Shown here one piece after another: positions 1 to 35,006 of a DNA stretch of 35,006 nucleotides. Below the pieces are notes generated by a model, which was not told the DNA's origin, ran no database searches, and worked only from the letters and a program-made list of their open reading frames with translations. Made by a program: the position numbers and the translations under genes. This DNA comes from Porphyromonas levii DSM 23370 (lineage in GTDB: Bacteria > Bacteroidota > Bacteroidia > Bacteroidales > Porphyromonadaceae): the NCBI RefSeq assembly GCF_000379925.1, contig NZ_KB904244.1:1-35006 (forward strand), read 5' to 3'. Position 1 is the stretch's first letter. The number at the start of each line of letters is the position of its first letter.

Positions 1-1157
1 AGGACGTCATTTGCCCCGATAACGACAACAAGGTCGGTATTGGCAAAGTCGTCATTAATCTGCTCCATCTCGTACAGTTGCTCGTAATCGACATTAGCCT
101 CGGCAAGTAGTACATTCATGTGCCCAGGCATACGACCAGCGACAGGGTGTATAGCATAGCGTACCTTAGCGCCATTCTGCTCGAAGGCATCACCGAGCTG
201 CTTCACCTGTATCTGAGCTTGCGCAAGCGCCATACCATATCCCGGTACGATAATCACATTCTTAGCACCTTGTAAATCATCTGCTAGTGTATTCGTAGAT
301 ACTACAGCTTGTGGCTTCTTGCTTTCTACCTTCTTTACGGTAGAAGCCTTGCCTGCTGGTGCAGAGGTCTTACCCAAGAGAATATCCAGTAGGCTTCTGT
401 TCATCGCTCTACACATCACCTGAGTAAGTAACAGTCCCGAAGCACCTACAATCCCACCGATAGCTACCAGCATGATGTTGCCAATTGCCATACCAGCAAT
501 ACCTCCAGCTACACCACTGAGGGAATTGAGGAGAGAGATAGTAATTGGCATATCTGCACCTCCCACACGGATAGTAAATACCCATCCGAATAAGCCTGCG
601 AAGATAGCCGTGAGTAGAATAATTAGAATCGCATTGTCGGCAGTGATAAACCAACCGCCCCATATCAGCATGACAGCTTGTAGTGCAAGCAAAACAATCA
701 TGATGAGGCTATGATTAGGGAGCACCACTGGCTTCTGTTTGAGCACACGGTGGAGCTTACCAGCAGCTACCAGACTACCAGTGAGGGTAAGCATACCAAT
801 CACTACTGCCAGCATCGATGTAAAGGCCTCAAACTTATTTACAGGCGTCATGAGCGTTACGATACCTACAAGCGCAGACGCTCCACCACCTAGACCATTA
901 AGCAAGCCTACAGTCTGTGGCATCTGTATCATGGTTACTTTCTTTGCAAGATGGAAACCAATAGAGCTGCCGATAAGAATAAAGAGGATGCTTACTAGTA
1001 CTGGTACCAATGTCCCTGTAGAAAGAGCAATGACGATAGCCAGAAGCATTGCAAACATACTTAGCCTATTGCCCTTCACGGCCGAAGGTACGCGGCTCAT
1101 CAGCCAAAGACCGATAACAACGAGTATTGGTATCAAGATATTGAGGAAGTTAATCAT
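1..1157 (-). CDS. pntB: NAD(P) transhydrogenase subunit beta, 3' end outside window
   Basis: Membrane-embedded beta subunit of proton-translocating transhydrogenase, which passes hydride between NADH and NADP+ using the proton gradient. I translated the minus strand from the ATG at 1157: it stays open for 385 codons and leaves the window. The first ~265 residues are strongly hydrophobic with many membrane segments (start MINFLNILIPILVVIGLW; conserved MPITISLLNSLSG near the middle). The NADP-binding domain III follows, with GYGMALAQAQ and HPVAGRMPGHMNVLLAEA, the family's hallmark motifs. The frame breaks off at GANDV, so roughly 80 residues are missing from the usual ~460-470. The start overlaps the pntA2 stop by 4 bases (ATGA), implying translational coupling. 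No frameshift is seen. Confidence 0.96.
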   Translation of the reverse strand, partial: MINFLNILIPILVVIGLWLMSRVPSAVKGNRLSMFAMLLAIVIALSTGTLVPVLVSILFILIGSSIGFHLAKKVTMIQMPQTVGLLNGLGGGASALVGIVTLMTPVNKFEAFTSMLAVVIGMLTLTGSLVAAGKLHRVLKQKPVVLPNHSLIMIVLLALQAVMLIWGGWFITADNAILIILLTAIFAGLFGWVFTIRVGGADMPITISLLNSLSGVAGGIAGMAIGNIMLVAIGGIVGASGLLLTQVMCRAMNRSLLDILLGKTSAPAGKASTVKKVESKKPQAVVSTNTLADDLQGAKNVIIVPGYGMALAQAQIQVKQLGDAFEQNGAKVRYAIHPVAGRMPGHMNVLLAEANVDYEQLYEMEQINDDFANTDLVVVIGANDV

Positions 1158-1462
1158 GATTCACCTCCCTTCTTCTTATTGCTGCGGAACATGCGTAGCA
1201 TCCGCTCAGTAACGCCAAAGCCACCTACAACATTTATCATAGCCAGTACAATAGCAAGTCCGGCAATAATAATTAGTGCATTATTTCGCATACCCATGGA
1301 TAAGAGTAATACGATGATGGCACCAATGACAGTGATGCCAGAAAGTGCGTTCATACCAGACATCAGCGGGGTATGGAGTAGACTAGGTATCTTTTTGATG
1401 ACAAAGTACCCTACGAGAGAGGATACAATGAACACCAATACCAGAACGATAGGGTTTGTCAT
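1154..1462 (-). CDS. pntA2: NAD(P) transhydrogenase alpha subunit, membrane part (PntA2)
   Basis: Small membrane subunit (domain IIa) of the three-polypeptide form of proton-translocating transhydrogenase. From the ATG at 1462 it encodes 102 residues, beginning MTNPIVLVLVFIVSSLVGYFV. The conserved HTPLMSGMNALSGI segment is typical of the PntA C-terminal membrane domain, and about three more hydrophobic helices follow. The frame could extend upstream to a TTG at 1480 (six more residues), but the ATG gives the usual start just before the first membrane helix. It lies between pntA1 and pntB and overlaps pntB by 4 bases. Splitting of the alpha subunit into two proteins is common in Bacteroidota. 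Confidence 0.93.
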   Translation of the reverse strand: MTNPIVLVLVFIVSSLVGYFVIKKIPSLLHTPLMSGMNALSGITVIGAIIVLLLSMGMRNNALIIIAGLAIVLAMINVVGGFGVTERMLRMFRSNKKKGGES

Positions 1463-1481
1463 GAGTATAATATATAGCAAA

Positions 1482-1520
1482 AGGAGGCATACCGAGGGCG
1501 AGCCCTCTAGTATACCTCCT
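1482..1520 (-). terminator. Hairpin between pntA1 and pntA2 (attenuator or RNA processing site)
   Basis: Outer arms 1482-1491 and 1511-1520 pair with one mismatch, and an inner GC-rich stem GAGGGC/GCCCTC (1494-1499, 1502-1507) closes on a 2-base loop. On the minus-strand transcript the stem is followed by CCTTTTGC, a short U run. It sits 14 bases after the pntA1 stop and 19 before the pntA2 ATG, so it could reduce read-through or stabilise the upstream message. The structure is seen; the role is inferred. Confidence 0.55.
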
Positions 1521-1534
1521 AATTATCTTAGTAA

Positions 1535-2692
1535 TTACTTATTCATTGCTTCAAGCGTACCCTCATGCACGATCTCGTGGTCACGAGTTACGAGTATCTT
1601 TCGGCAAATCTCATCGGTCATATCTAGTTCAATCTTACCATCCTTGGTGAGGTATTTCACTAGGTTGTAAATGTTCTGTGCGAACATCCAAGTAGAGCTA
1701 TTTGGAAGTAGACCAGGGATATTCTTGATACCGATAAGGGTAACTCCATGCTTGCGCTCAGTCTCTCCAGGAGGGGTGATTTCGCAGTTACCGCCTTGGT
1801 CGATAGAGATGTCCACAATCACAGATCCTGGCTTCATTTGCTTTACCATCTCCTCAGTGATAATGGTAGGAGCAATCTTGCCTGGTACAAGTGCAGAGCA
1901 GAATACAATATCCATATCTTTGATAGTAGGGAAGAGTAGGTCACGCTCCTTTGCCAATACATCAGAAGGCAAGTTCTTTGCATAACCACCCTCAGCAATA
2001 GCTAGCTCAGCTGGCACACCAGTCTCAACAGGCTTAGCGCCAAGACTAGTTGCTTGCTCAAGAGCCATTGGACGGATGTCGGCAGCATAAGTGATAGCAC
2101 CCAGACGGCGAGCAGTAGCTAGAGCTTGAAGACCAGCCACACCTACACCAATGACCATTACCTTGGCTGGTTTGATCTGACCAACAGCGGTAAACATCTG
2201 TGGCATGAAGTAAGCAAGCTCATTGGCAGCTAGTAGGATACCCTTATAGCCAGCGCAGGTACTCATAGAAGTGAGTGCATCTAGGTTTTGAGCCCTAGAG
2301 ATACGTGGTACTCCATCAAGGGTAAGTGCAATCACACCCTGTTTTGCCAACTTGCGTACCATTTCGTGGTTTACAGGAGATGCTGGGTGGATGAAGGTAA
2401 TGAGTATCTGACCCTCGTGCATCAGTTCTACCTCGTGTTTGCCCAACTTTTCGTTGAATAGTGGTTCCTTCACTTTAAGGATAACGTCTGCCTTCTGGAA
2501 TAGTTCTGCTGTATCTGAAAGGAGCGTAGCACCTGCTTTCGCATAATCTTCATCGTGGTGGAATGAAGGCTCACCAGCACCAGCCTCTACATACACGGTA
2601 GCACCATCAGCGACAAACTTTTGGACCGTTTCGGGAGTGGCCGCTACGCGGTCCTCACCATGCATAATTTCTCTTGGTATACAAATAATCAT
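1535..2692 (-). CDS. pntA1: NAD(P) transhydrogenase alpha subunit, NAD-binding part (PntA1)
   Basis: Soluble NAD(H)-binding domain I of proton-translocating transhydrogenase, related to alanine dehydrogenase. The 385 residues start MIICIPREIMHGEDRVAATP, the classic AlaDH/PNT N-terminus. The Rossmann motif GVGVAGLQALATARRLGA lies around residues 180-200, and the AlaDH/PNT C-terminal half follows (SALVPGKIAPTIITEEMV, VDISIDQGGN, GIKNIPGLLPNSS). Length matches the separate PntA1 of three-subunit enzymes. It is first in the operon pntA1-pntA2-pntB and has a near-ideal promoter upstream (2736-2767). ATG start; no clear Shine-Dalgarno, as usual in this phylum. Confidence 0.96.
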   Translation of the reverse strand: MIICIPREIMHGEDRVAATPETVQKFVADGATVYVEAGAGEPSFHHDEDYAKAGATLLSDTAELFQKADVILKVKEPLFNEKLGKHEVELMHEGQILITFIHPASPVNHEMVRKLAKQGVIALTLDGVPRISRAQNLDALTSMSTCAGYKGILLAANELAYFMPQMFTAVGQIKPAKVMVIGVGVAGLQALATARRLGAITYAADIRPMALEQATSLGAKPVETGVPAELAIAEGGYAKNLPSDVLAKERDLLFPTIKDMDIVFCSALVPGKIAPTIITEEMVKQMKPGSVIVDISIDQGGNCEITPPGETERKHGVTLIGIKNIPGLLPNSSTWMFAQNIYNLVKYLTKDGKIELDMTDEICRKILVTRDHEIVHEGTLEAMNK

Positions 2693-2735
2693 AGTTATCG
2701 TATCTAATAGGTAAAGTAATTTATTTATCCAGCGA

Positions 2736-2767
2736 CAAATGTAGAGAAAAGCGCCTGACTGACCAAA
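2736..2767 (-). promoter_or_regulatory. Promoter of the pnt operon
   Basis: Read on the minus strand: -33 box TTTG (2767-2764), 20-base spacer, -7 box TACATTTG (2743-2736). This matches the Bacteroidota consensus TTTG-N19-21-TAnnTTTG and implies transcription starting near 2729, about 37 bases before the pntA1 ATG. Confidence 0.8.
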
Positions 2768-2903
2768 ACATTATTGTTGTTATAGAGCAATGTTTGACAT
2801 CTGTTCATTCCCTCTTAGTTCTTTCCAGTGACTCTACTATATATTATATAGTGTGTGATAGGCGAATACCAATTGTGGCTCGCCATATTAAACTTATTTT
2901 TCT

Positions 2904-2983
2904 CTAGGAATAAATAAATTTATTTGTACAGATAAATATTTTTATTCCTAGAGAAAAATAAATTTATTCCTAGGAATAAATTT
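2904..2983. repeat. 80-bp palindromic repeat, copy 1 (array A)
   Basis: These 80 bp are identical to the reverse complement of 12681-12760. The element contains four palindromic units centred at 2905.5 (CTAG), 2927.5 (GTAC), 2949.5 (CTAG) and 2971.5 (CTAG), i.e. exactly 22 bp apart. The last unit is a perfect palindrome built on TTTATTCCTAGGAATAAA. It is non-coding, AT-rich and lies directly upstream of lpd. No target-site duplication or transposase is visible. See copy 2 and the array at 26930. Confidence 0.93.
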
Positions 2984-3193
2984 GGCTGCTCGCGGGACTT
3001 AGATTTGCCGCTATGTAGAGTATGGATGAGTACTTTAATATACTTGTTTCTAAAGGTCTCATATGTAGAGATTTGTATAGAAATTTATGATTTGACCGAC
3101 TTACAATTGGAGCACTCAGATTACTTACTAATAGAGAAAATAGGTATCTTGTGTGCAGATAGAATTTCTAACGTTAAAAACATAAGAGTAAAT

Positions 3194-4552
3194 ATGAATA
3201 AGTTTGACGTAGCTGTGATTGGCGGAGGACCTGGTGGTTACAATGCCGCTGCTATTGCCAGTAAATCTGGACTAAAGACTGTACTATTCGAGAAAAATAA
3301 AGTGGGCGGTTGCTGTCTCAATGAAGGTTGTATCCCCACAAAAGCTCTTCTGCATAGTGCCAATATGCTGGATGCTTTCAAGGAGGCTAAGAAGTATGGA
3401 ATCAACGTAGAGGGTGAAGTAACTGGAGACTACAAGAAGGTGGCGGCACGAAAGGGCAAGATTGTACGCAAACTAGTCGCTGGTGTAGGACAAAAGCTCT
3501 CTAATGCTGGAGTAACGACGATTCAGGGTCTGGCTACACTTGCTGGCGAGACGCCTGAGGGTATCAAAATAGAGGCGAATGGGGAGACCTATATTGCCGA
3601 TAAATTGATTCTTGCGACTGGCTCGGAAGCATTCGTGCCACCTATTCAAGGTCTCAAGGATGTAGAGTTCTGGACGAGCCGAGAAGCACTAGATGCTAAG
3701 GAGTTGCCTGCTAGTATCCTTATTGTTGGTGGCGGTGTTATTGGCATGGAGTTTGTGAGTGTGTACAATAGCTTTGGCGTAGAGGTGACTGTGGTGGAGA
3801 TGCTCCCAAAGATTCTTGGTCCTATGGATGGCGCTATCTCTTCCCAGTTACAAGAAGAGTACGAAAAGAGGGGCGTAAAGTTTTATCTCAATACAAAGGT
3901 TGTGGCAGCTTCAGCTACCGGACTTACGATTGAGCTATCAGACGGCACAAAGCAGGAGCTAGAGGGAGAACGTATCCTAGTGAGTGCTGGGCGTCGTCCT
4001 GTACTAAATGGCTTCGGATTGGAGACACTTGGTCTAAAGATGGAGCGTAACATAGTGGTAGATGAGTATCTGCAAACCTCTAACTCTAGAGTCTATGCCA
4101 TAGGAGATGCCAATGGGAAGTCGATGCTTGCACATACAGCCTACCGAGAGGGCGAGGTGGCTATCAAGCATATCCTACATGGAGAAGGCGACCCAATGCG
4201 CTACGATGTTATTCCAGGCGTGGTATACACTCATCCTGAGATTGCTGGTGTCGGTGCTACGGAGGAAGAGCTACAAAAGGCTGGAATAGACTATGAGGTG
4301 CTTGGTCTAGCAGCGAGCTATGCAGGCAGATTTGTGGTGGAGAATGAGGGAGGCAATGGCTACTTCAAACTCCTGGTGGATAAGCAGAGCCAACGTATTT
4401 TAGGTGGTCACATGATTGGGAACCCAGCTTCTGAGATTATTGTGACGGTAGGCATGGCTATGACTGAGAACCTCACTGTGGAGGACTTTAAGAGCCATGT
4501 ATTCCCACACCCAACTGTTGCTGAGATAGTTCACGAAGCACTGTTCGAATAG
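3194..4552 (+). CDS. lpdA: Dihydrolipoamide dehydrogenase (E3)
   Basis: FAD-dependent enzyme that reoxidises dihydrolipoamide of 2-oxoacid dehydrogenase or glycine-cleavage complexes with NAD+. From the ATG at 3194 it has 452 residues: FAD motif IGGGPGGYNAA at the N-terminus, redox disulfide GGCCLNEGCIPTK near residues 37-50, NAD motif GGGVIGMEF near 180, second FAD motif YAIGDANG near 305, and dimer-interface FPHPTVAEIVHEALFE at the C-terminus with the catalytic His-Glu pair. The open frame reaches back to 3005, but those 63 residues are unlike the family, so ATG 3194 is chosen. No E1/E2 genes are adjacent, so which complex it serves is not shown here. Confidence 0.95.
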   Translation: MNKFDVAVIGGGPGGYNAAAIASKSGLKTVLFEKNKVGGCCLNEGCIPTKALLHSANMLDAFKEAKKYGINVEGEVTGDYKKVAARKGKIVRKLVAGVGQKLSNAGVTTIQGLATLAGETPEGIKIEANGETYIADKLILATGSEAFVPPIQGLKDVEFWTSREALDAKELPASILIVGGGVIGMEFVSVYNSFGVEVTVVEMLPKILGPMDGAISSQLQEEYEKRGVKFYLNTKVVAASATGLTIELSDGTKQELEGERILVSAGRRPVLNGFGLETLGLKMERNIVVDEYLQTSNSRVYAIGDANGKSMLAHTAYREGEVAIKHILHGEGDPMRYDVIPGVVYTHPEIAGVGATEEELQKAGIDYEVLGLAASYAGRFVVENEGGNGYFKLLVDKQSQRILGGHMIGNPASEIIVTVGMAMTENLTVEDFKSHVFPHPTVAEIVHEALFE

Positions 4553-4667
4553 TCTCATACTCTGATTCGATATGATATATTATTCCAATTATCATGGGAT
4601 ATTCGTTGTGTATATACAACTAACGTTAATGAGCTGATATTATAACGCGTCTGGACAGAAATATCAC

Positions 4668-4675
4668 TATATTTG
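4668..4675 (+). promoter_or_regulatory. Possible -7 box upstream of the ecotin-like gene
   Basis: TATATTTG fits the Bacteroidota -7 consensus and lies 54 bases before the start codon, in the 176-base gap after lpd. No TTTG is found 19-21 bases upstream, so only half of the promoter is supported. Confidence 0.4.
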
Positions 4676-4728
4676 TTCAAAATAGCAATTATCACTTATT
4701 ATTTTGTTACTTGAGTTTTTATCAGATT

Positions 4729-5775
4729 ATGAAGTACAATATGCAGACAAAGCAATTAATTACATTGGCTTGCGTGCTCTTCATTTCCGTGTCGGCCATG
4801 GGGCAAGAGCAAAGAGAGATAAATAGTGAGTTGGACTTTGATAGGTCGGTATACCCAACAGTCTCTTCCGATCAGAGGCAAGTAGTGATCCATCTACCAG
4901 CCAAGGAAGATCTATCAATGGAAAGCAATTACAAGGTGGAGCTTATAGGTGGTAAGACGATGACCGTCGACTGCAATAGGCATGGTCTGGATGGCTCTTG
5001 GGAGAAAAAGACTGTGGAAGGGATGGGGTACACGTATTACACGTTTACTTCTGATGGCAAAGCATGGAGCACCATGATGGGGTGCCCTGAGGAGAGTAAG
5101 CATGAAGCTTTTGTAGCGGCAGAGCCTCTAATGATAGATTACAATAGCCGGTTACCGATAGTTGTGTACCTGCCAAAGGGGTTTGAATTGAGGTATAGAA
5201 TATGGACATCGGGGACGCTCTTAGACCCTGATCATCCAGAATATATTCCACAAGCAGGGGATGAAGCACTTTTTCAAACTTGGGAGTGGAAAAGCTCTTT
5301 GGATAGCTTTACAAATAGCTTCGTTCCGCTAGAGCAAACAGGACTAAGCAAAAGGTACACCTTCTATAAGGATGGTAGATTCCAGAAGTTTATGGATGGG
5401 GAGATGACCCCAGGTGGGCGCTATAGGCTGGGTAATGATGGCTCTGTATTTGTCAAAGGTAAGTTGCCAATGATTGTCATCGAGGGCTTGGAGCAGGGTA
5501 TGTCCTATGCTATCGAAGGCAATAAACTTATCCTAACAGAGGAGCGTGCCAACGGGTATAAGCATACGTACGTATTGAAAATGATACCCAAGATTCAAGA
5601 CTGTCCAGACTCTATCATAGAGAATAGGATGCCCATGGTTACGGATCCCGAGTCGAAAGCTGAACCTACGCCATCGGTCTACTATATTTATAAGGGTAGA
5701 CGACATGAGGTTGCGGAGTTTGATGCTGAGTGGGTGAAGAAGCATTGTAACGTGGAGACACAGGTCGTCTTCTGA
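4729..5775 (+). CDS. Secreted ecotin-type serine protease inhibitor with C-terminal extension
   Basis: Predicted 348 residues. Residues 1-26 form a signal peptide (ITLACVLFISVSAMGQ, cleavage after AMGQ likely). Residues ~40-162 follow ecotin closely: RQVVIHLPAKED, KVELIGGKTMTVDCNRH, KKTVEGMGYTYYTF, STMMGCP, YNSRLPIVVYLP, YRIW. Ecotin is a periplasmic dimer that blocks trypsin-fold serine proteases. Its P1 Met is present (Met116 in STMM), as is the cysteine pair (Cys82, Cys119). Ecotins normally end near the YRxW arm (~142 mature residues). Here ~185 residues follow, including a stretch that looks lipocalin-like (~170-275: YTFYKDGRFQ, GGRYRLGNDG, YAIEGNKLILT) and an unplaced tail (~290-348). 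No type IX secretion C-terminal domain is evident. Start: ATG 4729 places Lys near the signal; ATG 4741 is also possible. Confidence 0.88.
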   Translation: MKYNMQTKQLITLACVLFISVSAMGQEQREINSELDFDRSVYPTVSSDQRQVVIHLPAKEDLSMESNYKVELIGGKTMTVDCNRHGLDGSWEKKTVEGMGYTYYTFTSDGKAWSTMMGCPEESKHEAFVAAEPLMIDYNSRLPIVVYLPKGFELRYRIWTSGTLLDPDHPEYIPQAGDEALFQTWEWKSSLDSFTNSFVPLEQTGLSKRYTFYKDGRFQKFMDGEMTPGGRYRLGNDGSVFVKGKLPMIVIEGLEQGMSYAIEGNKLILTEERANGYKHTYVLKMIPKIQDCPDSIIENRMPMVTDPESKAEPTPSVYYIYKGRRHEVAEFDAEWVKKHCNVETQVVF

Positions 5776-5789
5776 TAACCAATTGAATA

Positions 5790-5834
5790 CAAGAAGGGCT
5801 ACGTAGACTTTGTGAAACTACGTAGCGCTTCTTG
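5790..5834. terminator. Bidirectional terminator, GGCTACGTAG type
   Basis: 17-bp stem (5790-5806 with 5818-5834, one mismatch) and an 11-base loop, placed between convergent genes ending at 5775 (+) and 5854 (-). The stem carries the GGCTACGTAG core also found at 14941 and 16324. There is little U-run on either side. Confidence 0.75.
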
Positions 5835-5853
5835 GTATTCTGATTGCTAGTCC

Positions 5854-7815
5854 TTACTCGAAATAGGGCTCGATGGCTAGGGTAACAAAGCTATAGGTGA
5901 CTTGTCCTGTGTGGCGATCCTTGTACCTCTGCTGGAATCCACGGATGATAACGTTCTCGCCCAGCTCTAGTTCGACAGGAGCGACAGACTGGTTGACAAT
6001 GCTTTGCACATTACGTTCTGTGCGTAGGTAATAGTTGTCGCCTCGTACCTGCTCTACGGTTGCTTTGATAGGGTCAAAGGAGAGTATCGCCTCTTGTGGG
6101 TCGATGCGCTCTACATGGTAAATGTACTCGCGAGGAGGTGTTGGTGGTTGGTTCTTACGCTGTTGGTTCTCCGTAAGAATGACAAACTTGATAAACTCTC
6201 CTTGCATGTACTCATTAGGCTGACCATTGAGGTAATGGTGCCGGCTATTGCTATCCATTAGGTGGTAAGCGTGCATAGACTCGCTATAGCCATTGATGAT
6301 ACCTACTTGAGTAGGGAATTCTGCTAGTGGGTCGATGTCTTCTCTATGGGTGAGTAGCACTACACGAGTATGCTTGCGATGGCGCTCTTGTAGCTTTACT
6401 TCGTAGATGCGCCCACGATTGTCGCCAGGAAGGATACCTGCTTCCTTAGGCGTGACAAGCGATGTCTTGCCTTGGGGCGTTATCAGCTTAAGCATGGGGA
6501 CTACCTGATTCTCCTCTTTTAGTCGCATTGCCATCACGTCATAGACCATCACTATGATGTCAGGAAGAGCGCGGAAGATATGGCTGAGTACAGGTCGAGA
6601 CCACTGATAGTAGAGCTCTTTATTCTCCTTGCTCTGCTCCGTGCCAGCTGGTATCTTCTTCATTAGCTTCTCGTGCTCCTTAGGAAGTTCGGTAGACTTC
6701 TCAAGACAGATTTGTGCCACGAGCGAGAGTTCCCGAAGGGCGTTGGCGTAGAGCTTACGGTCTATCAACAGACGAGCGAGGTCGAGTCGGGTTCTTTTGA
6801 GGTAAGGCAGATACTCGTCCTTTTCCTCCCTAAGTGCCATACTGAGAGCTGCCATACGCAGTTCGTCATTGTCCTCAATAAGAAAGGCGTACTCCGACCA
6901 AGCCATCGGCACTTCTATATCCTGCAGTATCTGTTCGTAGCGCTCTATGCCTTCCTTGCTGTCACCATCCATCACAATGGCACGTGCTTGCACAAGCTGA
7001 ACCACTGGGTCATCAGGGAAGGCAATGAGAGCATCCACTAGGAGCTGCTGAATAGCCTGAGGCACTTCTACCTGATCCTCTCTTACAACGAACTCAGAGG
7101 AGACCTCAAAGAGCACTTCTTCGGCAAGCGACTTCCGTACCTCGTTAGCTCCCATTTTGCGCTGTTCCCAGTCGGAAGCCGTGAGCATGGATAAATCCCA
7201 CCTTGAGACTAGGTCGCTGAAGTCTAGGTGGTGCCCGAAAGTTCGCTTAGCAGATAGACCCAGCTTGAGGAACTTCGAATGTATCTGTGACGGACGTAGG
7301 TTCTTAAGATCGAGATACCTATTGTAGATTTCTTGAAAATCCTCATAGGGGATGTGCTGGTAGTAGCAGTCGAGATAAGCATACAGTACTCTAGCATAGT
7401 CTTCATGCAGAGCTTCGTCTGGATAGGTGCCGTTTTCGCCTGTAAACCAATCGGTTACCTGTGTAAAGATCTCCTTGATTCGGTTTCTGTTCTTTGTCTT
7501 CTCAATCTCATTGGCCAAGCTAACCAACTCATTGAAATAGGGTATGACCTCCTTCTGGAGTACTGCAAGAGCCTCCATTGCTACATTGGTAGTCGCCCCC
7601 ATATTGCCTACTATCTGCTCCATCTCCGCGATAAGAGACGAGGCATCCGAGGTGTTTTTCTCAGCTATCATCTCTGAAGCCATATCCTTGAGCACCCAAA
7701 AGAGTGCCGATGCTGACCACTGGTCTTGCCTAGTGGCATAATCTTCGCGAGCAAGAACTAGAGCCTCTGTTAGGTTGCCTCCTTGCCTCAGCGCCATTAC
7801 CTCCTTAAATCCCAT
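5854..7815 (-). CDS. Helical-repeat (TPR-like) protein with beta-rich C-terminus, function unknown
   Basis: 653 residues from the ATG at 7815; the frame extends to a TTG at 7884, but MGFKEVMALRQGGNLTEALVLARE looks like a natural first helix pair. No signal peptide or membrane segment, so cytoplasmic. About residues 1-440 are mostly helical with TPR-like helix pairs (LTEALVLAREDYATRQDQW, ALIAFPDDPVVQLVQARAIV, GIERYEQIL, LYANALRELSLVAQ). The last ~200 residues are beta-rich with short motifs suggesting OB-like folds (GILPGDNRGRIYEVKL, VEQVRGDNYYLRTE, LGENVIIRGFQQRYKD). I do not recognise a catalytic motif. It ends convergently with the ecotin-like gene and begins 249 bases after the DUF3127 gene, with a terminator between, so it is probably transcribed alone. 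An RNA- or nucleic-acid-related role is only a guess from the C-terminal folds. Confidence 0.85.
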   Translation of the reverse strand: MGFKEVMALRQGGNLTEALVLAREDYATRQDQWSASALFWVLKDMASEMIAEKNTSDASSLIAEMEQIVGNMGATTNVAMEALAVLQKEVIPYFNELVSLANEIEKTKNRNRIKEIFTQVTDWFTGENGTYPDEALHEDYARVLYAYLDCYYQHIPYEDFQEIYNRYLDLKNLRPSQIHSKFLKLGLSAKRTFGHHLDFSDLVSRWDLSMLTASDWEQRKMGANEVRKSLAEEVLFEVSSEFVVREDQVEVPQAIQQLLVDALIAFPDDPVVQLVQARAIVMDGDSKEGIERYEQILQDIEVPMAWSEYAFLIEDNDELRMAALSMALREEKDEYLPYLKRTRLDLARLLIDRKLYANALRELSLVAQICLEKSTELPKEHEKLMKKIPAGTEQSKENKELYYQWSRPVLSHIFRALPDIIVMVYDVMAMRLKEENQVVPMLKLITPQGKTSLVTPKEAGILPGDNRGRIYEVKLQERHRKHTRVVLLTHREDIDPLAEFPTQVGIINGYSESMHAYHLMDSNSRHHYLNGQPNEYMQGEFIKFVILTENQQRKNQPPTPPREYIYHVERIDPQEAILSFDPIKATVEQVRGDNYYLRTERNVQSIVNQSVAPVELELGENVIIRGFQQRYKDRHTGQVTYSFVTLAIEPYFE

Positions 7816-8015
7816 AATCTTGTTGTCTGTTAATTTTATTGTCTTGTATATCTTCAGGTCACGGACACTAGCTTTTGTGTCCAACTTCTAGGTAGATCTT
7901 CTTGGGTTAGAAGCTATACTACCAGGTTGTTATGTATACTTTAGCACCCCATTGTCACGGGAGTGGACATAGGCTTTTCCCAAAGCCTAGTAAACCTCAT
8001 TATGATATAAAAATC

Positions 8016-8052
8016 GACTACCACCCGTAGGAGTCAGCTACGGGTGATAGTC
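8016..8052 (-). terminator. Terminator after the DUF3127 gene
   Basis: 15-bp stem (8016-8030 with 8038-8052, one non-canonical pair), 7-base loop, followed on the minus strand by ATTTTTAT. It lies 13 bases past the stop codon: a standard intrinsic terminator. Confidence 0.85.
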
Positions 8053-8064
8053 TACTAACTCTCT

Positions 8065-8541
8065 TTAGAATGGGAGATCGTCACTGCCTCCCTGTTGTGG
8101 CGCCTGTGGTTGTTGTGGCATACCACCGCCGAATGGTACATTGGTGCCAGGCATACCTTGAGGTTGCTGGTATCCACCTTGCTGAGGATAGCCAGCGCCA
8201 TAGCCCATACCCTGAGGCTGCTGTGGCGCATACTGCTGAGGTATACCCTTCATGATGTTTCGTGCCTCTGCGCTGGTGTACCACTTCTCCATGTATTCAC
8301 GGCTCGATAGTTCGAAAGTAACCGTAACGTCCTCGCCTAGCTGGAGGTTGGCTGCCTTAATCTTATCTTCGCCCCATATCTGGAAACACACTTGGCGTGG
8401 ATACTGAGCGTACGTCTCAATCACGAACTCTTGGCGATACCACTTCTCTCCTGGGTTTCGCTTACTGTCTCCACTGATTAGTTCTAGGATCTTGATTACC
8501 TTCCCGGATAATGTGTTTTGATTGTCATGCATTCCGTTCAT
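8065..8541 (-). CDS. DUF3127 family protein with SSB-like acidic tail
   Basis: 158 residues. Residues ~8-95 match the DUF3127 pattern of Bacteroidota: LSGKVIKILELISGD, KWYRQEFVIETYAQYPRQVCFQIWGEDKI, EDVTVTFELSSREYMEKWYTSAEARNIM, an OB-fold-like layout. A Gln/Pro/Gly-rich linker follows (~100-150), ending in SDDLPF. This is the same architecture as single-stranded-DNA-binding protein: OB fold, disordered linker, and an acidic DDxPF tip that recruits repair and replication partners. True SSB function is not established; a single-stranded nucleic-acid-binding role is inferred. It lies 46 bases downstream of trpS and is likely co-transcribed. The ATG at 8532 is an alternative start. Confidence 0.88.
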   Translation of the reverse strand: MNGMHDNQNTLSGKVIKILELISGDSKRNPGEKWYRQEFVIETYAQYPRQVCFQIWGEDKIKAANLQLGEDVTVTFELSSREYMEKWYTSAEARNIMKGIPQQYAPQQPQGMGYGAGYPQQGGYQQPQGMPGTNVPFGGGMPQQPQAPQQGGSDDLPF

Positions 8542-8587
8542 CTTCGTATCTTCTCTTCTCTTTATCTTTTATTTTACTACTAGTCTC

Positions 8588-9583
8588 TTATCTCATGCGG
8601 GGAAACCCAATGATTTCTCTCGCCATATCTACGGTTATCTTGGCATTAGCTCTTGCCTTTTCAGCTCCTTCGCGGGCAACACGCTCAAGTAGATCAGTAT
8701 TGCTCCTTAGCTCCAATATGCGTTCGCGGATAGGTGCGCAGAAAGCGTTGATATCCTCTGCTAGCTGTTTCTTGAGGTCGCCATAGCGGATACTACAGTT
8801 GTTATATGCCTCATTGAAGTGCTTATAGGTCTCTGGCGTAGACACTATCTCAAGGAAAGTAAATAGGTTGGCAATCGCTTCGGGCTTCACTGAGTTTGGC
8901 TCTGTAGGACCTGAGTCTGTGACTGCCTTCATTACTTTCTTCTTGATCGTCTTTTCGTCGTCAATCAAATATATAGCGTTACCTTCGCTTTTTCCCATCT
9001 TGCCCGAACCATCTAGCCCTGGTATTTTTAGCGCTTCCTTACCAAAGCTAAAGGACTTTGGTTCGGGGAATAGTTCTACCTGATACATGTGATTGAAGCG
9101 GCGTGCAAACTTGCGAGCCATCTCCATATTCTGCTCTTGATCCTTTCCCACAGGTACCTTGTGTGCCCTGTGCATCAGGATATCGGCTGCCATGAGAGTA
9201 GGGTAGGTGAGTAGACCAGCATTGACATTCTCTGGTTGCTTGCGCGCCTTTTCCTTGAACGTAGTCGTGCGCTCTAGCTCCCCGAGGTACGCATTCATAT
9301 TGAGGTACATATATAGCTCCAGCACCTCTTTTACATCGCTCTGCACATAGATAGTGGCCTTTTCTGGATCCAATCCACAAGCTAGGTACTCTGCCAGTAT
9401 TGTGTGGGTATTATTGAGGATATTATCCGGATGTGGGTGAGTCGTAAGAGAGTGCCAATCTGCTATAAAGAAATAGCATTTATACTCATCTTGCATCTTT
9501 AGGAAGCTCCTCACCGCCCCGAAATAATTACCTAAGTGTAAATTGCCCGTTGGGCGAATACCACTCAATACTGTCTCCATCAT
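8588..9583 (-). CDS. trpS: Tryptophanyl-tRNA synthetase
   Basis: Class I synthetase charging tRNA-Trp. 331 residues, the usual bacterial length (~330). It begins METVLSGIRPTGNLHLGNYFGA, with HLGN (16-19) as the HIGH signature, and carries GSGKMGKSEGN (KMGKS, 195-199), a common TrpS form of the KMSKS loop. GKDQEQNMEMARKFARRFN is the conserved family stretch. Two adjacent ATGs (9583 and 9580) could start it. A TATCTTTG -7-like box at 9645-9638 suggests its own promoter in the 114-base gap after the HD gene. DUF3127 follows downstream. Confidence 0.96.
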   Translation of the reverse strand: MMETVLSGIRPTGNLHLGNYFGAVRSFLKMQDEYKCYFFIADWHSLTTHPHPDNILNNTHTILAEYLACGLDPEKATIYVQSDVKEVLELYMYLNMNAYLGELERTTTFKEKARKQPENVNAGLLTYPTLMAADILMHRAHKVPVGKDQEQNMEMARKFARRFNHMYQVELFPEPKSFSFGKEALKIPGLDGSGKMGKSEGNAIYLIDDEKTIKKKVMKAVTDSGPTEPNSVKPEAIANLFTFLEIVSTPETYKHFNEAYNNCSIRYGDLKKQLAEDINAFCAPIRERILELRSNTDLLERVAREGAEKARANAKITVDMAREIIGFPRMR

Positions 9584-9637
9584 TTAGTGTCTTAATGTCT
9601 TACTAAGTTATTGCTACCTAGGGTAACCGTAGTTGGG

Positions 9638-9645
9638 CAAAGATA
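9638..9645 (-). promoter_or_regulatory. Possible -7 box for trpS
   Basis: Minus-strand TATCTTTG lies 55 bases before the trpS ATG. No TTTG is seen at the -33 distance, so this is half a promoter. Confidence 0.45.
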
Positions 9646-9697
9646 CCAAAATATCCATACCCTTATCTTTTTTACTCTACTATATTATTACTAGCTT

Positions 9698-10276
9698 CTA
9701 CAGGAATAGCTTGCACCACACTTCGAACCTTCGTACATCGTCTTGCCCATGTTTCGCCATGCTCCTACTTATCTGTGCTACAGTCTTTTCCTCCTCAGGG
9801 TCACCGCTCTTAGAGTAAAAGCAATCGGCGAAACAAATGATCTGCTCCTCCAGCGATATAGGTACCATCTCGCGATGAGGAAGAGGCAATTCTCGGCTCA
9901 GTATCTCCTCTAGAGTAAGCCCTACACCTGTATGTCGTTCGCAGATGAGGGAGAGTTCCTGAAGCCCTTCTCGCTCCAATATCTCTTGCCCCAATATGCC
10001 ATGGCGGATGTACGGCTCTACACCATGGCAGTCAATCCCTGGCGCATTGCAGAGGTAAATCCCTATGTCATGGAGCATTGCCCCCTCGTAGATAAATATG
10101 CGATCAAGCCCCCAATCCCTATGGCGCTTCTCTATCTCCAAAGCCTTCTTCGCCACAAGCTCACTGTGTGTCACTAATATCTGATATGCCTTAGAAGTAG
10201 AATCATAATACTTCTCCAGTAAATCATACACATTGCGCGCACCCTTAGGAGGCTTAACCGACCTATCCTTTGCCAT
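9698..10276 (-). CDS. HD-domain protein, probable metal-dependent phosphohydrolase
   Basis: 192 residues from the ATG at 10276 (the frame also has a TTG at 10279). HD-superfamily pattern: His37 in YQILVTHSELVAKKAL, the doublet His69-Asp70 in GAMLHDIGIYL, further His residues in the middle (CHGVEPYIRHG, CERHTGVG), and Asp in ICFADCFYS. These proteins hydrolyse phosphate esters, often of nucleotides; the substrate here cannot be told. No membrane segment. It starts 7 bases after the DUF3108 stop, so the two are translationally close and likely co-transcribed from serS. Confidence 0.9.
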   Translation of the reverse strand: MAKDRSVKPPKGARNVYDLLEKYYDSTSKAYQILVTHSELVAKKALEIEKRHRDWGLDRIFIYEGAMLHDIGIYLCNAPGIDCHGVEPYIRHGILGQEILEREGLQELSLICERHTGVGLTLEEILSRELPLPHREMVPISLEEQIICFADCFYSKSGDPEEEKTVAQISRSMAKHGQDDVRRFEVWCKLFL

Positions 10277-10283
10277 CAATAGA

Positions 10284-11087
10284 TTACCTCTTCGTGTAGC
10301 TTACAAGGTCTATAACCGCTGAGCCTATTGATATTTCCGAAACGACCTTCACCGGTACCTGCTCTTTATCTCGAGTAATCCACGCTGTCACAGAGTTCCT
10401 CTTCTTCTTGAAGTTCTTATCATTCACATTGATGTTGATCTTCATAGCCTGGCGTTTGGTGCCATCGGGCATCTGAATACGCTCCACCCCATCGTAGACA
10501 TACTCCACCAGGTGTTTGTCAGCGCCTAAGGGTATATAGACCCTTACAGGCGCTACATTGTCCGTATTTACAAAGTCGTATGTACGTAGCAGCATAAGCG
10601 TAGAGAGCATGTCTATCACCTCCGCATTGGCGCTGCTTAGGTATAGTGTGGTATCTATCTCTAGGTTCCCATTCACCCTCTGTTTGCTTTGTGCCCGCAC
10701 CTGATCCCCATTGTAAGTAAAGGTAATCACATCCTGAGCTCGATACCCATCGTCATTAATGCGCTTCTCAAACCTTCTAGGCAACTTGTTGGCTCCATAC
10801 AGTGTCTCCAGTGTGTCCCGCATCGGGTAGAAAGTCTCCGCCATACCAGTGGTGCGCAACGTCAACTGACTAAAGTATTGTCCGCCAGAAGCAGAACCAG
10901 AGGTTAGCGTAATATTTGCCAACTTGCCCCTAAGTAAACCCCACTTGAAGCTCACCTTGTACTTCATGACTTCCTTGCGCTCAAAAGCGGCAGACCTCTG
11001 TATCCTAGCCGACTGTGCCCACATACCTCCGATAGGCAGTAGTGCCAGTAAGGCTATTATAAGTAGTTGCTTCGAACGAATATTCAT
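10284..11087 (-). CDS. DUF3108 family secreted protein
   Basis: 267 residues with an N-terminal signal peptide (KQLLIIALLALLPIGGMWAQ, cleavage after WAQ). The mature part is beta-rich with the DUF3108 character: KYKVSFKWGLLRGKLANITL, TGMAETFYPMRDTLETLY, RVYIPLGADKHLVEYVYDG, AWITRDKEQVPVKVVSEISIGSAVIDLVSY. Members of this family are envelope proteins of unknown role in Bacteroidota. It lies between serS (43-base gap) and the HD gene (7-base gap). Confidence 0.9.
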   Translation of the reverse strand: MNIRSKQLLIIALLALLPIGGMWAQSARIQRSAAFERKEVMKYKVSFKWGLLRGKLANITLTSGSASGGQYFSQLTLRTTGMAETFYPMRDTLETLYGANKLPRRFEKRINDDGYRAQDVITFTYNGDQVRAQSKQRVNGNLEIDTTLYLSSANAEVIDMLSTLMLLRTYDFVNTDNVAPVRVYIPLGADKHLVEYVYDGVERIQMPDGTKRQAMKININVNDKNFKKKRNSVTAWITRDKEQVPVKVVSEISIGSAVIDLVSYTKR

Positions 11088-11130
11088 ATCATTGACCTTT
11101 AACCGCTACTAAGTGGCGTGTATCATTGTA

Positions 11131-12423
11131 TTACTTTGCCTCAGGTAAGCGTATGATATCAAACCCTGTATATGGGCGCAAAGCCTCTGGTATAACAATT
11201 CCCTCAGGAGTCTGGTTATTCTCCAAAAGGGCAGCCACTATTCTAGGCAACGCTAGTGCACTACCGTTGAGGGTATGGCAAAGCTCCATACGTCCCTCTT
11301 CATTCTTGAAGCGGCACTTGAGCCTATTGGCTTGGAAGCTCTCAAAGTTGGATACAGAGCTAACCTCTAGCCAACGCTCTTGGGCTTGAGAATATACCTC
11401 AAAGTCGAAAGTAAGTGCCGAAGTAAAGCTCATATCTCCTCCACAAAGACGTAGTATACGGTAAGGAAGTTCTAGCTTATTCACTAGGGTCTCTACATAG
11501 TTTACCATCTCAGAGAGTGATTCGTAAGAGTGCTCAGGGTGATCGATACGCACAATCTCTACTTTGTCAAACTGGTGCAGGCGGTTAAGTCCCCTCACAT
11601 CCTTACCATAACTACCGGCTTCCCTACGGAAACAAGCCGAATATGCGGCACACTTGATTGGGAAATCCTTAGCATCTACAATCACATCGCGGAAGATATT
11701 GGTCACTGGTACTTCAGCCGTCGGAATCAGATAGAGGTTATCCAGCCCACAGTGGTACATCTGCCCCTCCTTATCGGGTAATTGTCCTGTGCCATAACCA
11801 GAATCCTCATTCACAACATAAGGTGGTTGTATCTCCAGATAGCCGGCTTCCCTAGCATTGTCGAGGAAAAAGTTGACCAGTGCACGCTGAAGCCTAGCAC
11901 CCATGCCCTTGTACACAGGGAAACCAGCACCAGTAATCTTGACACCTAGCTCAAAATCAATCAGGTCATACTTCTTGGTAAGCTCCCAGTGAGGCAGTAC
12001 CTCCATGCCATTGGCAAAGACTTTCTTATCCCCACCAGTGCGTTCCACTACATTGTCCTCTGCCACGCGTCCTTCTGGCACCGATGCATGAGGTACATTA
12101 GGGAGCTCTACTAGAATGTGCTGAATGGTCTCCTCTAGCTCCTTCTTCCGAGCATCCAATGCCTTGGAGCTCTCTTTGAGCTCAGTTACCTTTGCCTTAT
12201 TTTGGTCAGCCTCTTCGCGCTTACCTTCACGCATAAGGGCACCAATCTCCTTGGAGAGCCTATTCTGCTCAGCAAGAGAATTATCTAATTCACTCTGTGT
12301 ATTTCTACGCTCCTCATCCAGCCCACGAAGTTTCTCTATCACTTCCCGAGCCTCTACATGCTTTACCCTCAGGCGCTCAATCGCCTCTTCGGTATTCTCC
12401 AAAAGGTACTTAATCGTTAGCAT
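11131..12423 (-). CDS. serS: Seryl-tRNA synthetase
   Basis: Class II synthetase charging tRNA-Ser. 430 residues, normal length. The N-terminal ~110 residues are the tRNA-binding coiled coil (LRGLDEERRNTQSELDNSLAEQNRL...). The catalytic domain carries motif 2 (FRREAGSYGKDVRGLNRLHQF) and motif 3 (GSALALPRIVAALLENNQ), then the usual PEALRPYTGFDII ending. First gene of the likely serS-DUF3108-HD run. A CAAATATA at 12491-12498 (minus-strand TATATTTG) may be its -7 box; no good -33 partner. Confidence 0.97.
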   Translation of the reverse strand: MLTIKYLLENTEEAIERLRVKHVEAREVIEKLRGLDEERRNTQSELDNSLAEQNRLSKEIGALMREGKREEADQNKAKVTELKESSKALDARKKELEETIQHILVELPNVPHASVPEGRVAEDNVVERTGGDKKVFANGMEVLPHWELTKKYDLIDFELGVKITGAGFPVYKGMGARLQRALVNFFLDNAREAGYLEIQPPYVVNEDSGYGTGQLPDKEGQMYHCGLDNLYLIPTAEVPVTNIFRDVIVDAKDFPIKCAAYSACFRREAGSYGKDVRGLNRLHQFDKVEIVRIDHPEHSYESLSEMVNYVETLVNKLELPYRILRLCGGDMSFTSALTFDFEVYSQAQERWLEVSSVSNFESFQANRLKCRFKNEEGRMELCHTLNGSALALPRIVAALLENNQTPEGIVIPEALRPYTGFDIIRLPEAK

Positions 12424-12680
12424 CTGGATTCCTATTCCTATATATTATATATGTGTATGCAGTGACCGATAGATCACTCAAATATTTCCACAAATATACC
12501 TATTTTCCCTTACGTAGCTATCTCAGCTATTTCAAATGCATTTTTTTACGCTCCTCCAATTCAACTAACGATGTGGCTGTAATGGTGTTTTGTGCTGTCA
12601 GAGCTATGAGTAGGAATGGCTCATAGTATAAGACCAAAGTGCGCTCTAGCACGAAGGCATTGTGAATGGCGCGAGTGGCA

Positions 12681-12760
12681 AAATTTATTCCTAGGAATAA
12701 ATTTATTTTTCTCTAGGAATAAAAATATTTATCTGTACAAATAAATTTATTTATTCCTAG
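12681..12760. repeat. 80-bp palindromic repeat, copy 2 (array B, inverted)
   Basis: Exact reverse complement of 2904-2983. Palindrome centres fall at 12692.5 (CTAG), 12714.5 (CTAG), 12736.5 (GTAC) and 12758.5 (CTAG): four units exactly 22 bp apart. The similarity ends at 12760 on one side and 12681 on the other, so the repeated unit is well bounded. It sits 85 bases before the -33 box of the repressor promoter. Confidence 0.93.
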
Positions 12761-12844
12761 GAATAAATTTCTCTAGTATGCCGGAAATTTTTATCTCCTC
12801 TACTGAGGCGTTTTAGGTGCAAAGTGTAATTTTTTCACGAAATA

Positions 12845-12876
12845 TTTGTCCTACTTACGAATAATTCGTAGATTTG
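12845..12876 (+). promoter_or_regulatory. Promoter of the BlaI-M56 operon
   Basis: -33 box TTTG (12845-12848), 20-base spacer, -7 box TAGATTTG (12869-12876): a textbook Bacteroidota promoter. The expected transcription start is near 12883, ~26 bases before the repressor ATG. Operator 1 fills the spacer and operator 2 covers the start site. Confidence 0.83.
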
Positions 12877-12892
12877 CTACGAAGAGTTCGTA
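12856..12892. promoter_or_regulatory. Paired palindromic operators of the BlaI-type repressor
   Basis: Operator 1 (12856-12870) is the perfect palindrome TACGAATAATTCGTA. Operator 2 (12878-12892) is TACGAAGAGTTCGTA, one mismatch from perfect. Centres are 22 bp apart, about two helical turns, so two repressor dimers would lie on the same face. They overlap the spacer/-7 box and the start site, as expected for autorepression. The binding protein is inferred from position. Confidence 0.78.
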
Positions 12893-12908
12893 ATACACGT
12901 ATATTGAT

Positions 12909-13289
12909 ATGAGTAATAAGGAGTTTCTAAACGGTCTGAGCCCTATGGAGGAGGACTTTTTGAGGGCACTTTGGGCTATAGGCGAGGGAGAGATTAGCGA
13001 TGCTATCAAGTTGATGGAGTATCGTAATACACCCTATACAACTATCGCATCGGTGGTGGCAAAGTTGGAAGAGAAGGATTACGTGCAAAAGGTAGGTAAA
13101 AGGCGTGGTCACGTATACGCCCCCCTTATTTCACAAGAGGAGTATTATGGGAAGACGCTCAAATACTTGGTTTCTAACTTTTTTACCGGTTCTTATAAGA
13201 ATATGGTACAATACTTTGCGCGCCATGATAAGGTAAGCCGCGAAGAGATAGAGGAGGTACTTCGGATGATAGATGAAGGGGAGGAGTAA
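12909..13289 (+). CDS. BlaI/MecI/CopY-family transcriptional repressor
   Basis: 126-residue winged-helix repressor. LSPMEEDFLRALWAIGEGEISDAI and TPYTTIASVVAKLEEKDYVQKVGKRRGHVYAPLIS are the family's DNA-binding half, and the C-terminal ~45 residues form the dimerisation helices. BlaI-type repressors are inactivated by proteolysis triggered by an M56 membrane peptidase, and the gene is followed after 2 bases by exactly such a peptidase. Two palindromic operators over its own promoter support autoregulation. No beta-lactamase or copper gene is adjacent, so the signal and outside targets are unknown. Confidence 0.95.
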   Translation: MSNKEFLNGLSPMEEDFLRALWAIGEGEISDAIKLMEYRNTPYTTIASVVAKLEEKDYVQKVGKRRGHVYAPLISQEEYYGKTLKYLVSNFFTGSYKNMVQYFARHDKVSREEIEEVLRMIDEGEE

Positions 13290-13291
13290 AT

Positions 13292-14920
13292 ATGGTACTA
13301 CTTAGATATTTGGCACTCTCAGGGCTTGGTATAGCTCTATTCTACTTGATAGATAGGCTTATACTCTGGAAAAGTACACTACTCCGGACTCAGAGGTACT
13401 ACTATGTCATTGCCATAGTGGCAAGCCTATTTCTTCCTCTCTTGCCTGAGATTACACCTTGGTGGCAGTCTCGAGTGGCAGAGGCCAATATCCCCACTTT
13501 TACAATTATCCTAGAGGATGAGTTTGTGGTTACGGCCGAACAGAGCCAGTCGATAGACTGGTGGGGTGTGGCTAAGTTAGTTTGGTTGGCGGGCATCTTA
13601 GTCACGGGAGGTTGGCTATTGGTGGGTATCGTGAGCATTTTTCGGATTCAGCACCATGCCGACCACCAGCATCTACCTAATTCTGTGAACCTTTACCTCA
13701 CTGAAGCGGAGCTCGCCCCTTTTACCTTCGGTAAGTCTATTTACATCCCTCGGTCGCTGAACGACCGCACAATCATAGACTCCATACTGCTGCATGAGCT
13801 GGAGCACATACAGCAACGACACTATATAGATATGCTATTGGGCTGTGTGCTGCAGCTGGTCCAGTGGTGGAATCCATTTGCATGGAGTATGCTCCAACAG
13901 CAACGCAATACCCTAGAGTACCTAGCAGACCAAGGTGTATTGCGCTTGGGTAAGGACCGTAAGACCTATCAGTATCATCTACTGGCGTGCACAATGGGTC
14001 GAATGGTACAACTGCCCTCCCTATCTTTTTCGATGCAAAACCTAAAACAAAGAATTGTGATGATGAATAGTAATAAGAAAAGCCATAAGAGCTTAGCGGT
14101 TCTGTACGCTGTAGCAGCTCTGCCTGTTGTTGCACTCCTACTTGTAGGTACGCAAATGATAACCGTGAAGGAAGCATTAGCTACCGAGACTACAGAGGTC
14201 GCTCCTCCGCCAGAAAAGGATGGTGAAATTTTCGAGTTTGTCGAAGATATGCCGGAATTCCCTGGAGGTATTGACGCTCTCATGAAATGGCTCGGTGAAA
14301 ATATCAAGTACCCAGAGGAGGCGGAAAAGCAGAATATTCAGGGAAGAGTGATGGTACACTTTGTGGTAGAGACAGATGGCTCCGTTTCTAATCCTCAAAT
14401 AGCTAGAAGTGTACATGAATCGCTAGATGCCGAGGCTGTGCGAGTAGTAGCAGCTCTGCCGAAGTGGACACCAGGTAAGGCTGAGGGCAAGCCAGTTCGA
14501 GTTCGCTTTACGCTACCTATTTCTTTTGCTCTTAAGAACAAGGTGACAGAAGGAGAGAAGGATAAGGTATACGATTATGTCGATAATATGCCTGAATTTC
14601 CTGGCGGACAGGCTGCAATGATGAAGTGGCTTAGTGAGAATATCAAGTATCCAGATGTAGCAGTGAAGGAGAATATTCAGGGAAGAGTAATGCTTAGTTT
14701 TGTTATAGAGACCGACGGCTCTCTCTCTGATGTTAAAGTAGTAAAAGGGGTGCACGAAGCTTTGGATGCTGAAGCGATAAGAGTGGTGAAGATGATGCCT
14801 AATTGGAAGCCTGCATCGCTTAAGGATGGTACCTTGGCTAGAGTAGCATTTGTGTTGCCTGTACAATTTAGGTTCGCAAAAGAGAAAACCGATACGCCAG
14901 ATCAAAACGAAAGCAAATAA
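13292..14920 (+). CDS. BlaR1-like M56 membrane peptidase with two TonB C-terminal domains
   Basis: 542 residues. N-terminal membrane segments (FYLIDRLILW; YVIAIVASLFLPLLP; LVWLAGILVTGGWLLVGIV) precede the zinc motif HELEH (168-172) in LLHELEHIQQRH, with EYLADQGVLRLG downstream as in M56 peptidases. A further membrane helix (LAVLYAVAALPVVALLLVG) lies near residue 275. Two consecutive TonB C-terminal domains follow (~310-410 and ~425-530), each with the pattern MPEFPGG...ENIKYP...NIQGRV...ETDGS...LDAEAxRVV. They are similar enough to be an internal duplication. It probably senses an envelope signal and relieves repression by the adjacent BlaI-type protein; the TonB parts may bind outer-membrane receptors. 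Closed by a strong terminator. Confidence 0.93.
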   Translation: MVLLRYLALSGLGIALFYLIDRLILWKSTLLRTQRYYYVIAIVASLFLPLLPEITPWWQSRVAEANIPTFTIILEDEFVVTAEQSQSIDWWGVAKLVWLAGILVTGGWLLVGIVSIFRIQHHADHQHLPNSVNLYLTEAELAPFTFGKSIYIPRSLNDRTIIDSILLHELEHIQQRHYIDMLLGCVLQLVQWWNPFAWSMLQQQRNTLEYLADQGVLRLGKDRKTYQYHLLACTMGRMVQLPSLSFSMQNLKQRIVMMNSNKKSHKSLAVLYAVAALPVVALLLVGTQMITVKEALATETTEVAPPPEKDGEIFEFVEDMPEFPGGIDALMKWLGENIKYPEEAEKQNIQGRVMVHFVVETDGSVSNPQIARSVHESLDAEAVRVVAALPKWTPGKAEGKPVRVRFTLPISFALKNKVTEGEKDKVYDYVDNMPEFPGGQAAMMKWLSENIKYPDVAVKENIQGRVMLSFVIETDGSLSDVKVVKGVHEALDAEAIRVVKMMPNWKPASLKDGTLARVAFVLPVQFRFAKEKTDTPDQNESK

Positions 14921-14940
14921 TAGGGGGTCCCTTATTTAAG

Positions 14941-14973
14941 AAGGGCTACGTAGCACCATGCTACGTAGCCCTT
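14941..14973 (+). terminator. Terminator of the BlaI-M56 operon, GGCTACGTAG type
   Basis: Perfect 15-bp stem (14941-14955 with 14959-14973) and a 3-base loop, followed by TTTT overlapping the stem end. It shares the GGGCTACGTAG core with the hairpin at 5790. Confidence 0.88.
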
Positions 14974-15164
14974 TTGTAGATATATTGTAGCTTATTCAGC
15001 CGTTGTACACTCTCTTCGTGGTATGATCAAAAAGTAGCACCCAACCCTCCTAGTTATTTCGCTATTGCTGTCCAACCCGATAACCCAACGGGCGACCCAT
15101 ACGACAGTGATGATGTATTGCGAATTGTGACGGTGACATGAAAAAAGGAAAGGAGGGAAGGGGC

Positions 15165-15506
15165 TTACTTTTTGCACAAATCCACTCTATGTTGGTACCT
15201 CCTGCATTGCTCTAGCCGATCGTAACCCAGCATAATGCCCAGCATGAAATCTTCTTCTGGAGTATATTGGGCGAGCGGTTTATCGTTGCCGATGTGGCGA
15301 ATGACATCGAGGCAAGGAGTGTCTCCGAAAAATACATTGTACTTAAGGGGTGTAACCTCTTGCAAGATATAATCAATATGACGGCTACGAAGCCACTGCT
15401 CCACTTCTTCTCTCTTAGATGAGTAAAAGGTATAGAGCGCTAAGCTCCTTAGCTTTTTATGATATTCGTACGTTAAGTGTGACAGCACTTCCATAGCACT
15501 ATTCAT
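15165..15506 (-). CDS. DUF2023-like protein downstream of flavodoxin
   Basis: 113 residues, no signal or membrane segment. It begins MNSAMEVLSHLTYEYHKKLRSLALYTF and includes REEVEQWLRSRHIDYILQ, NVFFGDTPCLDVIRHI and PEEDFMLGIMLGYDRLEQCRRY. This fits my memory of DUF2023, a small family commonly encoded next to flavodoxin, but I cannot check it. It starts 12 bases after the fldA stop, so the two form one operon and it may be a flavodoxin partner. The ATG at 15494 is an alternative start. Confidence 0.75.
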   Translation of the reverse strand: MNSAMEVLSHLTYEYHKKLRSLALYTFYSSKREEVEQWLRSRHIDYILQEVTPLKYNVFFGDTPCLDVIRHIGNDKPLAQYTPEEDFMLGIMLGYDRLEQCRRYQHRVDLCKK

Positions 15507-15518
15507 AGGGTATTGACT

Positions 15519-16022
15519 TTATAATGAAGACTTGAGACCCCCTACCCAAGCAACGATACGCTCTTTGGTAAGATGGTCTTCGTTGTCACTATCCAATGGC
15601 AATCCTACGAACTCATCATTGATAAAAGCACGAGATGAATCGAATGAATAGCCATCGGCAGAAACGCTACCCACGATCTGGCAATTCTTATCGCTGAAGA
15701 ACTCATAGAGCTCGCCCATACCATCGACAAACGTATCGGAGAAACTTGATGAGTCACCTAGACCAAAGAGCGCAACACGTTTGCCCGATAGGTCTGTAGT
15801 CTTTAGCTGGTCGAGAACATCTACCCAATCGTCCTGCAAATCTCCACATCCCCAAGTAGAGGTGCCGAGGATCAAGAAGTCTGCACTCGTGAAACTTTCG
15901 GCATTGCACTCAGCTACATTTAGTACTTCGGGGGAGTACTCGGCAAGAAGTGCGGCAATCTGCTCTGCTGCGTCCTTGGTATGGTCGGTACACGAGCCAT
16001 AGATAATAGAAATCTTCTTCAT
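15519..16022 (-). CDS. fldA: Flavodoxin
   Basis: Small FMN-binding electron carrier replacing ferredoxin under iron limitation. 167 residues, the long-chain type. It starts KKISIIYGSCTDHTKDAAEQIA (phosphate-binding loop, with a Cys where Thr/Ser is more usual), then LILGTSTWGCGDLQDDWVDVL (first FMN loop) and VALFGLGDSSSFSDTFVDGMGEL (second FMN loop and long-chain insertion). It has its own promoter (16100-16131) and is followed by the DUF2023-like gene. Confidence 0.96.
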   Translation of the reverse strand: MKKISIIYGSCTDHTKDAAEQIAALLAEYSPEVLNVAECNAESFTSADFLILGTSTWGCGDLQDDWVDVLDQLKTTDLSGKRVALFGLGDSSSFSDTFVDGMGELYEFFSDKNCQIVGSVSADGYSFDSSRAFINDEFVGLPLDSDNEDHLTKERIVAWVGGLKSSL

Positions 16023-16099
16023 ACTTTCTTATTGTTATTATAATGGTAAAATGCCACTTAGTACGATAGGGGGGATAGCCCTCTGTATCGTTTCAGTGG

Positions 16100-16131
16100 C
16101 AAAGGTAGGGAATAAGTTATGGTGTGTCAAT
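16100..16131 (-). promoter_or_regulatory. Promoter of fldA
   Basis: Minus strand: -33 box ATTG (16131-16128, one mismatch to TTTG), 20-base spacer, -7 box TACCTTTG (16107-16100). Transcription would start near 16093, about 70 bases before the ATG. Confidence 0.68.
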
Positions 16132-16320
16132 ACCTAATTTTGGTAGTTTTGGACTGTCGTAGCCTCTGATTTGCGTGATGATAATAGGGATATCTATTGA
16201 ATATTGCACTTATAATGGCTATAAATAGAGGTCTTGACCTCTCTACTTCCCGCAATTATTGCATCTATTACCTTGTTGTAGGTATGTTGTGAGACGGACT
16301 CAATCGAAGATAAAATAAAA

Positions 16321-16351
16321 ATAGGCTACGTAGGAAACCCACGTAGCCTAT
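16321..16351 (-). terminator. Terminator of eno, GGCTACGTAG type
   Basis: Perfect 11-bp stem ATAGGCTACGT/ACGTAGCCTAT with GG/CC continuing toward a short loop, 22 bases past the enolase stop. On the minus strand it is followed by TTTTTATTTTATC. Same stem core as 5790 and 14941. Confidence 0.85.
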
Positions 16352-16373
16352 ATTGTGATTATCGTATGACGTA

Positions 16374-17666
<1,293 letters not shown>

Positions 17667-17701
17667 TTACTTAAAATAATTTAGTTACCTTTTTTGTCGC
17701 A

Positions 17702-17709
17702 CAAAGATA
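17702..17709 (-). promoter_or_regulatory. Possible -7 box for eno
   Basis: Minus-strand TATCTTTG, 47 bases before the enolase ATG and immediately after the tRNA terminator. No clear -33 TTTG, since that position falls inside the terminator hairpin. Confidence 0.5.
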
Positions 17710-17715
17710 CAAAAA

Positions 17716-17754
17716 ATAGTGACAAGTCTACTCCGAAAAGCGACTTGTCACTAT
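17716..17754 (-). terminator. Terminator of the initiator tRNA gene
   Basis: Perfect 13-bp stem (17716-17728 with 17742-17754), 13-base loop, followed on the minus strand by six T. It begins 7 bases after the tRNA 3' end. Confidence 0.87.
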
Positions 17755-17760
17755 AAATAG

Positions 17761-17832
<72 letters not shown>

Positions 17833-17843
17833 ATTTCTGATTG

Positions 17844-17875
17844 CAAAGATACAGACAATTTTTTACACTACCAAA
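17844..17875 (-). promoter_or_regulatory. Promoter of the initiator tRNA
   Basis: Minus strand: -33 TTTG (17875-17872), 20-base spacer, -7 TATCTTTG (17851-17844), an exact match to the Bacteroidota consensus. Start is expected near 17837, only ~5 bases before the mature tRNA 5' end. Confidence 0.85.
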
Positions 17876-18018
17876 TATTTCTCTGATTAGATCTCATTTC
17901 TCGTAAGGCATACCACTATAGATTAAGTGTTGGGGAGATTATAGATGGGCTGGGATTATCACGTGATGTGGATAATGGGGAAAGGTGTTCGACTATTTTA
18001 TGACGAAGTAGCAGAATA

Positions 18019-18050
18019 TTTGGAATAGTCGCTAAAAGGAATTACCTTTG
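18019..18050 (+). promoter_or_regulatory. Promoter of greA-HIT
   Basis: -33 TTTG (18019-18022), 20-base spacer, -7 TACCTTTG (18043-18050). Start near 18057 gives a long 5' leader of ~185 bases before the greA ATG. Confidence 0.8.
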
Positions 18051-18240
18051 CAGTAGAGAGACGAATATTGAGTGTTAATACATTAAGAGTTAAGAATATA
18101 AGTTAGAAGCACCTTCGATTAGGACAATAGAGAGGAGAATGGTAGCGATTCCATGGCAGGAACCCTTGTGGTAGTCCTTGCTTGGAATTGTTGTTTTTTA
18201 CTATGTTCGTCAGGGAGTTTACTTGAGAGATAAGATACTT

Positions 18241-18711
18241 ATGGACTACATTTACATGACTGAGGAGGGGTACCAGAACCTCCTAGAGGAAATTAGGAAA
18301 CTGGAGGAGGTGGAGCGCCCTGAGGTGATTCAAGCGATTGCTGAGGCTCGTGACAAGGGGGATCTATCCGAGAATGCAGAGTATTCTGCAGCGAAGGAGA
18401 AGCAAGCACTGTTGGAGGATAGGATAGGTCAGCTACGTATGCAGCTGCAGAATATTCGTATTATAGATACGAGTAAGATGAGTACCGACACGGTTCAGAT
18501 GCTCAATACGGTGACTATCCGTAATATGGCTAACAATCAGGTGAAGACCTATACCATAGTCTCTGATACCGAAAGCGATATTAAAAAGGGTAAGATGGCA
18601 ATTTCTACACCGATAGCTAAGGGTATAATAGGTAAGAAGGTGGGTGACATAGTAGATATCCAGGTGCCAGCCGGTATTGTAACCTTTAAGATAGAGGAGA
18701 TTTCGATCTGA
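18241..18711 (+). CDS. greA: Transcription elongation factor GreA
   Basis: Rescues backtracked RNA polymerase by stimulating cleavage of the RNA 3' end. 156 residues, normal length. The N-terminal coiled coil carries TEEGYQNLLEEIRKLEEVERPEVIQAI and the tip motif GDLSENAEYSAAKEKQ with the acidic residues that reach the polymerase active site; the C-terminal FKBP-like domain ends GKKVGDIVDIQVPAGIVTFKIEEISI. The frame extends back to 18178, but MDYIYMTEEGY is the family start. The HIT gene follows after 7 bases. Confidence 0.97.
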   Translation: MDYIYMTEEGYQNLLEEIRKLEEVERPEVIQAIAEARDKGDLSENAEYSAAKEKQALLEDRIGQLRMQLQNIRIIDTSKMSTDTVQMLNTVTIRNMANNQVKTYTIVSDTESDIKKGKMAISTPIAKGIIGKKVGDIVDIQVPAGIVTFKIEEISI

Positions 18712-18718
18712 TATTACT

Positions 18719-19111
18719 ATGGCAACGATATTTACTAAAATAATCCAGGGCGAGATACCTGGCTATATCGTGGCAGAGAACGAGGAGTTCTGTGCTTTCC
18801 TCGATGCCTTTCCTGTGCAGTATGGACATACTTTAGTCGTCCCAAAGCGCGAGGAAGACTATCTTTTCGAGCTCACCGATGAGGAGTTGGGGCGTATGAT
18901 GGTATTCGCAAAGAAAGTAGCAGCCGGTATCCAGAAAGCTACTGGTTGTCGTAAAGTAGGTATGGCAGTAATAGGACTAGAGGTGCCACATGCGCATATA
19001 CACTTAGTGCCTATAACTCAAGAAAGGGATATGGACTTTAACCACAAGATATCCGAGCCCGAGAAGGCGAAGATGGTGGAGATGCTTGAGAAGATTAAGT
19101 CTAATCTCTAA
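18719..19111 (+). CDS. HIT-family nucleotide hydrolase (HinT-like)
   Basis: 130-residue histidine-triad protein. It starts TIFTKIIQGEIPGYIVAENEEFCAFLDAFPVQYGHTLVVPKR, with the triad HAHIHLVP near residue 91. HinT-type enzymes split aminoacyl- or other AMP derivatives and purine phosphoramidates; the natural substrate here is not determinable. Co-transcribed with greA, 7 bases apart, an arrangement I recall from other Bacteroidota. Confidence 0.94.
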   Translation: MATIFTKIIQGEIPGYIVAENEEFCAFLDAFPVQYGHTLVVPKREEDYLFELTDEELGRMMVFAKKVAAGIQKATGCRKVGMAVIGLEVPHAHIHLVPITQERDMDFNHKISEPEKAKMVEMLEKIKSNL

Positions 19112-19127
19112 TAGTTATCGGTTTGTA

Positions 19128-19177
19128 TACAAATAATAGAGGGTGTGCCCACTTGGACACACCCTCTATTATTTGTA
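19128..19177. terminator. Bidirectional terminator between HIT and M3 peptidase
   Basis: Perfect 20-bp stem (19128-19147 with 19158-19177) and 10-base loop between convergent stops at 19111 and 19188. A/T-rich outer arms give U-rich ends in both directions. Confidence 0.9.
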
Positions 19178-19187
19178 TGTAAGCTTA

Positions 19188-21338
19188 TTACTTTACTCCA
19201 CGAGCTGGTAGAAGTGGAGCTGGGTCTGGCTGAGCTAGTCCTGTCATAGCAGTGAATGCTTCACCAAGGTCAACGGTATTACCCTTGCTTAGGATAGTTT
19301 CGCGGAGCTTCTTACCTACCTCAGGGTTGAGTGAACCCTCGCGATCAAATACCTGTGCTACGTTTACGGTAAGTACCTCAGCCCATAGGTAGCTGTAGTA
19401 ACCACATGCATAGCCACCACCCCATACGTGGTTGAAGTAGCTAGTGCGGTAGCGAGGTGGAATCTGTGGGTCAAGTAGACCGAAGCCACTTAGTACGTCA
19501 TTCTCTAGTTGCTCAACGGTCTCAGCTGTAAGAGCATTTGCCTGTTCATCGGTTAGCATATGGAATGCAACATCACCAGATGAAGCTGCAAGGTTCTCGC
19601 CAAGTGAATAAGCAGCATGGTAAGTGATAGACTCAAGCATCTTTGCTTTTAGTTCTTCAGGCATTGCCTCACCTGTCTCATAGTGCTTAGCGTAGTTAGA
19701 GAATACCTCTGGAACTGTAGCAAAGTACTCGTTGAACTGGCTTGGAAGCTCTACGAAGTCACGAAGTACGCTGGTGCCACTTAGGCTAGCATACTCAACA
19801 TCGGATAGCATACCGTGAAGGGCGTGACCGAACTCATGGAAGAGCGTAGTAACATCATCCCAAGAGAGTAGGCTAGGCTGACCCTCTGGAGCCTTAACGT
19901 AGTTACAAACGTTGTAGATGATAGGCAACTGGCCGTTACGACGGCTCTGTGAAGCAAACTCGCTCATCCAAGCGCCACCACCCTTAGTAGGACGACGGAA
20001 TAGGTCGGTGTAGAAGAGGGCAATCTGCTTGCCAGTAGCTGCATCCTTAACGTCGTAGACACGTACCTCTGGGTGATACACAGGGATATCTGTGCGCTCC
20101 TCAAACTTGAGACCGTATACACGCTCAGCAGCGAAGAATACACCATTCTTGAGGACTGAGTCTACCTGGAAGTATGGCTTTACGTCCTCAGCATTGAAGT
20201 TGTACTTCTCAGCCTTCATTTTAGCAGAATAGTAGAAGCGATCGTATGGCTCTAGCTTGAAGTCGCTACCCATAGTCTTCTGAGCATAAGCCTCTATCTC
20301 TGCAGTCTCTCTAGCTGCAACGGGCTTGTACTGGTCGGTCAGGCTCTTAAGGAAGTCGGTAACAATAGCTGGTGTCTTTGCCATTGTATTCTGCAGAGAG
20401 TACTCAGCATAATTATTGAATCCAAGTACCTTACCCTTCTGGTGGCGAAGCTTTGCCATCTCCGCAATGATAGGGTAGGTGTTCTGATTACCAGTGTTAT
20501 CAGAGCGGTGGTAAGATGCCTTGTATACCTTTTCGCGAGTAGCACGATTGTCTAGGCGTGAAAGGATGTCTTGCTGGGTAGTGTTGGAGATCACGATAGC
20601 GTAAGGAGTGCTTACCTTGTCGCTAGCCTCTGCATCAGCCTTGCTCTGAGCAATCTCGCCTTCGCTAAGACCAGCAAGCTCCTCTACCGTCTCGATAGGT
20701 ACGATAGCATTGTTGCGCGCATCGATATTCATCTTTACGAAGTCTTGCTGGAGGACTGCTAGACGAGCGTTGATCTGCTCTAGCTCCTTCTTCTTATCCT
20801 CAGGTAGATTAGCGCCAGAGCGTACAAAGCCATCGTAAATCTCACCGAGTAGCTTCTTGTCCTCGCCCTGAAGGGTAGCATACTCATTATCATATACCAC
20901 CTTGATGCGGTCGAAGAGAGCCTGGTTGAACGACATCTCGTCGCCCCAAGCAGTAATCATAGGGATTACCTCGCTCTCAATTGCCTTAATCTCGTCAGTA
21001 CCATCTGCACTAGAAACATTGAAGAACGTCTGTGATACTCTTTCCAGAAGAGCACCACTATCCTCATACTTAAGGATGGTGTTCTCGAATGTAGGAGCCT
21101 CAGGATTATCTATGATAGCCTGAATCTCTTCACGTTGTTGTTGTATACCAGCTTCAAAGGCTGGTTTGTAGTGCTCGTTCTTAATCTTTGAGAAGTCAGG
21201 TGCACCAAAAGCTAGTGTACTTGGCTCCTTAAAAGGATTACCTTCCATAGGGTCTTTTTGCTCTCCTCCACAGCTCGCCGATAGCATAGCTACAGCTACA
21301 AAACCGCCAAAGAGAATTGATTTAAACTTGTTAGACAT
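19188..21338 (-). CDS. dcp: M3-family lipoprotein peptidase (peptidyl-dipeptidase Dcp-like)
   Basis: 716 residues. Lipoprotein signal ending LSASC, lipidated Cys23. The mature chain is an M3 zinc peptidase: TREKVYKASYHRSDNTGNQNTYPIIAEMAKLR, then FHEFGHALHGMLSD with HEFGH at 501-505 and a downstream Glu ligand in DFVELPSQFNEYF, then the typical C-terminus (PPRYRTSYFNHVWGGGYACGYYSYLWAEV). The overall pattern is that of Dcp, which removes C-terminal dipeptides from peptides in the periplasm; oligopeptidase A is the alternative. It ends the ileS-traR-lspA-DUF4296 direction but has a -7-like TAGCTTTG (21394-21387) in its own 99-base upstream gap. Confidence 0.94.
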   Translation of the reverse strand: MSNKFKSILFGGFVAVAMLSASCGGEQKDPMEGNPFKEPSTLAFGAPDFSKIKNEHYKPAFEAGIQQQREEIQAIIDNPEAPTFENTILKYEDSGALLERVSQTFFNVSSADGTDEIKAIESEVIPMITAWGDEMSFNQALFDRIKVVYDNEYATLQGEDKKLLGEIYDGFVRSGANLPEDKKKELEQINARLAVLQQDFVKMNIDARNNAIVPIETVEELAGLSEGEIAQSKADAEASDKVSTPYAIVISNTTQQDILSRLDNRATREKVYKASYHRSDNTGNQNTYPIIAEMAKLRHQKGKVLGFNNYAEYSLQNTMAKTPAIVTDFLKSLTDQYKPVAARETAEIEAYAQKTMGSDFKLEPYDRFYYSAKMKAEKYNFNAEDVKPYFQVDSVLKNGVFFAAERVYGLKFEERTDIPVYHPEVRVYDVKDAATGKQIALFYTDLFRRPTKGGGAWMSEFASQSRRNGQLPIIYNVCNYVKAPEGQPSLLSWDDVTTLFHEFGHALHGMLSDVEYASLSGTSVLRDFVELPSQFNEYFATVPEVFSNYAKHYETGEAMPEELKAKMLESITYHAAYSLGENLAASSGDVAFHMLTDEQANALTAETVEQLENDVLSGFGLLDPQIPPRYRTSYFNHVWGGGYACGYYSYLWAEVLTVNVAQVFDREGSLNPEVGKKLRETILSKGNTVDLGEAFTAMTGLAQPDPAPLLPARGVK

Positions 21339-21386
21339 AACTTTTCTTCTCTTAAAGTATTAGTTAGTTATTATTACTCTATCACA

Positions 21387-21394
21387 CAAAGCTA
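21387..21394 (-). promoter_or_regulatory. Possible -7 box for the M3 peptidase
   Basis: Minus-strand TAGCTTTG, 49 bases before the ATG. The -33 position shows only a partial TTG match, so this is tentative. Confidence 0.45.
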
Positions 21395-21437
21395 CTTAAA
21401 AACTATCAAATGCCAACATCCCAATTGTGAATACCTA

Positions 21438-22289
21438 CTATTCAGGTGCCTGAGATAGAGGCTCCAACTCACTATTAGCTTCAGAACCTTCTGCTTCTGT
21501 CATCTGTACTTGTCCTTCAGAAGGGGTTTGAGGAATTTGGGGTTTCCCTAGAGATATATGCTGTAGCCTCAGTGGGTTAGTCGACTTCCTTAGAAGTAAG
21601 GTCAGCGTATAGCGAGGAGACGTAGGGAGGGAGTCTGGCAGTACAAAGGTGCTTTCCCACCTTTGCCCTTGAATAGTCGCAGCGTTGCTTATTTTCTGGT
21701 AACGGTACCCTAGTTCCGATACTATTAGCAGTTGAGCCGAAAGGCTGAGGCTATCGGGCGGTGTCCCTATGAAATCCGCTGACCATCGAATAGTATCCGA
21801 AGGCTCAAACGCTTCGATAGGGCTTACACTCTGTGAGTATGCCCACAAAGTAGTTTTTGCTGGGATAACTAGCCTCGTACTATTAGCCCAAAGGTTGCCA
21901 TTCTTTAGACTAGGGCGCTCAAACCTTATACGGTATCGATGGAGAGAATCGGCGAGAAATGTATCGGTGAGGTTTTTGGTCTCCGTCAGTTCTTTCTCAA
22001 CCAAAGCGTAGATATCCGCAAGTCGATAGGCATTTTCCGAATACCACACTACCGAAGAGTCGTATTGCTCTCTGGAGATACCGTATTTCTCCAATACACT
22101 CTCGTAATATAGTGCTGCCACACTATCGGGTGGGTAACTATGCTGTATGTATGCGTCGGTAAGGAGCATATCCTTAGTTACCTCAGCCATCTTTTTCTGA
22201 CCGAGCACGAAAGAGGGTTTTTGGCACTGGGCGAATGCCAGTGCCAATAGGAGTACTACGGGTATGATCCTAAGCCTCTTCAGCATCAT
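21438..22289 (-). CDS. DUF4296 lipoprotein
   Basis: 283 residues. N-terminal hydrophobic segment ending FAQC, probable lipidation at Cys22, although Gln just before Cys is unusual for a lipobox. The DUF4296 region is the conserved part: KKMAEVTKDMLLTDAYIQHSYPPDSVAALYYESVLEKYGISREQYDSSVVWYSENA. The C-terminal half is beta-like, with an acidic Ser/Glu-rich end. Function unknown; the family is restricted to Bacteroidota as far as I know. Its start overlaps the lspA end by 20 bases, implying coupled translation. The ATG at 22286 is equally possible. Confidence 0.9.
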   Translation of the reverse strand: MMLKRLRIIPVVLLLALAFAQCQKPSFVLGQKKMAEVTKDMLLTDAYIQHSYPPDSVAALYYESVLEKYGISREQYDSSVVWYSENAYRLADIYALVEKELTETKNLTDTFLADSLHRYRIRFERPSLKNGNLWANSTRLVIPAKTTLWAYSQSVSPIEAFEPSDTIRWSADFIGTPPDSLSLSAQLLIVSELGYRYQKISNAATIQGQRWESTFVLPDSLPTSPRYTLTLLLRKSTNPLRLQHISLGKPQIPQTPSEGQVQMTEAEGSEANSELEPLSQAPE

Positions 22290-22977
22290 GCTCTACAGCC
22301 TTCTTTTTCCCACTTCCACCGAGTAGCTCAGTAAAAGAATGGGCGTAGAAAATGATTAGTATTACTACTCCTACCGATATACAAGCATCAGCAAAGTTGA
22401 ATATAGGTTGGAAAAATACCAACTCTTCCCCACCTACCCATGGCATCCAATCGGGCCACACAGTATTGATAATAGGGAAGTAAAACATATCCACTACTTT
22501 GCCGTGTAGCCATGTGGCGTAACCACCACCTTCGGGGAGGAAGGTGGCTACTTGACCATAGCTATGGGTAAAGAAGTGTCCATAGAATACCGAGTCGATG
22601 ATGTTGCCTACTGCACCAGAGAATACTGCCACCATGCAGAGTAAGAACCCGATATTGTACCTTCCTTTAATAACCTTAGCGATAAGCCATGCTATAATGA
22701 TACTGGCAATGATACGGAATATCGTGAGGAACATCTTATCGAAGAACTCCCATCCGAAAGCCATTCCAGGATTCTCTGTGAAGTAGATAAAAAACCAATC
22801 CGTAATCCTTTTGCTCTCTCCTAGTATCATGTGGCTCTTCACCCACAGCTTAATAGTCTGGTCTATCACAAGGAGTAGGAGAGCGAACCCTATAGCTATT
22901 CCACTCCTTTCACGCCACTTTGGGTGGCAGAAAGGAGTAGAAGATAGCTGTTGTGTGTGTCCAATCTGTTCTGACAT
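22270..22977 (-). CDS. lspA: Lipoprotein signal peptidase (signal peptidase II)
   Basis: Aspartic membrane peptidase cleaving prolipoproteins before the lipidated Cys. 235 residues from the ATG at 22977; the longer frame begins at a TTG (23013) inside the preceding gene. Four membrane helices. Catalytic Asp motifs: GAVGNIIDSVFYG and FNFADACISVG. It is longer than the ~165 residues of E. coli LspA because of an N-terminal cytoplasmic stretch, a periplasmic insertion between the two Asp motifs (about HSYGQVATF to EELVFFQ), and a charged tail. This insertion appears normal for Bacteroidota. Lies 7 bases after traR; DUF4296 follows with overlap. Confidence 0.96.
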   Translation of the reverse strand: MSEQIGHTQQLSSTPFCHPKWRERSGIAIGFALLLLVIDQTIKLWVKSHMILGESKRITDWFFIYFTENPGMAFGWEFFDKMFLTIFRIIASIIIAWLIAKVIKGRYNIGFLLCMVAVFSGAVGNIIDSVFYGHFFTHSYGQVATFLPEGGGYATWLHGKVVDMFYFPIINTVWPDWMPWVGGEELVFFQPIFNFADACISVGVVILIIFYAHSFTELLGGSGKKKAVEHDAEEA

Positions 22978-22984
22978 AGAGCCT

Positions 22985-23362
22985 TTACTTGTTTCCCGCT
23001 TCCTTAGCCTCAATACTTAGGGTAGCATGAGGGACTGCACGAAGGCGCTCCTTCGGAATCAGCTTACCTGTAACACGACAGATACCATAGGTGCCATTCT
23101 CTATCCTAACGAGTGCAGCCTCTAGGTTCTTAATGAACTTTTGCTGGCGCGCTGCTTGGCTCGCTGTCTCCTGCTTGGAGAGCAATACAGCGCTCTCCGT
23201 GAGGTTCTTGTACGTAGGGGTAGTGTCAGTGATATCATTACCGTCATTAGAGTCCAGCGAAGATACCAGGATATCATAATTACGGCGCGCTTTCTTTAGT
23301 TTCTTCTCTATGATCTCTCGGAACTCCTGGAGCTCCTCGGGTGAGTACTGAGTCTTTTCCAT
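22985..23362 (-). CDS. TraR/DksA-family protein with degenerate zinc finger
   Basis: 125 residues. N-terminal coiled coil (YSPEELQEFREIIEKKLKKARRNYDIL), mid-region QETASQAARQQKFIKNLEAALVRIENGTYGICRVTGKLIPKERLRAVPHATLSI. DksA/TraR proteins enter the RNA polymerase secondary channel. Here the C4 finger CxxC...CxxC is reduced to a single Cys in YGICRVTGK, with Thr, Arg and His at the other positions, so zinc is probably not held in the classical way. It lies between ileS (23-base gap) and lspA (7-base gap). Confidence 0.92.
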   Translation of the reverse strand: MEKTQYSPEELQEFREIIEKKLKKARRNYDILVSSLDSNDGNDITDTTPTYKNLTESAVLLSKQETASQAARQQKFIKNLEAALVRIENGTYGICRVTGKLIPKERLRAVPHATLSIEAKEAGNK

Positions 23363-23385
23363 GATTCAATTTATATAATCTTCTA

Positions 23386-26300
23386 TTACCCTTTGATAAC
23401 CTTTACCATTACAGAAAGGTTGTCGTCAAGCTCCAATGCCTCTCCCTCTACCTTCTCCTCGGTAGTGATGCTGAGTGCCTGAACTTGTGTTGCAATATAC
23501 TCCTCGTGGGCTTTGAGTACCTCGATAATATCTGGCTGGTGTTGTAGAACTACCTTGATCTTATCTGAGACATTAAAGTCCTGAGCCTTTCTAATGTTTT
23601 GTATACGATTAACGAGCTCACGAGCCAAGCCCTCGAGTCTTAGCTCTGGGGTAATCGTTTCGTCGAGAGCCACAGTGATTGTTCCCTCATTTTGTACCAA
23701 CCAGCCCGGTACATCCTCCGAGATAATCTCTACATGCTCTAGTAGTATCTCCTTGCCTAGATATTCCATCTTGCCGCTCTGCTCGAGGGCGAGAATATCG
23801 GACTTTGGAAGATCGGATAGGTGTGCAGCAACCTGCTTCATCTCCTTGCCGAAGATAGGGCCAAGTGCTTTGAAGTTCGGCTTAATGCGCTTCACCACTA
23901 CGTCTGCAGAGATATCCGCAAAGACAAGCTCTTTCACATTCACCTCATTGAGGATAAGGTCTTTTACCTTATCGATAGAGGTGCGAACCTCCTCGTCATT
24001 GGTGAGCACCAAGAACTTCGCTAGTGGCTGGCGCACCTTGATATTCATCCTGCGGCGGAGGGCAAGTATCATACTACTGATACGCTGTGCATAGCTCATA
24101 GATTCCTCGAGCGCCTTATCTATTAGCTCCTCTTCGACTGCGGGGAACATAGCTAGGTGTACCGAACTTACAGATTCCCCAAGGTCTCTATATAGCTTAT
24201 CGGCATAGAATGGCGCTACAGGTGCTATCAGTTTGCTCACCGTTACTAGGCACAGGTAAAGCGTCTGATATGCCGAGAGCTTATCTTGGCTCATACCACC
24301 GCCCCAGAAGCGCTTACGTGCAAGGCGCACATACCAGTTACTGAGCTGGTCATTGACAAAGTCCGAGATAGCACGAGTGGCCTTCGTAGGCTCATAGTCA
24401 TCCAAATCTTCCTCCACTTTCTTCACCAGACTATTCAGAGCAGAGATAATCCAGCGGTCTAGCTCTGGGCGCTCAGTATGAGGTACCTGCTCGGTCTCTG
24501 GGTCGAAGTTGTCCAGATTAGCATAGAGCGCAAAGAAGGAATAGGTATTATATAATGTGCCGAAGAACTTACGCTGCACTTCGTCTACCCCATCAATATC
24601 GAAGCGAAGGTTATCCCATGGAGAGGAGTTGCTAATCATATACCAGCGCAGTGGGTCTGAACCCTTCTGATCTATAGTCTCGAATGGGTCTACACTATTG
24701 CCCAAGCGCTTGCTCATTTTATTACCATCCTTATCGAGGACTAGACCATTGGAGATAACGTTCTTAAATGCAACGCTATCAAAAATCATAGTCCCCAAGG
24801 CGTGTAGGGTAAAGAACCAACCACGGGTTTGGTCTACTCCCTCCGCAATAAAGTCGGCAGGGTAGAAGCCGCGCTCATCTATGAGCTCCTTATTCTCAAA
24901 CGGATAATGAAGCTGTGCATAAGGCATTGCACCAGAGTCAAACCATACGTCTATCAGGTCGGTCTCCCTCATCATAGGCTTGCCACTAGGGCTTACTAGC
25001 ACGATGTTGTCCACGTAAGGGCGGTGTAGGTCTATCTTATCGTAGTTGTCGCTACTATTATTGCCTACCTCGAAGCCCTCATACGGGTTCTCCGTCATTA
25101 CACCAGCGGCTACGGACTTCTTAATCTCCGTGATGAGCTCCTCTACCGAACCAATACATAGTTCCTCACGACCATCCTCAGTGCGCCAGATAGGCAGTGG
25201 GGTGCCCCAGTAGCGAGAGCGGCTGAGGTTCCAATCCTGAAGGTTCTTGAGCCACATGCCGAAGCGTCCGCTACCAGTGCTAGCTGGCTTCCAGTGGATC
25301 GTGTCATTGAGCTCTTGCATCCTATCTTTGAGTGCCGTACTACGGATAAACCAACTATCAAGTGGGTAGTAGAGCACAGGCTTATCTGTCCTCCAGCAGT
25401 GTGGGTAACTGTGGCTTTGCTTCTCAATCTTAAAGGCAAGTCCTCTTTGCTTTAGAGCCATACAGATGGCGATATCAAGCGTCTCATCCTTGTCGGATAG
25501 TTGAGGGTCGTAGCCATTCTTTACGTATCTGCCCGCATACTCGCCGTACGCGTTCTTATCCATACGTGCAGCTACAAACTCTGGGTCTAGCTCCTCAATG
25601 AGGAAGTACTTACCCTGAAGGTCTACCATAGGGCGCTCCTTACCGTCTTTGTCCACCATAAGTAGCCCAGGCACACCATTAGCCTGCGCCACCTTCTGGT
25701 CATCTGCACCAAATGTAGGTGCTATATGCACAATACCGGTACCATCTTCGGTAGAAACGAAGTCGCCAGAGATCACGCGGAATGCGCCCTCTCCAGGATT
25801 AACCCATGGGAAGAGTTGCTGATACTCCATGCCCACTAAGTCACTCCCTGAGTACTCCTTGATGATGCGGTATGGTATTACCTTAGCCCCCTTCTCAGGA
25901 GCCTCCATTGGGAGCTCCTCACCCTCGGTAGCGAAGTAAGACTTCAGAAGCGGCTTAGCTAGGATAGCGGTCATAGGTTCGAGAGAGTAGGGGTTGTAGG
26001 TCTCTACAGCCACGTAATCAATCTTCGCACCTACAGCAAGCGCTGTGTTGGATGGAAGGGTCCATGGCGTAGTTGTCCACGCAATGAAGTATGGTGTCCC
26101 ATGCTTCGTAAGTTCTGCTTCGGGCGACTTAATCTCGAACATCACTGTTGCCATGGTGTCCTTTACGTCTCGGTAGGTGCCAGGTTGGTTGAGCTCGTGA
26201 GAACTTAGCCCCGTACCTGCGGCAGGAGAGTAGGGCTGTATGGTATAGCCCTTATAGAGGAGTCCCTTTTGGTAAAGCTGTTTCAGGAGATACCATAGGG

Positions 26301-26784
26301 TCTCAATGTATCTATTATCGTAGGTAATATAGGGATGATCCATATCTACCCAGTAGCCCATCTGCTCGGTAAGGTTGCGCCACTCGGCGGTGTACTTCAT
26401 TACCTCACGCCTACAAGCATCGTTGTACTCGTCCACCGAAATCTTGGTGCCGATATCCGCCTTGGTAATCCCTAGGTTGCGCTCTACACCAAGCTCCACT
26501 GGTAGTCCGTGCGTATCCCATCCGGCTTTTCGCTCCACGAGATAGCCTTTCATGGTCTTGTACCTACAGAAGATATCCTTAATGGTACGAGCCATCACGT
26601 GGTGGATACCAGGCATGCCGTTGGCAGAAGGTGGTCCCTCGTAGAATACGAAACGAGGAGCCCCCTCACGTTCTTTGAGTGTAGCTCTAAATAGATCTTC
26701 TGCTTGCCACTTCGCAAGCATATCTTTATTTACCTCAGAGAGGTTGAGTCCGCTTTGTTCAGCAAATTTGTTATTATGCCCCAT
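23386..26784 (-). CDS. ileS: Isoleucyl-tRNA synthetase
   Basis: Class I synthetase charging tRNA-Ile. 1132 residues. YEGPPSANGMPGIHHVMARTIKDIF carries the HIGH-type signature (HHVM, 61-64); GWDTHGLPVE, the editing-domain TPWTLPSNTALAV, GVDQTRGWFFTLHALG and NKMSKRLGN (KMSKR 689-693) are all present. The length and the absence of an obvious C-terminal Cys4 zinc finger suggest the longer, eukaryote-like IleRS type found in several phyla. Natural mupirocin insensitivity is associated with that type, but this is inference. First gene of ileS-traR-lspA-DUF4296. Confidence 0.97.
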   Translation of the reverse strand: MGHNNKFAEQSGLNLSEVNKDMLAKWQAEDLFRATLKEREGAPRFVFYEGPPSANGMPGIHHVMARTIKDIFCRYKTMKGYLVERKAGWDTHGLPVELGVERNLGITKADIGTKISVDEYNDACRREVMKYTAEWRNLTEQMGYWVDMDHPYITYDNRYIETLWYLLKQLYQKGLLYKGYTIQPYSPAAGTGLSSHELNQPGTYRDVKDTMATVMFEIKSPEAELTKHGTPYFIAWTTTPWTLPSNTALAVGAKIDYVAVETYNPYSLEPMTAILAKPLLKSYFATEGEELPMEAPEKGAKVIPYRIIKEYSGSDLVGMEYQQLFPWVNPGEGAFRVISGDFVSTEDGTGIVHIAPTFGADDQKVAQANGVPGLLMVDKDGKERPMVDLQGKYFLIEELDPEFVAARMDKNAYGEYAGRYVKNGYDPQLSDKDETLDIAICMALKQRGLAFKIEKQSHSYPHCWRTDKPVLYYPLDSWFIRSTALKDRMQELNDTIHWKPASTGSGRFGMWLKNLQDWNLSRSRYWGTPLPIWRTEDGREELCIGSVEELITEIKKSVAAGVMTENPYEGFEVGNNSSDNYDKIDLHRPYVDNIVLVSPSGKPMMRETDLIDVWFDSGAMPYAQLHYPFENKELIDERGFYPADFIAEGVDQTRGWFFTLHALGTMIFDSVAFKNVISNGLVLDKDGNKMSKRLGNSVDPFETIDQKGSDPLRWYMISNSSPWDNLRFDIDGVDEVQRKFFGTLYNTYSFFALYANLDNFDPETEQVPHTERPELDRWIISALNSLVKKVEEDLDDYEPTKATRAISDFVNDQLSNWYVRLARKRFWGGGMSQDKLSAYQTLYLCLVTVSKLIAPVAPFYADKLYRDLGESVSSVHLAMFPAVEEELIDKALEESMSYAQRISSMILALRRRMNIKVRQPLAKFLVLTNDEEVRTSIDKVKDLILNEVNVKELVFADISADVVVKRIKPNFKALGPIFGKEMKQVAAHLSDLPKSDILALEQSGKMEYLGKEILLEHVEIISEDVPGWLVQNEGTITVALDETITPELRLEGLARELVNRIQNIRKAQDFNVSDKIKVVLQHQPDIIEVLKAHEEYIATQVQALSITTEEKVEGEALELDDNLSVMVKVIKG

Positions 26785-26822
26785 ACTATCTGTAGTCCTG
26801 TCCTATTTTAATATAATGTGCG

Positions 26823-26830
26823 CAAATATA
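26823..26830 (-). promoter_or_regulatory. Possible -7 box for ileS operon
   Basis: Minus-strand TATATTTG, 39 bases before the ileS ATG. No TTTG at the expected -33 position. Confidence 0.45.
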
Positions 26831-26929
26831 CATCTTTTCATTTAGATACACACTATCCAATTCTTTCCTTAGGTGCTGCCAATGTGTCGTATGGGCATCG
26901 TGCGAATCAAGCTGGTATTTCCATTTCTT

Positions 26930-27011
26930 TTTCCAATATTGGAAAGGTAGCGTTCCCTCCCTGGAAACTTTTATTTCCAACGTTGGAAACTTATCTTTCC
27001 AACCTTGGAAA
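26930..27011. repeat. Four 22-bp-spaced TTTCCAAnnTTGGAAA palindromes (array C)
   Basis: Three perfect or near-perfect 16-bp palindromes: TTTCCAATATTGGAAA (26930-26945), TTTCCAACGTTGGAAA (26974-26989) and TTTCCAACCTTGGAAA (26996-27011). A degenerate unit occupies 26952-26967. Centres at 26937.5, 26959.5, 26981.5 and 27003.5 are exactly 22 bp apart, separated by 6-base linkers. The geometry is the same as arrays A and B despite a different sequence. Confidence 0.9.
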
Positions 27012-27207
27012 ATAGGACTCTGTACTGAGGAGCATGAAGGAGTATAGATCTTTGCTTTTGGTACATCCTATTGGTTTGCGTAAAAGAAGCCTACCTGATT
27101 CCAAGAAGCATTGGTCTGGGTCTCATCTATTGCTGAGACCGCTCTATACAATTATGCGATTAATTGATTAATTTTGCGGTATCTATACAGGATGTATAGT
27201 GGGTATT

Positions 27208-27237
27208 ATGTATCTAAAGAGTAAGATTTCAGATTGA
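27208..27237 (+). promoter_or_regulatory. Possible nine-codon leader frame overlapping the M16 start
   Basis: ATG at 27208 opens MYLKSKISD and ends at TGA 27235-27237. That stop overlaps the only plausible M16 start (TTG 27234-27236) by two bases. It could couple translation to the weak start, or reflect a one-base indel that separated the true ATG from the gene. Confidence 0.4.
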
Positions 27238-28463
27238 GACAGTACAAGATAAATAAGCTCCCTAATGGACTTAGGGTGGCACTCCTCCCTCGCAAGAGCA
27301 AGGTCGTTTACTGCGGCTTTGCCATTCACTCGGGGAGTAGCAATGATCCGGAGCACCTGCCAGGACTAGCACATTTCGTGGAGCACACCATATTCAAGGG
27401 CACCACTCGGCGCAAGTCTTGGCATATCATCAACCGTATGGAGCTAGTGGGCGGTGAGCTCAATGCTTATACCACGAAGGATACTACCTTCGTCTATACT
27501 GCGGCACCCCGACAAGCACTCAGGAGAAGCGTAGAGCTCCTCAATGACCTTATCCGTCACGCTACCTTTCCTGCCCAAGAGCTGGAGAAGGAAAAGGTAG
27601 TTATCGAAGACGAAATCAATATCTACAAAGACTCCCCATCGGATCTCATCTTCGATGATTTCGAGGAGCGGATATTTGCGGGGCACCCTATGGCACACCC
27701 TATCTTGGGCAATAGCCGAAGCCTCAAGCGGATGCAACCTCAGGATTGTATCGATTATGTCCGCTCGGCTTTTCACCCTAGCCAGATGATTTTCTTCTGT
27801 ATGGGGCAGGTCTCCGACCTCAGGTTCGATACGCTTTGTACGCAACTCTTATCGGAGCCTTTCCTAGAGCGCACACCATGCCCACCGATACCTGCCCCAG
27901 TGATGGTCAGGTTTGAAGAGGCACTGAAGACCTCTACCCACCAAGCGCATACCCTTATAGGTGGTGGCGCTCCCACACTCGCAGATCGTGAGAGGACTGA
28001 GGCGGCTCTCCTAATGAATATCCTAGCTGGACCCGGGATGAATAGTAGACTCAGTATTCAGCTAAGGGAGCAGCGGGGATGGGTGTATGGCGTGGAGTCG
28101 TCGCTCACTACTCTCCCCGATATCGGATGGTGGCAGATTTACTTCGGGAGCGATCCTGCGAATGCCTCGAAAGCCCTCCAAGTAACACTCGATGAGCTGA
28201 AGCGCTTGCAAGATGAGCCCCTCACGCCTACAGCATTGCGTGCTCGCATAAAGCAGGCCAAAGGACAAGCCGAGATGGGTACCGAGCAGAGCGAGTCTGT
28301 ATTTCTCAACTTCGGGCGTCAACTCCTACTCAAGGGGCATTATAATGACCTCTCCGAGCTCTTCTCTAGGCTAGATGCCGTTACTCCAGACCGCCTTCAG
28401 GCGCTCGCACAAAAGTTATTTGATTCCCAAAACATTTCACAACTAATATACCTCGGAAAGTAA
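27234..28463 (+). CDS. M16-family zinc protease (pitrilysin/processing-peptidase-like)
   Basis: 409 residues. Inverted zinc motif HFVEH (47-51) in GLAHFVEHTIFKGTTRR, then ELNAYTTKDTTFVY and the downstream EDEIN region with the third ligand. The second, inactive-like half carries GGGAPTLADRERTEAALLMNILAGPGMNSRLSIQLREQRGWVYGVESSLT, whose R...Y pair is typical. No signal peptide. There is no ATG: an in-frame stop lies at 27222 and family-like sequence begins right after TTG 27234, so TTG is taken as start. The glutaminyl cyclase gene follows after 1 base, and the GH13 gene after it. Confidence 0.92.
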   Translation: MRQYKINKLPNGLRVALLPRKSKVVYCGFAIHSGSSNDPEHLPGLAHFVEHTIFKGTTRRKSWHIINRMELVGGELNAYTTKDTTFVYTAAPRQALRRSVELLNDLIRHATFPAQELEKEKVVIEDEINIYKDSPSDLIFDDFEERIFAGHPMAHPILGNSRSLKRMQPQDCIDYVRSAFHPSQMIFFCMGQVSDLRFDTLCTQLLSEPFLERTPCPPIPAPVMVRFEEALKTSTHQAHTLIGGGAPTLADRERTEAALLMNILAGPGMNSRLSIQLREQRGWVYGVESSLTTLPDIGWWQIYFGSDPANASKALQVTLDELKRLQDEPLTPTALRARIKQAKGQAEMGTEQSESVFLNFGRQLLLKGHYNDLSELFSRLDAVTPDRLQALAQKLFDSQNISQLIYLGK

Positions 28464-28464
28464 T

Positions 28465-29481
28465 ATGAATAAGTTTATTCTACTATCTCTTGCAGCCCTC
28501 GCGCTCACTCTGAGTGCGGCTTCCTGCGATGAGCAAGAGCAAGAGAACCAAAATACACAGAGCACGACAGAGGCTCGGACTCTGGCACCATCGCCTTTCT
28601 CAGCCGATAGTGCCTATCAGCATGTGGCGTATCAGGTGGCTCAAGGCCCTCGCGTGCCCAATACCCCTGGGCACAAAGCAACTTCGACCTACTTTACTCA
28701 AGTGCTGGCGGGGTGGGGGATTCCTGTAACGGAGCAAAAGGCGACCATAACCGCCTACGATGGTACTGCACTAGAGATTGTTAATATCATCGCTTCTTAC
28801 CGACCAGAGGCTAAGGAGCGTGTGATGCTCTTTGCGCACTGGGACACTCGTCCATGGGCAGATAGGGAGAGCGATGAAGCGCTCCGTCTTCGTCCAATCC
28901 CCGGAGCCGATGATGGCGCCAGTGGCCCGGGGGTGATGCTGGAGTTAGCTCGCCTACTATCGGAAGTGGGGCTACAAAATATTGGAGTAGACTTGATGTT
29001 CTTCGATGCAGAGGACTATGGGCAGCCCGATTGGGCAGGAGACCCAGGTGCCGACCATACCGATACTTGGGCGCTTGGTACACAATACTGGACTAAGAAC
29101 CTACACACTGAGGGATACATGCCGAAGTTTGGGATTCTTCTGGATATGGTAGGAGCCAAAGATGCACGTTTCTTGCGTGAGTACTTCTCTCAGGAGTCGG
29201 CAGGCAATAGGGTTACAGATATATGGCGCACGGCTGCGGAGCTAGGGCATGAGCGTTTCTTCGTGAATAAGATGGGCGGTGCGATTACGGATGATCACTA
29301 CTTCGTTATTCGCAACCTCCGTATACCTTGTGTCGATATCATCAATTACGACGGAGACTTTGCGCCCTACTGGCATACCCATAATGATAATATGGACAAC
29401 ATAAGTAAGGAGACACTCCAAGCTGTGGGTGAGACCCTTTGGCAGGTGTTACAGGATGTAGACCAAGGGCACATACAATAG
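28465..29481 (+). CDS. Lipoprotein M28-fold glutaminyl-peptide cyclotransferase (glutaminyl cyclase)
   Basis: 338 residues. Lipoprotein signal ending LSAASC (Cys21), then an acidic DEQEQEN stretch. The M28/QC fold follows: LFAHWDTRPWADRESD, IPGADDGASGPGVMLELARLL (Asp zinc ligand), DLMFFDAEDYG (Glu), GTQYWTKNLHTEGYMPKFGILLDMVGAKDARFLREYFSQ, APYWHTHNDNMDNIS (His ligand). GILLDMVGAKDA and the WHTHND ending resemble animal-type glutaminyl cyclases rather than aminopeptidases. In Bacteroidota such an enzyme converts N-terminal Gln, exposed after signal-peptide cleavage, to pyroglutamate. Many signal sites in this window indeed end in ...Q or expose Q (for example AMGQ-E, ALGQ-T, FAQ-Q). Middle gene of M16-QC-GH13. 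Confidence 0.9.
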   Translation: MNKFILLSLAALALTLSAASCDEQEQENQNTQSTTEARTLAPSPFSADSAYQHVAYQVAQGPRVPNTPGHKATSTYFTQVLAGWGIPVTEQKATITAYDGTALEIVNIIASYRPEAKERVMLFAHWDTRPWADRESDEALRLRPIPGADDGASGPGVMLELARLLSEVGLQNIGVDLMFFDAEDYGQPDWAGDPGADHTDTWALGTQYWTKNLHTEGYMPKFGILLDMVGAKDARFLREYFSQESAGNRVTDIWRTAAELGHERFFVNKMGGAITDDHYFVIRNLRIPCVDIINYDGDFAPYWHTHNDNMDNISKETLQAVGETLWQVLQDVDQGHIQ

Positions 29482-29485
29482 GAGG
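29480..29485 (+). promoter_or_regulatory. Strong Shine-Dalgarno before the GH13 gene
   Basis: AGGAGG ends 10 bases before ATG 29496, overlapping the stop codon of the previous gene. Such sites are rare in this phylum and in the rest of this window, and it fixes the start chosen for the GH13 gene. Confidence 0.6.
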
Positions 29486-29495
29486 AACTTATTCA

Positions 29496-31136
29496 ATGAA
29501 GCGGATATCTATCTACCAAGTACTCCCTCGACTATTTGGCAACCTCTGTAGCGCGCCCCAACCGTATGGCGATTACGAGAGGAACGGTTCTGGAAAACTC
29601 AATGACTTCACGCCCCTTCGGCTTGAGGCAATAAAAGACCTCGGTTGTACCCATATCTGGTACACTGGGGTCATAGAGCATGCGACCAAGACGGCCTTTG
29701 GCTCTTCTATTCCTGCTCATCATCCTGCTATCGTCAAGGGCGAAGTTGGTTCGCCCTATGCTATTTCCGACTACTACGATATAGCTTCTGCGCTGGCCTC
29801 AAAGCCTGAGGAGCGCATGGCAGAGTTTGAGGCACTAGTTGAGCGTACCCATAGTGCAGGTTTGAAGGTGCTTATCGACTTTGTGCCCAATCACCTCTCA
29901 AGAACCTATCGGAGCGATGCTAAGCCTGAGGGTATCCGTGACTTCGGGGCGGAGGATGACCCAACCCTCGCTTTCTCTCCGCAGAATAACTTTTATTACT
30001 TGCCACAGGAGACCTTGACCCTTGCGTCAGCTCAAGGCGGGGAAGCGGTTCCGTACACTGAGTATCCCGCAAGGGCGACAGGCAACAACGTATTCAGCGC
30101 AACTCCGTCACGGAATGACTGGTACGAGACGGTCAAGCTCAACTATGGGATTGACCTACAGGGCGATTGGCAATCTTACTTCGACCCCATCCCTGACACG
30201 TGGCAAAAGATGCTGGATATCCTATGCTACTGGGCTGCAAAGGGCATCGATGGTTTCCGTTGTGATATGGCGGAGCTGGTACCAAGCCCTTTCTGGCGTT
30301 GGGTAATCGGTGAAGTCCGCAAGAGATTTCCAGAACTTCTTTTCATCGCAGAGGTATACCAACCCAATCGGTATGAGGAGTACATAGAGGCTGGGTTCGA
30401 TTATCTCTACGATAAGGTAGGACTCTATGATAAGCTTATACAGATATTGAAAGGGTCGGCAAGTACTTCTGAGATTAGCGGAGTGCTCGGGGAGCAAGAG
30501 AGGGTCAAGCAACACCTCCTCCGTTTTATGGAAAATCATGATGAGCAAAGGCTCGCTTCGGATTTCGTGGTAGGTGATGGCGCTACTGCCTTTCCTGCCA
30601 TGTGCGCTACCGCTCTTATCGATGGCAATCCTGTGATGACCTACTTTGGTCAAGAGCTGGGAGAGAGAGGGATGGATCAAGAAGGCTTTTCGGGACTGGA
30701 TGGTCGCACTACTATATTCGACTACTGGGCTATTGAGAGTGTTCGAGAGTGGCTCGAAGGAAAGTCGTTTGCGCTTCGAACGCAGTACCAATGGCTACTT
30801 CATACTGCGCAGCTGCCAATATTCGCACAAGGAACACTCTATGATCTTACCTATACCGATAGGTCGCTCTCTGAGCGTGGACTATTGGTGTTCCTCCGTG
30901 CGCTGCATCATGAGGTTGCGCTAGTGGCGATTAATTTCGGAAAAGAGAGTGTGGCGCTGGCGATAACAATACCACAGCACGCTCTGGGTACCTTGGGTAT
31001 CAGTTCTGATAGGGTCCATCGTAGCACCGAGCTTAATAGCAATCGGACTACCTTTGTTACCCTATCGCCAGATATGCACTACGCACTCACTGCCTATCCA
31101 CTTACTGCTACAATCCATCACTTCACCACCCTTTGA
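29496..31136 (+). CDS. GH13 alpha-amylase-family glycosidase
   Basis: 546 residues from ATG 29496, just after an AGGAGG. The four GH13 regions are present: LIDFVPNHLSR; GIDGFRCDMAEL (nucleophile Asp257); LLFIAEVYQ (acid/base Glu286); FMENHDEQR (Asp349). No signal peptide, so probably cytoplasmic. The N-terminus ISIYQVLPRLFGN and the region EHATKTAF...HHPAIVKGEVGSPYAISDYYDI are typical of Bacteroidota alpha-amylase-like enzymes, perhaps acting on glycogen or maltodextrins. Substrate cannot be fixed. It ends only 7 bases from the convergent barrel gene. Confidence 0.93.
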   Translation: MKRISIYQVLPRLFGNLCSAPQPYGDYERNGSGKLNDFTPLRLEAIKDLGCTHIWYTGVIEHATKTAFGSSIPAHHPAIVKGEVGSPYAISDYYDIASALASKPEERMAEFEALVERTHSAGLKVLIDFVPNHLSRTYRSDAKPEGIRDFGAEDDPTLAFSPQNNFYYLPQETLTLASAQGGEAVPYTEYPARATGNNVFSATPSRNDWYETVKLNYGIDLQGDWQSYFDPIPDTWQKMLDILCYWAAKGIDGFRCDMAELVPSPFWRWVIGEVRKRFPELLFIAEVYQPNRYEEYIEAGFDYLYDKVGLYDKLIQILKGSASTSEISGVLGEQERVKQHLLRFMENHDEQRLASDFVVGDGATAFPAMCATALIDGNPVMTYFGQELGERGMDQEGFSGLDGRTTIFDYWAIESVREWLEGKSFALRTQYQWLLHTAQLPIFAQGTLYDLTYTDRSLSERGLLVFLRALHHEVALVAINFGKESVALAITIPQHALGTLGISSDRVHRSTELNSNRTTFVTLSPDMHYALTAYPLTATIHHFTTL

Positions 31137-31143
31137 GTCCCAA

Positions 31144-33783
31144 CTATAGGACTTTGAAGCGCATGGTCAGTATGAGAGCAGCTGGGCGAATATGGTATAG
31201 CGAATAGAATGTACTCATGGACCCATATCCGTAGGTAGCGAAGGTCTTGGTGTTAAAGATATTGTTCCAGTCCAGTTGATACCTTACTTTTGGAGTGGAG
31301 TAGACCATCGAAAGATCGGCGAGAAAGAAGTTGCGGGTACCTTGAGTGTAGCCATTGTAATAATGCTCACCCTTGGCTGTAAGCGAAATATCAGGTGTGA
31401 CATCGAAAATAAGCGATAAGTATTGATCCATATTGTGGATACGTTCAACCGTTTTCCCCGAAGTATCGCGTCCTCCAATGCTATTCCAATTGAGCACATA
31501 CTCCGTATTGCACCACTCAAATGGAGCTATGTTCACTTTGGCTCGAAGCCCATATCCACTTCCGATGTGCTGTATATCCAATCCTTGACGAAGGATATTG
31601 CTCCGAGAAGAGCTCCAATATCCGACTAGGGAGATAATTAAGTCTTTCCAATAAAAACCCTTACTGGCTTCGAGCGAGGTATATAGGTAATCACTCTTAT
31701 TAGGAAACTCTACTAGCTCGGTTACCGAGAGTTGGTCTTGAAAGGATTGAGAGAGTATGCCATTACTCCACATCCTCCTGTACGAAAGTTTACTATTGAG
31801 GAAGAGTATATGATCGACAAGTTTGTAACCTACGTTCGCTGACGTATAGCACGTATGGGTATCGAAAATCTTGGAAGCATACCGATTAAGCACTCTGTAG
31901 TTCTGTAGGATATAGCCTTTGTATAGGTTGTCGAGCCCTGGTGTGGAGCTTGATAAAGCAGCCAATATATCCCATTGGAGGTTCCTAGACTTATTAGTTA
32001 CGCTTATGCTAGGCAGTAACTTAAATGTTTGATGAATCGTATTTTCTGGTTTTTGCGCTCTATAATCTACACGGGCATACCTATAAGAAAGTGGTAGCCG
32101 AAGGGCGACACTCAAATTTCTTCTCAGGTACTTCAGTTCAATACCTAGTGAAGCATCGAAGATCAGAAACGACATATCATTACTCCACTTTGGCTCAAGC
32201 AGTCGCTCAGAACTATTTCTCAAAATATCTGAGAATAGTGTTTCGTTATTTATCCTCACATTGAGCGTAGGGTCTATATTAATTGAACCCAAGGATAGTA
32301 TCGAAAGTGTTTTTGCCTGAAGTGCAGACAAGAAAGCACTACGCCTAATTGTTTGGGTCGTAGAGGTGTATGGTGCACCTCCATTAATTAGCTCTGGATA
32401 TAATCCTGGATGTAAATAAAGGTTGTGTGGTTGGGTGCGGAAAGCGTTGTCGAACTGGAGCGCAAAGCCTTTATTCTCCTTATTCTTGATCCCCCACTGG
32501 ATAGAGTTGAATAGAGCTAAAGACTTACCACTGAGTCTTTGCTTGAAAACCTCCTTATTGATAGACTCCCCTCTATTATCGAGCCAGTCCGCTATAAATG
32601 TTGTTTCGTTCCCCAAAAAGGAGTTATCCCGATTTAGAGTATACGAAATGCCTCCCTGTAGAGTATTCTTTTTCAAGTGGGCAAATAACTCTTCCTCAAT
32701 TACTGTTGCCTCCGAATTAGGGATATCATAGGTAGACGATGCATAGCTATGTCGGTTTTCCGTGCGATTAGTAAACTGAAGATTTAGAGTAAGTTCCGCG
32801 GTATTCTTTAGCTTAAATAGTTGGTTCGAGCCCAGAGAATGAGCTTCAGGGTCTATATATCTATCCCTCTTAATGGGAGGACTTGCGGGTATGGCGATAT
32901 CCGTTAGAGCGAGGCTTTCTATCTCATTCAGCCCTTTTAGATCTGTAGCGTCTTCAGAAGAAATATCCATAGCATTACTACTCTTTACTGTAGTAATATT
33001 TTGATTAGCTCTATTAAAAAGCATCCCTACAAGCTCTCCTTTCCATAGCAGCTTATTATCAATACCCGCCCCGAGTAGCGCTTGTAGTGAAAATACATTC
33101 TTAGCCCCTTCCCTTAGCTTGAGGTTAATGGCTGCATCCGGAGTTACTTCTATCCCATCCATCATCTTGATAGGTTGGTAATTCTCGAGCACTTGCACAA
33201 CCGAAATATCTTCTGCCCGAAGGTTCTTGGTAGCGATACCATAGCGCCCTTTGAGTAAGTCCATGTTTTCTATATACAGCTTATTTATCTCGCGCCCCAT
33301 ATAACTAATAGAGCCGCTTTCGGATACCGTCAGTCCCGGAAGTTTCTTTATCACATCTCCGATTGAGATATCATTAGTCCCCGTAAAGCTAGATACGAGG
33401 TAGTTGATTGTATCCCTTTGTTGCCACACTTTATTAGCCTCTACGACCACTTCACTAATCTGCATCAGATTATATTCTGCAGTGAAGTTTACTATTTGGC
33501 TTTTGTTCTCTACTTGTTGGCTCTGGGGTTTAATCTCCAACCCAGAGATGGTCACAGATAGTTGAGGAAGAGAAGCCGCAGACACCGCTACGCTATAATA
33601 ACCCTCTTGGGAGGTGTTCCCAAAAGCAAGTACAGTACTATCGCTTGGGTTCTGTATCAGGATAGTGACATTTACCAATGGGTCTCCCTTGGTATCCAAG
33701 ACATGTCCTTTGATTGTTGTTTGACCTAAGGCTCGCCCTACTATTAGGGTGAGTAGCAAGATAACAAAGACTATTCTCCTCAT
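31144..33783 (-). CDS. Outer-membrane beta-barrel protein with carboxypeptidase-like regulatory domain (TonB-receptor-like)
   Basis: 879 residues from the ATG at 33783. Signal peptide MRRIVFVILLLTLIVGRALGQ. Residues ~23-100 form a carboxypeptidase-regulatory-like beta sandwich (TIKGHVLDTKGDPLVNVTI). A plug-like region follows (VVVEANKVWQQRDTINYLV, SIGDVIKKLPGLTVSESGSISYMGREINKLYIE), then a long Tyr/Asn/Ser-rich stretch of alternating strands ending MRFKVL, an outer-membrane barrel ending. Many relatives are paired with GLPGLI proteins, as here (39-base gap). It resembles SusC-like receptors, but no SusD gene is present and no substrate can be given. Confidence 0.9.
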   Translation of the reverse strand: MRRIVFVILLLTLIVGRALGQTTIKGHVLDTKGDPLVNVTILIQNPSDSTVLAFGNTSQEGYYSVAVSAASLPQLSVTISGLEIKPQSQQVENKSQIVNFTAEYNLMQISEVVVEANKVWQQRDTINYLVSSFTGTNDISIGDVIKKLPGLTVSESGSISYMGREINKLYIENMDLLKGRYGIATKNLRAEDISVVQVLENYQPIKMMDGIEVTPDAAINLKLREGAKNVFSLQALLGAGIDNKLLWKGELVGMLFNRANQNITTVKSSNAMDISSEDATDLKGLNEIESLALTDIAIPASPPIKRDRYIDPEAHSLGSNQLFKLKNTAELTLNLQFTNRTENRHSYASSTYDIPNSEATVIEEELFAHLKKNTLQGGISYTLNRDNSFLGNETTFIADWLDNRGESINKEVFKQRLSGKSLALFNSIQWGIKNKENKGFALQFDNAFRTQPHNLYLHPGLYPELINGGAPYTSTTQTIRRSAFLSALQAKTLSILSLGSINIDPTLNVRINNETLFSDILRNSSERLLEPKWSNDMSFLIFDASLGIELKYLRRNLSVALRLPLSYRYARVDYRAQKPENTIHQTFKLLPSISVTNKSRNLQWDILAALSSSTPGLDNLYKGYILQNYRVLNRYASKIFDTHTCYTSANVGYKLVDHILFLNSKLSYRRMWSNGILSQSFQDQLSVTELVEFPNKSDYLYTSLEASKGFYWKDLIISLVGYWSSSRSNILRQGLDIQHIGSGYGLRAKVNIAPFEWCNTEYVLNWNSIGGRDTSGKTVERIHNMDQYLSLIFDVTPDISLTAKGEHYYNGYTQGTRNFFLADLSMVYSTPKVRYQLDWNNIFNTKTFATYGYGSMSTFYSLYHIRPAALILTMRFKVL

Positions 33784-33822
33784 AATGATGTACTGTGGCG
33801 ATAAAGACAATTCTAGACGGGG

Positions 33823-34722
33823 TTAGTTACGTTCGATAGGATTGTAGGGTAATGAAAACTTGTTTACCTTCTGATACCTATCATTGACTTTCTCTACCAA
33901 ATATATCCTAGTGGTCAGTAGATACTGTGTAGTTTTGCTGTAGGCTTTCTCTACGGTCGCTCTTACTTTCTCCCTCGTTGTTGGCACATAGTTCCACTGG
34001 TATTGGTTAATTGTCTCTTTTGTCTTGGGCACTACAATCCCTGTGCAGCTCCAGTGGTAGTGTCCCTCCTTATCTTGAATATCCAAGATGAGTCCTGGTA
34101 ATCCATCAAACTTATAAGGTCCGTCACGGAAAGGCAATTCAGTAGTAAACCAGGCCTCGTAGGTGCGCCCCCTAAAGTCCGTTACTCCTTTCTGGCAGTT
34201 ATATCCGAGGATAACTTTCTTCTCTCCAGTGAGTCGCCAGTTGAAAGCTGGTTTATTGTCCGCATATCTATAGACATCATCAAAACCAAATAAGCGAAGC
34301 GTGACAATATCTTCCTTCTGCCCACCATAAGGCGAATACTTATATACCTCCTCCCCAACGGTAGGGTAAATAAAGGCATTCCGTACCCACACACGTTCGC
34401 CACTAGAGACTTCTTCATTAGTCCATAATAAATCTTCTTTGTGCAGAGTTTGGCTATAGCACTTGGAGACTTTCGTCCCAATCTCTAAGGTTAAGATATC
34501 CTCGAAAGTCCCCTCCTCGTATTCTGGCGCCAAATTCATGGTTACAGTATAGGTCACGATGAGCTTCGCTTCATCTATTACATCATACGAAGTCGTCAGT
34601 TGAAAGTCAGGCGCTATTCCAAGCTCTTGTGCCTTAACCGCCTGACCCTGCCTGAATCCTTGCTGAGCAAATATTTGCAAGGGACAGAGAATAAGCAAGG
34701 AGATAAAGAGAATCTGCTTCAT
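33823..34722 (-). CDS. GLPGLI family secreted protein
   Basis: 299 residues from the ATG at 34722; the frame extends upstream into the IS end, but MKQILFISLLILCPLQIFAQ is a clear signal peptide at this start. The family motif is present in PYKFDGLPGLILDIQDKEGHYHW, preceded by KVILGYNCQKGVTDFRGRTYEAWFTTELPFRDGP, the conserved family stretch. Function unknown. The barrel gene follows downstream. The IS5-like element begins ~13 bases upstream of the ATG, so the native promoter is displaced or lost. Confidence 0.92.
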   Translation of the reverse strand: MKQILFISLLILCPLQIFAQQGFRQGQAVKAQELGIAPDFQLTTSYDVIDEAKLIVTYTVTMNLAPEYEEGTFEDILTLEIGTKVSKCYSQTLHKEDLLWTNEEVSSGERVWVRNAFIYPTVGEEVYKYSPYGGQKEDIVTLRLFGFDDVYRYADNKPAFNWRLTGEKKVILGYNCQKGVTDFRGRTYEAWFTTELPFRDGPYKFDGLPGLILDIQDKEGHYHWSCTGIVVPKTKETINQYQWNYVPTTREKVRATVEKAYSKTTQYLLTTRIYLVEKVNDRYQKVNKFSLPYNPIERN

Positions 34723-34766
34723 ATCACTATCTTTTGAGACTGTTGCACAAAAAACTGCGTTAAACA

Positions 34767-34798
34767 CTTGTTTATCTCATTGGTTATCAGTATATTTG
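34767..34798 (+). promoter_or_regulatory. Promoter of the IS transposase
   Basis: -33-like CTTG (34767-34770), 20-base spacer, -7 TATATTTG (34791-34798). Start near 34804, ~29 bases before the transposase ATG. Confidence 0.62.
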
Positions 34799-34832
34799 TA
34801 TATGTTTAACAAGGAATAATTACTGATTCCAT

Positions 34833-35006
34833 ATGTCTTTCAAGAGTACATCCAACGATAATCCAAGTTTTGTAGAAGTTTTCACAGAGCAGAGACGAGC
34901 CAAAGCACGTAATGGCTTCTTAGAGCAAGTTGATATTCTTATTGACTGGCGCCCCATACAGACCTTTATCAATAAAAAGCTCAATAAGAGAGCAGAAGCA
35001 CAAGGG
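34833..35006 (+). CDS. IS5-family transposase, N-terminal part (runs off the window)
   Basis: 58 codons are visible: MSFKSTSNDNPSFVEVFTEQ, then RRAKARNGFLEQVDILIDWR, then PIQTFINKKLNKRAEAQG. The LEQVD...IDWRPI...INKK pattern is the N-terminal DUF772-type region of IS5-family transposases common in Porphyromonas. The DDE catalytic residues lie beyond the edge, so intactness cannot be judged. Confidence 0.88.
   Translation, partial: MSFKSTSNDNPSFVEVFTEQRRAKARNGFLEQVDILIDWRPIQTFINKKLNKRAEAQG

Follow-up and report, generated by a model that had tools for sequence, protein, structure and literature searches.

The gene at positions 4729–5775 (+) of the window, the whole 35,006-nucleotide stretch of Porphyromonas levii DSM 23370 DNA that was analysed, encodes a single protein of 348 residues in which an ecotin domain is followed by a linker, by a second domain that profile comparison places with a family of Bacteroidales lipoproteins, and by a C-terminal tail. 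The complete combination of an ecotin domain and a putative lipocalin-like domain was found in one genome only. On balance, we lean towards reading the protein as an exported, horizontally gained inhibitor of S1 proteases, made up of an ecotin, a lipocalin-like domain akin to envelope lipoproteins and the tail.

Gene and protein architecture

The original prediction that both parts belong to one protein is upheld by the reading frame, which runs without interruption for 348 codons from an ATG at 4729 to a stop at 5773–5775 and gives a chain of 37.1 kDa; an alternative TTG start is possible at 4711. The order of the parts, beginning with a signal peptide recognized by eye, is given in Table 1. 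The GC and GC3 contents of the two protein parts are alike and resemble those of the neighbouring genes. The inverted repeat downstream of the gene is a possible terminator; a terminator scan found none by its own rule.

Table 1. Positions of features in the window and, in the last five rows, starts of the double-ecotin frames of the sister genus in their own loci
Feature	Residues	Position	Strand	Basis or remark
Signal peptide	1–25	4729..4803	+	By eye; cleaved after Ala-Met-Gly; ends without a lipobox-like Cys
Ecotin domain	40–160	4846..5208	+	Pfam PF03974, genome search, AlphaFold2, Foldseek
Cys82	82	4972..4974	+	Invariant in alignment of 27 ecotins
Reactive loop STMM, P1 Met116	114–117	5068..5079	+	Alignment
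Cys119	119	5083–5085	+	Invariant in alignment of 27 ecotins
Linker (18 residues)	161–178	5209..5262	+	After the ecotin C-terminal arm; lies between two profile matches
Second domain, putatively lipocalin-like	179–284	5263..5580	+	Profiles of free lipoproteins; Lipocalin_4 link
C-terminal tail, with Cys292 and Cys340	285–348	5581..5772	+	No relative found
Inverted repeat, 17-nt arms, 94% complementary		5790..5834		Between the convergent ecotin and DUF7017 genes
Double-ecotin frame, L002		916	+	
Double-ecotin frame, L003		964	+	
Double-ecotin frame, L004		877	-	
Double-ecotin frame, L005		907	-	
Double-ecotin frame, L006		937	-	

The ecotin domain

Ecotin belongs to the known inhibitors of trypsin-like enzymes, and its family is presumably MEROPS I11. 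The original prediction had placed an ecotin domain at residues ~40–162 and proposed a search against models of the family. The Pfam model (PF03974) matches residues 40–160 at E 8.3e-43, aligning positions 3–121 of its 122 and scoring 145.7 bits against a cut-off of 22.2, while the NCBIfam ecotin equivalog model gives E 2.3e-45 and 154 bits, just below its cut-off of 162. Against PDB sequences, phmmer likewise returned ecotin (E 4.7e-28), and a search of the genome with an ecotin profile (E 2.2e-43) found this as its sole ecotin, with one such domain in the protein. In an AlphaFold2 prediction made with 26 other ecotins, the blocks across residues 41–160 have pLDDT values of 91–97. All 29 Foldseek matches in the PDB at E <= 0.001 are ecotin chains (for example 1slu_A, E 1.1e-13, TM 0.87 by target), and the fold matches include complexes of ecotin with trypsin, MASP-2 and neutrophil elastase. 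By sequence and by predicted fold, the domain is a member of the ecotin family. The P1 Met of the STMM motif and the cysteines lie at the positions claimed for them; we take Met116 to be P1 from the alignment and the E. coli numbering (Met84), and assume that Cys82 and Cys119 pair as the ecotin disulfide.

The second domain and its free-standing relatives

Searches of the extension against Pfam, NCBIfam and PDB sequences gave no direct family match that was taken as real. No lipocalin family appeared in Pfam up to E 10, and the META family was matched at E 0.23 with the full protein and not at all with the extension alone. A search with the extension through 295 genomes of the order, where about 15 genomes are expected by chance at E <= 0.05, gave 25 places in 24 genomes at this threshold, the own genome included. 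Seven short proteins from six genomes align across the whole second domain, the best at E 3.8e-5; the remaining places, many of them HipA-like kinases by eye, were discarded as chance. A profile built from these seven proteins without the extension (A3) finds the second domain at E 1.3e-13, its sole match in the P. levii genome up to E 10, and has matches at E <= 1e-4 in 29 of 344 genomes, P. levii included. Because the seven had been chosen with the extension itself, a second profile was made from eight further members (L147–L154), two of which come from genera of the A3 seven. This profile matches the protein at E 2.1e-11, whereas 2000 shuffled versions of the extension gave nothing better than 0.22; the eight were chosen through A3, so this test is one step removed and not fully independent.

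Thus delimited, the domain aligns with 15 free-standing Bacteroidales lipoproteins, and the profile comparisons identify it as kin of that family. It retains the W-x-W motif and several other family positions, and lacks the Gly-Gly motif of its free relatives. In all 15 of these, by eye, the signal peptide ends at a Cys, and the domain would therefore work at the envelope elsewhere. The relatives stand alone with this lipobox-like Cys, whereas the P. levii domain is internal and has none. Elsewhere among the family's 38 genomes the second domain is clearly present in none, and there is one weak match, at E 0.0044. The idea that the extension is a decayed second ecotin domain was rejected, as it matches the lipoprotein profile and the protein holds one ecotin domain.

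The free family (L141–L154) consists of proteins of about 130–160 residues marked by W-x-W, Gly-Gly and TPxxTG, and in one genome (G292) three members stand in a row. Pfam scans of ten of the 15 free relatives gave no family above its cut-off. Apart from models of lipocalins and lipoprotein sites, their Pfam matches were put down to chance (the strongest, E 0.00056, is below its cut-off), as were their NCBIfam matches.

The link to lipocalins passes through intermediates. None of the ten scanned relatives reaches a Pfam lipocalin cut-off, and one matches Lipocalin_4, at E 0.43. Three bridging proteins (L160, L161 and L164), hand-picked from among the more distant A3 matches (E 1.4e-7 to 2.0e-5) after one of them had matched Lipocalin_4, all match that model, the best at E 4.5e-5. 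Comparison of the bridging profile with the family profile by hhalign gave a probability of 97.4% with signal peptides and of 86.3% (E 4.8e-6) once these were removed, the best of 50 column-shuffled controls reaching 1.9%. The family profile had no match among PDB sequences up to E 10. When the extension is modelled alone, strands are predicted with a mean pLDDT of 43.7, too low for a dependable fold; in the full AlphaFold2 model its blocks range from 30 to 83, and the linker is below 50 from residue 164 on. A lipocalin-like stretch had been predicted at ~170–275; its position stands to within about ten residues, and its lipocalin-like identity is supported indirectly, through kinship at one remove from Lipocalin_4.

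The further tail, predicted at ~290–348, is present from residue 285; no relative of it was found by Pfam or by a search of the 38 genomes of the family, in which 7 genomes, P. levii included, gave matches at E <= 1 and the best other match had E 0.18.

Distribution and origin

The distribution of ecotin is patchy. Counting the P. levii genome in each case, ecotin occurs in 6 of the family's 38 genomes (1 of 12 in its genus and 5 of 26 in the sister genus), in 6 of 393 genomes drawn from the order and in 5 of 395 drawn from the phylum. In the order and phylum samples, the ecotin frames outside the family have 145–186 residues, which leaves no room for an extension of this size. Named genomes were scanned as well; the best 80 of 260 ecotin loci yielded 84 distinct other ecotin ORFs, with 0–14 residues after the matched stretch in all 84, and no match to the extension at E <= 0.01 among the ORFs of those loci. 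The rarity of the arrangement is supported, with no second case among these 84. The accompanying statement that known ecotins stop at the C-terminal arm holds for the same 84 ORFs and fails for Leishmania ISP3, which is extended C-terminally according to the consulted part of PMC2659362.

The closest named ecotin is that of Prevotella sp. OH937_COT-195 (55% over 119 columns). The pair receives an SH-aLRT value of 92, below the mark of 95, on few columns and a long branch, and is nested within a mostly Pseudomonadota fork with support of 90. Nesting of Bacteroidetes ecotins among those of Proteobacteria is described in the consulted part of PMC9904509. Chryseobacterium sp. ERMR1:04 carries an array of four ecotin ORFs (L111, 2363–5699).

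The P. levii gene lies between a convergent pair, a gene that we take to encode a dihydrolipoyl dehydrogenase-like protein and a DUF7017 gene, beyond which stand what are presumably trpS and ssb. The DUF7017 gene is present in 7 of 12 genomes of the genus, P. levii included, and in all six relatives trpS and ssb are on its far side, as here. The dehydrogenase gene falls inside the 1.5 kb flank in two of these six, something else following in the other four. The slot measures 1301 bases in P. levii (4553–5853) and holds the ecotin gene; in one relative (L048, G036) it comprises 119 bases between the two stops (3514–3632), and in another (L047, G032) it is occupied by a DDE transposase (3628–4539). 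The slot is an insertion-prone site. Since a single one of the genus's 12 genomes carries ecotin and the slot is near-empty in one relative and transposase-filled in another, the gene was probably gained horizontally. This pattern is consistent with gain at a permissive site and speaks against the contig being foreign, and the resemblance of GC and GC3 to the neighbours means that the gain was not recent or that the donor was similar.

The 17 window ORFs scanned were mostly ordinary. One 542-residue protein (13292–14920, +) joins a Peptidase_M56 domain to TonB_C in two stretches, and a gene at 33823–34767 (-) has Porph_ging and PNGase_F-II_N matches and adjoins one for a protein with a CarboxypepD_reg-like match.

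Proposed function and alternative readings

In the reading that we favour, the protein would be exported by the putative signal peptide, the ecotin part would dimerise as ecotins do, to an expected mass of about 74 kDa, and Met116 would mediate substrate-like inhibition of a broad range of trypsin-fold (S1) serine proteases. The second domain would form a beta-barrel that binds or anchors, keeping the inhibitor close to the cell surface or attached to a ligand, and the inhibitor may protect the bacterium against proteases of an animal host. The consulted part of PMC5893882 reports that Pseudomonas ecotin binds the matrix polysaccharide Psl and still inhibits neutrophil elastase, a precedent for the importance of localisation. 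Ecotin is also put to use as a secretion partner, with the cargo fused to its C-terminus, according to the part of PMC2649888 consulted, and such fusions can therefore be exported. The extension, placed at the dimer arm, could hinder dimerisation. A natural fusion of ecotin with a binding domain would illustrate one way for a bacterium to direct a protease inhibitor of broad range to a given site or partner, and, for the free lipoprotein family, a fusion partner is a clue to function.

The ecotin might instead work as usual while the extension is the neutral passenger of an accidental gene fusion. Occurrence in one genome only, a tail devoid of relatives and loss of the family's Gly-Gly motif all speak for such a passenger; however, the W-x-W motif and several other family positions have been kept and the frame stays open across 184 further codons, and we regard the passenger as rather doubtful. 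An origin by assembly error or frameshift, joining an ecotin gene to a lipoprotein gene, would agree with the draft state of the genome (124 contigs) and with the absence of the join from the other genomes examined. Since the parts share one frame across an 18-residue linker that bears no remnant of a signal peptide or of the lipobox Cys found in 15 of 15 free relatives, a frameshift join seems unlikely from the sequence. The GC and GC3 contents of the parts are similar, no free copy of the second domain exists elsewhere in the genome, and the trpS-ssb-DUF7017 order is kept in all six relatives with the DUF7017 gene. Taken as a whole, an artefact of this kind is very improbable.

A different role for the second domain would be to block another protease class, so that one protein inhibits two kinds. 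Lipocalin-like inhibitors do exist, the potempins of Tannerella being eight-stranded barrels and the staphostatins a further case. For Bacteroides fragilis, the consulted part of PMC2873492 describes predicted staphostatin-like Bfi proteins next to C10 cysteine proteases. Against this stands the inspection by eye of 14 loci of free relatives, about 1.5 kb on each side, in which no protease neighbour recurred and single peptidase-like genes were seen in L142, L148 and L154. No peptidase was found adjoining the ecotin gene, the nearest found being the M56 domain at 13.3 kb, and the lack of any PDB sequence match to the family profile also counts against such a role. We consider this double inhibition unlikely, and slightly less likely still its fullest form, in which ecotin and a lipocalin-type head for a second protease class would make a two-headed inhibitor and, through the ecotin arm, a four-headed dimer.

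Relation to known ecotins and to the double ecotins of the sister genus

Ecotin is usually a one-domain inhibitor. The P. levii protein shares with ordinary ecotins the whole domain, the reactive loop, the Cys pair and the predicted fold, but it has about 185 further residues where the 84 others have 0–14. Ending just after the C-terminal arm is usual for ecotins and does not define them, as ISP3 differs in this respect. In the consulted parts of PMC2659362 and PMC9904509, this 41.8 kDa Leishmania protein has an ecotin domain at its N-terminus and, after it, a large C-terminal domain, for which the 2009 paper (PMC2659362, in the same part) found no relative. The likeness, drawn from these descriptions, lies in a large C-terminal domain after the ecotin domain; the difference is that ISP3 belongs to a eukaryote and, in the consulted part of the 2009 paper, lacks the P1 Met. 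A C-terminally extended ecotin is thus already known, and the P. levii architecture, though unusual, has a precedent in it. Neither an ecotin with a lipocalin domain nor a double ecotin was found in the titles and abstract openings searched, among which few subscription journals were represented.

Ecotin proteins have also been enlarged in the sister genus, where 5 of 26 genomes hold frames of 315–336 residues. They differ from the P. levii gene in that the additional part is a second ecotin-like half and not a lipocalin-like domain, and they are placed apart from it in the tree, on long branches. Together with the P. levii fusion, they suggest that the family has remodelled ecotin more than once. 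Each consists of one open frame with two ecotin-like halves, and is possibly a single-chain pseudo-dimer. In L002 each half is recognized clearly (E 7e-25 and 5e-34), while L003–L006 have a clear C half and a degenerate N half that the ecotin profile matches weakly or not at all. At P1 the alignment puts Arg or Lys in the C halves, and L003–L006 carry a lipobox-like Cys, recognized by eye.
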